NCBI GenBank assembly: GCA_902564025.1
Contig: CACEZK010000007.1
Location: forward strand, 1 to 55,304
DNA length: 55,304 nucleotides
Direction: 5' to 3'
Origin: an uncultured Pelagibacteraceae bacterium
GTDB lineage: Bacteria; Pseudomonadota; Alphaproteobacteria; Pelagibacterales; AG-422-B15
Shown here: positions 1 to 55,304 of the stretch, piece by piece
Layout: each line of letters opens with the position of its first letter
Position numbering within the stretch: the first letter of the stretch is position 1
Made by a program: the position numbers and the translations under genes
The notes under the pieces: generated by a model
Told to the model about the DNA's origin: nothing
Seen by the model: only the letters and a program-made list of their open reading frames with translations
Databases searched by the model: none

Positions 1-693
1 TTCATATCCTGTTTTTTTTATTGCCTCTTTTATTAGTGCACAGGCATGGTCTTCATTTATTAAGCTTGGCGCAAAACCACCTTCGTCACCAACTGCTGTT
101 GGTATATTTTTTTTCTCTAAAATTTGTTTAAGTGTATGAAAGACTTCGGATGCTTTTCTTATTGACTCTGTAAACGTTTTACATTTTACAGGTATAATCA
201 TGAATTCTTGAAATGATAAATTATTATTTGCATGGGCTCCTCCATTTATAATATTAAGCATAGGTGTTGGCATTCTAAAAGCTTTGGAGCCGCCTAAATA
301 TTTATAAAGAGGAATACCCAAATACTTTGAAGCTGCGTCGGCACAAGCAAGAGAAACACTTAATATCGCATTTGCCCCTAACCTTTTTTTATTTGGCGTT
401 CCGTCTAGTTCTATTAAAGTCTCATCAATTTCTTTCTGCTCAAGAACGTCATAACCAGAAAGTGTATCAAAAATTATGGTATTGACATTGTCTACTGCTT
501 TTAAAACAGATTTTCCATGATATGACCTTTTGTTATCTCTTAGTTCAAAGGCCTCATTTTTGCCAGTTGAAGCGCCAGATGGCACTGCGGCTCTACCAAA
601 AACACCGTTCGATAGAAAAACGTCTGTTTCAACAGTTGGGTTACCTCTGCTGTCGAATATTTGTCTAGAAACTATATTTTTAATAAAATGCAT
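1..693 (-). CDS. eno: Enolase, N-terminal part (gene runs off the window start)
   Basis: Converts 2-phosphoglycerate to phosphoenolpyruvate in glycolysis. The 231 codons in the window start at the only nearby ATG (691-693) and stay open to base 1. The reading shows DSRGNPT near residue 14, SGASTG near 40, [15 protein letters not shown] near 150 and the [11 protein letters not shown] stretch that carries the catalytic glutamate. The usual length is about 425 residues, so the C-terminal barrel half with the catalytic lysine is outside. It lies 25 bases after kdsA on the same strand, continuing the pyrG-kdsA-eno order common in alphaproteobacteria. I see no clear Shine-Dalgarno sequence before the start. 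Confidence 0.96.
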
Positions 694-718
694 AAATGTG
701 TTAGTTATATTAGCTTAC

Positions 719-1546
719 TTATTTTTCTTTGACCAAATTGTCAATTTCAATGAGTTTTTTTATTAAATCATTTATATCTTCTAATTTGACCATATTAGGT
801 CCATCGGAAGGAGCGTTATCTGGGTCATTATGAGTTTCCATAAAGACTCCTGCAACACCAACCGCCACAGCAGCTTTTGATAGAGCTGGTACATACTTCC
901 TATCTCCCCCACTTTTGTCCCCCATTCCTCCAGGAGATTGTACTGAGTGAGTTGCGTCAAAAATTACAGGGTATCCTATTTTGCTTTTCATAATTTCAAG
1001 TGACCTCATATCAGAAACTAAATTATTGTAACCAAATGAAGCTCCTCTTTCGGTCAGAAGTATTTTCTTATTGCCGCTCTCTTCAATTTTTTTAGAAACA
1101 TTAATCATATCTAATGGAGCTAAAAATTGACCTTTTTTAATGTTTACAATTAAATCAGTTTTTGCTGCAGCAATTAACAAGTCTGTTTGTCTACATAAAA
1201 AAGCTGGAATTTGTACTATATCAACATAATCTTTCACTTTTTCACAATCAGATACATTGTGTACATCTGTTAAAATATTTATTTTATATTCGTCTTTAAG
1301 AGATTTAAATATTTCCAATGAAGCATCAATTCCTAAACCTCTTTCAGCATGTAAACTTGTACGGTTGGCTTTATCAAAAGAAGTTTTATAAACAAAATTT
1401 ATTTTTAATTTTGTAGTAATTTCTAAGAGTGCCTCAACCATTTTTTTAGCATGACTATGAGACTCAAGTACACATGGTCCGGCTATTAGAATTAATTTAT
1501 TATAATTAGAAAATTCGAAATTATTCAGTTTTACTGCTTTATTCAT
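719..1546 (-). CDS. kdsA: 2-dehydro-3-deoxyphosphooctonate aldolase (Kdo-8-phosphate synthase)
   Basis: Condenses phosphoenolpyruvate with arabinose 5-phosphate to give Kdo-8-phosphate for lipopolysaccharide inner core. The motifs are [47 protein letters not shown] and SDGPNM. The active-site loop reads AGPCVLES, with Cys25 where the metal-independent E. coli type has Asn, so this is probably the metal-dependent class. I chose the ATG at 1544-1546, inside an ATGAATAA overlap of 8 bases with the pyrG stop. An in-frame ATG at 1567 would add seven residues and a 29-base overlap. Neither start has a strong Shine-Dalgarno. Its product is needed because lpx genes occur further on. Confidence 0.93.
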
Positions 1547-3167
1547 CTTTGTGTTTTTTTGCTGCATCTATAAATGACTTAAATAAAGGATGTGGTTCAA
1601 ATGGTTTTGATTTTAATTCAGGATGATATTGAACTCCAATAAACCATGGATGATCTTTCAATTCAACTGTTTCTGGTAATAATCCGTCAGGTGAATAGCC
1701 AGAGAAGATAACACCTTTACTCTCAAATTCGTCAGCAAATTTATTATTAACTTCATATCTGTGACGATGTCTTTCATTAATAATTTCATCTTTGTATATA
1801 TAAAATATTTTACTGCCCTTTCTTAATTTTGCTTCATATGATCCAAGTCTCATTGTTCCGCCAAGGTCGTCAGTTTTAGACCTCTTTTCGGTCGTATTAT
1901 CTGAAGTTGTCCACTCTGTCATGAGGCCAACAATTGAATTATTGCAATTAGAGAATTCACTAGAATTTGCATCCTGTATGCCTAATATATTTCTTGCCAT
2001 CTCTATAACAGCAAGTTGCATTCCAAAACATATTCCAAAATAAGGTATTTTGTTTTCTCTCGCATACTTAATTGCTGCAATTTTTCCTTCTGAACCTCGT
2101 TCACCAAATCCTCCAGGAACTAAAATGCCATGACAATTTGCTAATAAGCTTGTTGTATTTGAACTATTTAATTCTTCAGATTCAAACCATTTTAATTCAA
2201 CTTTTACATTATTAAAAATTCCACCGTGAGATAATGCTTCATTCAGTGATTTATAAGCATCAGCAAGTCCTGTGTATTTGCCTACTATTCCAATTATGAC
2301 CTTTCCTTCAGGTTCAAGAACATGTTTAGAAACTTGAGACCACATTTTAAGATCTATAGCTTTATTTGCATCTAAATTGAAATATTCTAAGACTCTTTTA
2401 TCTAATCCTTCATTATAAAAATTAATTGGAACTTCGTATATTGAATTTGCATTTATCGCTTGAATTACACAGTTATGTTGAACATTGCAAAATAAGCCAA
2501 TTTTTTTTCTTTCTCCTTCAGGTATTATTCTGTCGGATCTGCATAATAAAATATTAGGCTGTATACCCAAACTCCTCAATTCTTTTACTGAATGTTGTGT
2601 AGGTTTTGTTTTTAATTCACCTGAACTTGCAATGTATGGTACCAAAGTAACGTGAATAAATAATGAATTCTCATGACCGTTATCATTATGAAATTGTCTT
2701 ATAGCTTCTATAAAAGGTAAGCTTTCAATATCTCCAATTGTTCCGCCTATCTCACATATCACAAAATCTTCTTGTTCAAGATCGTTTGAAATAAATTCTT
2801 TTATCTCATTTGTAACATGTGGAATAACTTGTACTGTAGCGCCTAAGTATTCCCCTTTTCTTTCTCTTGTTATAATTTTTTGATACACTCTTCCAGAGGT
2901 GATATTGTCAGATTTTTTAGAAATCACGCCAGTAAATCTTTCATAATGACCGAGGTCTAAATCCGTTTCTGCGCCATCATCAGTAACATAAACCTCACCA
3001 TGCTGGTATGGGCTCATTGTTCCCGGATCAACATTGAGATATGGATCTAATTTTCTAATTCTTACTTTATAGCCATGATGTTGAAGTAAAGAAGCCAAAG
3101 AGGCAGAAGCCAAACCTTTACCTAAAGATGATACCACGCCGCCTGTTACAAATATAAATCGCGTCAT
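1539..3167 (-). CDS. pyrG: CTP synthase
   Basis: Aminates UTP to CTP using ATP and glutamine. At 542 residues it is the normal length. The N-terminal synthetase domain opens with [15 protein letters not shown] (residues 8-22), followed by [13 protein letters not shown] and [13 protein letters not shown]. The C-terminal glutamine amidotransferase domain has GGFGERG, the nucleophile Cys380 in FGICFGMQ, and the His515/Glu517 pair in GVQYHPELK. It overlaps kdsA by 8 bases. A good promoter lies immediately before the ATG and would give an almost leaderless message. No Shine-Dalgarno is visible before the start. Confidence 0.98.
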
Positions 3168-3175
3168 GGAAGTAT

Positions 3176-3204
3176 TTTATACTACAGAGTCTTGATTAAA
3201 TCAA
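3176..3204 (-). promoter_or_regulatory. Candidate pyrG promoter
   Basis: On the minus strand TTGATT (3199-3204) and TATAAA (3176-3181) are separated by exactly 17 bases. The expected start of transcription, about 7 bases after the -10 box, is near 3169, only one or two bases before the ATG at 3167, so the transcript would be leaderless or nearly so. Chance matches are common in AT-rich DNA, so this is an inference from consensus and spacing. Confidence 0.45.
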
Positions 3205-3218
3205 AGGTATTAATCAAG
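3191..3218. repeat. Inverted repeat over the secG stop codon
   Basis: CTTGATTAA (3191-3199) and TTAATCAAG (3210-3218) form a perfect 9-base inverted repeat with a 10-base loop. One arm contains the last two codons and stop of secG; the loop side overlaps the candidate pyrG -35 box. No T-run follows on either strand, so it does not look like an intrinsic terminator. It could be a 3'-end stabiliser for secG mRNA or an operator for pyrG. Confidence 0.5.
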
Positions 3219-3521
3219 TTGAGGTAATTCAGGCAAATCTTCAATTAGATCTTCATTTGTCTGCTCTACGCCTGTATCTTCAAAATTTAGAGTTCTATCT
3301 GAAGATTTTAAACTTAAAACTGTTAGGCTTATACTTGTAATAACAAATAATACAGCAACAATGGCGGTTGTTCTTGTTAATATATCAGCACTTCCTCTAG
3401 GAGACATTCCGTCACTGCCACCTCCAATACCGAGTGCACCACCCTCAGCTCTTTGAATGAGTACAATAATAATTAATACAACTGCAAGTAACGCATGAAT
3501 TATTAATAAAGATGTTTCCAT
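3210..3521 (-). CDS. secG: Preprotein translocase subunit SecG
   Basis: Small auxiliary subunit of the SecYEG channel in the inner membrane. The 103-residue protein has a first membrane segment at about residues 4-22, a glycine-rich loop (EGGALGIGGG), the conserved SPRGSADILTRTTAI stretch, and a second segment at about 50-70. An acidic C-terminal tail follows. It sits between tpiA and pyrG on the same strand, the usual alphaproteobacterial arrangement, with a 20-base gap after tpiA. The length is typical for the family in this class. Confidence 0.95.
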   Translation of the reverse strand: METSLLIIHALLAVVLIIIVLIQRAEGGALGIGGGSDGMSPRGSADILTRTTAIVAVLFVITSISLTVLSLKSSDRTLNFEDTGVEQTNEDLIEDLPELPQLD

Positions 3522-3541
3522 AAAATGACTTATATATCTAA

Positions 3542-4282
3542 TTATGAGTAAGAATCAATTATTTTGCTAAAATCTTTTGATTTTAAAGATGCGCCACCCA
3601 CCAATACCCCATCTACTTGATCTAAGTTTAAAATATCGCGAGCATTAGAAGGATTAACTGAGCCTCCATATAATATTGAGATATTTTGACTTTTAGATCT
3701 ACCAATTTTTTTCGAGAGTAAATTTCGAATACCTGAATGCATATTATTGATTTCATCAATTGTTGGGGTTTTACCAGTACCGATGGCCCAGACAGGTTCG
3801 TAAGCAATAATAAGATTTTTTATATTTATTTTTTTTGGAAGTGAGCTGAGTTGTATGTTGAGAATTTTTTTTCTAATCTTTATTTCATTTAATTTCTCAC
3901 CGATGCAGTAAATAATTTTTAAATTATATTTGTTTGCAATATCAATTTTTAAATTTAGTTCTTTTGACGTTTCTTTTTGATGCTCTCTTCGTTCGGAATG
4001 ACCTATTATGACATATTTACATCCAGCAGATTTAAGCATTTGAGCACTGATACATCCAGTAAATGCACCTTCATTTAGGTGATGACAGTCTTGGCCCCCA
4101 AAATCAATTCCAGTTTTTGCATTTATGAAATTAGTCAACAATGTAAAAGGAGGGCAAATGATAACTTTAGATTTTTTATGTCTTGTTTTTTTAATATGCT
4201 TATCAATGGAATTAACTACCTTTACAGCTCCATTTAAGCCATTCATCTTCCAATTAGCGATAGTGTATTTAACCCTTTTCAT
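3542..4282 (-). CDS. tpiA: Triosephosphate isomerase
   Basis: Interconverts dihydroxyacetone phosphate and glyceraldehyde 3-phosphate. The 246-residue protein has the full catalytic set: Asn10/Lys12 in ANWKMN, His95 in IIGHSERR and Glu162 in AYEPVWAIGTGKT, plus the phosphate-binding YGGSVNPSN and DGVLVGGASL. It is the first gene of the minus-strand run tpiA-secG-pyrG-kdsA-eno, so two glycolytic genes bracket it. AAGGA at 4293-4297 on the minus strand is a good ribosome-binding site for the ATG at 4280-4282. Confidence 0.98.
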   Translation of the reverse strand: MKRVKYTIANWKMNGLNGAVKVVNSIDKHIKKTRHKKSKVIICPPFTLLTNFINAKTGIDFGGQDCHHLNEGAFTGCISAQMLKSAGCKYVIIGHSERREHQKETSKELNLKIDIANKYNLKIIYCIGEKLNEIKIRKKILNIQLSSLPKKINIKNLIIAYEPVWAIGTGKTPTIDEINNMHSGIRNLLSKKIGRSKSQNISILYGGSVNPSNARDILNLDQVDGVLVGGASLKSKDFSKIIDSYS

Positions 4283-4331
4283 TCGTGATTATTCCTTTTA
4301 TAAACTCTAATTTATACCATCATAGTAAAAA
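4283..4331. promoter_or_regulatory. Divergent promoter region between tpiA and the PpiD-like gene
   Basis: These 49 bases separate two divergent genes and must carry or border both promoters. They hold the tpiA ribosome-binding site (AAGGA, 4293-4297 minus) and a TATAAA at 4311-4316 on the minus strand that could be the tpiA -10 box. No convincing -35 box is seen for either direction. The -35 elements may lie inside the opposite coding sequence. Confidence 0.4.
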
Positions 4332-6176
4332 ATGTTAGATATAATAAGAAATTTAGTTTCATCAATTTTTGGCAAATTACTTCTTGCTATAATGGTTTTG
4401 AGTTTCGCTCTGTGGGGCGTAGGAGATATACTTTCTTCCGGCAACAGTCAACTTGCTGCAAAAGTAGGTAATGAAAAAATATCACTTGATGAATTTTATA
4501 TAAAGTTTCAACAAACTGTAAGAGATTATAATCAAAATACCAATTCAAATTTTAGCCTCAAAGAAGCTTATGAGTTAAAACTTCATAATCTACTTCTACA
4601 AGATCTCATTTATTCTAAAATGGTTAATGATTATGCTAAAAAAAGAGGCATATATTTAAATGAAGAATCTTTGAAATCAGTGATATCTAATCTAGATGAA
4701 TTCAAAAACAGCAATGAATCATTTTCTAATATTAAGTACAAAAATTTTATTTTAAATAATTTTCAATCTGAAGATACTTTTCTGAGAGAAATAGAAAATA
4801 CTATTTTTCAAGGTATTATTTTTGAAAGCTTTAATGCTGATAATTACATAAATGATGCAATTATTAATAAACTTTATGAATATGAAGGTGAAAAGAGATC
4901 AATTAATTATTTTTTATTGAATAAAAATGAAGTTAAAATTGATACAAACGATAATTTAATCAAAGATTACTATTTAAAAAATAAATCGAATTATTTAATT
5001 CCTGAAAGTACTATTATAGATTTTATTGAAGTAAATATTAATGATTTTAAAAGGAAAGAGAATATTAATACTTTTGAAGCTCAGGATTACTACAGCAAAA
5101 ATATTTATCAATATACTGAAGAAGAAAGTAGAAATATTCAATTTATAAGATTTAACAATGAGTCAGAAGCTTATGATTTTTACGATGCAGTAGCAGATAA
5201 AAATATTAATGATTTTAATGAATACATTAAAATAAATGATTTTAAGCTTTCAAATATAGAAAAATTTACTGGTGGTACTTTCTCTAAAAAAATTTCAGAG
5301 TATATTTTTGAATTAGATGTTAATAAGCTGAGTGAACCCATTAGCTACGATGATTTAGGGTTTTATTTATTTAGGGTAAATGAAGTAAATGATGAAAAAG
5401 TGATAGATTTTGAAACTGTAAAAAGTGAAATTATAGAATACCTAGCTTTAGAGGCTGCGTATCAAGAATTTGATGACGCCATTAATATTTTAGATGAATT
5501 GCTAATTAATGATTATACGTTTGATGAGATAGTTGAAAATCAAGTGAACATCAAAGTATCTGAAAATATTGATTTTGAACAGTTTGTAGTAAAATTAGGG
5601 GAAGATAATTCATTTTTGGATAAAAATACTCCAGTTGGATTTATTTCAGAAATAATAATTAAAGAAAATATTGCCTATATTTATACAGTTAAAGAAAAGC
5701 AAAAATCTTACGTACCTGATTTAGAAAAAATTAGAGAAAAAGTTATAATTGACTATGTAGCCGAGCAAAAAAATAAAAACCTACATATACTTTCTGATGA
5801 TATTTTAAATTCAATTAACTTGCAAAAAGAGGGCTCTTTTTCTGAATATGTGCTTAAAAATGAATATAATTTGCTAAAATTTGAAAAGATTAACCGCACA
5901 AACTCAGACCTTCAGAATGAAACAGTTTTCAACGCATTTAATAATAAGCTTAATCAACCATTTAAAATTCTAACCTCTGACGGAAAAATTGGAATTGGTG
6001 TTGTAACTGAAATTATTATGCCAGGAAATCAAATTTCTGATGATTTTTATAATTCTGTTAAAATGAATGTAAATAATAATTTTAATGCATCACTAGTTGA
6101 TATTATGGCATCTGAAATTATTCAAAACTCATCTTATGAAATTTATGATCAAAATATAGATAAACTGTTCATGTAA
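4332..6176 (+). CDS. PpiD/SurA-like periplasmic peptidyl-prolyl isomerase, membrane-anchored
   Basis: Probable inner-membrane-anchored foldase for exported proteins. The 614-residue protein begins with a short cytoplasmic stretch and one membrane segment at about residues 13-33 (FGKLLLAIMVLSFALWGVGD), followed by a SurA/PpiD-type helical chaperone domain and a central region at about 270-370 that resembles a degenerate parvulin domain (ends in GFYLFRVNEV). The remainder is low-complexity, rich in Lys, Asn and Glu. The position directly before trpE is where alphaproteobacteria often keep this gene. Its stop shares one base with the trpE start (TAATG). The isomerase activity is uncertain because the parvulin core is weakly conserved. 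Confidence 0.82.
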   Translation: MLDIIRNLVSSIFGKLLLAIMVLSFALWGVGDILSSGNSQLAAKVGNEKISLDEFYIKFQQTVRDYNQNTNSNFSLKEAYELKLHNLLLQDLIYSKMVNDYAKKRGIYLNEESLKSVISNLDEFKNSNESFSNIKYKNFILNNFQSEDTFLREIENTIFQGIIFESFNADNYINDAIINKLYEYEGEKRSINYFLLNKNEVKIDTNDNLIKDYYLKNKSNYLIPESTIIDFIEVNINDFKRKENINTFEAQDYYSKNIYQYTEEESRNIQFIRFNNESEAYDFYDAVADKNINDFNEYIKINDFKLSNIEKFTGGTFSKKISEYIFELDVNKLSEPISYDDLGFYLFRVNEVNDEKVIDFETVKSEIIEYLALEAAYQEFDDAINILDELLINDYTFDEIVENQVNIKVSENIDFEQFVVKLGEDNSFLDKNTPVGFISEIIIKENIAYIYTVKEKQKSYVPDLEKIREKVIIDYVAEQKNKNLHILSDDILNSINLQKEGSFSEYVLKNEYNLLKFEKINRTNSDLQNETVFNAFNNKLNQPFKILTSDGKIGIGVVTEIIMPGNQISDDFYNSVKMNVNNNFNASLVDIMASEIIQNSSYEIYDQNIDKLFM

Positions 6177-7648
6177 TGAATTTTTCTCATACAAAAAATC
6201 AATATTTAACATTCATTAAAAATAAAAATAATTTTATATTTTTCAAAAAAATAAAAAAATTTAAATCTGACCCTATTCCTGAGTTTATTAATATTGTAGA
6301 AAACAATAATTTCAGCTTTCTCTATGAGTCTGTTGAAAAAGGAAAAGATAAAGGAAGATATTCAATATGTGGTTACAATACAATTAAAACAATTCAAATT
6401 AAAAATAGAAAAAAAGCTAAAGAAAAAAAACTTTCTTCAATAAATAAAAATGCATTTTTAAAAATTGATAGAATAATAAGTAAATATAAATTTTTAAAGG
6501 ACAAAACACTGCCACCTATGGCAGGTGCTTTTTTTGGTTATATATCATATGAAAATATTTATAATATCGAGGACATATCTAAGTTCAAAAAAAAGAACAC
6601 TCTAAAGACTCCTGAACTTATACTATTTATTCCTCAGATATTAATTGTATATGATAATGTTACTAATTCTTTATATCTATTAAAACATTTCTTATCTGGC
6701 GTAAAAAAAAATCAAGAATATGAACAAGTTCTAAATGAATTAAATGATATTGAAAATAGCCTTTATAAAAAAATAAACAATCAAGCAATTAATCTCAATA
6801 AAAAGAAGAGGCTTAAAATTAAATCAAATATAACTAAGTCAAAATTTATAAATAATATTAAAAAAGCAAAAAAATATATTAAAGCTGGTGACATATTTCA
6901 GGTAGTTCCAAGTCAAAGATTTGAAACTAATTTTAAAAGTAAAGGAAGCTCGCTCTACAAAGTACTGAGATTGACTAACCCCTCACCTTTTATGTATTAT
7001 TTTAATTTACCTAATTTTCAAATTGTTGGCTCAAGTCCAGAGATACTTGTAAGACTCAGGTCTGATTTAATAACTTTGCGACCTATCGCAGGAACAAGGC
7101 CGCGAGGCAAAAACATAAAACAGGACAGAAAGTACGAATTGGACCTACTTTCAGACGAAAAAGAAACATCGGAACACTTAATGTTGTTAGATCTTGGTCG
7201 AAATGATGTGGGTAAAGTAGCAAAAAAATCAACTGTAAGCGTAACCGCTAAATTCATAATTGAAAAATATTCTCATGTAATGCACTTAGTTTCCAATGTA
7301 ACTGGAAAACTTAAAAAAAATATCAGTACAATTGAAGCACTAATGGCAGGATTTCCAGCTGGAACAGTATCGGGTGCGCCAAAAATAAGGGCCATGCAAA
7401 TTATAGATGAATTAGAGAGTGATGTTCGTGGTATTTATGCAGGTGGAATTGGTTACATCTCTCCTGATGGAGATATGGACACTTGTATCGTTTTAAGAAC
7501 AGGGATAATTACTAAAAATAAATTATATGTTCAGGCTGGAGGCGGTGTAGTTTATGATAGTGAGCCGGAACTTGAATATATGGAGACTGTAAATAAAGCT
7601 AAAGCAGTATTAAATGCTGCTGAAATCGTACTTGGAAACAACTTATGA
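6176..7648 (+). CDS. trpE: Anthranilate synthase component I
   Basis: Converts chorismate to anthranilate with ammonia supplied by TrpG, the first step of tryptophan synthesis. The protein has 490 residues. The N-terminal region has the tryptophan-binding type motif FLYESVEKGKDKGRYS. The chorismate-binding domain carries GSSPEILVRL, RPIAGTRPRG, LLDLGRNDVGKVA, HVMHLVSNVTG, FPAGTVSGAPKIRAMQ, GGIGYISPDGDMD and QAGGGVVYDSEPE. It starts within the TAATG overlap with the upstream foldase gene and overlaps trpG by ATGA. It is separate from trpG, unlike the fused trpEG of rhizobia. No leader peptide or attenuator is visible. Confidence 0.97.
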   Translation: MNFSHTKNQYLTFIKNKNNFIFFKKIKKFKSDPIPEFINIVENNNFSFLYESVEKGKDKGRYSICGYNTIKTIQIKNRKKAKEKKLSSINKNAFLKIDRIISKYKFLKDKTLPPMAGAFFGYISYENIYNIEDISKFKKKNTLKTPELILFIPQILIVYDNVTNSLYLLKHFLSGVKKNQEYEQVLNELNDIENSLYKKINNQAINLNKKKRLKIKSNITKSKFINNIKKAKKYIKAGDIFQVVPSQRFETNFKSKGSSLYKVLRLTNPSPFMYYFNLPNFQIVGSSPEILVRLRSDLITLRPIAGTRPRGKNIKQDRKYELDLLSDEKETSEHLMLLDLGRNDVGKVAKKSTVSVTAKFIIEKYSHVMHLVSNVTGKLKKNISTIEALMAGFPAGTVSGAPKIRAMQIIDELESDVRGIYAGGIGYISPDGDMDTCIVLRTGIITKNKLYVQAGGGVVYDSEPELEYMETVNKAKAVLNAAEIVLGNNL

Positions 7649-8220
7649 TATTGCTAATAGATAATTATGATAGCTTTACTTATAATTTGGTTCACTATGT
7701 TGAAGAACTAGGACATAATGTTCAAGTTTATAGAAATGATAAAATATCTTTAAAAAAAATAGCAAAACTTAATCCCAAAAAAATTATAATATCACCTGGT
7801 CCCTGCACTCCTAATGAAGCAGGTATTTGTTTGAACCTTGTTAAAAGATTTTATGATAAAAAGCCTATACTTGGTGTATGTTTAGGGCATCAATCCATCG
7901 GACAAGCATTTGGTGCAAAGATAATCAAAGCAAGTAAAATTATGCACGGCAAAACTTCAAAAGTTTCAAACCTTGGTTCAAAAATATTCAAAGGACTGCC
8001 ATCATCATTTGAAGCAACCAGATATCACAGTTTAGTAATTAAAAATGGAACGGTGCCTAAAAATTTTAGAGTAATTTCTGAAACTATTGATAATAAAAAA
8101 AACGTAATAATGGGAATTGAGCATGAAAGTTACCCTTGCTATGGAGTTCAATTTCATCCAGAAAGTATTGCCTCTGTTCCATTTGGAAAAAAAATAATGA
8201 AGAATTTTTTAAATTTATGA
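7645..8220 (+). CDS. trpG: Anthranilate synthase component II (glutamine amidotransferase)
   Basis: Hydrolyses glutamine and passes ammonia to TrpE. It is a class I amidotransferase of 191 residues: LLIDNYDSFTYNL at the N-terminus, oxyanion loop SPGPCTPNEAG, nucleophile Cys79 in GVCLGHQSIGQ, RYHSLVI, and the His-Glu pair in GVQFHPESI. The ATG sits in a 4-base ATGA overlap with the trpE stop, and trpD starts in the same way at its end, so translation is probably coupled along the operon. In some bacteria such a subunit also serves para-aminobenzoate synthesis; nothing here decides that. Confidence 0.97.
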   Translation: MILLIDNYDSFTYNLVHYVEELGHNVQVYRNDKISLKKIAKLNPKKIIISPGPCTPNEAGICLNLVKRFYDKKPILGVCLGHQSIGQAFGAKIIKASKIMHGKTSKVSNLGSKIFKGLPSSFEATRYHSLVIKNGTVPKNFRVISETIDNKKNVIMGIEHESYPCYGVQFHPESIASVPFGKKIMKNFLNL

Positions 8221-9224
8221 CTGATTTTAAAGAATTCATTCAATTAGCTTACGAAGATTGTTTAGATTTAAAATCTACTAAAAATGCCTTTATACAAATT
8301 ATGAATGGTGAAATAAGTGAGATACAAATAAGCTCCTTTATTTCATTGCTTCAAAAGTCCGGTGTTAAATCACATCATGTAATTGCTGCTTTAGAAGTAA
8401 TGAGAGAAAAAATGCTCTCGATCAATGCCCCATTAAACACAATGGATACATGTGGCACGGGAGGTGATGGAAAAAATAGCTTGAATATCTCAACCGCAAC
8501 AGCTTTTATTTTGGCGGCCTCTGGTATACCAATAGCTAAACATGGAAATCGAGCGCTAACATCAAAATGTGGTTCAGCTGATGTTTTAAAAGCATTGAAT
8601 ATAAATGTCGATATGGAAACTTCTAAATTAGAAGATTGTTTGAGAAATACAGGGATATGCTTTATGTTTGCTCCAAATCACCATCCTGCCATGAAACACG
8701 TTGCTAAAGTGAGGCAATTACTTGGGTTTCGCACCATATTTAATATGTTGGGCCCCTTGTTAAATCCAGCGAATGTTAGAAATCAAATAGTCGGTGTTTA
8801 TTCTAAAGAAGTTTTTAATATTTATAAGGACGTTTTTGAAAAAGAAGATAAAAATGTTTGCTTAATTGCTGGTCATGATGGTAACGATGAAATAGCTCTG
8901 AGTGGTATAAATTTAATTTTCTCAAATAAGAATGGCATTATGCAGTTTGATCCTAAAATACTTGACTGTCCACAAATAATAAATGATGAAATTAAAGGAA
9001 GTGACGCAAGATTTAATGCTGATCGTATAATTGAAATTTTTAAAGGTAAAAAAGATACTTTTTATAATACTGTTTGTGCAAATGCAGCATTTGGTATTCT
9101 CATAAGCCAATCTAAAGATTTCAATGAAAATAATATTTTAAACGCTTTTAATGAAGTTCAATTAATCATTAGAAGTGGAGAACCTTTGAGAATCATTGAT
9201 CAATTATCTAAATTTACAAATTAA
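8217..9224 (+). CDS. trpD: Anthranilate phosphoribosyltransferase
   Basis: Transfers the phosphoribosyl group of PRPP to anthranilate. At 335 residues it is the normal family length. Motifs are DTCGTGGDGKNSLNIS (PRPP binding), KHGNRALTSKCGSADVL, APNHHPAMKHVAKVRQLLG and FNMLGPLLNPA. I chose the ATG at 8217, in an ATGA overlap with the trpG stop. The frame stays open for 27 further codons upstream, but that would run within trpG and add sequence foreign to the family. Confidence 0.97.
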   Translation: MTDFKEFIQLAYEDCLDLKSTKNAFIQIMNGEISEIQISSFISLLQKSGVKSHHVIAALEVMREKMLSINAPLNTMDTCGTGGDGKNSLNISTATAFILAASGIPIAKHGNRALTSKCGSADVLKALNINVDMETSKLEDCLRNTGICFMFAPNHHPAMKHVAKVRQLLGFRTIFNMLGPLLNPANVRNQIVGVYSKEVFNIYKDVFEKEDKNVCLIAGHDGNDEIALSGINLIFSNKNGIMQFDPKILDCPQIINDEIKGSDARFNADRIIEIFKGKKDTFYNTVCANAAFGILISQSKDFNENNILNAFNEVQLIIRSGEPLRIIDQLSKFTN

Positions 9225-9226
9225 TA

Positions 9227-10015
9227 ATGTCAATATTAAAAAAAATATATGAATATAAAATTGATTTTGTTTCAAATCAAAAAGAAATAATTTCTCAATC
9301 AAAAATTGAAAGTAAATTAAATATAACCAATATTAACTTTCCATTTTTTGAAAAATTAAATCATCAAAATAGTCAAATTTCTATAATAGGAGAAATAAAA
9401 AAATCCAGTCCCTCCTTAGGTAAATTTACTAAAGAGAATATTAATTTAATTGATTTTGCAAAGGCATATGAAGATAATAATATTTCTTGTATCTCAGTTT
9501 TAACAGACGAAAAATTTTTTAATGGAAAAATTGAAGACTTAATTGAAATTAGAAAAAAAGTGCAACTGCCTATACTAAGAAAAGATTTTATAGTCGATGA
9601 TTATCAAATATATGAAAGCAAATTAATTGGGGCAGATTGTATCCTAATCATACTATCTATGTTAAGTCAAGATGATGCGGATAGATTTGCTGAATTAGCA
9701 AGTGAACTAAAGATGGATAGCATTATTGAAGTGCACGACTATGATGAATTGCAAAGAGCAAAATTTATGAATTCAAATATGATAGGTATAAATAATCGAA
9801 ACCTTAATAATTTTGTAACTAACTTAGATACCACAATAAATTTATCTCAACACTTAGATAATTGTGACAAACTCATAATCTCTGAAAGTGGCTTTCATAG
9901 TAAAAGCGACATTTCAAAAATTTATACAACCACAGGTATAAGTAACTATTTAATTGGTGAATTTCTAATGAAGTCAGATAATTTGCCGAAACATATTGAA
10001 GAATTATTAAATTAA
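9227..10015 (+). CDS. trpC: Indole-3-glycerol phosphate synthase
   Basis: Closes the indole ring of tryptophan. The 262-residue barrel has IIGEIKKSSPSLGKF, SVLTDEKFFNG, PILRKDFIVDDYQIYES, the strand ending GADCILII, the IGINNRNL loop and ISESGFHS. It follows trpD after 2 bases. No trpF, trpB or trpA is present; in alphaproteobacteria these normally form a second operon elsewhere. The N-terminal 50 residues are rich in Lys, Asn and Ile, in keeping with the base composition. Confidence 0.97.
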   Translation: MSILKKIYEYKIDFVSNQKEIISQSKIESKLNITNINFPFFEKLNHQNSQISIIGEIKKSSPSLGKFTKENINLIDFAKAYEDNNISCISVLTDEKFFNGKIEDLIEIRKKVQLPILRKDFIVDDYQIYESKLIGADCILIILSMLSQDDADRFAELASELKMDSIIEVHDYDELQRAKFMNSNMIGINNRNLNNFVTNLDTTINLSQHLDNCDKLIISESGFHSKSDISKIYTTTGISNYLIGEFLMKSDNLPKHIEELLN

Positions 10016-10078
10016 ATAATTACATAATCTTAATTAAGTATTGAAAATATTGATTTTTTTTTTATTGAAACCATAAGA

Positions 10079-10093
10079 GAACATTGATAGAAC
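10079..10093. promoter_or_regulatory. LexA operator, direct-repeat alphaproteobacterial type
   Basis: GAAC, seven bases, GAAC (10079-10082 and 10090-10093) is an exact match to the direct-repeat SOS box known in alphaproteobacteria (GTTC-N7-GTTC read on the other strand). It lies 20 bases before the lexA ATG and 64 bases after trpC, where an autoregulatory operator is expected. The ribosome-binding site AAGGA follows at 10101-10105. Confidence 0.85.
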
Positions 10094-10113
10094 ATTAGAT
10101 AAGGATCGAATCA

Positions 10114-10791
10114 ATGCTAACCAAAAAACAAAAAGAATTGTTAAGTTATATACAGAAGTTCCAAAGTAAAAATGGTGTGACTCCATCTTATGAAGAGATG
10201 AAGTCTGCACTAAATTTAAAATCAAAATCAGGGATTCATAGGCTAATTTTAGCGCTCGAAGAGAGAGGATTTGTTAAAAGATTGGCACATAAAGCAAGGG
10301 CACTTGAAATAATTAAAGATGGTTTATCTAACATAAAAGTTTCTGAAAAAATCAAAAATAATCTAGTGGTAGGTAATTTCATAAATAATTCAAATGAGGA
10401 TAGTCATAAATTAAGTACCCTTCCGCTCTTAGGAAAAATTGCTGCTGGTACTCCAATTGAAGCCATTCAACAAAATGATACATCTGTTGATGTTCCAAAG
10501 GAAATGATGCCAATTGGTGAAAGTTATGCATTAACAGTTGAAGGGGATTCAATGATAAATGAAGGCATTCACAATGGAGATACTGTTTTAATTAAAAAAA
10601 CTAATATTGCGGATAATGGAGAAATTGTTGTTGCCCTGATTGATGACAATGAAGCAACTTTAAAAAGAATTAGAAAAAAAGGTCAGAGTATTGCACTTGA
10701 AAGTGCTAACCCCGTTTATGAAACAAGAATCTTATCTGCTCACAGAGTAAAAATTCAGGGAAAATTAATAGGTCTTCTTAGAAAATATTAA
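10114..10791 (+). CDS. lexA: LexA repressor, self-cleaving
   Basis: Represses SOS genes and is inactivated by RecA-stimulated self-cleavage. The 225-residue protein has a winged helix at residues 1-67 (SYEEMKSALNLKSKSGIHRL is the recognition region), a linker, and an S24-type peptidase domain. The cleavage pair is Ala111-Gly112 in GKIAAGTP, the nucleophile Ser146 in EGDSMI and the general base Lys184 in ATLKRI. The operator just upstream supports autoregulation. It follows trpC, as in many alphaproteobacteria, but without the moaC and moeA genes often found between them. Confidence 0.97.
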   Translation: MLTKKQKELLSYIQKFQSKNGVTPSYEEMKSALNLKSKSGIHRLILALEERGFVKRLAHKARALEIIKDGLSNIKVSEKIKNNLVVGNFINNSNEDSHKLSTLPLLGKIAAGTPIEAIQQNDTSVDVPKEMMPIGESYALTVEGDSMINEGIHNGDTVLIKKTNIADNGEIVVALIDDNEATLKRIRKKGQSIALESANPVYETRILSAHRVKIQGKLIGLLRKY

Positions 10792-10839
10792 TTTATTTTT
10801 ACCTTTTATTAATTTTTAAATAGTTTAATTAATAGATGA

Positions 10840-12162
10840 ATGTCTAAAACTAAAGTAGCTAGTAAAAATAAAACAGCCAAACTTACTATAGATAATAAAT
10901 CAGTTTTCTTACCAATTTATCACTCTACTGAAGGTGAATCAGTAATTGATATTACTAACTTGCATTCTGAGGCCAATGTATTCACTTATGACCCAGGGTT
11001 CACTTCAACAGCTTCATGTGAGTCAAAAATCACATTCATAGACGGCAATAAAGGCATATTAAGGTATCGTGGTTATGACATTGAGGAATTAGCCAAAAAA
11101 AGTGATTTCATAGAAGTAGTTAATTTATTAATTTATGGTGATCTACCTAATAAAGCACAACTAAAAAAGTATAAACAATTAATTTCACGACACACTCTTT
11201 TACATGATCAAATAATAAATTTCTTTCAAGGCTTTAGAAGAGACGCTCACCCTATGGCTATGATGGTTGGAGTTATGGGTGCACTTTCCTCGTTTTACCA
11301 AGATAGCTTAGATATTAATGACGCCCACCAAAGACAGGAAGCAACAAGAAGAATAATCGCAAAAGCATCAACTATTGGAGCAATGGCATACAAATATTCA
11401 ATTGGTCAATCATTTGTTTCACCAAAAAATAACCTTTCTTTTTCAGAAAATTTTTTGCATATGTGTTTTAGCAATACAGCTGAAGAATATAAGATTTCAC
11501 CAATTCTTGCTAAAGCAATGGACACAATTTTTATTTTGCATGCGGACCATGAACAAAATGCCTCTACCTCAACTGTGCGACTAGCTGGCTCATCAGGAGC
11601 AAATCCATTTGCATGTATTGCTGCGGGAGTCTCATCTCTCTGGGGACCAGCTCATGGTGGAGCGAACCAGGCTGCTTTAGAAATGTTAGAGGAAATTGGC
11701 ACATCAAAAAACATACAAAAATATCTCAAAAAAGCAAAAAGTAAAAAAGACCCGTTTAAACTTATGGGCTTTGGTCACAGAGTCTACAAAAACTACGATC
11801 CAAGAGCAAAGATATTAAAAAATATATGTCAAAAAGTTTTAAAACACACAGGAATTAAAAATGATCCAATTCTGAAACTTGCAATGGATCTTGAAAAAAT
11901 TGCCTTAAATGACAAATATTTTATAGAAAAAAAATTATACCCAAATGTAGATTTTTATTCTGGTATTATTCTTAAAGCAATTGGGTTTCCGCCTGAAATG
12001 TTTACAGTCATATTTGCCATATCTAGAACAGCTGGGTGGACAGCTCAATGGACAGAAATGATAGAAGACCCAATTCAAAAAATAGGCAGACCTAGACAGT
12101 TATATACTGGAAATAAGCATCATAAATACGGCTATAAAAGATCGAAAAAGAATACGAGATAA
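10840..12162 (+). CDS. gltA: Citrate synthase
   Basis: Condenses oxaloacetate with acetyl-CoA at the entry to the TCA cycle. The 440-residue type II enzyme has [10 protein letters not shown], the histidines His237 in LHADHEQ, His272 in GPAHGGANQ and His313 in [13 protein letters not shown], and catalytic Asp371 in PNVDFYSG. The first 20 residues are a Lys-rich extension. It is separated from lexA by 48 AT-rich bases and meets the convergent lpxI with only one base between the stop codons, so no terminator fits between them. Confidence 0.97.
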
Positions 12163-12163
12163 A

Positions 12164-12988
12164 TTAATTATATATACTATATATTTTTAAGTCATTTTTT
12201 TTTGCAAATCTTATGAAATCAGTTTTACTATGTATAATTGTTAATTTAGGATTTATTGCAATGCCACTAAGATTTGCTCTTCTAATTAATTTTAATGTAC
12301 TTACACCTACAACTGGCAAGTCTACTAACTTGCTTTGATTTTTTTTGGGTATCTTAGTTAGTACACCAATCTTCTTTTCCAACTGGCCTAATCTTTTTCG
12401 AATAATTGCAACTCTTTTCAATAAATCATCAGTACCTTCAGCAGCTTCTATTCCCAGAATATATCCATTTGAGGTAACAATTGATTGTGCGTTGTCGTAT
12501 TTTGATAAATCGTTAAGTATTTTTATTGATTTAGTGATATCAAGTTTATGAATTTTTAAAACTTTTTTACTCAATTCGTCATTTGTAAGAAAAAAAGACT
12601 TAGAAATGTTTCTAGGTGAAAGTATCCGAAAACCTTTTTGAATAAAAATTTCCAGTACCGCTAAAAGAAGATGTCCATCTCCTTTTTTATATGAGTTGAT
12701 TAAGCTTGGAATGTATTTATCAATCTCACCATCACTTTTAAAATTTGATAGATTTGGTCGGTTTATTTTACCAATAAATAACAAGTTCTTTATTTTATTT
12801 TTTTTAAGTATGGTTAATATTTTTCTTAATTCAAATATTTCAAAGTTAAATACACTGTTTTTTTTGACTTTATCACTGTTAATATTTATAAAAATTGATT
12901 TATTATTTAATAATTTGACTTCAGAAAAAATATCTTTTGCTATTAAATCATAGCCACCAATTAATGCGGTAGCATATCTATTTTTCAT
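12164..12988 (-). CDS. lpxI: UDP-2,3-diacylglucosamine pyrophosphatase LpxI
   Basis: Alphaproteobacterial replacement for LpxH: hydrolyses UDP-2,3-diacylglucosamine to lipid X in lipid A synthesis. The 274-residue protein shows the family landmarks LIGGYDLIA near the start, FIGKINRPN, GDGHLLLAVLEIFIQKGF near residue 100, the GIEAAEGTDDLLKR motif and LPVVGVSTL in the C-terminal domain. Its start overlaps the lpxA stop by 11 bases. It ends one base from the convergent gltA. The lpxB gene that normally follows lpxI in this class is not present here. Confidence 0.9.
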   Translation of the reverse strand: MKNRYATALIGGYDLIAKDIFSEVKLLNNKSIFININSDKVKKNSVFNFEIFELRKILTILKKNKIKNLLFIGKINRPNLSNFKSDGEIDKYIPSLINSYKKGDGHLLLAVLEIFIQKGFRILSPRNISKSFFLTNDELSKKVLKIHKLDITKSIKILNDLSKYDNAQSIVTSNGYILGIEAAEGTDDLLKRVAIIRKRLGQLEKKIGVLTKIPKKNQSKLVDLPVVGVSTLKLIRRANLSGIAINPKLTIIHSKTDFIRFAKKNDLKIYSIYN

Positions 12989-13757
12989 ATTTACATAATC
13001 CTCTTGAACTATCTTTATCCAAGAAAGAGAGGAGTTTTTTTACAAGAGGATTTTTGGTAGTTAAAAAGTTATTTTTTTCCTTAGATATTGAACCACTGGT
13101 AAAAATTTTTTCAACGATTTGTGAATACTCTCTTATTTGATCTTTACTATAATTAGCTCTTTTAAGTCCAATTATATTTATGCCTGTAACCTTTGCCCTA
13201 TTTCCAATTGCTAAACTATATGGTATTACATCGTTCTCGACTGCGGACATACCTCCGATCATAGCTAAACTCCCTATTTTGCAAAATTGATGTATTGCTG
13301 AAATACCGCCAATTACAGCATTGCTTTCTACATGAACATGACCACCAAGTGTAGCTTGATTTGCAAAAATAACATTATCTTCAATTATACAATCATGAGC
13401 AACATGAACACCAACCATAAATAATGAATCATTTCCAATCACAGTTTCCATTCTATCACCCTCAGTTCCAAGGTTTGCATTAAAATATTCTCTGAATATA
13501 TTGTTTTTACCAATTATTAGTCTGCTATCTTCTCCTCGATATTTTAAATCTTGTGGAATTGAACCAATTGAGCAAAATGAAAAAAATTCATTATTTTCGT
13601 CAATATCTGTATTGCCATTAATGCAAACTGATGAATGTATAACATTATTATTTCCAACCTTAACTTTATCGCCGATTACGGAGAAGGCTCCAATAGTAAC
13701 GTTGTTACCTATAATTGCATTTTTAGATACAATAGCAGTTTTGTGAATATTATTCAT
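12978..13757 (-). CDS. lpxA: UDP-N-acetylglucosamine O-acyltransferase
   Basis: First step of lipid A synthesis: moves a 3-hydroxyacyl chain from acyl carrier protein to UDP-GlcNAc. The 259-residue protein is a left-handed beta-helix with repeated hexapeptides (for example NAIIGNNVTIGAFSVIG) over about residues 1-190 and a helical tail. The catalytic His121 lies in VGVHVAHDC, and FREYFNANLGTEGD matches the substrate loop. It overlaps fabZ by 8 bases and lpxI by 11, so the lpx genes are probably translationally coupled. Confidence 0.97.
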   Translation of the reverse strand: MNNIHKTAIVSKNAIIGNNVTIGAFSVIGDKVKVGNNNVIHSSVCINGNTDIDENNEFFSFCSIGSIPQDLKYRGEDSRLIIGKNNIFREYFNANLGTEGDRMETVIGNDSLFMVGVHVAHDCIIEDNVIFANQATLGGHVHVESNAVIGGISAIHQFCKIGSLAMIGGMSAVENDVIPYSLAIGNRAKVTGINIIGLKRANYSKDQIREYSQIVEKIFTSGSISKEKNNFLTTKNPLVKKLLSFLDKDSSRGLCKYEK

Positions 13758-14208
13758 GTTTCCTGTCCATTATCATCGCACTCCAGCGAGAATTACAAAC
13801 AGTCTCCCCTCTTTCATTAAAAGACTCTCCCTCGAATCTCCATACTCTCCCCTTTGATCTAAGAGCCTTTACGTTCGCATTAATTTTTTCATTTGTGAAT
13901 ACAGGTTTTCTAAATTTTGAACTATCAATATTCATTAAATAAACAATTTTATCAAAAGTCTCATCTCTTATACTGAATGCAATCAAAGCTGCAGCTGTTT
14001 GGGCCATCATTTCAATTAATATAACTCCTGGAACTACAGGATGACCTGGGAAATGACCTCTGAAAAAAAAATCTTTTTCTGTAAAAGTCTTTATGCCTGT
14101 GGCTTTTTGTAGCTTTTCGATATTTAATAATTCATCAACATACAAAAATGGTTCCCTATGGGGTATGAGATTTCTTATTTCATGCAAATTTATCTTATTT
14201 TTTTCCAT
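13750..14208 (-). CDS. fabZ: 3-hydroxyacyl-[acyl-carrier-protein] dehydratase FabZ
   Basis: Dehydrates 3-hydroxyacyl-ACP in fatty acid elongation and competes with LpxA and LpxD for the same acyl-ACP pool. The 152-residue hot-dog fold has IPHREPFLYVDEL, the catalytic His52 in FFRGHFPGHPVVPG and Glu66 in GVILIEMMAQTAAAL. It sits between lpxD (14-base overlap) and lpxA (8-base overlap), the standard arrangement that balances phospholipid and lipid A synthesis. Confidence 0.97.
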   Translation of the reverse strand: MEKNKINLHEIRNLIPHREPFLYVDELLNIEKLQKATGIKTFTEKDFFFRGHFPGHPVVPGVILIEMMAQTAAALIAFSIRDETFDKIVYLMNIDSSKFRKPVFTNEKINANVKALRSKGRVWRFEGESFNERGETVCNSRWSAMIMDRKHE

Positions 14209-15178
14209 ATAATTTTTTATATGTTTTTATAAATTTATATTTCTGTATAGCTGGATTACCCATTACAGAGTCACCATCTCCAAGACTGTAAAAAACACCG
14301 CTTTTTGCAGCAATTTTTACATTGTTACCTATTGTAATATGGCCAGCGATACCAGTTTGACCACCAGTTAAAACATTATTTCCAACTTTTGTACTCCCAG
14401 CAATTCCAGTCATTGCAGCAAATGCCGAATTATTTCCTATTTGGACATTATGAGCTACATGACAAAGGTTATCAAGGAAGGTATTTTCCCCGATTATTGT
14501 ATCACTAAAACTTCCTCGATCAATAGTGCAGTTTGAACCAATGGACACACCTGTTTGAAGTAATACTCTTCCTGCATGGTATATATAATCATTACCTTTG
14601 TTGCTTAAATGGAAGCCAAACCCACGTTGTCCAATTGAAGTATTATTCCCTATACTAACATTTTTGCCAATAATGGAATTTCTTATAACTGTGTTTGATT
14701 CAATATTAGAATTATCTCCTATTATACAATTATGCTTAATGATTGAGCCATGATTTATTCTTACATTGTTTCCTATAATTACACCCTTCTCAATGGTAAC
14801 GTTACTGCCTAGTACACAATTTTTACCAATTTTAGGGGGCTTAAAATTTTCTATTTCAAAAGGATTATAATCTCTGTAGAAAATATTAGAGATTTTTGCA
14901 ACACACATTTGTACATTTTCAACAATGATTAATTTTTGGTTAGTGTTTAAGTATTTAGCTTTTTTCTCACTACAAATCAATGCTACGTTATCTGATAAAT
15001 CATTTGAGAATGTTTCATTATCGTACAAAAAAGATAATGAATTCTTGTTTGCATTTGAAATTCCAATGAAATTAGTAAATTTTTCATTATCAGGTATATT
15101 TCTAGTTTGACATTCAATTACAGAGTTAATTGAACCCATATTTATCGGTCCTAATTTTTTAAAAAAACTAGGGTTCAT
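14195..15178 (-). CDS. lpxD: UDP-3-O-acylglucosamine N-acyltransferase
   Basis: Adds the N-linked 3-hydroxyacyl chain in the third step of lipid A synthesis. The 327-residue protein has an N-terminal uridine-binding domain (about 1-110), a hexapeptide-repeat beta-helix (about 113-295, with units such as GKNCVLGSNVTIEKGVIIG) and a short helical tail. The catalytic His243 is in CHVAHNVQIG. It lies 5 bases after ompH and overlaps fabZ by 14 bases. An unusually Asn-rich composition follows the AT-rich genome. Confidence 0.96.
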   Translation of the reverse strand: MNPSFFKKLGPINMGSINSVIECQTRNIPDNEKFTNFIGISNANKNSLSFLYDNETFSNDLSDNVALICSEKKAKYLNTNQKLIIVENVQMCVAKISNIFYRDYNPFEIENFKPPKIGKNCVLGSNVTIEKGVIIGNNVRINHGSIIKHNCIIGDNSNIESNTVIRNSIIGKNVSIGNNTSIGQRGFGFHLSNKGNDYIYHAGRVLLQTGVSIGSNCTIDRGSFSDTIIGENTFLDNLCHVAHNVQIGNNSAFAAMTGIAGSTKVGNNVLTGGQTGIAGHITIGNNVKIAAKSGVFYSLGDGDSVMGNPAIQKYKFIKTYKKLYGKK

Positions 15179-15183
15179 TTTAT

Positions 15184-15738
15184 CTAGTTTACTAATACTT
15201 CAAGTTTAGGGAGTTCTTTATTTAAGATTTTTAATGCTTCTTCTGTAATATCCATATTCTCAGCATTCAATAAAACTGAATTTTTTTCGAGCAAAATGGT
15301 TATTCCTTTTTTGTTTGAAAGATCTTCAAGAATAGGTTTAAGACTACTTAGCACATTATTTCTTGATTCATTAACCAATTGATCAATAGACATCAATTTT
15401 TCTTGTCTAGTAATATTGTAGTTTTGCACTTTTATTTCATACTCATTTCTTTTTTCATCAAAAGCTGCAGGAGCCATGATTTGTTGAGACTCTATAAGTT
15501 CATTTTGCTCATTAATAAGGTTTTGATCATCTTGTTTAATGTCTTCCTCAATCTTTTTAGCAATTTTTTCAATTTGCTTGGCTGCATCTATTGCTGCATC
15601 TGCTTCAGACAAGATATAATTAAGATCTATTACACCAATAATTGATTTTGGATAATCATCAGCTGGTAAAGAAGTAGTTAGAATATGCATAAAAATAGCT
15701 ATGCTTACAAAATATTTATATGTTTGTCTTAATTTCAT
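15184..15738 (-). CDS. OmpH/Skp-family periplasmic chaperone
   Basis: Probable periplasmic holdase for unfolded outer-membrane proteins. The 184-residue protein has a signal peptide (about residues 1-26, ending SLPADD), a short conserved strand (IGVIDLNYILSEADAA) and a long charged coiled-coil arm over about residues 45-135, the tentacle of the Skp fold, then a C-terminal strand region. It starts directly after the bamA stop with no gap, so chaperone and assembly machine are co-expressed. Confidence 0.9.
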   Translation of the reverse strand: MKLRQTYKYFVSIAIFMHILTTSLPADDYPKSIIGVIDLNYILSEADAAIDAAKQIEKIAKKIEEDIKQDDQNLINEQNELIESQQIMAPAAFDEKRNEYEIKVQNYNITRQEKLMSIDQLVNESRNNVLSSLKPILEDLSNKKGITILLEKNSVLLNAENMDITEEALKILNKELPKLEVLVN

Positions 15739-18000
15739 TTAAAAATTATATCCTATATCAAAATATAAATTATCAGTAGTATCTCCTATTTCACTCTCTA
15801 GGATTCTTGCATATATTATGTTTATTGGTCCAATTGCAGAGTCCCAGTTAAAATTCGCACCCAACGACGACCTAACCTCATGGTCATCATTGATTGCTGA
15901 ATACGCCGGGTTTTCTAATCCCCATACACTTCCAACGTCTATAAACAATGTACTTGTTATATCAAAAGTATCTAAATTAAAATCAATATTTGTTTCAACA
16001 GATGTCAAATAGTAATATTGACCCCCTGTGTATGAATTTCCAGTTCTTGGTCCAACTTTACCAGATTTAAACCCTCTTAATCTTTTTCCTCCTAATTTAA
16101 AATTTGATGCTAATGGTGCGTACTTGCCGTTATATCCATTTAAGTTTCCAGCTTCTAGCTTAAATGCACCAATTAATTCATCACTTAATCTTTTATATAT
16201 ATTGTAATCGATACTATTTTTTATATAGTAGCTTGTACCTCCTAATCCAGCAACATCTTGATCAATTTCAAAAACAAAACCACTAGAGGGCTTATACCTA
16301 CTATTTCTTTTATCGTATGTAAGCGAGTATCCTACAGTGGAGATAGTATCTGTTCCTGCAAGTAGTTTTTCATAATTAGTTGCTCCAGAGTCAGCTCTAA
16401 TTTTTGAAGTAAAAAGAGAATATCTTGTATCTAAGAATGTGTTGGTTGATAGAGGAAACTGCGCTTTAAAACCGATACCTAAATCTTCAGTTTCATAGTT
16501 AACGGATGATGGGTCAGTAAAATTACTATACAAACTTCCTGTTAAAGCTAACTGCTTATTATTAAAATATGGCTCAGTGTATGAAATATCATAAGTATTT
16601 CTAACATTTGAAAAACTTGAGGTAAAATTTACTTTTTGCCCTCGTCCTAAAAAGTTAGTTTCTTTTAGCCCTAAGTTTAAGGAGGTTGATGTAGCACTTG
16701 AATAACCCGCTCCCAATGAGGCCTCACCTGTATTCTTTTCTTCTACTTTTATTTCTAAATCAATTTTATCTGGAAATTTAGTTCGAACATCTTTTATTTC
16801 GACTTTTGAAAAATAGTTTAGAGCTCTTACAGAGTCTTTTGAGTAGTTTATAGCAAATTTATTGTAAGCATCGCCCTCTGATAAAGAAATTTCTCTTCTA
16901 ATAACTTTATCAATGGTTCTTGTATTTCCAATTACATCGATTTTATTAACATAGACTCTTGGCCCTTCATTTATTTCAAAGTTAATATCTACTAGCATAT
17001 TATCGCTGTCAGTTTTTAACCTTGGACTTACATCTATAAATGTATAACCACTTAACTCGGCAGTATTTTTTATTTTCGTAATAGAGTCTTTGATAAGATT
17101 GCCATTATATAAATCTCCAGAGGTGAATGGTAATGAGCTTTTTATTATTTCAACATTCATCTTTTTTAGCTCACTAGTAACGTCTATTTTGCCAAAATTA
17201 TACTTTTCGCCCTCGTCAACGGATAGTATGATTTCAAAATCGTTTTTACTAAGTGATAATTGGGCAATCGATGAGGTAAATGTAAATTCTGGATAGCCAT
17301 TATTGTTATAGAACTCCGTTACAAGCTGTTTATCATATTCCAATTTGTCTGGATCGTATTTATCCGCTGAGGACAGAAAGCGAAGAAATGTTTTTTCTTT
17401 AGTTTTCATAATTGATTTAATTTTGGAAGATGTAAAAACTTTGTTTCCAAGAATTATTATTTTTGATACTTCTGCAATGTCTGACTCTTCTATTTCATAT
17501 GTTAAATTTATTCTATTGTTTTCAAGTAATTCAACGGTAGGAATAATTTCAGTAGATAATCTGCCTGATCTTTGATATAGGGAAAGCATTCGTTCAGTAT
17601 CTTTTTTAACCTTACTTCGTGAATAAACTGATCTTTCCTTAAGAGATATTTCTATTAGCAAATCTTCATCTTTAATTTTTTGATTACCCTTAAATTTAAC
17701 AAGATTAATTGTTGGATTTTCTTTAACTAATATTCGCAAAGAATTGTTCTCAAATGAAATTTCAATGTTTGAAAAAAGATTTGTTTCAAATAAGTCTTTT
17801 AATATTTGATTGCCCAACTCCTCTGTATAATTATCTCCAATATTGATTTTTGAGTAAGATATTACTGTTTCAATATCAATTCTTTGAGTGCCTTCAACGT
17901 CAATAATGTCTATCGTATCATTATTTGCGTGAATATTGATAGTGAGTAAAGTAAAATATATAAAAATTAAATAAAATTTTAAATTAAAAATATTGAACAT
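15739..18000 (-). CDS. bamA: Outer membrane protein assembly factor BamA
   Basis: Central beta-barrel of the BAM complex. The 753-residue protein has a signal peptide (1-25, ending NIHAND), five POTRA domains over about 26-430 and an Omp85 barrel over about 440-753. The loop 6 motif appears as KRLRGFKSGKVGPR, and the protein ends in Phe (DIGYNF), the normal outer-membrane signal. It follows dxr after 8 bases; the membrane protease gene rseP, usually between these two, is absent. Confidence 0.96.
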   Translation of the reverse strand: MFNIFNLKFYLIFIYFTLLTINIHANNDTIDIIDVEGTQRIDIETVISYSKINIGDNYTEELGNQILKDLFETNLFSNIEISFENNSLRILVKENPTINLVKFKGNQKIKDEDLLIEISLKERSVYSRSKVKKDTERMLSLYQRSGRLSTEIIPTVELLENNRINLTYEIEESDIAEVSKIIILGNKVFTSSKIKSIMKTKEKTFLRFLSSADKYDPDKLEYDKQLVTEFYNNNGYPEFTFTSSIAQLSLSKNDFEIILSVDEGEKYNFGKIDVTSELKKMNVEIIKSSLPFTSGDLYNGNLIKDSITKIKNTAELSGYTFIDVSPRLKTDSDNMLVDINFEINEGPRVYVNKIDVIGNTRTIDKVIRREISLSEGDAYNKFAINYSKDSVRALNYFSKVEIKDVRTKFPDKIDLEIKVEEKNTGEASLGAGYSSATSTSLNLGLKETNFLGRGQKVNFTSSFSNVRNTYDISYTEPYFNNKQLALTGSLYSNFTDPSSVNYETEDLGIGFKAQFPLSTNTFLDTRYSLFTSKIRADSGATNYEKLLAGTDTISTVGYSLTYDKRNSRYKPSSGFVFEIDQDVAGLGGTSYYIKNSIDYNIYKRLSDELIGAFKLEAGNLNGYNGKYAPLASNFKLGGKRLRGFKSGKVGPRTGNSYTGGQYYYLTSVETNIDFNLDTFDITSTLFIDVGSVWGLENPAYSAINDDHEVRSSLGANFNWDSAIGPINIIYARILESEIGDTTDNLYFDIGYNF

Positions 18001-18008
18001 AACTTAAC

Positions 18009-19157
18009 TTAATTACCAATATATAAATTATTATCAATCCAATTATTTATATTTTTTATGTCAATTTTTTTTGGGTTTTTAATATTAGGATTTTTACTGA
18101 ATATTATGTCAAGATTGACTTCATTAAGTCTCACAATATCAATGAATTTTATCCTTTTTTTGATAAATAGATCCACCAATAGTTCATTTAAATAGTTAAA
18201 TACATGAGGAGCTAAACCACCCATTTTCATAACTTCGTAACCGAGTCTAATTGCAGGAAATTTCTTAGTATCAATTGGTATAAATTCTAAATTATTATAC
18301 TTAGATAAATTAACTGCTATTTCCGAATTTAAAGATTTGTTGAAATCAAAATAAATTGAAGAAATTGGTATTCGCATATCCGGCTTATTAAGAATTGCTG
18401 TACTTACTCCATTTTCGTAATTAATTAATGCATGAATAATCGCTTGAGGATGAATAATGGCATCTATTTGATCATTTTTTAGATTAAATAAATATTTTGC
18501 CTCTATAATTTCCAATGCTTTATTCATCATAGTTGCAGAATCTATTGAAATTTTTTTTCCCATTTTCCAAACTGGGTGCTTTATAGCTTGTTTCAAAGTA
18601 ACATTTTTTAGTTGTTTACTATTATAATGAATAAATGGACCGCCTGTTGCAGTAATTGTTATTGAATTATACTTACCTAGATTATGTTTAAGCAAATAAT
18701 AAATTGCATTATGCTCAGAATCTAATGGAATAATTTTTGTATTATATTTTTTTGAAATATAATGAAACTTATTGCCAATTGTTATAATGCATTCCTTGTT
18801 TGCAATACCGACCTTTTTACCTGACATTAAAACTTTCGATAATAGATCTATACCTGCCAAACCACTTATAGCAAAAATAATAATGTCTGTTTTACTTGAA
18901 ATAATATTATGAAAAAGTGATATGTCATTAAATGTATTATATTTTTTTAGATTATGTTTATTATTATTTAGAGATTTTTCGTTAAATCCAATTTTTTTTA
19001 CTTTAAAAGTATTTGCAATTTTTATAAGTTTACTAACATTTCGATCACAAGTAATTCCTTCAACTTTTATCTTTTTTAGATTTTTACTTATTATTGATAA
19101 AGTTGACGAACCAATACTACCAGTTGCGCCATAAATGATAGTATTAATTTTTTTCAT
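18009..19157 (-). CDS. dxr: 1-deoxy-D-xylulose 5-phosphate reductoisomerase
   Basis: Forms methylerythritol phosphate, the committed step of the non-mevalonate isoprenoid route. The 382-residue protein has the NADPH site GATGSIGSST (10-19), the metal-binding PLDSEHNAIYY, TATGGPF, HPVWKMGKKISIDSATMMNK and IIHPQAIIHALI. It overlaps cdsA by 4 bases. Downstream comes bamA. Its products feed UppS, encoded two genes upstream. Confidence 0.97.
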   Translation of the reverse strand: MKKINTIIYGATGSIGSSTLSIISKNLKKIKVEGITCDRNVSKLIKIANTFKVKKIGFNEKSLNNNKHNLKKYNTFNDISLFHNIISSKTDIIIFAISGLAGIDLLSKVLMSGKKVGIANKECIITIGNKFHYISKKYNTKIIPLDSEHNAIYYLLKHNLGKYNSITITATGGPFIHYNSKQLKNVTLKQAIKHPVWKMGKKISIDSATMMNKALEIIEAKYLFNLKNDQIDAIIHPQAIIHALINYENGVSTAILNKPDMRIPISSIYFDFNKSLNSEIAVNLSKYNNLEFIPIDTKKFPAIRLGYEVMKMGGLAPHVFNYLNELLVDLFIKKRIKFIDIVRLNEVNLDIIFSKNPNIKNPKKIDIKNINNWIDNNLYIGN

Positions 19158-19801
19158 ATAAACAAATTAGCTAATCCAAAAAAAATAAATACCACTATAA
19201 ATGAGTCAAATCTATCCAGTAATCCACCATGTCCTGGCATAATTTTTCCTGAGTCTTTTATAGATGCGTATCGTTTTAGCATTGAAACAACTGTATCCCC
19301 AATAAAAGATAAAGCGATAATAAATATTGTGTAATAAATTGAAAATTTATATTCAATTTCTAAATAATAAAACAATAATTGAATAAGAAATACTGTCATG
19401 AATATACCTGCTATTAATCCACTTACGGTTTTACCCGAACTAATTTTAGGCATTAATTTAGCGCCTCCAATGATTTTTCCCCCTATGTAAGAGAATGTGT
19501 CAAAAAGCCAAATTGTGGCAATAGTAGCTAATATAAAAAGTAATGAAACAATTTCAGTAATTAACAAAAATAAAAATAAGAAAAAAGACAATACTGTAAC
19601 TGCCAAATATAAATTAAATATTAAATAATTTCTGTTTTTATTTTTCATTTGATTAATCTCATGACAAATGATCGATGTTATAAAAAGGAAAACGATTACA
19701 GAAAAATAATTATTGTAAATAAGAGGCAATATAACTAATGGAACAAAAACAATAACAGACCCCAATCGATAGAGTAGCTCTTTTGTAAAAAAATCACTCA
19801 T
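19154..19801 (-). CDS. cdsA: Phosphatidate cytidylyltransferase (CDP-diacylglycerol synthase)
   Basis: Makes CDP-diacylglycerol, precursor of bacterial phospholipids, from phosphatidate and CTP. The 215-residue protein is almost wholly hydrophobic, with about six membrane segments, and carries the C-terminal family signature SMLKRYASIKDSGKIMPGHG followed by GLLDRFDS. It is short for the family (commonly 260-285 residues), the shortfall being in the N-terminal helices. It starts directly after the uppS stop and overlaps dxr by 4 bases. Confidence 0.93.
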   Translation of the reverse strand: MSDFFTKELLYRLGSVIVFVPLVILPLIYNNYFSVIVFLFITSIICHEINQMKNKNRNYLIFNLYLAVTVLSFFLFLFLLITEIVSLLFILATIATIWLFDTFSYIGGKIIGGAKLMPKISSGKTVSGLIAGIFMTVFLIQLLFYYLEIEYKFSIYYTIFIIALSFIGDTVVSMLKRYASIKDSGKIMPGHGGLLDRFDSFIVVFIFFGLANLFI

Positions 19802-20497
19802 TCATTGACCAAAATTTCGTTTTCTTTTCATTAATTGATCAAGAGCCCTGTTCAGATTACTTATCTTAAAATCAGGCCATAAAACTTTTGTAAAGTACAA
19901 TTCAGCATAAGCACTCTGCCATAACATAAAATTACTTAATCTGATATGTCCACCAGTTCTTATAATAAAATCTGGGTCATTTGATTCAGGAATATAGAAA
20001 TAATCTCTTAAATTTTTGGATGGGTTTTTAAGTTTTTTTATTTTATCTACTGCGTCAATCATTTCTTGTCTTGATCCATAATTAAATAATAAATTTACTA
20101 TAGTCCCCTTATTGTCTTTAGTGATCGCAGTGACTTCATCAATTATACTTAACAATTTTTTTGATAATTTTTTTCTACTTCCATAATGTCTTATTTTAAG
20201 ATTGTTATCATTAGCTGTTGAACTAAAATCTTTGTAAAATTCAGTTATAAGATTAAATAAATTTTTTATTTCAGAAGGGTTTCTTCTCCAGTTTTCAGCT
20301 GAAAATACATAAAAAGAAATTTCATTTAGTTTATAATCTAAATTTCTTAAGCTCTGACATAAAGAAATACAATTCTGAATTCCGTATTTGTGGCCAGTTT
20401 TTTTTTGGAGATTATTTTTTTTTGCCCATCTACCATTACCATCCATAATAATAGCGACATGGTTGATCTTTTTTTTTGATAATTTAGTTGAGCTCAC
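19802..20497 (-). CDS. uppS: Undecaprenyl diphosphate synthase
   Basis: Cis-prenyltransferase that builds the C55 carrier lipid for peptidoglycan and LPS. The 231-residue protein has IIMDGNGRWAKK with catalytic Asp19, FYVFSAENWRRNP and AYAELYFTKVLWPDF. The diphosphate-binding motif reads RTGGHIRLSNF, where most relatives have Glu at the fifth position; the arginines and serine are kept. It follows frr after 6 bases. Function is still the most likely one because all other key residues are present. Confidence 0.95.
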   Translation of the reverse strand: MSSTKLSKKKINHVAIIMDGNGRWAKKNNLQKKTGHKYGIQNCISLCQSLRNLDYKLNEISFYVFSAENWRRNPSEIKNLFNLITEFYKDFSSTANDNNLKIRHYGSRKKLSKKLLSIIDEVTAITKDNKGTIVNLLFNYGSRQEMIDAVDKIKKLKNPSKNLRDYFYIPESNDPDFIIRTGGHIRLSNFMLWQSAYAELYFTKVLWPDFKISNLNRALDQLMKRKRNFGQ

Positions 20498-20503
20498 TTA
20501 AGA

Positions 20504-21061
20504 TTATATTTTTTTTAAATCTTCTTCTTTATTTTTTAGGATTTCATCGATACTTTTGATTTGATCTGCAGTAATTTTATCGATGTTTTCTTGATACTTT
20601 TTAGAATCATCCTGTCCAATTTCTTTGTCTTTTTCTAATTTTTTCACTTGTTCAATGCCATCTCTTCTAATGTTTCTAACAGCAACTTTTGTATTTTCTG
20701 ATATTTTACTAGCCATTTTTAGAAATTCACTACGTCTTTCTTCTGTGAGCTGTGGTAGAGGCAATCTAATTAGATTTCCTTCAATCATAGGATTAATTCC
20801 TAAATCAGATTCTCTTAATGCTTTCTCGACAAGTGATATGTTAGCACTATCCCAAATATCAATATTTATCGTCCGAGGATCAGGTGTTGTTATATTTCCA
20901 AGCTGGTTAATATTCATTTTCTGTCCATACGCATCAATCTTAATTGAGTCCAGCATACTTGGCGATGCCCTTCCGGCACGTATACCCTGCATGTCTGACT
21001 TAAAGGACTGTATTGAAGAGTCCATACGGCTTGTAATATCATCTTTAATTATATCATACAT
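20504..21061 (-). CDS. frr: Ribosome recycling factor
   Basis: Splits post-termination ribosomes together with EF-G. The 185-residue protein has the expected length and landmarks: IRAGRASPSMLD, YGQKMNINQLGNI, PDPRTINIDIWD, LPQLTEERR and VRNIRRDGIEQVKKLEKD. It overlaps pyrH by 8 bases in the conserved order rpsB-tsf-pyrH-frr-uppS. Confidence 0.97.
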   Translation of the reverse strand: MYDIIKDDITSRMDSSIQSFKSDMQGIRAGRASPSMLDSIKIDAYGQKMNINQLGNITTPDPRTINIDIWDSANISLVEKALRESDLGINPMIEGNLIRLPLPQLTEERRSEFLKMASKISENTKVAVRNIRRDGIEQVKKLEKDKEIGQDDSKKYQENIDKITADQIKSIDEILKNKEEDLKKI

Positions 21062-21773
21062 TGTTAATCTCAGAATATTGTTGTTTATTATTATATACGT
21101 TTTTGAAACAATTATTTTGTAAAATTGAAAATATTTTTATAGGAATTTCATTGTCTCTTGCAATACTTACTGCAGCACTATCTAAAACTTTAAGATTCTT
21201 CGACAAATAGTTTATATATGATATTTTTTTAAATCTTTTTGCTTTCTTGTATATATTCGGATCTTTATCGTAGATACCATCCACTTGAGTAGCTTTATAT
21301 ATAACTTGACATTCAAGTTCTGCAGCTCTGAGAGCTGAAGCAGTATCTGTAGAAAAATATGGATTACCAGTTCCAGCTGCACATATAATAATTCTGTTTT
21401 TTTCCATATGTCTTATTGCTTTTCTTCTGATGTATGTTTCGCATATAGATTGAATTGGAAATGCAGACATAACCCTAGTTTCAACATTTAATTTTTCTAA
21501 TGAATTTTGCAAAGCAAGACTATTCATAACTGTGGCTAACATACCCATATAGTCTGCACTGGCCCTATCCATGCCTTTTGCAGAAGCTGCTAAACCCCTA
21601 AATATATTTCCACCACCAATTACAACACATATTTGTATTTTTAATTTTTTTAATGAGAGCAAATCATTTGAAATCTGTTTAACGGTATTTAAATCAATTC
21701 CAAATTTGTTATTACCCATAAGAGACTCACCAGATAATTTAATTAATATCCGGTTTAACTTTTTTTTGGGCAT
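21054..21773 (-). CDS. pyrH: Uridylate kinase
   Basis: Phosphorylates UMP to UDP; hexameric amino-acid-kinase fold, unrelated to eukaryotic UMP kinase. The 239-residue protein shows RILIKLSGESLMG, VVIGGGNIFRG, the ASADYMGMLATVMN helix, GTGNPYFSTDTASALRA and YKATQVDGIYDKDP. The gap to tsf is 3 bases, and it overlaps frr by 8 bases. Confidence 0.97.
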   Translation of the reverse strand: MPKKKLNRILIKLSGESLMGNNKFGIDLNTVKQISNDLLSLKKLKIQICVVIGGGNIFRGLAASAKGMDRASADYMGMLATVMNSLALQNSLEKLNVETRVMSAFPIQSICETYIRRKAIRHMEKNRIIICAAGTGNPYFSTDTASALRAAELECQVIYKATQVDGIYDKDPNIYKKAKRFKKISYINYLSKNLKVLDSAAVSIARDNEIPIKIFSILQNNCFKNVYNNKQQYSEINNV

Positions 21774-21776
21774 CTT

Positions 21777-22604
21777 TTATGAGCCTAATTCGTATCTAAT
21801 AAATTGATCTACAGAAATTTTACAATTATTTCTTTCTGCGCTTTGCTTTATGTAGTCTTCAACATTTAGCGATGGGTCAATTACAAATTTTTGGCCCAGT
21901 AATGTGTTTTCCTCAAAAAACTTTTTTAATTTACCCTCCAGCATTTTTTCAAGAATATTATCAGGTTTGCCGCTATCTTTTAGTTGTTGTTTTATTATTT
22001 CTTTTTCTGCGTTTACTAATTCATTGCTAAGGTCTTTTTCGGAAATTGATTTAGGATTCAAAGCTGCAATATGCATACATAGGTTTTTACCTATTTCAGA
22101 TACTTGATCACTATCAGTATTTAATTTTAAAAGAACGCCAATCTTGCCTAAGCCTTGACCTACACTGTTATGAACATAACTATGAATGTTTCCACTGAGA
22201 TGACTTGATCTTCTTAGAACTATATTTTCTCCAATCTTACCTACAGCGGCACTTATTAGCTCAGTAACATTTTCATTGCTAGCTAATGTATTATCTTTGT
22301 CGTCAATAGATATATCCAAAATCGAGTTCACAAGACTGTGAAATTCAGAATTTCTAGAGACAAAATCAGTCTCTGAATTTAATTCAATTATAGATGCTTT
22401 ATCTGACTGAACTTTGACTCCAATTAGACCTTCATTGGCGTCTCTACCAGATTTTTTCTCAGCTTTTGCAATTCCTTTTTCTCTTAATAATTTAAATGCT
22501 TGAGTAATGTCGCCTCCTGAATCAGATAAAGCTGACTTACACTCCATCATCCCTGCTCCAGACATTTTTCTTAATTCTTGAACTTCTTTTGCACTAACTG
22601 TCAT
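21777..22604 (-). CDS. tsf: Translation elongation factor Ts
   Basis: Nucleotide exchange factor for EF-Tu. The 275-residue protein begins [20 protein letters not shown], the typical N-terminal domain, with the [10 protein letters not shown] core motif and two dimerisation-type subdomains. I chose the ATG at 22602-22604, which overlaps the rpsB stop by 11 bases. The open frame reaches 18 codons further upstream, but that part is inside rpsB and is not family-like. Confidence 0.96.
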
Positions 22605-23400
22605 TCTTAGAGTCCTCAGGGTCAGAAATATTCTTATTATCAGAATTATCACTAACACTTTTCACATCAGGCTCAGAAATCTCTTCTTTATTATTAGAAT
22701 TGATTTCAAAATCAATTTCTTTAGTAGATGAATTGATTGTTTCTTTAATAAGTGAACAATATAAATCTATAGATCTACGTGAATCATCATTACCTGGTAT
22801 GGGGTAATCTATCTTATCTGGATCACAATTTGTATCAACAATTCCAACAATTGGTAAATTTAATAGATTTGCTTCAGAAACAGCTATGTGCTCTAGTTTA
22901 GTATCAATAATAAATACTAAGTCGGGAGATTTTTTCATTTCACTAATTCCACTTAATGACCTTACTAACTTTTCATATTGATTAGTAATTTTTAATATTT
23001 CTTTCTTTGTGAATTCATTGTCAGGATTAGATTTTAGTACTTCAAGTTCTTTCATTTTTTTGATCGATTTAGTAATTGTTGACCAATTGGTAAGCATTCC
23101 GCCTAACCACCTGTGATTCACATAAAACTGATTAGTTTCCTTTGCTAAAGTTGCAATTTTACCTGCTGCTTGTTTTTTCGTAGCTACAAATAAAATCTTT
23201 CCACCCTTTGAAACCACATCATCAATAACTTTAAGTGCTTCACTCAGCATCTGCACTGTATAGTTTAGATTTATTATATGAATATTTTCTTTTGTACTAT
23301 GAATGAACTTAAGCATTTTTGGATTCCATCTTTGCGATTTATGGCCAAAATGAACTCCAGCTTCAACAAGCTCTTTTAAATTAATATTTGGTATAGTCAT
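22594..23400 (-). CDS. rpsB: Small ribosomal subunit protein uS2
   Basis: Assembles late on the 30S head-body junction. The 268-residue protein has the family motifs [49 protein letters not shown] and the [12 protein letters not shown] segment. It carries a C-terminal tail of about 35-40 residues rich in Ser, Asn, Asp and Glu beyond the conserved core. The start is preceded by GGAG at 23407-23410 (minus), six bases before the ATG, which is part of a predicted regulatory pseudoknot. Confidence 0.97.
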
Positions 23401-23406
23401 TTTTTT

Positions 23407-23471
23407 CTCCGGTTATTCATCCACAGCAATTTGACCTGATTAAGGACCGGACAGCATTAGCTATCGCTGTG
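23407..23471 (-). promoter_or_regulatory. Structured rpsB leader with predicted pseudoknot over the Shine-Dalgarno
   Basis: Read on the minus strand, CACAGC (466-471 of 23 kb) pairs with GCTGTG (23422-23427), extendable by two inner pairs. CCGGT (23446-23450), inside that stem's loop, pairs with ACCGG (23409-23413), outside it. This is pseudoknot topology, and the second helix covers the GG of the GGAG ribosome-binding site. Small hairpins AGC-TAAT-GCT (23453-23462) and CCT-TAATC-AGG (23435-23445) fill the loop. Ribosomal protein leaders of this kind usually bind their own product; autoregulation by S2 is my inference. From memory, an rpsB leader RNA has been described in SAR11; I cannot confirm that this is the same fold. 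Confidence 0.7.
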
Positions 23472-23487
23472 TGATATTTTGAATGTA

Positions 23488-23517
23488 ATTATATTAAATA
23501 ATCAAGCTTTACAACAA
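23488..23517 (-). promoter_or_regulatory. Candidate rpsB promoter
   Basis: On the minus strand TATAAT (23488-23493) is a perfect -10 box, with TTGTTG (23512-23517) 18 bases upstream as the -35 box. Transcription would begin near 23481, giving a leader of about 80 bases that contains the whole predicted pseudoknot. The promoter directly follows the end of dnaE. Confidence 0.6.
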
Positions 23518-23518
23518 C

Positions 23519-26500
23519 TTATTCAACAAAATCTATTTTCATTACGCCGTTAAGGTTTTTCATCTTATCAATCATCTCTGAGGTAATATTGAATTCACCA
23601 GGAATCTTAAGTAATTGATTATTAATGATAATCTCTATTTTATTATGCCCTTTAACCCAATTTAATTTTGCTAACTCATCCTTTGAAAAGCTTCTATCGG
23701 CATAAATTTTAAGTGTATGATTGTTTAGTTTGTGATTTTTTCTGCTGTTAAAATTATTTGTATTATTAAGCTTTTCAACTTCTTCGAAACTAAATACTTT
23801 TTTGAGCTCCCCTCTTAAACTTCCATTTTGTGATGAAAAATCTACACCTAACACAAATGACTCACCTTCTAAAAGTAGCTCACGGTATTTTCTAAGATTA
23901 CTTTCAAATATAATTAGCTCAAAAATTGATGACAGGTCAGAAAAGTTTAAAAATGCATAATTATTACCCCTGGCTGATCTCTTTTCTTTTTTAGAAAGTA
24001 AGGTACCACCCAAAAGAAGATCTTTTTGATTATGCAGTTCTGAGTTTTCTTTGATTTCTGAATATTCTTTTAACATTAAAGATTTATAGTTTTTTTTGTG
24101 TGTCGACAAAGGGTGACCCGATAAATAAAAACCTAACATCTCATATTCTTTCATTAGTTTATAATTTGAATTCCACTCTTCTTCCTCTGTTAAATTAAAA
24201 CTTGATATGTTCATATCGCCAAACATATCTTTTTGATGATCTATGGAATTGCTATTTTTAGACTTATGATACTTTACAATTTCTGAGGCTTGATTAAATA
24301 CAGCCGCTCTACTTATGTTGAACTCGTCAAATGCTCCTACGCAAGATAGAGCTTCAATTGTTTTTTTGTTAATTACTGAGGTATTGTTTCTATTTATAAA
24401 ATCGTTGAGATCACGAAAATTACCGTTTTCGTTTCTTTCATTGTATAAATCCTTCATTGACTCAACACCCACATTTTTAATTGCTCCTAGCGCATATAAA
24501 ATTGAGTCATTATTTCTTAAAAAATTTGGTCCTGAGTAATTAACACTAGGTGGGGCTAATTTAATTTTTAGACGCATCAACTCTTGCTGAAAAATAGAAA
24601 TTTTATCTGTATTGTTAATATCTAATGACATGGAAGCTGCAAAAAACTCTATTGGATAATGAGTTTTTAGATAGGCTGTTTGAAATGCTATTACAGCATA
24701 TGCTGCAGCATGACTTTTATTAAAACCATAGTCAGCAAATTTAGATAATAATTCAAAAATAGTATGCGCTTCATTTGACGTTATATCTTTTTTTAAGCAA
24801 CCATTTATAAACCTTTGTTTTTGAGCGTTCATTTCCTTTTGTATTTTTTTTCCCATTGCTCTTCTTAGCAAATCTGCCTCACCATCTGAGTATCCTGATA
24901 ACTCTCTAGCTACCCCCATTACCTGTTCTTGATAAATTACGACTCCATAAGTTTCTTCTAATAAGTCTTCTAATAAAGGATGTATGTAGTCAGGTTTTTC
25001 TCTGCCATGCTTTCTTTCTATGTAGCTTGGTATATTAGCCATAGGACCAGGTCTATAAAGTGCAACAATAGCAATAATATCTTCAAATTTATCTGGTTGA
25101 AGCTGCTTAAGAGTATCCTTCATGCCCGCACTCTCTAACTGGAAAATGCCTGTTGTTTCACCAGTACTTAATAAATCATAAGTGTCTTGATCATTTAATT
25201 TAATGTTATCAATATTAAAATCAGGATTACTTAATTTTACCAATTTTGTACAATTATCAATTAGCGTTAGTGTCTTGAGACCTAAAAAATCAAATTTTAC
25301 TAAACCCGCATTTTCAACCCATTTCATATCAAATTGTGTTAGAAAAATATTTGAGTCTGGGTCACTGTATAGTGGGACATCTTTGAATACTTCCTCTTTT
25401 GAAATTACTACCCCAGCTGCATGAATTGATGCATGTCTTTTAAGACCTTCTAATTTTAGAGATATGTCTAATAACTTTGCAATTTTATCATCTTTATTTG
25501 CCTCCTCTTTTAATCGAGGCTCTTCATCAATGTATTGTTGCAATGTCATGGGTCTTGAAGGATCAAAAGGCATTAATTTACAAAGATAATCTACCTGACC
25601 ATATGGAATGCCAAGAACTCTACCTACATCTCTAATTACTGCGCGAGCTTGTAGTTTTCCAAAAGTAATTATCTGAGCAACATGGTTATTCCCATACTTT
25701 TGATGTACGTAATCGAGCACACGATCTCTATTATCACGACAAAAATCGATATCAAAATCAGGCAAAGAAACTCTCTCTGGATTTAAAAATCTCTCAAAAA
25801 TTAAACCAAATTTAATTGGATCTAGATCAGTAATTTTTAAACACCATGCAACCAAGGAACCTGCCCCAGACCCTCTTCCAGGACCAACCGGTATATCATT
25901 ATCTTTTGCCCATCTTATAAAATCCGAAACAATTAAAAAATATCCTTCATATTTCATATCTATAATTATTTTTAACTCTTTTTCTAATCTTTCCTCATAT
26001 TCCTTTTTTATGTTTAATTTTAAATTATTATCTATTTGTTCACTCATAAATTTTTGAGTGAGATTTTGCTCAAGGCCTTTATGAGATAGTTCTATTAATA
26101 ATTTTTTTTCTTGATTATCATCATTATCGTAAGATGGAAGTACTGGCATTTTTATTTTAGGTCTATGAGAGCACCTTTGCGCAATCTCAATTGTGTTAAA
26201 TAATGCTTCCGGAATATCTGAAAACAGTTCTTGCATTTCATTTTGAGACTTAAAATAGTGATTTTTTGACAACTTTTTTCTATCTTTTTGAGAAATAAAA
26301 AGTTTTTTTTCAATACACATTAGAGCATCATGTGCTTCAAAATGATCAGGTCCCTCAAAGTAAACATCGTTAGTTGCAACAACTGGAATATCATTATCGT
26401 ATGCCAAATTAAGGATAACTTCTTCATCAATTCTATAATCATTTCCTTCAATTCTCTGAATTTCTATGTAAAAATTATCAATAAATTCTTTTTTAAAGTC

Positions 26501-26980
26501 AGCAACAAATGATGCAGATTGTGAAGTAATGCTATTACCATTTGAATATTTTAAGATAGAGTTATTTCCACCTGAAAGAACTAGTAGGCCTTCTTTATTT
26601 TTGTACAACTGTTCAATATCTACGTAAGCATTTTCTTTATGATTCATGTATGCTCTTGAAATAATATTTAATAAATTTTTATAACCAACCTCATTCTTAG
26701 AAAATATATTTAGAAAGAAATGAAGATCTTCTTCTTCAATATTTTCATGAAGATAATTTTTTGGTGTTTTGATTTTTAAATTACATCCTATTATGGGCTG
26801 AACTCCGACACTTGATACTTTCTCACTAAATTCCAAAGCTCCAAACATATTATTCGTGTCAGTGATACCTACAGCTGGCATTTTAAAAGCCTGACAAAGT
26901 TCTGATAGACGCGCTATAGGTAAAGCACCTTCTGATAAAGAGTATTCTGTTTTATTTGTTAAATGAATAAAGTCGCTCAC
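23519..26980 (-). CDS. dnaE: DNA polymerase III alpha subunit
   Basis: Catalytic subunit of the replicative polymerase. The 1153-residue protein has an N-terminal PHP domain (about 1-280, opening with AVGITDTNNMFGALEFSEK), the palm with GPGRGSGAGSLVAWCL and PDFDIDFCRDNR (two catalytic aspartates), ASIHAAGVVIS, YRPGPMANIP, VIYQEQVMGVARE, a helix-hairpin-helix region and a C-terminal OB fold. The start is GTG (26978-26980), placed directly against the lolD stop with no spacer. The 3' end is followed by the rpsB promoter. Confidence 0.97.
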   Translation of the reverse strand: MSDFIHLTNKTEYSLSEGALPIARLSELCQAFKMPAVGITDTNNMFGALEFSEKVSSVGVQPIIGCNLKIKTPKNYLHENIEEEDLHFFLNIFSKNEVGYKNLLNIISRAYMNHKENAYVDIEQLYKNKEGLLVLSGGNNSILKYSNGNSITSQSASFVADFKKEFIDNFYIEIQRIEGNDYRIDEEVILNLAYDNDIPVVATNDVYFEGPDHFEAHDALMCIEKKLFISQKDRKKLSKNHYFKSQNEMQELFSDIPEALFNTIEIAQRCSHRPKIKMPVLPSYDNDDNQEKKLLIELSHKGLEQNLTQKFMSEQIDNNLKLNIKKEYEERLEKELKIIIDMKYEGYFLIVSDFIRWAKDNDIPVGPGRGSGAGSLVAWCLKITDLDPIKFGLIFERFLNPERVSLPDFDIDFCRDNRDRVLDYVHQKYGNNHVAQIITFGKLQARAVIRDVGRVLGIPYGQVDYLCKLMPFDPSRPMTLQQYIDEEPRLKEEANKDDKIAKLLDISLKLEGLKRHASIHAAGVVISKEEVFKDVPLYSDPDSNIFLTQFDMKWVENAGLVKFDFLGLKTLTLIDNCTKLVKLSNPDFNIDNIKLNDQDTYDLLSTGETTGIFQLESAGMKDTLKQLQPDKFEDIIAIVALYRPGPMANIPSYIERKHGREKPDYIHPLLEDLLEETYGVVIYQEQVMGVARELSGYSDGEADLLRRAMGKKIQKEMNAQKQRFINGCLKKDITSNEAHTIFELLSKFADYGFNKSHAAAYAVIAFQTAYLKTHYPIEFFAASMSLDINNTDKISIFQQELMRLKIKLAPPSVNYSGPNFLRNNDSILYALGAIKNVGVESMKDLYNERNENGNFRDLNDFINRNNTSVINKKTIEALSCVGAFDEFNISRAAVFNQASEIVKYHKSKNSNSIDHQKDMFGDMNISSFNLTEEEEWNSNYKLMKEYEMLGFYLSGHPLSTHKKNYKSLMLKEYSEIKENSELHNQKDLLLGGTLLSKKEKRSARGNNYAFLNFSDLSSIFELIIFESNLRKYRELLLEGESFVLGVDFSSQNGSLRGELKKVFSFEEVEKLNNTNNFNSRKNHKLNNHTLKIYADRSFSKDELAKLNWVKGHNKIEIIINNQLLKIPGEFNITSEMIDKMKNLNGVMKIDFVE

Positions 26981-27637
26981 TTATAAATTTATCCTTTTAT
27001 TTGCCTTAGAAGCCAACTCTTCATCGTGAGTAGCTATAATTAGTGTCATACTTTCTGATTCGACATAATTTTTTAAATAGTTAAACACCAAATCAGAATT
27101 CTTACTGTCTAAATTGCCAGTTGGCTCATCGGCAATTATAAATTTTGGATTATTTACTAAAGCTCTTGATATTGCCACTCTCTGCTGCTCTCCTCCTGAC
27201 AATGAATTTGGGAAATGTAAGGATCTATCTTCAATCATAAATACCTTCATTATATTTTTAGCCCTTTGTGTCGCCTCATCCTTACTGTATCCATTTAAGA
27301 TTAGCGGTAATGCAACATTTTCTATTGCATTAAAATTTTCCAATAAGTTATAGTTCTGATAGATAAATCCGTAATTATTTCTTCTAAATTTATTCTTCTG
27401 TTCACTATTTAAATTCGTAAGATCCTTACCATTGAATGAGATAGTGCCTTCGTCGGATGTATCTAGTAACCCTACTACGTTAAGTAGAGTAGTTTTTCCT
27501 GAACCTGAAGGACCTGTAACTGCAATAAAATCACCACTCGTAACTTCTAGAGAAATATTTTTTAAAATTGATAAGCTATTATTAGCTTGATGGTAAGATT
27601 TTGAAATGTTTTTTAAAATTAGAATTGATTCAGACAT
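26981..27637 (-). CDS. lolD: Lipoprotein-releasing system ATP-binding protein LolD
   Basis: ATPase that powers lipoprotein release from the inner membrane to LolA. The 218-residue ABC protein has Walker A GPSGSGKTT (42-50), a Q-loop in YGFIYQNYNLL, signature LSGGEQQRVAISRAL, Walker B FIIADEPTGNLDS and the switch His in IATHDEE. It overlaps lolC by 8 bases, which identifies the partner and separates it from other MacB-type ATPases. Confidence 0.95.
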   Translation of the reverse strand: MSESILILKNISKSYHQANNSLSILKNISLEVTSGDFIAVTGPSGSGKTTLLNVVGLLDTSDEGTISFNGKDLTNLNSEQKNKFRRNNYGFIYQNYNLLENFNAIENVALPLILNGYSKDEATQRAKNIMKVFMIEDRSLHFPNSLSGGEQQRVAISRALVNNPKFIIADEPTGNLDSKNSDLVFNYLKNYVESESMTLIIATHDEELASKANKRINL

Positions 27638-28853
27638 TATTTAGTATTCCTCTAATTTCTGTCTTAGAAGCTTTATAAGCTGGATATACAGTTGCTATTA
27701 TTGATATAATTAATGAAAAGAAAATAATTAGTATAATTTGTGTCAAATCAATACTAGTTGGCATTTTATCAAGATAATAAAACTCAGATGGAAATAAATT
27801 TAAATTGAATGTTGAATTTAGTAAATTTCTAATTGTATCAATATTTATTGTAAAAAGTATTCCAAGAATAGAGCCTATGATTGTTCCACTAAAACCTATA
27901 AAAGTACCGACTAGCAAAAATATTCTTAAAATTGAGCTATCACTGCTGCCAATTGTTTTAAGAACTGCTATTTCTCTATTTTTATTTTGCACTAAAATAA
28001 ACAGACTCGTGACAATATTAAATGCAGCAATTATGATAATAAGTGATAACACAAAGAACATTAATTCGCGCTCTGTTGCCAACACTTCCCAAAAAGAACT
28101 ATTTAGATCAATCCAATCTTTTACTAAATAATCATCATTATAAATTTTAAGTAAATCACTCTTAACTTTTTCTACATCATTGATATCTTTTAAATGTATC
28201 TCAATGGTTGATATCTCATTATTGAGACTCAAGAGTTTTTGAACATTTGCAAGTGAAGTAAATGCAAAATTTTTGTCATATTCACTCATACCAGAACTAA
28301 ATGTAGCCGATACTCTCATTTTGTGAGATCTTGGAATTTGACCTAGTGGAGTAGAAATCATTGAAGAAGAAGTGACTTTTATTGTGTCTCCAGGTAATAC
28401 ACCTAAGGAAAAGGCTAGTTCTTCACCTAATATTATTGAATTAGCAGTAAGCAGATTATCATTGTTTAGATTATCAACAATTTCGTAAAATTTAATATTC
28501 TCATCATTGATCGATTTGATAACTATTCCACTGCTCTTATTAGCTGAACTTATTAAGGCTTGAAGAGATATATTTCTATCAATAAATAATATTTCCTTAA
28601 TTTCAGAAAGGTTTTTATCATTCTCAAAGTATGGCTCTATATTTTTAATATAAATATGGCCATTAAAACCAATAATTCTTTTTTTTAGTTCATCATGAAA
28701 ACCATTCATTACAGACATCACAATTATTAATGTTGCAACGCCAATACAAATCCCAATAAATGATAGCCATGAAATGACTGATAACAACCCACCTTTTCTC
28801 AAAGGAACCAGGTACCTAAAAGCTATAAATCTCTCAAAATAATAAAATGGCAC
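27630..28853 (-). CDS. lolC: Lipoprotein-releasing system permease LolC/LolE
   Basis: Membrane subunit of the Lol exporter. The 407-residue protein opens with FERFIAFRYLVPLRKGGLLS, then a membrane segment at about 20-48, a large periplasmic domain (about 50-265) and a C-terminal FtsX-like block with three membrane segments. It starts with GTG at 28851-28853. Alphaproteobacteria usually have a single homodimeric LolC/E-type permease, in keeping with only one gene next to lolD. Confidence 0.93.
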   Translation of the reverse strand: MPFYYFERFIAFRYLVPLRKGGLLSVISWLSFIGICIGVATLIIVMSVMNGFHDELKKRIIGFNGHIYIKNIEPYFENDKNLSEIKEILFIDRNISLQALISSANKSSGIVIKSINDENIKFYEIVDNLNNDNLLTANSIILGEELAFSLGVLPGDTIKVTSSSMISTPLGQIPRSHKMRVSATFSSGMSEYDKNFAFTSLANVQKLLSLNNEISTIEIHLKDINDVEKVKSDLLKIYNDDYLVKDWIDLNSSFWEVLATERELMFFVLSLIIIIAAFNIVTSLFILVQNKNREIAVLKTIGSSDSSILRIFLLVGTFIGFSGTIIGSILGILFTINIDTIRNLLNSTFNLNLFPSEFYYLDKMPTSIDLTQIILIIFFSLIISIIATVYPAYKASKTEIRGILNNV

Positions 28854-28858
28854 TTTGT

Positions 28859-30184
28859 TTAAACGTTCATTTCTTTTAGAAGCTCACCTAATTTGTCTAG
28901 GTTAATGAATTCTGTTTCTCTACTTTTTCTATTTTTATACTCAACTATACCCTCAGACACAGCTTTGCTTCCTATTATAATTTGATTTGGTAAACCTATT
29001 AAATCCATTCTAGAAAATTTTACTCCTGCGTTATCATTTTTATCATCAAATAAAACTTCAGATTTATCATTAATTTGATTGTAAACTTTATTGGCAATTG
29101 AGGAGACTTCATCGTCTTTTGTTTTCAAGTTTATAATACCAAGTCTAAATGGTGACACTGCATCAGGCCATATTATTCCACTTTCATCATGAGAGGACTC
29201 TATTATAGCTCCCACTAGACGTGAAATTCCTATTCCATATGATCCCATGTGTACCGTTTTTTCTTTTCCATCAGAATCTAAAACATTTGCCTTCATTGAA
29301 TTTGAATATTTTGTTCCAAAATGGAATATGTGACCCACTTCAATTCCTTTTGAATTCATTTGTTTTTCTTTTTGAACTATTTCATCAAATCTAGCCTTGT
29401 CATGTTTCTCATCTGAAGCAGAATAATAACTTTTAAATTTTTCAACAATTGAATTTAGGTCGTCGTCATAGCTAATGTCAGAAATCTTATTTCCTTCATT
29501 CAGTATATTATTATCAAAATAAATATCACTTTCCCCAGTATTAGAAATAATTATGAATTCATGCGAGAGATCTCCCCCGATAGGCCCTGTATCAGCAGCC
29601 ATAGGTATTGCTTTGAGACCTAATCTTGCAAATGTTTTTAAATAACAAATAAAAAAACGATTATAAGTATCTTCTGATGACGCTGCATTAATATCGAAAG
29701 AGTAAGCATCTTTCATTAAAAATTCCCTACCTCTCATTACTCCAAATCTTGGTCTTAATTCATCTCTAAATTTCCACTGTATATGGTAGAGCAGCATTGG
29801 AAGCTCTTTATAGGATTTAACATTTCTTCTAAATATATCTGTTATTTGCTCTTCGTTTGTCGGACCATATAGCATTTCTCTTTCTTGACGATCATTAATT
29901 CTTAACATTTCTTTTCCATAATCTTCATATCGTCCACTTTCTTTCCATAAATCTGCGGGTTGAATAGTTGGCATTAATATTTCATTAACTCCCGCCTTAT
30001 TCTGTTCATCTCTGACGATATTTTCGATTTTTTTTAAAACCTTTAACCCAAGAGGCAGCCAAGAGTAAATCCCAGAACTTGATTGACTGATCATACCAGA
30101 ACGCAGCATAAGTTTATGAGAAACAATTTCTGCTTCACTTGGAGATTCTTTTAATACAGGGAGGAAATAATTAGATAACTTCAT
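28859..30184 (-). CDS. proS: Proline-tRNA ligase, short alphaproteobacterial form
   Basis: Charges tRNA-Pro. The 441-residue protein is a class II synthetase with [17 protein letters not shown], motif 2 around [19 protein letters not shown], motif 3 [13 protein letters not shown] and a C-terminal anticodon-binding domain (about 345-441). The YbaK-like editing insertion that brings the E. coli enzyme to about 570 residues is missing, which is normal for alphaproteobacteria. It overlaps the DUF1467 gene by 14 bases. Confidence 0.96.
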
Positions 30185-30440
30185 TTATGTAAAAAAGCTT
30201 TAAGATATACATCAGAAAGCCTTCATTATTTAGAAAACTATATATGATAAACCAGATGACTATGGAGACAACTGTTGTAATTAAGAATTTTCTAAATAAT
30301 TGTGGATTATTAGGCGCTCCAGGATCTTCCCCTTCTATATAGTTTCCTGACCCGCTTTTTTTTATATTAATTGGGAGTGATATGAAAAAAATTAACCACC
30401 AAATTAATAAAAAAATGATAATTGAGCCAGTTATACCCAA
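30171..30440 (-). CDS. DUF1467 family small membrane protein
   Basis: The 89-residue protein has two predicted membrane segments (about 5-24 and 52-72) joined by a loop containing [17 protein letters not shown], which matches the alphaproteobacterial DUF1467 family. The molecular function is unknown. Placement between mce and proS is conserved in this class, as I recall it. The start appears to be TTG at 30438-30440, one base after the mce stop; the protein overlaps the proS start by 14 bases. No upstream ATG is available in frame. Confidence 0.85.
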
Positions 30441-30441
30441 A

Positions 30442-30846
30442 TTATACTTCTTCTAACTCTATGAGTGTTCCGTTACAGCTCTTTGGATGAAGAAAAACTA
30501 CTGGTTTACCGTGAGCACCAATTTTTGGTTTGCCAGTACCAGTTATTGATACTTCATGAGTGTTTAATTTGTCTATAGCAGTATTAATGTCATTAACTTC
30601 CAGGCAAATATGATGCATTCCACCTTTTGGATTTTTGTCTATAAAGTTTTGAATTGGAGACCCCTCACCTAATACCTCTAGTAATTCTATTTTTGTATTA
30701 CCTAAATCTATGAATACTGTTGTTACACCATGATCGGGCTGCTCAACAGGATCAGAAACCTTTGCACCAAAAATATTTTTATATTGTTCAGCAGCTTCTT
30801 TTATATTTGGTACCGCAATAGCGATGTGATTTAATTTTCCAATCAT
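30442..30846 (-). CDS. mce: Methylmalonyl-CoA epimerase
   Basis: Interconverts the epimers of methylmalonyl-CoA in the propionate route, ahead of the B12-dependent mutase. The 134-residue glyoxalase-fold protein begins IGKLNHIAIAVPNI; likely metal ligands are His7, a middle-strand residue near Glu54, His79 in GGMHHICLEV and Glu130 in GTLIELEEV. It follows the RNase J gene after 5 bases. No mutase gene is in the window. Another glyoxalase-fold function is possible but less likely given the match. Confidence 0.92.
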   Translation of the reverse strand: MIGKLNHIAIAVPNIKEAAEQYKNIFGAKVSDPVEQPDHGVTTVFIDLGNTKIELLEVLGEGSPIQNFIDKNPKGGMHHICLEVNDINTAIDKLNTHEVSITGTGKPKIGAHGKPVVFLHPKSCNGTLIELEEV

Positions 30847-30851
30847 ACTAT

Positions 30852-32519
30852 TTAAATATGAACAATACTTATGTTTGTCAAAGGTTTTTTACGAGTATGC
30901 TTGAAAATAAAATTTCGCGATAATGTCTCAAGCTTTTGATATAGTTTTTTTTCTTTTTTTGATAAATTTGTCTTATCCTCAAAAAATTTATAAATTTCCT
31001 CTTCTAATAAATATACCATTTCATCATTCTCATATTCTTGATCGCTTACTATGCCACTGCTAATAATCAATGGGTTTTCTTTTAAATTCATTTTTTGATC
31101 AATTATGCATGTAACATTCAATACGCCATTGTAAGCCATTCTTTTTCTATCTTTAATATGACTACTTTCACTTTTTACTAATCTATTTCCATCAAAGTAC
31201 TGTCTGCCAGAGTCACACTGATCAACCACGTATGGGGATCCAGGAGCAATTTGCAATATATCTCCATTAGAAATTAGCATCGGGAACTTAACACCCATTT
31301 CTTTTGCAAGATTTGAATGTCTTTTTAAGTGTCTGTGTTCACCGTGAACTGGGACTGAAATTGTGGGCTTAATATTTTCATACATATCAACCATTTCATC
31401 TAAACATGGGTGACCCGAGACATGTATATTTTCATCATACTCAGTTATCACATTTGCACCTAACTCAGAGAGTCGATTAAACAATTGGAAAATTTTCTTT
31501 TCATTGCCAGGAATAATTTTTGATGAAAAAATAATAGTATCATCTAAATCAATATCAACATGAGGAAAATCTTGATTTGCAATTCGCATCATTGCGCCCC
31601 TTGGTTCACCTTGACTGCCTGTACAAAGGTACAAAACTTCTTCCCTCTTCTTTTTAACTGCTTCCTTTTCAGATAAGATAACATCTATATCATTAAGAAT
31701 ACCATTTTGCCTTGCGACACTTATCATGCGATGCATAGATCTGCCTAGGACGACTAAAGATCTATTTGTCTCCTTTGCAGCATGGGCAATTGTTTCAAGT
31801 CTTGCTACATTTGAAGCAAAAGATGTTACAAAAACTCTATTCTTTATCCCTTTTATAACTTCAGTTAAATTATTTTTAACTTCTGATTCTGATCCAGATC
31901 TTCCTTTTGTTAAGACGTTTGTTGAATCACAAACCATTGCAAGAATATCTTTTGTGTTTGATTTGAGTTCATTAAAGTCAATAGCTTTTCCTACAACTGG
32001 ATCATCATCAATTTTCCAATCACCAGTATGATATATATTTCCTAGCTTTGTTTTTATGATAAGTGAATTTGGCTCAGGTATTGAGTGCGTCAGAGTTTGA
32101 AATTTTATATCAAAGGGTTTTATTTGTATTTCAGATGACAGATCTATTACATTCAAATAACCTTCATGATTCAATCCTCTTTCTTCAAATTTTAGTCTTA
32201 TTATTGAAGCTGTAAATGGAGTAGCATAAATAGGACATTTTAAATCTGGCCATAGATACGCAAGACCTCCAACATGATCTTCATGAGCATGAGTTATTAT
32301 AATTCCTGATAAATTATCTTTTCTTTCCTTTATAAATTCATGATCAGGCAAAATGATGTCTACACCTGGTGTGGTCTCATCCCCAAATGTGATGCCAACA
32401 TCAACAATTAGCCATTTCATGTCATCAATCTCTTTACCGTATCCATAGAGATTCATGTTCATCCCAATTTCACCAGTGCCTCCTAAAGGCAGAAATACTA
32501 ATCTATCACCTTTGCTCAT
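30852..32519 (-). CDS. rnj: Ribonuclease J
   Basis: 5'-3' exonuclease and endonuclease for RNA maturation, the alphaproteobacterial member of the metallo-beta-lactamase/beta-CASP group. The 555-residue protein has PLGGTGEIGMN near residue 11, the zinc motif THAHEDHVGG (His77, His79, Asp81, His82), HTGDWKIDDDPV, the beta-CASP insert, CTGSQGEPRGAMMR and SGHP. Its start overlaps the coaX stop by 4 bases. Confidence 0.96.
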   Translation of the reverse strand: MSKGDRLVFLPLGGTGEIGMNMNLYGYGKEIDDMKWLIVDVGITFGDETTPGVDIILPDHEFIKERKDNLSGIIITHAHEDHVGGLAYLWPDLKCPIYATPFTASIIRLKFEERGLNHEGYLNVIDLSSEIQIKPFDIKFQTLTHSIPEPNSLIIKTKLGNIYHTGDWKIDDDPVVGKAIDFNELKSNTKDILAMVCDSTNVLTKGRSGSESEVKNNLTEVIKGIKNRVFVTSFASNVARLETIAHAAKETNRSLVVLGRSMHRMISVARQNGILNDIDVILSEKEAVKKKREEVLYLCTGSQGEPRGAMMRIANQDFPHVDIDLDDTIIFSSKIIPGNEKKIFQLFNRLSELGANVITEYDENIHVSGHPCLDEMVDMYENIKPTISVPVHGEHRHLKRHSNLAKEMGVKFPMLISNGDILQIAPGSPYVVDQCDSGRQYFDGNRLVKSESSHIKDRKRMAYNGVLNVTCIIDQKMNLKENPLIISSGIVSDQEYENDEMVYLLEEEIYKFFEDKTNLSKKEKKLYQKLETLSRNFIFKHTRKKPLTNISIVHI

Positions 32520-33271
32520 TGTAATTTATTGCTTACGATTAAAAGACCTTCAAGAGTAAGATCTCTCTCGAAATAGTTAATACATTTAAGGTCATTTTCA
32601 AATAGTTTTGATAAACCTCCAGTTGCTATAGCTTTTGCATTAGGGCACTCGTGAGAAGTTTTTAATCTCTCAATCAAGCCCTCGATTAAACTAATATACC
32701 CCCAATAAATACCCGATTCCATTGCGGCAATTGTATGTTTACCAATTAATGTTTCAGGCTTTTTAAAAGTTATAAGTGGCAATAACGCTGCACCATCTGA
32801 CAGTGATTTTATTGATAAGTTGACACCAGGACAAATTAACCCTCCAGAATATGCACCGCTCTTATCTACAACATCTAACGTGGTAGCTGTCCCAAAATCT
32901 ACAATTATGAAAGGAGGTTCATACTTATCTATAGCCGCTATTGAGTTAATGATCCTGTCATCTCCAACTTCAGCTGGGTTGATAACATTGAATTTTATAA
33001 ATGCCTCTAAGTCAGAAGTATTTAATTCTCTAATTGATAGATTTTCAAAATTATTTGAGACCAAAATTCGTAAATTTTTTTGAGCTTGTGGTACGACACC
33101 CGAAATTAAAATATATTCTACATCAGCTAAAAAAATGCTTAGCGATTTCAATATATCATCTGGTGAACTTATAACTGTATTAGTTTCAAATCGTACTTGA
33201 TCAATTAATCTCGAATTGTCATATTTCCCCATTAATACATTTGTATTTCCTATATCAACTAAAACCTTCAT
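32516..33271 (-). CDS. coaX: Type III pantothenate kinase
   Basis: First step of coenzyme A synthesis. The 251-residue ASKHA-fold protein has the phosphate loop LVDIGNTNVLMG at the N-terminus, NPAEVGDDRIINS, IVDFGTATTLDVV and YSGGLICPGVNLS. It lies two bases after birA and overlaps the RNase J gene by 4 bases, the usual birA-coaX-rnj trio at the end of the nuo operon in alphaproteobacteria. Confidence 0.96.
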   Translation of the reverse strand: MKVLVDIGNTNVLMGKYDNSRLIDQVRFETNTVISSPDDILKSLSIFLADVEYILISGVVPQAQKNLRILVSNNFENLSIRELNTSDLEAFIKFNVINPAEVGDDRIINSIAAIDKYEPPFIIVDFGTATTLDVVDKSGAYSGGLICPGVNLSIKSLSDGAALLPLITFKKPETLIGKHTIAAMESGIYWGYISLIEGLIERLKTSHECPNAKAIATGGLSKLFENDLKCINYFERDLTLEGLLIVSNKLQ

Positions 33272-33273
33272 GA

Positions 33274-34014
33274 TTAATAACTAAATGACAGTTCTCCTGA
33301 ATTGAATTTCTTAAGCTCTCCATTTACTTTTATTAGAATCTCAAATGTATCCGTTATATCATCTAATATACCTTCAAATTCAATATTATTTTGTAAAAAA
33401 CGAACCCGATCTCGCATTTTCCAGCAATTATTTTTATATAACTCAATTAATTCTGAAATATCATCCCTGTTAAGAATATTTAAGTAATTATTGATATTGG
33501 AGTCTAATGTTTCAAGTATATCTTTTGGCATAACTTCATTTTCGATTATAGATTTTATAGAAATAGTTTTATGATTATTTATTGCTGGTGAATTTTTTAA
33601 ATTTATACCAATTCCAATTATTGAAAAACTCGCACTTTCACTTAGTAAATTTTCTATTAATATTCCAGCTAATTTTGCATCATTATATAGTATGTCGTTT
33701 GGCCATTTAATTTTTAAAAGGGCATTATTGGGTAAAAAATTTTTAATTGCATCATATACCGACAAAGAAGTTATACATGAGATAAATGGTATCTTTCTAT
33801 GATCCAAGTTAATTGGCAAGACATATGAGCCGTAAAAATTACCTACCTCTGAAACCCATTTATTATTGTTTCTTCCTTTGCCTGAAGTTTGTCTATTTGC
33901 TATAATCCAAGTTGCTTTATTTATTTTGTCATTTTCAATTAATCTTTTAGCTTCTACATTCGTGCTATCGATTACTTCATGAAAAATAACTTCTGATTGA
34001 ATTTGTTCTAACAT
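33274..34014 (-). CDS. birA: Biotin-[acetyl-CoA-carboxylase] ligase
   Basis: Attaches biotin to carboxyl carrier domains. The 246-residue protein has EVIDSTNVEAKRL, RQTSGKGRNNNKWVS (biotinyl-AMP loop), KIKWPNDILYNDAKLAGIL and IGIGINLKNSP, plus a C-terminal SH3-like domain. It lacks the N-terminal helix-turn-helix of the E. coli enzyme, so it should not act as a repressor. Its start shares one base with the nuoN stop. Confidence 0.94.
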   Translation of the reverse strand: MLEQIQSEVIFHEVIDSTNVEAKRLIENDKINKATWIIANRQTSGKGRNNNKWVSEVGNFYGSYVLPINLDHRKIPFISCITSLSVYDAIKNFLPNNALLKIKWPNDILYNDAKLAGILIENLLSESASFSIIGIGINLKNSPAINNHKTISIKSIIENEVMPKDILETLDSNINNYLNILNRDDISELIELYKNNCWKMRDRVRFLQNNIEFEGILDDITDTFEILIKVNGELKKFNSGELSFSY

Positions 34015-35423
34015 TAAATAATTGATTGAATAGCATATTCAGAAATATTTATTACTGGCGATGGATAAATAAAGAAAATAATAATTAGTATTGATGAAGG
34101 ATAATAAAGCAGATTAAGTGATTTGATACTTGATCCATCAAATTCTTCTTTAGGTTCATCAAAATACATTATCTTAACAATCCTTAAATAATAAAATGCA
34201 CTGATAACACTTGCTACGACGCCAATGATTGCGAGAAACAACATTTCAGACTCAATAGCTGCAACGAAAATATAAAATTTCCCAAAAAAGCCAGCTAGAG
34301 GAGGGATGCCAGCTAAAGAAAACATAATCAAGGCAATTAGCATGGTCCTTAAAGGATGATTTTTATGCATTCCAGATAAATCTGAAATATTTTCAAAATA
34401 TCCATCGTTTCTTTTTAAAGACAGTAAAAAAGCAAACACTGCAATATTCATAATTAAATAAATCATTAAATATATTAATAATGACCTTAACCCCTCATCG
34501 GTAAAACAGGCCACACCTATTAAAGCGTATCCAATATGACCTATTGAACTATACGCCATTAGTCTTTTTAAATTAGTTTGTGCAATGGCAGCAAAGGCAG
34601 CGAGCATCATCGATGCGATTGATATGAAAAAAATAATTTGTTGCCAGTCAATATAAATCTCACCAAATGAATTGAATAAGAATCTAACAAGTAAACCCAT
34701 TGCAGCTATTTTTGGAGCAAGGGCAAAGAATCCTGTAATCGGAGTTGGTGCTCCTTGATAAACGTCAGGCGTCCACATATGGAAAGGAACTGCTGACACT
34801 TTAAAAGCAAGTCCTGCCAATACAAAAACTATACCAATAATTAAACCCAGACTTTCGGGGTTAATATTTACAGCGATTAGATTAAAGTTTGTATTTCCTG
34901 AAAATCCATAAATATATGAAATTCCAAAGAGTAATAAACCTGAGGAAAGAGCTCCAAGGATAAAATATTTAATTCCTGCCTCTGATGACAATAAACTGTT
35001 TCTGTTCAAAGCCGCAAGAACATAAAGGCTTAATGATTGAAGCTCTAATCCTATAAACATTGCAAGCAAATCATTTGCTGAAACCATCACCATCATACCT
35101 ATGGTTGAGAAAATTATTAAAATTGGAAATTCATAAATATTTATATTTAGGTCATCTTTACTTGATACAAACATAATCAATGAAGCAATAGAGCCGATTA
35201 ATATCGTAACTTTTAGAACTAGTGAAAATTCATCTACGACAAAACTATTTAGAAAGGCTGACTGAAAGGGTTGATTTAAAATTAAGATAACTGTGACTAA
35301 AAGTGAAAATATAGCAAGTAAGTTAATAAGCTTTATATTTTTCAAAAACAAGCCAGTCACTAACAAAACTGTTGCAACTATAAATAAAAATAATTCGGGT
35401 AATATGTATACTAAACTTTGCAT
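34014..35423 (-). CDS. nuoN: NADH-quinone oxidoreductase subunit N
   Basis: Antiporter-like proton-pumping subunit of complex I. The 469-residue protein has about 14 membrane helices, with the pumping-helix motifs in FIGLELQSLSLYVLAALN, KVSAVPFHMWTPDVYQGAPT and LMAYSSIGHIGYALIG. It is the last nuo gene, one base after nuoM and sharing one base with birA. Confidence 0.97.
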   Translation of the reverse strand: MQSLVYILPELFLFIVATVLLVTGLFLKNIKLINLLAIFSLLVTVILILNQPFQSAFLNSFVVDEFSLVLKVTILIGSIASLIMFVSSKDDLNINIYEFPILIIFSTIGMMVMVSANDLLAMFIGLELQSLSLYVLAALNRNSLLSSEAGIKYFILGALSSGLLLFGISYIYGFSGNTNFNLIAVNINPESLGLIIGIVFVLAGLAFKVSAVPFHMWTPDVYQGAPTPITGFFALAPKIAAMGLLVRFLFNSFGEIYIDWQQIIFFISIASMMLAAFAAIAQTNLKRLMAYSSIGHIGYALIGVACFTDEGLRSLLIYLMIYLIMNIAVFAFLLSLKRNDGYFENISDLSGMHKNHPLRTMLIALIMFSLAGIPPLAGFFGKFYIFVAAIESEMLFLAIIGVVASVISAFYYLRIVKIMYFDEPKEEFDGSSIKSLNLLYYPSSILIIIFFIYPSPVINISEYAIQSII

Positions 35424-35424
35424 T

Positions 35425-36906
35425 TTAATCTAATTTCATTTTAATTTGATTTACAATTTTTTCTGTTGAAGGTTCAATTATATTTATGATTGGTTTCGGA
35501 TATAAGCCTATGAATATTGTAAGGATAATTAAGGGAAGAAAAATAATTATCTCTCTTCTTGTTAAGTCAAACATTTCAGATAGATCATCTTTAATTAAAG
35601 CACCAAATATTATTCTTCTATAAAGCCATAATGAATATGTGGCTGCCAATACAACACCTGTAGTCGCAAATATCGCGAAATATGTATTTATCGAAAATAT
35701 AGAAAGAAGTACTAAAAACTCGCCAACAAAACCACTTGTTCCAGGCAAGCCAAGGCTGGCTAATATAAAAATCATAAATGAAAATGAATAAAAAGGCATT
35801 TTACTAACTAAGCCTCCATATCTTGCGATTTCTCTTGTGTGAAGACGATCATATACCACGCCAACACATAAAAATAATGCAGCAGAAACAATGCCATGAC
35901 TTATCATTTGAATGATGCCACCTTCTATTCCTTGTACGGTAAATGTAAATATTCCTAATGTTACAAATCCCATATGAGCAACTGATGAATAAGCAATTAG
36001 TTTCTTCATATCTTCTTGCACTAATGCAATTAGAGAAGTCACTATTATTGCTATGACACTAAGAGAAAATATAAATGGCGCAAAAAATTCTGATGCATCC
36101 GGAAAAAAACCAATAGAAAATCTTATAAAGCCATACCCAGCCATTTTTAATAGAACGCCCGCAAGTATAACTGATCCAGCTGTTGGTGCTTCTACGTGGG
36201 CATCTGGTAGCCAAGTGTGAAAAGGCCACATAGGTATCTTGACCATGAATGAAGTAAAAAATGCGATCCACAATATTAATTGTTCGTTTGTAGTAAAATT
36301 ATACATCAAGAGTGTTTCAACATCAGTTGTGCCTGTAGAAATGAAAATATAAATTATTGCAAGTAGCATAAATACTGAGCCAGCAAGTGTATAAAGAAAA
36401 AATTTGAAAGTTGAATAAACCCTTCTTTCTCCACCCCATATCCCAATGATTAAGAACATTGGAATTAAACCTCCTTCAAAAAATAAATAAAATAAGACAA
36501 GATCAAGAGAGCAGAAAACGCCAATCATAAAAGTTTCTAAAGCTAAAAATGAAATTAAATATTCTTTTACAGAAAATTTAATGCTTTCATAGCTTGCAAG
36601 TATGCAAATAGGTACAAGCATTGTTGTCAGTATTACAAATAAAATTGAAACACCATCTATACCTAAATGATAACTGATACCACTTTCTATCCATGCGTAT
36701 TTTTCTACAAATTGAAAATCTGGGTCATTTAAGTCAAATGAAAATAGTAAAGATAATGATATAATAAAATTTAAAAATGCGATCCATAAGGCGGTGTGTT
36801 TTAAATTTTGCGAGCTTTGGTCATCATTATTTCTTATCAATAACATAAAAAATATACCGACGACCGGTATAAAGATTAAAATACTCAAGATTGGAATTTC
36901 ACTCAT
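35425..36906 (-). CDS. nuoM: NADH-quinone oxidoreductase subunit M
   Basis: Antiporter-like proton channel of complex I. The 493-residue, about 14-helix protein has YHLGIDGVSILFV, FFEGGLIPMFLIIGIWGG (the essential Glu), VKIPMWPFHTWLPDAHVEAP and AYSSVAHMGFVTLGIF. It lies 3 bases after nuoL and one base before nuoN. Confidence 0.97.
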   Translation of the reverse strand: MSEIPILSILIFIPVVGIFFMLLIRNNDDQSSQNLKHTALWIAFLNFIISLSLLFSFDLNDPDFQFVEKYAWIESGISYHLGIDGVSILFVILTTMLVPICILASYESIKFSVKEYLISFLALETFMIGVFCSLDLVLFYLFFEGGLIPMFLIIGIWGGERRVYSTFKFFLYTLAGSVFMLLAIIYIFISTGTTDVETLLMYNFTTNEQLILWIAFFTSFMVKIPMWPFHTWLPDAHVEAPTAGSVILAGVLLKMAGYGFIRFSIGFFPDASEFFAPFIFSLSVIAIIVTSLIALVQEDMKKLIAYSSVAHMGFVTLGIFTFTVQGIEGGIIQMISHGIVSAALFLCVGVVYDRLHTREIARYGGLVSKMPFYSFSFMIFILASLGLPGTSGFVGEFLVLLSIFSINTYFAIFATTGVVLAATYSLWLYRRIIFGALIKDDLSEMFDLTRREIIIFLPLIILTIFIGLYPKPIINIIEPSTEKIVNQIKMKLD

Positions 36907-36909
36907 CTT

Positions 36910-38832
36910 TTAAAACCTAAAAATTATGAAAGTAATAATGAGTGAAAGACCAATTAAAATGGCAAAAGCATAATGGTAAATAAATCCAGATTGAACTTGC
37001 TTTGCTTTTATTGATATTCTGCTCACTAAAGCAGCTATTCCGTTAGGTCCGTAACCATCAATAATTAAACCATCAATAAACTTCCAAAAAATCTGGCCAA
37101 TTGCCATAGCTGGTTTTACAAAAATTGAATTATACAACTCGTCGAAATACCATTTATTTAATAGAAAATTGTAAAGTGGCTTATTTAACTCGGCTATATT
37201 CTTAGCCATATCTGATTTTCGAATATACATGAACCAAGCGATAATAAATCCAACTATGCCTAAAATTGCAGGCAAATAATATATTAACAAAGGAATTGAA
37301 TGGTGATCTTCATGGTGGACGACAATTGAGCCATTCCAAAATACATCACTGTAATAACCGACAAAATAGCTTTTGAATAAAAATCCAAAAAATAAAGCTC
37401 CAATTGCTAAAATTATTAGAGGAATTAACATTACTGAGGAAGACTCATGAACTTTACTAAGGTCTTCTTCAGCCATTCTTGTTTTTCCATTGAAAACAAG
37501 AAACATAAGCCTCCATGAATAGAAAGATGTCATCACAACACCAACAGTAAGTAAGATATACGCATAGTCTGCGAAATTGGAATTAGATAAATAAGCTGTT
37601 TCTATGATTGCATCTTTTGAGTAATAGCCAGATGTGAATGGAAAACCCATAAGTGAAATTGTTCCAATTATCATCATTAGTTGAGTTATTGGAACAAAAT
37701 TACTTATACCTCCCATTTTCCTTATATCCTGTTCTTCATGAACGGCATGAATAACCGATCCAGCTCCTAAAAATAGAAGTGCTTTAAAAAATGCATGTGT
37801 AAATAAATGGAACATAGCTGCACCGTAAGCTCCAAGTCCAGCTGCAACAAACATGTAGCCTAATTGGCTACAAGTTGAATATGCAATAACACGCTTAATA
37901 TCATTTTGAACCAGCCCAACTGTAGCTGCAAAGAATGCAGTACTTGCACCAATCAAAACTACAAAGTCCAGAGCAACAGGAGCCAAATCAAATAAAGGTG
38001 AACATCGTACAACTAGAAATACTCCAGCTGTAACCATTGTTGCCGCATGTATTAATGCAGATACTGGTGTTGGGCCTTCCATTGCATCAGGAAGCCATGT
38101 ATGAAGAAATAATTGAGCTGACTTACCCATAGCGCCAATAAATAAGAAAATACAAATTAAAGTCAAAGCATGTAGTTCAATACCTAAAAAATTAAAATTT
38201 ACGTTCTTAAAAGATGAGACATTACTAAATACTGTCTGGTATTCGATGCTGCCAAAAACAATAAATATTGTAAAAATACCTAAAGCTAATCCAAAATCAC
38301 CTATGCGATTTACTATAAATGCTTTAATTGCAGCGGCATTTGCAGTTGGTTTTTTATACCAAAAACCAATTAATAAATAAGAGGCAAGTCCAACACCCTC
38401 CCAGCCAAAGAAAAGTTGCAAAAAATTATCTGCTGTAACAAGCATCAACATAGCAAATGTGAATAATGATAAGTATCCCATAAAACGAGGTTTACTATCA
38501 TCATGAGACATATAACCAATTGAATAAATATGAACTAACGCTGATACGCTTGTAATTACTACAAGCATTACTCTTGTAGCTGTATCTAGATAAATTGACC
38601 AATCGGCATTGAATGAACCAGAGGATATCCAGTTAAATAGTTTGATTGATACTACCGATGGGTCCCCAATATTATCAATAAAAATATAAAACGAAAATAT
38701 TGCTGTAATAGTAATAAATAATGAAGTGATAATCTCTGCTGCTCGGTCAATAAATTTATTAGATTTAAAAAATGATAACGAACAAGAAATCAAGAACCCG
38801 ATCAAGGGTAATAAAATTATACTATGCGCCAT
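36910..38832 (-). CDS. nuoL: NADH-quinone oxidoreductase subunit L
   Basis: Largest antiporter-like subunit of complex I, with the long lateral helix that spans the membrane arm. The 640-residue protein has LFFGWEGVGLASYLLIGFW, GKSAQLFLHTWLPDAMEGPT, PVSALIHAATMVTAGVFL and AYSTCSQLGYMFVAAG, and a C-terminal region (about 540-640) for the lateral helix. It is 6 bases from nuoK and 3 from nuoM. Confidence 0.97.
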   Translation of the reverse strand: MAHSIILLPLIGFLISCSLSFFKSNKFIDRAAEIITSLFITITAIFSFYIFIDNIGDPSVVSIKLFNWISSGSFNADWSIYLDTATRVMLVVITSVSALVHIYSIGYMSHDDSKPRFMGYLSLFTFAMLMLVTADNFLQLFFGWEGVGLASYLLIGFWYKKPTANAAAIKAFIVNRIGDFGLALGIFTIFIVFGSIEYQTVFSNVSSFKNVNFNFLGIELHALTLICIFLFIGAMGKSAQLFLHTWLPDAMEGPTPVSALIHAATMVTAGVFLVVRCSPLFDLAPVALDFVVLIGASTAFFAATVGLVQNDIKRVIAYSTCSQLGYMFVAAGLGAYGAAMFHLFTHAFFKALLFLGAGSVIHAVHEEQDIRKMGGISNFVPITQLMMIIGTISLMGFPFTSGYYSKDAIIETAYLSNSNFADYAYILLTVGVVMTSFYSWRLMFLVFNGKTRMAEEDLSKVHESSSVMLIPLIILAIGALFFGFLFKSYFVGYYSDVFWNGSIVVHHEDHHSIPLLIYYLPAILGIVGFIIAWFMYIRKSDMAKNIAELNKPLYNFLLNKWYFDELYNSIFVKPAMAIGQIFWKFIDGLIIDGYGPNGIAALVSRISIKAKQVQSGFIYHYAFAILIGLSLIITFIIFRF

Positions 38833-38838
38833 TCAACA

Positions 38839-39144
38839 TTATCCCTTTAAGGCGTTAATTTTCTCAATCTCAATACTGCCAGCGTTTCTATTATAAATCA
38901 CAAGTATAGCAAGTCCGATTGCAGCTTCAGCGGCAGCAACAGTAAGTACAAAAAGAGAGAATATTTGCCCAGTTAGATCATTTAAAAAATATGAAAAAGC
39001 AATAAGATTTAAATTTACAGAGAGCAAAATGATTTCAATTGACATTAAAATGATAATCACATTTTTTCGGTTTAAAAAAATACCAATAACGCCAATTGCA
39101 AACAATAAAGCAGATAAAATTAAAAATTGATTTAATTCAATCAT
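38839..39144 (-). CDS. nuoK: NADH-quinone oxidoreductase subunit K
   Basis: Small membrane subunit of complex I with three helices. The 101-residue protein has the conserved [18 protein letters not shown] (Glu in helix 2) and [14 protein letters not shown] (Glu in helix 3), the two buried glutamates needed for proton transfer. Its start shares one base with the nuoJ stop. Confidence 0.97.
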
Positions 39145-39758
39145 TAAACATCAACACCTTTTCCTGATTTTACATCTACTAAATCAATTTTGCCCTGTCG
39201 TTGTAGTTGCTCTGAAACAACTTGCCTCTTTACGCCTTCTCTTTCGCGGAGAGTTAATACAATAGAACCAATCATTGCAACTAGCAGAATTACACCTGAA
39301 AGTTGAAAATATAGAATGTAGTCTGTGTACAAAACTGAGCCAATTGCTTCTGTATTAGACTTACCAGTGAAATCTGAAAGAGGATTTGGTAACACTTGAA
39401 TATTTGACAAGTCAAACTTCGTATTAATTAATACAATTATTAACTCTGCAATAAAAACTATACCTATCAAAATTCCTATCGGAATATATTGTAAAATATT
39501 ATCCTTATTGATTGATGTTTTAAAATCTAACATCATTACAACAAATAAAAAAAGTACTGCAACAGCACCAACATAAACAATTATGAGTATCATTGCTAAA
39601 AATTCGGCGTGAAGAATAACGAATAAGCCGGCGGCATTCAAAAATGAAAGAATTAGAAATAATACTGAATGGACTGGGTTTTTAGTTGAAATTACCATCA
39701 ATGAAGAAATTAAAATAACCCCTGAAAATAAATAGAATGTTAATAATTGAGCTGTCAT
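39144..39758 (-). CDS. nuoJ: NADH-quinone oxidoreductase subunit J
   Basis: Membrane subunit of complex I containing the helix 3 pi-bulge ([20 protein letters not shown]). The 204-residue protein has five membrane segments and a charged cytoplasmic C-terminal tail (about 172-204). The gene abuts nuoI directly and shares one base with nuoK. Confidence 0.96.
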
Positions 39759-40244
39759 TTATCTATACTTTGCATCGGCTTCTAAGTTCTCAGCTATAAC
39801 TGTTTCCCACCTATCACCGTTTTCAAGCAATTTTTCTTTCGTATAATAAAGTTCTTTTCTCGTTTCAGTTGTAAATTCAAAATTTGGACCCTGTACAATT
39901 GCATCAACTGGACACGACTCCTCACATAAACCACAGTAGATACATTTAACCATGTCAATATCATACCTAAGCGTTCTTCTTGTCCCATCATCGCGAGGTT
40001 GAGTTTCAATTGTTATCGCTTGAGCTGGACATACAGCCTCACACAATTTACATCCTATACACCTTTCCTCACCACTCGGATATCTTCTCAAAGCATGCTC
40101 ACCTCTGAAACGAGGGCTTAATTTACCTTTTTCAAAAGGATAATTGATTGTTGCTTTTTTCCTAAAAAAATATTTTTGAGCTAAATAGAAGGCTTTTAAA
40201 AAATCTAGAAGAAGGAACGGTTTTAAAAAATTAATTATTTTCAT
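39759..40244 (-). CDS. nuoI: NADH-quinone oxidoreductase subunit I (two 4Fe-4S clusters)
   Basis: Carries clusters N6a and N6b of complex I. The 161-residue ferredoxin-like protein has two complete motifs, [12 protein letters not shown] and [12 protein letters not shown], preceded by the [20 protein letters not shown] stretch. Its start shares one base with the nuoH stop. Length is normal for the class. Confidence 0.98.
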
Positions 40245-41257
40245 TACATTCCTGGAGCTAGATTAAAAAAGAACAATATCGAAGATGTTGCTACAACTGC
40301 AAAAAGTGATAAAGGCAAGAAAACTTTCCAGCCGAGTCGCATTAATTGATCATAACGATACCTTGGAACAAATGCTTTAACCATTGCAAATAAGTAAAAA
40401 ACGAAAGTTACTTTCAATAAAAACCAAACGAATCCAGGAATAGCATTTAATGGATAAATATCAATTGGCGGCAACCACCCCCCAAGAAATAGAATAGTAG
40501 TCATTGCGCACATTAATAAAATATTTATGTATTCTCCAAACATAAACAAAACGAATGGCATTCCTGAATACTCTGTTTGATATCCAGCTACTAACTCAGA
40601 CTCTGCTTCAGGAAGATCAAATGGAGGTCTGTTCGTTTCAGCTAGTGCAGATATAAAAAAAACAATAAACATTGGAAATAAAGGTATAAAAAACCACATT
40701 GTCTTTTGAGCCATTACTATTTCAGTCAAGTTGAGTGAGCCTACACATAGCAAAACAGTTATTATTACAAAACCTATGGAAACTTCATAAGAAACCATTT
40801 GAGCAGCTGATCTAAGAGCGCCAAAAAAAGGATACTTACTGTTTGAAGACCATCCTGCCATCAGAATTCCATAGACACCAAGAGAGCTAATTGCAAAAAT
40901 GTATAAGATTCCAACATTGATGTTGGCTAATACTACACCCGCCTGAACTGGTACGACTGCCCAAGCTGCAATTGATAGAGCAAGAGTAATAATGGGAGCA
41001 ATTAGGAATACTGTTTTGTCAGAGCCGTCGGGTAAAATAATTTCTTTAAAAATAAATTTTAATCCATCCGCAGGAACTTGGAACAAACCATATGGGCCAA
41101 CCACATTTGGACCTCTTCTTTTTTGAACTGCTGCCCATATTTTTCTATCTGCATATAACGCCATTACAACACCCAGAAGTAAGGGAATAAAAATAAGTAG
41201 GCAATAAAGAATAATAGTCATTACTTCGATAAAATAAGTTTGAGCTAAGTAAATCAT
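40244..41257 (-). CDS. nuoH: NADH-quinone oxidoreductase subunit H
   Basis: Membrane subunit at the quinone site, joining the peripheral arm to the membrane arm. The 337-residue, eight-helix protein has [39 protein letters not shown] and [13 protein letters not shown], and the basic loop [14 protein letters not shown]. It shares one base with both nuoG and nuoI. Confidence 0.98.
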
Positions 41258-43767
41258 TATGAAGCCTTTTCCGTTACTGATGACCGTACTTCACTTCTGG
41301 CTCGGCTGCATTCGGCCATCGTACTAGAATGTCTTGTAATTGAATCGTTAATATAAAAGTCTTCAATACTGAAACTTAAGTTTTTAATTTTAAAGTTAAT
41401 TTCTTTTGGCTGAGCATAGTACGCCTCCTGATTGTCGTTTAAAACAACAATTCCATCAGGTGAAAAGTTTGCGTCATCTGCTAATCCAATTAAATTATTT
41501 TTGTTTCTTTTAGTATAGGCCCACTTCTTCTGATTATACGTGAGATCATTCCAAGCTTTTCCGATACTATTTGCGTATTGGTCCTCATAGGGCAACACGA
41601 TGTTATTCTTCTTCTTAATATCATTAACAACTTTAAAGCCATAATGCTCTGTAAATTCTGACCATGTCTCAGGATAATTATATTTTCTCAGATACTCTCT
41701 CTGGCGATCATTTAGATCAGTCCAAGCTGTATTAAATATTTTTTTTGCTGAATTTTCTTCAAAGCTCTTAATGTTACCATTGATTGTATCATTCTTTTTT
41801 TCTTGGCTTGATCTTGTATCCTTATTAATGATTTCTACTTCTTCATTAGCTTTATTATCAATAATTTTAACGAAACCATTATTTTGATCATTAAAGTCTT
41901 CATTAAGATGAGGAAACTTGGCAAACATTTCATCTCTTACATCATACAATTCTAAAAACGACCATTTTAGTTCAAGGACTTCGCTGAATTGATTAATAAT
42001 TTTCCAATCTTCCCTGGCTTCACCTGGAGGAAAACTTGCTTTATTTGCGTATTGAACTCTCCCCTCAGTGTTTATAAAAATTGCATCTTTTTCAGTATAT
42101 GCTGCTGCAGGCAAAATAAAATCAGCGGCGTTTGCGCCTCTATCTCCATGTGTGCCCATATAAACTATTTTACAATTAGAAAAATTTTCATAACTGATTT
42201 CATCAGCGCCAAATGAAAACACTAATTTGAATTTACCTTTTTCTGCATCGGCAACCAAATCATCGAATGATTTATTTTTTTGTATAAGACCCATCTCAAG
42301 AATACCTGTTCTTGCAGCGGCAAGCTGTAATACATTAAATCCATTCCAATCTTCCTGAATGAGATTGAATTTATCTGTAAATGTTTCAAGCAGTGAGTAA
42401 ATCTGCAATGAGTCTTCACGGTTTAACACGGACTGGCCAATAATAATCATTGGCTTTGAGGCATTTGTTAACTTTTTATAAAATGAGTTTTTTTCATTTA
42501 AAAGATCTATAAGGATATTTATATCATCGCCTAAGTGATTGTATTTATATGTAAGATCCACATTTTTACCAATCAGTGCAACTGGAATATTTGATGAAAT
42601 AACTCTTTTCCTTATTCTTGAATTAATAATTGAAGCTTCTTCACGCGTGTTCGTTCCAATCATTAAAATGCAATCTGTTTCATCAATGCCTTTAATTTTA
42701 GAATTAAATAAGAACTGAGATCTATGGTTGAATGGAACTTTACATCCTTCCTGTCTTCCATCAACTGCCTTGATGCTTAGATCTTCCGATAATTTTTTTA
42801 TTAAGTAGCTTGTTTCTAAATCAATAAAATCACCTACTAAAAACGCAATTTCATCAGGATCTGTGTCCATAACAAGTTTTTTTAATTGAGAAAAAGTTTC
42901 TTCCCATGAAACTTGCTCTAATTTGTTATTCTTTTTTATGTAGGGTGTGTCTAGACGTTGATTTAAAAGTCCATCGCATGCATACCTTGTTTTATCTGAT
43001 ATCCACTCTTCATTAATATCTTCATTAAGCACTGGTAGTACTCTTTTCACTTTCCACCCGTAAGTATCAACTCTAATATTCGACCCTACCGCATCCATAA
43101 CATCAATGGTCTCAGTCTTCTTTAATTCCCAAGGTCTGGCTTCAAATTGATACGGTTTCGATGTAAGTGCGCCTACCGGGCATAAATCAACGATATTAGC
43201 CGATAGCTCAGAGTCTAATGTCTTTTCTAAATATGTTGTTATTTCCATATTTTCTCCGCGATTTACTGCGCCTAATTGATTTACTCCCGCTACTTCATCT
43301 GCAAATCGGATACACCTTGTGCAGTGAATGCATCGAGTCATATAAGTTTTAATCAATGGGCCCATGTGCTTTTCTTCAACTGCCCTTTTATTCTCTTCAA
43401 ACCTTGAATTTTCAGGACCAAAAGCAATAGTTTGATCTTGTAGATCGCACTCACCGCCTTGATCACAAACTGGGCAATCTAGTGGGTGATTAATTAGCAA
43501 AAACTCCATTACACCTTCTCTAGCTTTTTTTACAGACTGAGTATTTGTATGAATTGACATGCCTTCGTTAATTGGCATCGCGCATGAAGCTACTGGTTTA
43601 GGTGAACCTTCCACATCAACAAGGCACATTCTGCAATTACCTGCAATTGAGAGGCGATCATGGTAGCAAAATCTTGGTATTTCAATTCCTGCCTCTTCAC
43701 ATGCCTGCAGTATCGTCATGCCATCAGATACTTCAATCTCGGACCCATTTATTTTTACTTTTGCCAT
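41257..43767 (-). CDS. nuoG: NADH-quinone oxidoreductase subunit G, with a large C-terminal insertion
   Basis: Iron-sulfur subunit of the complex I peripheral arm. The N-terminus has the 2Fe-2S motif ([15 protein letters not shown]), [18 protein letters not shown] and [18 protein letters not shown], then a molybdopterin-oxidoreductase-like domain (about 215-620). The protein has 836 residues, where alphaproteobacterial NuoG usually has about 690. The excess lies at about residues 644-785, between the normal domain end and the canonical tail ([20 protein letters not shown], 801-820). This insert is Asn/Lys-rich and contains two copies of an AW-x-DL-x3-Q motif at 681 and 738. A short extra tail follows 820. 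The frame is unbroken and joins its neighbours by one-base overlaps, so the gene looks functional. Confidence 0.95.
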
Positions 43768-45035
43768 TATGCAGCCTTAGTCTTTTTTAGTTGCTCTTCT
43801 ATTTCATCTCTAAAATGCCTAAACAATCCTTGAATTGGCCATGCCGCCGCATCACCAAGCGCACAAATTGTATGGCCTTCGATTTGCTTTGTCACATCAA
43901 GTAACTTATCAATATCATTTGAACTTGCATGACCCTTTCCAATCTTCTCCATCATTCTCCACATCCACCCTGTTCCTTCTCTACAAGGCGTACATTGACC
44001 GCAACTTTCGTGTTTATAAAAGTGAGATAGCTTAGAGATAGCTTTGACGAGGTCAGTGCTTTTATCCATAACGATTACAGCAGCTGTGCCTAACCCACTT
44101 TTAACTGCAGACAGTGAGTCGAAATCCATCAGGACAGTATCGCAAGTTGATTTTGGTATAAGTGGAACAGATGAGCCCCCAGGAATTACAGCTTTCAGAT
44201 TATCCCATCCACCAGTTACCCCTCCAGCATGCTTTTCTATAAGCTCCCTGAGAGGAATGCTCATTTCTTCCTCTATATTGCAAGGATTATTTACATGACC
44301 AGAAATACAAAAAACTTTTGTACCTGTATTTTTTGGTCGACCAAAAGATGAAAACCATTCTCCACCTCTTCTTAAAATTGTGGGAACAACAGCTATGGTT
44401 TCAACATTATTTACAGTAGTTGGCGATCCGTATAGACCTTTATTAGCTGGAAAAGGAGGTTTGAGTCTTGGCTGGCCCTTTTTTCCTTCCAAGCTTTCAA
44501 GTAGAGCTGTCTCCTCTCCACATATGTATGCACCCGCGCCTCGATGTAAAAATATATCGAAATCCCAACCCGACTTGGCAGCATTTTTCCCAATTAAACC
44601 TGCGTTGTATGCTTCGTCAATCGCTTTTTGAAGAACAACAGCTTCATTAAAATATTCACCGCGAATATAAATGTAACAAGTATGAGCATTCATTGCAAAA
44701 GATGCTAACAAGCATCCTTCAATAAGCTTGTGAGGCTCATTTCGTATCATATCTCTATCTTTACAAGTGCCTGGTTCAGACTCATCTGCATTAACAACAA
44801 GATAATTAGTAAGCTTTGAATCTTTAGGCATAAATGACCATTTTAATCCTGTAGGGAAACCTGCACCTCCTCTTCCCCTTAACTCAGATTTTTTCATCTC
44901 ATCAATTATCCATTCTCTTCCTTTTTTAATAAGTTCTTTTGTATTATCCCAATCACCTCTTGCCTGTGCATTTTTTAAATAAAAAGGCTCATCACCAAAT
45001 AAATTAGTAAATATTTTATCTTTTTCTTTTAACAT
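43767..45035 (-). CDS. nuoF: NADH-quinone oxidoreductase subunit F (NADH- and FMN-binding)
   Basis: Oxidises NADH and passes electrons to FMN and cluster N3. The 422-residue protein has the nucleotide-binding [30 protein letters not shown], the FMN site [19 protein letters not shown] and the 4Fe-4S motif [12 protein letters not shown] with its distant Cys in [13 protein letters not shown]. It shares one base each with nuoE and nuoG. Confidence 0.98.
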
Positions 45036-45592
45036 TATGACACTGCCTTTGAACTTTTACGGCCACTTTGTGAACCTATACTCAGTGGCGATCCATCTAT
45101 AAGAGATTGCAATACGTTTTTCGTAGTATCGTAAGTCAAATCTTCATAATAATCGTCATTGATTTGAACAAGTGGAGCATTCACACATGCACCAAGACAC
45201 TCAACTTGCATCCATGAAAATAAACCATCACTTGAGACTGTATTTGGTTCTGGTGAAATAACTTCTTTACACGCTTTTATAACTTGATCTGAACCTCTTA
45301 ACCAACAAGGTGTTGTTCCACAAACTTGTACCAAATATTTTCCATTGTATTTTGTGTAATACATTGAATAAAAAGTAACTACTTCCCAAGCCTTGATAAA
45401 AGGCATTTCTAAGTAATCCGCTACATACTCAACTATATCCCTGCTCAACCAGTTTTCATTTTGTCTTTGCGCTAAATCAAGCAAAGGCATGATTGCACTT
45501 TGCCTTCTATCAGTTGGATATTTAAGAAGAATTTCTTTTGCCCTAATTTCATTTTCTTTATTAAACACAAAGGTATTTTTTTGATTGCTCAT
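45035..45592 (-). CDS. nuoE: NADH-quinone oxidoreductase subunit E (2Fe-2S)
   Basis: Thioredoxin-like subunit holding cluster N1a. The 185-residue protein has a helical N-terminal domain and the four cysteines in [12 protein letters not shown] and [10 protein letters not shown]. It overlaps the nuoD stop by 4 bases and shares one base with nuoF. Confidence 0.97.
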
Positions 45593-46761
45593 CTATCAAC
45601 CTCACCAAAAACTATTGCAATTGATCCAAGAATTGCAGGGACATCTGCTAGAAGATGGCCTTTTGAAAGCAAATCAAATGCTTGCAAGTGAGCAAACCCA
45701 GGGGCTCTAATTTTACATCTATAAGGTCTGCTGGTTCCATCGGAAATTAAATATACCCCAAATTCACCTTTAGGAGCTTCAACGGCTGAATAGATTTCTC
45801 CTTCAGGTACATGAAAGCCTTCAGTGAAAAATTTAAAATGGTGAATTATGGCTTCCATTGATTGTTTCATATCTTCCCTTTTGGGCGCTGCAATTTTGGA
45901 ATCTCTGTTGATGACTTCTCCTTTAGGCATCTGATCAAGACATTGAAGCATGATTTTTGTACTTTCTCTCATTTCTTCAATCTGACATAGATAACGGTCA
46001 TAACAATCACCGTTTTGACCAACTGGAACTTTGAATTCAAGTTTATCGTAACAATCATACGGTTGGGACTTTCTTAAATCCCATGGTACACCGCATGCTC
46101 TTAATATGAATCCACTAAAGCCACGATCAACGGCATCTTCCTTTGATACTTTACCAATATTTACATTTCGTTGTTTAAATATTCTATTTTCAGTCAACAT
46201 GCTTTCAATATCATCAATCGATTTTGGAAAATTATTACAAAAATTAAATATCTTATCAGTTAATCCATCTGGTAAATCTTGATGAACACCACCTGCTCGA
46301 AAATAAGCTGCATGAAATCTAGATCCAGATACTTCTTCGTAAAAATCTAACAGCTTTTCTCTTTCGTCAAAACCCCATGTGATTGGTGTCATGGCTCCCA
46401 CATCCATTGCTGTAGTGGTAACATTTAGTAGGTGGCTTAAGAGACGTCCAATTTCAGCAAATAAAACCCTTATATATTGTCCTCTCAACGGTACTTCTAC
46501 ATTAAGCAATTTTTCTATTGCTAATGCAAAGGCATGCTCCTGGTTCATAGGCGCGACATAATCCAGTCTGTCAAAATATGGTATAGCTTGAAGATAAGTT
46601 TTGTGCTCGATTAATTTTTCAGTGCCTCTGTGTAAAAGCCCGATGTGCGGGTCGGCCCTTTCTACAATTTCTCCATCTAGATCAAGAATGAGTCTTAAAA
46701 CTCCGTGTGCTGCAGGGTGTACTGGTCCAAAATTAACAGTTACAGTTTTATTATTACTCAC
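45589..46761 (-). CDS. nuoD: NADH-quinone oxidoreductase subunit D
   Basis: 49-kDa-type subunit forming most of the quinone pocket. The 390-residue protein has [19 protein letters not shown] (His in the quinone site), [37 protein letters not shown] and [13 protein letters not shown]. It overlaps nuoC by 8 bases and nuoE by 4. It is not fused to nuoC, unlike the E. coli form. Confidence 0.98.
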
Positions 46762-47347
46762 TTTCTTTTGCTTCCTTATCTAAATACTTTGTTCCTTCCC
46801 AGGGACTTTGAATGTCAAAATTTCTAAAATCTTGTTGAAGTTTAACAGGCTCGTAAACTATTTTTTTTTCAATTTCTTCATATCTGATTTCGACATTACC
46901 TGTTAATGGAAAATCTTTACGTAGAGGATATCCCTCAAAACCGTAATCAGTTAAAATTCTTCTCAAATCAGGATGATCAGTGAAAGTTATTCCATACATG
47001 TCAAATGCTTCTCTCTCAAACCAATTAGCTGCTGGAAAGATTGATGTTATGCTCGGCAAAGACTCCGCTTCACTTATCTGAGTTTTTACTCTTAACCTTA
47101 AATTGAACCCAAAACTGAGAAAATGATAAATAACTTCAAATCTTTTTTCATTTTCCGGAAAATCCACTCCAGCAATATCTGTAATTTGCTTAAATTCACA
47201 GCTTGGATCATTCTTAACAAAATCGATAACCTGTATTAGATTTGCTGGGTCAACCGATAGTTGTAACTGCCCTAAGTTTACATCTATATCATTCAGTCTA
47301 CAGTTCTTTTCAATGGCAGCTTTGGCCATTTCAATTTGCTCGCTCAT
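46754..47347 (-). CDS. nuoC: NADH-quinone oxidoreductase subunit C
   Basis: 30-kDa-type subunit of the peripheral arm. The 197-residue protein starts at the ATG at 47345-47347 ([11 protein letters not shown]), which shares one base with the nuoB stop; a longer open frame upstream lies inside nuoB and is not family-like. The signature is [20 protein letters not shown] followed by [20 protein letters not shown]. Confidence 0.96.
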
Positions 47348-47868
47348 TATCTTTTGATGTTGCCTTCTCTTCTTATTTTTTTCTGTAACTGCAATAATCC
47401 ATAAAGCAGACCTTCTGCTGTAGGTGGGCACCCTGGCACGTAAACATCAACAGGTATTATTCGATCGCAACCTCTAACAACAGAATATGAGTAGTGATAA
47501 TACCCTCCACCATTCGCACAACTTCCCATGGAGATTACATATCGAGGTTCTGGCATCTGATCGTAAGCTTTTCTTAATGCGGCTGCCATTTTATTTGTCA
47601 AAGTACCTGCCACTATAAGAACGTCTGCATGTCTTGGTGATGCTCTTGGAGCTGCGCCAAAACGCTCAACGTCGTAGCGCGGTGTTCCAACATGCATCAT
47701 TTCGACAGCACAACAAGCTAATCCAAATGTCATCCAATGCAGAGAGCCTGTTCGAGCCCAGTTAATAAGGTTATTGATACTGGTGACAACAAACCCCTTA
47801 TCAGCATACAACTTCTTTAGTCTTTCTAGTTCTGGACTTGTCTCTTCAATATTTGTATTTATTGCCAC
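47347..47868 (-). CDS. nuoB: NADH-quinone oxidoreductase subunit B (cluster N2)
   Basis: Holds cluster N2, the last electron donor to quinone. I chose the GTG at 47866-47868, giving 173 residues: it overlaps the nuoA stop by 10 bases and has GGAG seven bases upstream. An ATG at 47979 opens the same frame but lies deep within nuoA. The N2 ligands are visible as Cys52-Cys53 in [10 protein letters not shown], Cys117 in GSCANGGG and Cys147 in [10 protein letters not shown]. Confidence 0.95.
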
Positions 47869-48224
47869 TCCAATGCTCCTTTTTTCCACTCGTATATGAA
47901 ACCAATTGTTAGAATAGCTAGAAAAACCATCATTGAAACAAAACCAAATAAGCCCAAGGTTCCAAATGTAACGGCCCAAGGAAATAGGAACGCGACTTCG
48001 AGGTCAAAAATAATAAAAAGTAATGTGACTAAATAAAAACGAACATCAAACTTCATTCTAGAGTCTCCAAACTGTTCAAATCCGCACTCATAGGCAGAAT
48101 TCTTTTCAGGATCAGGGTTATTTACTGCAACTAAGAAATTTGCCAAAACAAATAGACAGCTAATCGCTAACGCAACAAACATAAAAATTAGTATTGGTAA
48201 ATAATCAGCTATCGCTATGTCCAT
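47859..48224 (-). CDS. nuoA: NADH-quinone oxidoreductase subunit A
   Basis: First gene of the complete complex I operon. The 121-residue protein has three membrane helices and the cytoplasmic loop [17 protein letters not shown] with the conserved Cys, then [21 protein letters not shown] weak promoter is possible upstream on the minus strand. Gene order nuoA to nuoN is intact with no inserted genes. Confidence 0.97.
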
Positions 48225-48566
48225 ATTTTAGAATCGTATTAGTATCACCGAAAATATATATTCAAATCATTCGAAAACAATAGAAAATATGGGAAAAATT
48301 GTGTTTCCGACCGTTAGCGATTAATTTTTAAGGGAGTGAACCTAAATTTACAAAAAAATAGAGTGGAATTAAATTAACATATTTGAAAATATACAAAAAA
48401 ATCGTAAATTTCCTAATTTTTCAACACTATTTGACCTTTGATCAGTGACTTTTAACATTAATTAAACTCTCAAAAAAATTTAGTGAGTATCTGTATACAC
48501 TTAATTTACTGGTAAATAGCCATATAATAGTTTTGAATTAGAATAACCAATAAAATTAGGCAAAAT
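48225..48566. other. Divergent intergenic region between nuoA and the lactonase gene
   Basis: No gene is seen in these 342 bases, the longest gap in the window. Toward the lactonase gene there is TATAAT at 48523-48528 and an imperfect palindrome at 48482-48501 (AGTG..TAT..ATA..CACT) that could be an operator, plus AGG at 48558-48560 before the ATG. A second possible promoter starts with TTGACC at 48431-48436. Toward nuoA, TTGTTT (48275-48280) and TATATT (48253-48258) on the minus strand are 16 bases apart. All are consensus matches in AT-rich DNA and need experimental support. Confidence 0.45.
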
Positions 48567-49484
48567 ATGAATAGTAATTTCAAATTAATCGCAGATAACC
48601 TTCACTTTTCTGAAGGTCCAAGATGGAAAGATGGTAAACTTTGGTTTTCAGATTTTTACCATCATGCTGTAATGACCGCAGATGAGATGGGGAATGTTGA
48701 AAAAATAGTCGATGTACCTAATCAACCATCTGGCCTGGGGTGGTTGCCAAATGGTGATCTCATTATTGTCTCTATGCTCGATAGAAAGCTACTAAAGTTT
48801 AAAGATGGCAATCTTACTGAGCATGCAGATATGTCAAAACTGACACCTTTTAGGTGCAATGACATGGTGGTCGATAAAAACGGTAATGCTTTCGTTGGTA
48901 ATTTTGGGTCAATTCATCACGGAAAAGATATAAAGCCAACTATTCTTATAAAGGTAGATCCTGATGGAAACCCCTCAATTGCTGCTTCAAATTTAGACTT
49001 TCCAAATGGAACTGTAATTACACCTGATGGTAAAATACTAATTATTGGTGAAACCTATGCAGGAAGACTTACTGCATTTGATATAGATACAGATGGTAAT
49101 CTATCTAATCGGAGAATATGGGCTTATATGATGCCTAATCTATTTTATTACTACACAAAAACCATGCGTTTTTTAAAAATTACTCCAAAAGAAGGCAAAG
49201 GCATACCTTACCCTGTTCCTGATGGTATTTGTTTAGATGAAAGGATGGGGATCTGGATAGCGTCTCCAACAACCTCGGAGGTAGTTAGATATACAGAAGG
49301 TGGAAAAATAACAGATAGGATTGCTACTCCAAATAGAGCGTATGCATGTATGTTAGGTGGATTAGACGGCAAAAAATTATTTGTATGTACTGCTGATGCG
49401 TCTGAACCCGAAGAGGCTAAAGCCGTGAAATCTGGAAAGATTTATTCAATTAATGTGGAGTACGCCAAAGCTGGGTATCCATAA
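48567..49484 (+). CDS. SMP-30/gluconolactonase family hydrolase
   Basis: Six-bladed propeller metalloenzyme, most probably a sugar or other lactonase; the true substrate cannot be read from sequence. The 305-residue protein keeps the family metal and active-site set: Glu16 in HFSEGPRW, Asn98 in RCNDMVVD, Asn147 in DFPNGTVIT and Asp219 in VPDGICLDE. There is no signal peptide, so it acts in the cytoplasm. It is the first gene of a tight five-gene plus-strand operon; its stop shares one base with the next start (TAATG). Confidence 0.9.
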   Translation: MNSNFKLIADNLHFSEGPRWKDGKLWFSDFYHHAVMTADEMGNVEKIVDVPNQPSGLGWLPNGDLIIVSMLDRKLLKFKDGNLTEHADMSKLTPFRCNDMVVDKNGNAFVGNFGSIHHGKDIKPTILIKVDPDGNPSIAASNLDFPNGTVITPDGKILIIGETYAGRLTAFDIDTDGNLSNRRIWAYMMPNLFYYYTKTMRFLKITPKEGKGIPYPVPDGICLDERMGIWIASPTTSEVVRYTEGGKITDRIATPNRAYACMLGGLDGKKLFVCTADASEPEEAKAVKSGKIYSINVEYAKAGYP

Positions 49485-50095
49485 TGAAATATAAAATCTT
49501 CGGTAAATCAGAATGGGGCTCTGATATAATTGAGTTCCTTTGCCACGAACTATCCATTGAATATGATTTTGTTGAGATTGGTGATAATTTTAAAAGTGAC
49601 AAAACCATACTTAGCGTTAATCCCCTTGGCAGAGTGCCAATGGTTGAGACACCAAATGGCGAATGTTTAATAGAAAGTTTGGCAATTGTTTATCATTTAA
49701 CTGAGGGGAAAAGCCACTTGGTCCCTGATACTAAAAATGGAATGACTTATTTCCATCAAATTATGGCATTCATGTCTTCGTCAATTTATCCCGCAATCCT
49801 TCTTTATTTTCATCCCGATCATTACGTTTCTAATGAAAATACTGAAGACTTAATGAATAGATCTAAATCAATCTTGGAAACCTATTTAAATTATCTAGAA
49901 AATAAAATAGGTGAATATATTGTTGGTAATTCACTGTCAGTTGCAGATTTTTATTTATTCACATTGCTTTTCTGGTTGGAAGAGGATCATTTTCTTGAAA
50001 ATTATCCAAAAATACAAAATTTCTACAATAAAATGCTACAGAATCAGACAATAATGAAAGTAAGGAAAATACAAAATGAGAGAAAGACAGTTTAA
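49484..50095 (+). CDS. Glutathione S-transferase family protein
   Basis: The 203-residue protein has a thioredoxin-like N-terminal domain (about 1-75) with NPLGRVPMVETPNG and the glutathione-contact pair in LIESLAIVYHL, then an all-helical C-terminal domain with the SVADFYLF motif near residue 150. Catalytic residue assignment is uncertain; a Ser in EWGSD near residue 12 is the candidate. Possible roles are conjugation, isomerisation or dehalogenation. It is translationally coupled to the lactonase gene before it and overlaps the next gene by 20 bases. Confidence 0.85.
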   Translation: MKYKIFGKSEWGSDIIEFLCHELSIEYDFVEIGDNFKSDKTILSVNPLGRVPMVETPNGECLIESLAIVYHLTEGKSHLVPDTKNGMTYFHQIMAFMSSSIYPAILLYFHPDHYVSNENTEDLMNRSKSILETYLNYLENKIGEYIVGNSLSVADFYLFTLLFWLEEDHFLENYPKIQNFYNKMLQNQTIMKVRKIQNERKTV

Positions 50096-50663
50096 AAAAT
50101 TTTTTATTGTTTACGGCCATTACGATGATAATTCATTTAATGCAGCCATAAGAGATACCTTTATTGAAAGTGCAAAAAAAGCTGGTCATACAGTTGATAT
50201 GGTTGATTTATATAAAGAGAAATTTGATCCTGTGTTTGCTGGAGGTAATCCTGGACCAGATGTTTTAGATCACCGAAGGAGGATTGAACAAAGTGATACA
50301 ATTGTATTAATTGCTCCTATTTGGAATTTTAGAATGCCTGCAATTCTGGAAGGCTGGATAGATAAAGTTTTAGCTCCTCCATGGGCATTTACTTTTAAAC
50401 AACTAGTAGGCAACTATGGCTACCCTCAAGGTAATTTAGGAAATAAAAAGGCGATAATATTTTGCACATATGGCTCTCCTCGTTTAGCAATAACTACTTT
50501 TTTTCTCAACTTGCCAATAAGACGCTTGAAAAGAGGTGTTTTTCACATATGTGGTATTAAAAGCATACTTTACAAAAGATATTTTGCTGTACCGTTTGTA
50601 GCTGACAAGGTTAGGAAAAAATTTTTAAAGGATGTCAAAGATACAGCAACTTTATTTCAATAA
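50076..50663 (+). CDS. Flavodoxin-fold NAD(P)H:quinone reductase family protein
   Basis: The 195-residue protein resembles the NQO/KefF/MdaB group: FFIVYGHYDDNSFNAAIRD (phosphate loop of FMN or FAD), DLYKEKFDPVF, a long IAPIWNFRMPAILEGWIDK motif and the GNLGNKKAIIFCTYGSP strand. It should carry out two-electron reduction of quinones or similar acceptors. A preceding AAGGA-type site is nine bases before the ATG. It overlaps the GST gene by 20 bases and is followed after 6 bases by a small membrane protein, possibly its partner. Confidence 0.85.
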   Translation: MRERQFKKFFIVYGHYDDNSFNAAIRDTFIESAKKAGHTVDMVDLYKEKFDPVFAGGNPGPDVLDHRRRIEQSDTIVLIAPIWNFRMPAILEGWIDKVLAPPWAFTFKQLVGNYGYPQGNLGNKKAIIFCTYGSPRLAITTFFLNLPIRRLKRGVFHICGIKSILYKRYFAVPFVADKVRKKFLKDVKDTATLFQ

Positions 50664-50669
50664 AACTGA

Positions 50670-50978
50670 ATGAAGAAAATAGTAGAGATATTTAAGGGTT
50701 TTTGGTCACCGATAATGGACTCAAATGTTAATCCGTTAAAAAATATAACCAATCTTAAAATTCGTCACATGATAATGCAAATTCTTGCTTTTATGTGGAG
50801 TGGTGTATTTTCACTTTACATCGTTGACAGTATTTTTGTGTTTGGTTTTACTGCAATTGCTCATGCATTATTAATTGCTGCAATCTTCATAACGATGTTT
50901 GTATTTGTCACGGCTGAAAAAAAACCCCAAATTTATGATTTAAGATTCTTTAGGGGCAAAGATGGTGAACACGAATAA
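50670..50978 (+). CDS. Unknown small membrane protein with two helices
   Basis: I do not recognise this 102-residue protein. It has an amphipathic N-terminus, two predicted membrane segments (about 35-57 and 60-82) joined by a very short turn, and a charged C-terminal tail (YDLRFFRGKDGEHE). The tight spacing to both neighbours (6 and 8 bases) and its own uninterrupted frame support it as a real gene. It could anchor the reductase to the membrane, but that is only inference from position. Confidence 0.7.
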   Translation: MKKIVEIFKGFWSPIMDSNVNPLKNITNLKIRHMIMQILAFMWSGVFSLYIVDSIFVFGFTAIAHALLIAAIFITMFVFVTAEKKPQIYDLRFFRGKDGEHE

Positions 50979-50986
50979 CTTTAACA

Positions 50987-51856
50987 ATGAGGATTCTAAG
51001 CCTAACTCCAAGTTCTACCGAAATAATATTCGAACTTGGTCTGGGTACTCATTTGGTCGGTGTAAGTCATGAATGTAACTTTCCGAGTGAAGCAAGGAAA
51101 TTAGAGAAAGTATCGTTTTCGTCAATTAATTCTAATCGATCTCAAATTGAAATTGACTCTCAGGTACGTGAAACTCTTCAAAATAATGCGACTCTATATC
51201 AAATAAATACCCAACGTCTAAATGATTTAAAGCCTGACTTCATTGTTACACAAGGCATTTGTGACGTTTGCTCTATATCTAGCAATCAAATTGAAGTTGA
51301 GCTAAAAGGAACTTTATGCACCTTGCCTGCATCTACAAAAATAATTTCTTTAAATGGAAGAACATTTGATGGTATTTGCGAGGATATTATGATGCTTGGT
51401 AATGAACTTCATTCCATTGACTCCGCAAAAAATCATGTCGATACGGCTCGAAATGCAAAAGAAAAATTACAAAACCAAACAAAGTATGATTATCGAATTC
51501 TATGTTTAGAATGGATTGATCCTTATTTTTCTGCAGGTCATTGGGTTCCCCAACAGATTGAACTCGCTGGGTTTCGATCTGCGATTGGTAAAACTGGTGA
51601 CCAGTCAAAAGTATTGTCTTCTGATGAAATAATTGCCTCAGATCCTTATGCAATTGCCTTAATATGCTGCGGTTATAATAAAAATCAAAATTTAGAATTT
51701 AAAAAACAGCTCTTGCGAGATGATTGCATAAATTTTCTTACTCCATTTAAGGAAAATAAAGTATTCGCTTTTGACGCCGACTCATATTTTAGCAGGCCAA
51801 CTACCAGAATACTTCAAGGATCAATCCAATTAAGAAAAGAAATATTAGCTGACTAA
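50987..51856 (+). CDS. Cytosolic BtuF-like (cobalamin-binding-type) protein
   Basis: Resembles periplasmic vitamin B12 or iron-chelate binding proteins (COG0614 fold). The 289-residue protein opens MRILSLTPSSTEIIFELGLG, has DVCSISSNQ near residue 105 and the motif CLEWIDPYFSAGHWVPQQ near residue 170. It has no signal peptide and no transporter genes nearby, so it belongs to the widespread cytosolic branch whose role is unclear. It ends the five-gene operon, and its stop lies only 6 bases from the 3' end of tRNA-Asp on the opposite strand. Confidence 0.82.
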   Translation: MRILSLTPSSTEIIFELGLGTHLVGVSHECNFPSEARKLEKVSFSSINSNRSQIEIDSQVRETLQNNATLYQINTQRLNDLKPDFIVTQGICDVCSISSNQIEVELKGTLCTLPASTKIISLNGRTFDGICEDIMMLGNELHSIDSAKNHVDTARNAKEKLQNQTKYDYRILCLEWIDPYFSAGHWVPQQIELAGFRSAIGKTGDQSKVLSSDEIIASDPYAIALICCGYNKNQNLEFKKQLLRDDCINFLTPFKENKVFAFDADSYFSRPTTRILQGSIQLRKEILAD

Positions 51857-51862
51857 TATCAA

Positions 51863-51940
51863 TGGCGGGAGTGACGGGACTCGAACCCGCGACCTCCTGC
51901 GTGACAGGCAGGCGCTCTAACCAGACTGAGCTACACCCCC
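51863..51940 (-). tRNA. tRNA-Asp (GTC)
   Basis: Cloverleaf read on the minus strand: acceptor GGGGGTG pairs with CACTCCC (one G-U pair), anticodon stem CCTGC/GCAGG with loop CTGTCAC giving anticodon GTC, T loop TTCGAGT, and an encoded CCA. Length 78 with CCA. It follows tRNA-Val by 32 bases. Confidence 0.97.
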
Positions 51941-51972
51941 ACAGTTAAATTTTTCCATCTCGTGGGAGGAAA

Positions 51973-52048
51973 TGGTGGGCGATGAGAGGTTCGAACTCCC
52001 GACATTCACGGTGTAAACGTGACGCTCTTCCAGCTGAGCTAATCGCCC
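51973..52048 (-). tRNA. tRNA-Val (TAC)
   Basis: Minus-strand cloverleaf: acceptor GGGCGAT pairs perfectly with ATCGCCC, D arm AGCTCAGCTGGAAGAGC, anticodon stem TCACG/CGTGA with loop TTTACAC giving anticodon TAC, T loop TTCGAAC, discriminator A and an encoded CCA. It lies between the hupB terminator and tRNA-Asp, so the two tRNAs need their own promoter. Confidence 0.97.
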
Positions 52049-52074
52049 GGAAAGACTGTTATATATCTATTTTA

Positions 52075-52086
52075 GTGAATATTCAC
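52075..52086. repeat. Perfect 12-base palindrome upstream of tRNA-Val
   Basis: GTGAATATTCAC is its own reverse complement. It lies in the 48-base gap between the hupB terminator and tRNA-Val, where the tRNA promoter must be. TATATA follows on the minus strand a few bases later. It may be an operator or part of the promoter region. Confidence 0.5.
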
Positions 52087-52096
52087 AGATATTTAT

Positions 52097-52139
52097 AAAA
52101 AAAATCCGACCACGCTTTGTTTAAGAGTGATCGGATTTT
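52097..52139 (-). terminator. Intrinsic terminator of hupB
   Basis: On the minus strand AAATCCGATCAC (52127-52138) pairs with GTGGTCGGATTT (52102-52113) in a 12-base stem with one G-U pair, and eight T residues follow. It is the only clear rho-independent terminator in the window. Confidence 0.9.
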
Positions 52140-52165
52140 AAATAATTTAGTCAGCGATTAAGAAA

Positions 52166-52459
52166 TTACATTCCTCCACCGCCAGCATTATTAACAGCTT
52201 CTTTCAAACCTTTACCTGCAGTAAACTTAGGTCTAGTTGACTCAGGGATTTGAATAACCTCATTGGTACGTGGATTTCGCCCTTGAGATGCTTTTCTAAT
52301 TGATGTTTTGAATGTGCCAAAGCCCACCAATCTTACTTCTCCTCTTGCTTTAAGAACATCAGTAATTTGGTCAAAAACTGCATTTACTGCCTTTTCTGAG
52401 TCAGATTTTTGCATACCTGTAACATCAGCTACTTTTGCTATTAAGTCTTGTTTGTTCAT
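52166..52459 (-). CDS. hupB: HU family DNA-binding protein
   Basis: Nucleoid-associated architectural protein. The 97-residue protein has NKQDLIAKVADVTGM, VRLVGFGTFKTSIRKA, the DNA-binding arm GRNPRTNEVIQIPE with its intercalating Pro, and KFTAGKGLKEAV. The C-terminus ends in Gly4-Met. It lies between lon and two tRNAs, as in other alphaproteobacteria. The ribosome-binding region before the ATG contains a run of nine G. A strong terminator follows. Confidence 0.97.
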   Translation of the reverse strand: MNKQDLIAKVADVTGMQKSDSEKAVNAVFDQITDVLKARGEVRLVGFGTFKTSIRKASQGRNPRTNEVIQIPESTRPKFTAGKGLKEAVNNAGGGGM

Positions 52460-52461
52460 AA

Positions 52462-52470
52462 CCCCCCCCC
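52462..52470 (-). promoter_or_regulatory. Nine-G tract in the hupB ribosome-binding site
   Basis: On the minus strand AAAAAGGGGGGGGGTT precedes the ATG at 52457-52459. The only Shine-Dalgarno-like bases are the AAGG(G) start of this run. Homopolymers of this length slip readily, and each added or lost G would shift the distance to the start codon. The tract stands out in a very AT-rich region. Confidence 0.65.
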
Positions 52471-52597
52471 TTTTTAGGAGTTTTTGATTCGTAATATAAC
52501 TATGAGACCTGAACTACTATATATAGTCAAGAAAAAGCCCAAGAAAACTGCTAAAAATTAAAATTTAGGTATCTTTATTTAATATAATATAATTAAA

Positions 52598-55006
52598 TCA
52601 GTGAGTTATAGGATTATCCACATCTTGATCAGCATCATCTTCAGATATATCACTAGAGGACTTGGGTGAATCCTCCTCATCCCACTCAATAGGCAGGAGA
52701 GGCTTTGTCAAAGCTATTTTTAATACCTCATCAACATTATCGACGAATATTAGTTCCAGTCCATTTTTTACATTATCTGGTATATCAGCCATGTCTTTTT
52801 CATTTTCCTTTGGAATTATTACAGTTTTGGTTCCAGCTCTGAGAGCAGCTAATAGTTTTTCCTTTAAACCACCAATCCCAAGCGCCTTTCCACGTAGTGT
52901 TACTTCACCCGTCATAGCAATATCTTTTCTAACCGGTATACCTGTCAACACTGAAACTATTGAAGTAACCATTCCTAGGCCAGCGGAAGGACCATCTTTT
53001 GGAATTGCACCTTCTGGTACATGAATATGAATATCGCGCATCGGAAAAATAGTTGGCTTTATTCCAAACTCAATGCATCTTGAGCGAACATAGGATTTTG
53101 CGGCTTGAATAGACTCTTTCATTACATCGCCTAATTTTCCTGTAATAGTCATACGGCCTTTTCCAGGCATTATTACCGACTCTATTGGCAATATATCGCC
53201 ACCAACTTCTGTCCAAGCAAGTCCTGTAACTATTCCAACCTGATCGTCATTATCAATTTCACCAAATTTAAATTTTCTAACACCTGCAAACTCATGCAGG
53301 TTATCTTCGTTTATTGTTAGTGATCCAATGTCACCTGCTACAATTTTTTTTACTGTTTTACGAGCGAGGTTAGCAAGTTCTCTTTCTAAACTCCTTACAC
53401 CTGCTTCCCTAGTATAATATCTTATTAAACCAGTTATCGCACTATTATCCAATATAAGCTCACCACTCTTCAAACCATGCTTCTCTAACATCTGTGGGGC
53501 TAAATGTTGCTTTACAATTTCTACTTTTTCATCTTCTGTGTAGCCTGCAATTCTAATAATTTCCATTCTGTCTAAAAGTGCAGGAGGCATCCTTAATGTA
53601 TTAGCAGTTGTGATAAACATTGTATCGGACAAGTCATAATCAACTTCTAAATAGTGATCGTTAAATGAATTATTTTGCTCTGGATCAAGCACTTCCAACA
53701 AAGCTGATGAAGGATCTCCTCTGTAATCAGCTCCTAACTTATCAATTTCATCTAATAGAAATAATGGATTAGATGATCCTGCTTTCTTCATCATCTGAAG
53801 AACTTTTCCTGGCAGAGATCCTATATAAGTTCTTCTGTGCCCTCTAATCTCAGCTTCATCTCTAACTCCTCCTAGTGACATTCTTACAAATTTTCTTCCC
53901 GTAGCTCTAGCAATCGATTTACCCAATGAAGTTTTACCTACGCCTGGAGCTCCAACCAAACATAAAATTGGACCTTTCATTTTCTTTATTCTTTGCTGAA
54001 CAGCCAAATATTCTAGTATTCTCTCCTTAACTTTTTCAAGACCATAGTGATCTTCGTTTAGAACACTCTCTGCGAATTTGATATCTTTTTTAACTTTTGT
54101 CTTTTTACCCCATGGTATTGTTAATATCCAATCTAAATAGTTCCTTATAACACTGGATTCAGCAGACATTGGGCTCATTGATTTCAATTTTTTTATTTCT
54201 GAATAGCATTTTTCTTTTGCTTCTTTTGAGAGCTTAGTACTCTCAATTTTTTCCTCATACTCCTGAATATCATCTTTACCATCATCGCCTTCTCCAAGCT
54301 CCTTTTGGATGGCTTTCATTTGCTCATTTAGATAATATTCCCTTTGAGTTTTCTCCATTTGATTTTTTACACGACCTCTAATCTTTTTTTCAACTTGCAT
54401 AACATCGAGTTCTGCTTGAATAAAATTCATTATTTTTTCAAATCTTTCGGTAAGGTCGATTGCTTCCAATATCTCTTGTTTATCAGACAACTTAATTGAT
54501 AAGTGTGATGCAATTGTGTCACTCAACTTAGCTAAATCATCAATTTCGTTTATTGTTCCAAGTACTTCAGGAGGAATTTTTTTATTTAAATTTACATATT
54601 TATCAAAAAGATCAGTTATTGATTTAGATAATGCTCTTAGTTTTTTATCTGAGCTATCATTGTTCTCATCAATAAGATCAATGTTGGAAACTAGATAATC
54701 CTCATTATCAGTAAACATGTTAATCGAAGCTCTTTGAAGTCCCTCGACAAGTACTTTGACTGTGCCGTCAGGCAATTTTAATAACTGTAATACATTAGCA
54801 ACTGTTCCAAAGTCAAAAAGGTCATCTTTTTTTGGGTCATCCACTGAAGCACTTTTTTGAGTGATGAGCATGATGCGTTTATCACCAGCCATAACATTTT
54901 CTAGCGCCTTGACTGACTTGTCTCTACCAACAAACAATGGAACCACCATATGAGGGAACACAACTATATCTCTTAATGGCAAGACTGGGATGCTATTTTC
55001 AACCAT
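52598..55006 (-). CDS. lon: ATP-dependent protease Lon
   Basis: Degrades misfolded and regulatory proteins. The 802-residue LonA type has an N-terminal substrate domain (PVLPLRDIVVFPHMVVPLFV), Walker A GAPGVGKTSLGKS, Walker B FLLDEIDKL, and the protease domain with the dyad Ser674 in DGPSAGLGM and Lys717 in GGLKEKLL. An acidic tail of about 30 residues follows the conserved part. It sits between clpX and hupB, and a possible heat-shock promoter lies upstream. Confidence 0.98.
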   Translation of the reverse strand: MVENSIPVLPLRDIVVFPHMVVPLFVGRDKSVKALENVMAGDKRIMLITQKSASVDDPKKDDLFDFGTVANVLQLLKLPDGTVKVLVEGLQRASINMFTDNEDYLVSNIDLIDENNDSSDKKLRALSKSITDLFDKYVNLNKKIPPEVLGTINEIDDLAKLSDTIASHLSIKLSDKQEILEAIDLTERFEKIMNFIQAELDVMQVEKKIRGRVKNQMEKTQREYYLNEQMKAIQKELGEGDDGKDDIQEYEEKIESTKLSKEAKEKCYSEIKKLKSMSPMSAESSVIRNYLDWILTIPWGKKTKVKKDIKFAESVLNEDHYGLEKVKERILEYLAVQQRIKKMKGPILCLVGAPGVGKTSLGKSIARATGRKFVRMSLGGVRDEAEIRGHRRTYIGSLPGKVLQMMKKAGSSNPLFLLDEIDKLGADYRGDPSSALLEVLDPEQNNSFNDHYLEVDYDLSDTMFITTANTLRMPPALLDRMEIIRIAGYTEDEKVEIVKQHLAPQMLEKHGLKSGELILDNSAITGLIRYYTREAGVRSLERELANLARKTVKKIVAGDIGSLTINEDNLHEFAGVRKFKFGEIDNDDQVGIVTGLAWTEVGGDILPIESVIMPGKGRMTITGKLGDVMKESIQAAKSYVRSRCIEFGIKPTIFPMRDIHIHVPEGAIPKDGPSAGLGMVTSIVSVLTGIPVRKDIAMTGEVTLRGKALGIGGLKEKLLAALRAGTKTVIIPKENEKDMADIPDNVKNGLELIFVDNVDEVLKIALTKPLLPIEWDEEDSPKSSSDISEDDADQDVDNPITH

Positions 55007-55085
55007 ATTCGACTCGATAATCCTTTTATCAATAAGATGATCAATACTAAAACTAGTAAAGTTATTTATTTTTCATCTACTCTTT

Positions 55086-55113
55086 AAATGTGCATAAATT
55101 CCTAATTTTCAAG
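55086..55113 (-). promoter_or_regulatory. Possible sigma-32-type promoter of lon
   Basis: On the minus strand CTTG (55110-55113), 17 bases and CACATTT (55086-55092) partly match the alphaproteobacterial heat-shock consensus CTTG-N17-CYTATNT. The -35 half is exact, the -10 half is only partial. It lies 80 bases before the lon ATG in the 125-base clpX-lon gap. Confidence 0.3.
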
Positions 55114-55131
55114 AAATAAAAGATTTGTGAG

Positions 55132-55304
55132 CTAAGCGCTTGTTTCTGAAGCTTTTTTTCCGTCTGTGTAAGTGTAGAGCGGGCGAGCACGGCCCTCTGC
55201 GACCTCAGCATTAATCACAACCTCTTCAACACCTTCAAGGGATGGTAATTCAAACATAGTATCAAGCAAGATACTCTCTAATATAGACCTAAGTCCTCTT
55301 GCGC
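55132..55304 (-). CDS. clpX: ClpX ATPase, C-terminal end (gene runs off the window)
   Basis: Only the last 56 codons and the stop are inside. They read [20 protein letters not shown], then [19 protein letters not shown], which match the end of ClpX, the unfoldase partner of ClpP. The short tail ASETSA closes it. The clpX-lon-hupB order is the standard one. Confidence 0.93.

Follow-up and report, generated by a model that had tools for sequence, protein, structure and literature searches.

Is the short region between dnaE and rpsB in this alphaproteobacterium of the SAR11 order occupied by a structured leader RNA, and could a pseudoknot at the ribosome-binding site let ribosomal protein S2 control its own operon? 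The locus lies in the window, that is, the whole stretch of 55,304 nucleotides analysed here, which belongs to a 1.09 Mb draft genome that is 77 per cent complete. The S2 protein is 73–97 per cent identical to those of single-cell genomes that bear the label Pelagibacteraceae, among them AG-911-E02 and AG-422-B15. The gene order is dnaE (reading frame ending at 23519), 118 bases, rpsB, tsf, pyrH, frr and uppS, the names being taken from the translations.

A preliminary description of the region had proposed two interlocking helices upstream of rpsB, and all the strings and positions that it quoted were found on the minus strand (Table 1). The GG of the GGAG sequence does fall inside the ACCGG arm, six bases 5' of the rpsB ATG. 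As the arms follow one another in the order a-b-a'-b' (CACAGC, CCGGU, GCUGUG, ACCGG), the helices interlock. The P2 and P3 hairpins and the outer extension of P1 with its bulged A had not been mentioned. Because C23450 also takes part in the pseudoknot helix, P2 would count 5 bp once the knot forms.

Table 1. Elements of the rpsB leader and its surroundings, in the direction of transcription
Feature	Positions	Strand	Basis or remark
TATAAT, possible -10 box	23488-23493	minus	sequence; unproven
Outer P1 extension, 5' side, AUC	23473-23475	minus	C-G to A-U and G-U to U-A between families
P1, 5' arm, CACAGC	23466-23471	minus	sequence and covariation with 23422-23427
P2 hairpin, GAUAGC-UAAU-GCUGUC	23450-23465	minus	sequence; arms 23465-23460 / 23455-23450
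Pseudoknot helix, J2-3 arm, CCGGU	23446-23450	minus	sequence, RF01815 alignment, phylum comparison
P3 short hairpin, CCU-UAAUC-AGG	23435-23445	minus	sequence
P1, 3' arm, GCUGUG	23422-23427	minus	sequence and covariation
Outer P1 extension, 3' side, GAU	23419-23421	minus	pairs with AUC
Pseudoknot helix, 3' arm, ACCGG (shares its GG with the Shine-Dalgarno sequence)	23409-23413	minus	sequence, phylum comparison
Shine-Dalgarno sequence, GGAG	23407-23410	minus	followed by six A, then the rpsB ATG
rpsB (ribosomal protein S2)	22594-23400	minus	first gene 3' of the leader; ATG at 23400

Whether this fold is real is decided by comparison among genomes. In 36 distinct leaders of the SAR11 order, P1 and its outer extension are paired in 98.8 per cent of cells, with double-sided changes at six of the nine pairs. 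The covariation score of the whole structure is 0.330, as against 0.127 in shuffles, and all slid registers lie far below it. Direct parsing found all six P1 pairs formed in 45 of 45 distinct leaders, the versions present among relatives including CAUAAC/GUUAUG, CAGAGA/UCUCUG and CGAAGA/UCUUCG. The bulged A at 23472, between P1 and the outer extension, is invariant in the 36 leaders. The P2 stem is invariant in family f1, and shorter and covarying in f2, the second family of the order, represented by near-complete genomes of 1.2–1.5 Mb.

The compensatory changes that the preliminary description had called for in both helices are thus abundant across the order for CACAGC/GCTGTG. The CCGGT/ACCGG helix was present in all aligned leaders of the order but proved invariant there, the 36 distinct SAR11 leaders yielding no covariation, and for this reason the comparison was extended to the phylum, where the helix does covary. 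Most Alphaproteobacteria carry CCGGU/ACCGG, with UCGGU/ACCGA in L136 and CCGGU/ACUGG in L082. GGGGU/ACCCC occurs in many gammaproteobacteria; other leaders have CGGGU or UGGGU opposite ACCCG, and L173 has UGGGU/ACCCA; the pairing CGGGU/ACCCG is also met across Proteobacteria. When the arms were positioned manually, with GGU and AACC as anchors, all five core pairs formed in 16 of 16 distinct proteobacterial types, a small sample, and two pairs showed compensatory changes. Double-sided change was counted in 13 cells, compared with a shuffled mean of 4.7, these counts being of types and not of evolutionary events. Covariation therefore supports both helices, P1 within the order and the pseudoknot across the phylum, and confirms that the leader fold is real and conserved.

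The element is an rpsB-motif leader RNA of the RF01815 type, a member of an already described class. This motif goes back to Meyer et al. (2009, PMC2704228), who found it between dnaE and rpsB in Candidatus Pelagibacter ubique; their description comprises P1, P2, P3 and a pseudoknot that joins J2-3 to the 3' extension of P1. The preliminary description was therefore correct in stating that SAR11 has a known rpsB leader. Its suggestion that the present variant is undescribed fails for the structure and may hold only for the fusion of the Shine-Dalgarno sequence with the pseudoknot arm, a point that the passage on the motif in PMC2704228 does not mention. The leader in the window shares with the motif, as presented in that passage, the dnaE-rpsB position in SAR11, P1, P2, a short P3 and the J2-3 pseudoknot, together with the strings UCCGGU and UAACCGG; its P2 is longer than the 3 bp reported there for Ca. 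P. ubique. It also departs from the class in carrying GGAUG after P1 in place of the usual GGNGG, and in its fused Shine-Dalgarno sequence, which in the Rfam consensus of RF01815 lies downstream of the arm. Almost all Alpha- and Gammaproteobacteria have GGNGG directly after P1, and GGAUG stands there in the genus of the window (23423-23418, minus strand); this change is matched by AUC/GAU in the outer P1 pairs.

In a search of 211 nt, RF01815 matched over its full model at 23397-23475 on the minus strand with 23.8 bits (E 0.005), below its gathering cut-off of 40 bits. RF00127 (t44) came second at 17.2 bits, below a gathering score of 44. At gathering level, an Rfam scan of the window returned tRNAs and nothing else, and 20 relative loci gave no match. 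Across the SAR11 order, 108 of 197 genomes have RF01815 matches at E ≤ 0.1 and 0 of 197 reach the gathering score; in a sample of 144 genomes from the class as a whole, 40 pass it. Rfam thus misses the leader here only because the SAR11 copies score below the cut-off, which hides it from standard annotation across an abundant marine order, the one from which the motif was originally reported. R1, a covariance model made from SAR11 leaders only, gave the same coordinates as RF01815 in other families of the class (for example G233:C21, G316:C2, G324:C1, G291:C17 and G310:C2) and matched one place only in the window's own genome. The covariation of P1, the J2-3 pseudoknot, the homology to other Alphaproteobacteria and the position directly upstream of rpsB all agree with RF01815. 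Since the score falls short while structure and homology fit, we assign the element to the published rpsB motif rather than count it as an Rfam-level match.

Kinship extends to t44, the E. coli-type rpsB-tsf leader (RF00127), which precedes the same gene, has similar P1 ends (CACACA / GUGGAGG type) and forms an equivalent pseudoknot (GGGGU/ACCCC); it differs in the sequence of the pseudoknot, in a larger P3 region and in a separate Shine-Dalgarno sequence downstream. This kinship and the covariation bear out the proposal that rpsB is preceded by a structured leader whose pseudoknot lies at the ribosome-binding site. In SAM-II and SAM-V riboswitches, too, a pseudoknot lies close to the start codon. 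They would likewise hide the ribosome site by a start-codon pseudoknot, a comparison that draws in part on the account of SAM-V in PMC2704228, but their sequence, ligand and gene are all unrelated to those considered here, and Rfam gave no matches to either in the window. A search of viral contigs with a leader probe found nothing.

What the leader does is best approached through E. coli, where surplus S2, helped by S1, represses translation of rpsB-tsf via the leader, and where there is genetic evidence for S2 control through this homologous RNA; the mechanism is still regarded as unclear, given that the operator does not include the ribosome-binding site (review PMC10931766). The genome considered here encodes a long rpsA-like S1 protein (a match below the curated cut-off), which makes the E. 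coli arrangement of S2 with S1 possible. Taken together, membership of the rpsB-leader class and feedback by S2 appear highly probable. The feedback on rpsB-tsf would be translational. The transcript start would leave the whole fold within the mRNA, and free S2, possibly with S1 as in E. coli, would bind the fold and stabilize the pseudoknot. Formation of the pseudoknot would engage half of the GGAG, two bases otherwise available for pairing with the end of the 16S rRNA, and translation of rpsB-tsf would fall as the 30S subunit became unable to pair with this site. The 3' end of the 16S rRNA, CACCUCCUUU, is present in the genome (L178), so that the anti-Shine-Dalgarno sequence is intact. Because the pseudoknot must use two GGAG bases, direct occlusion is the simplest reading of the repressing step, and we put it forward as a plausible but tentative one.

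In E. coli the ribosome-binding site is reported to lie outside the operator (PMC10931766), so that occlusion is not an established mode of action for these leaders. A reading that keeps the same class and S2 feedback would have repression proceed as in E. coli with the Shine-Dalgarno sequence not hidden, for instance by 30S trapping or by upstream binding of S2/S1, the overlap being a by-product of streamlining. The tails of other leaders favour it: in a tally resting on simple motifs (GGA or AGG 3' of the arm), with start codons chosen by frame, a separate Shine-Dalgarno sequence stands 3' of the arm (AACCGGAAAAGGAG..AUG) in 62 of 68 distinct tails outside SAR11, mostly from Alphaproteobacteria, and downstream in 21 of 21 gammaproteobacterial t44 tails. 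The distance from AACCGG to ATG, only 6–10 bases across the order, would moreover force an overlap, which may thus result merely from shortening of a leader whose conserved ACCGG arm lies near the start codon. Against this reading, all 18 leaders examined in the genus of the window retain the fused GGAG, and each of the 11 distinct tails there carries AACCGGAG and no other Shine-Dalgarno sequence, A-rich sequence filling the space up to the ATG. Five further distinct tails from Alphaproteobacteria (L070, L073, L078, L141 and L144) show this fusion as well, so that it is not peculiar to SAR11. Nor is the arrangement uniform within the order, as most f2 leaders have no GGAG at all; 12 of 13 f2 tails are without a separate Shine-Dalgarno sequence, as are most leaders of the Pelagibacter type. 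On balance, repression as in E. coli is a possibility to be reckoned with, if not a probable one.

Direct occlusion could have arisen as follows: the SAR11 leader may have lost the separate Shine-Dalgarno sequence retained by other Proteobacteria, the pseudoknot arm becoming the ribosome-binding site and an operator of unclear mechanism becoming a direct on/off occlusion switch. This scenario, too, is offered tentatively, as one that may be right. The fused Shine-Dalgarno sequence is in itself a modest feature of the lineage that makes the mechanism testable. In SAR11 the leader is minimal and its conserved pseudoknot has bases in common with the Shine-Dalgarno sequence, which makes it a simple system for asking whether formation of the pseudoknot is the repressed state.

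A fold that is conserved but constitutive, setting the level of rpsB translation or the stability of the mRNA with no response to S2, would suit streamlined genomes that may have lost regulators. We consider it unlikely, as the bulged A and the GGU and AACC sequences are conserved beyond the needs of pairing and the genetic evidence from E. coli ties the homologous leader to S2 (PMC10931766).

Far less credible still is control by a switch to an alternative hairpin, in which ACAGC of P1 would pair with GCUGU of P2, or by translational coupling through a short upstream open reading frame at 23420-23397, even though both are present in the sequence of the window. In L010-L015, P1 has become CACAAC/GUUGUG with GCUGU retained in P2, so that covariation tracks P1; the alternative hairpin was rejected because relatives do not preserve its pairing. 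The reading frame counts seven codons (ATG AAT AAC CGG AGA AAA AAA TGA, minus strand), begins at the 3' end of P1 and has a stop that overlaps the rpsB ATG (ATGA). Relatives L005, L006, L008 and L010 have lost the frame or the stop; the reading frame looks accidental, and it was rejected as a coupler on the same ground of not being preserved in relatives.

Judged from one sequence, the arrangement is moderately unusual and by itself only suggestive: an equivalent interlocked pair of 6 + 5 bp, with an arm of the second helix within the last 20 nt of the intergenic region, arose in 28 of 5000 dinucleotide shuffles of the 118 nt (about 0.6 per cent). Plain folding, a model that does not include the pseudoknot, gave z = -1.96. 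Chance pairing in AT-rich intergenic DNA, for which such a frequency is not negligible genome-wide, can nevertheless be dismissed almost entirely in view of the covariation of the helices and the RF01815 matches across the order.

The preliminary description had also placed a transcript start just ahead of the fold. The TATAAT box on which it relied exists but is unremarkable, as an equally good box occurred in 19 per cent of shuffles of this AT-rich stretch, which is not significant. Exact copies are confined to the nearest relatives, and a scan for consensus promoters detected neither a -35/-10 pair nor a terminator. The case for a promoter here is thus weak, and transcription may read through from dnaE.

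Among the relatives, the region around the start codon varies in ways that deserve mention. In several of the relatives L006 and L010-L015 (L006, L010 and L011 inspected by eye), the ATG within GGAUG is in frame with rpsB with no intervening stop, and the S2 start could therefore be extended in these genomes, although no Shine-Dalgarno sequence supports it. One f2 genus (L024, L029, L034 and L035) has a separate Shine-Dalgarno sequence (AACCGGAAAGGAUAAAAUG) together with a much changed P1 (CAGAGAA/UUCUCUG), and offers a natural contrast to the fused form within the order.
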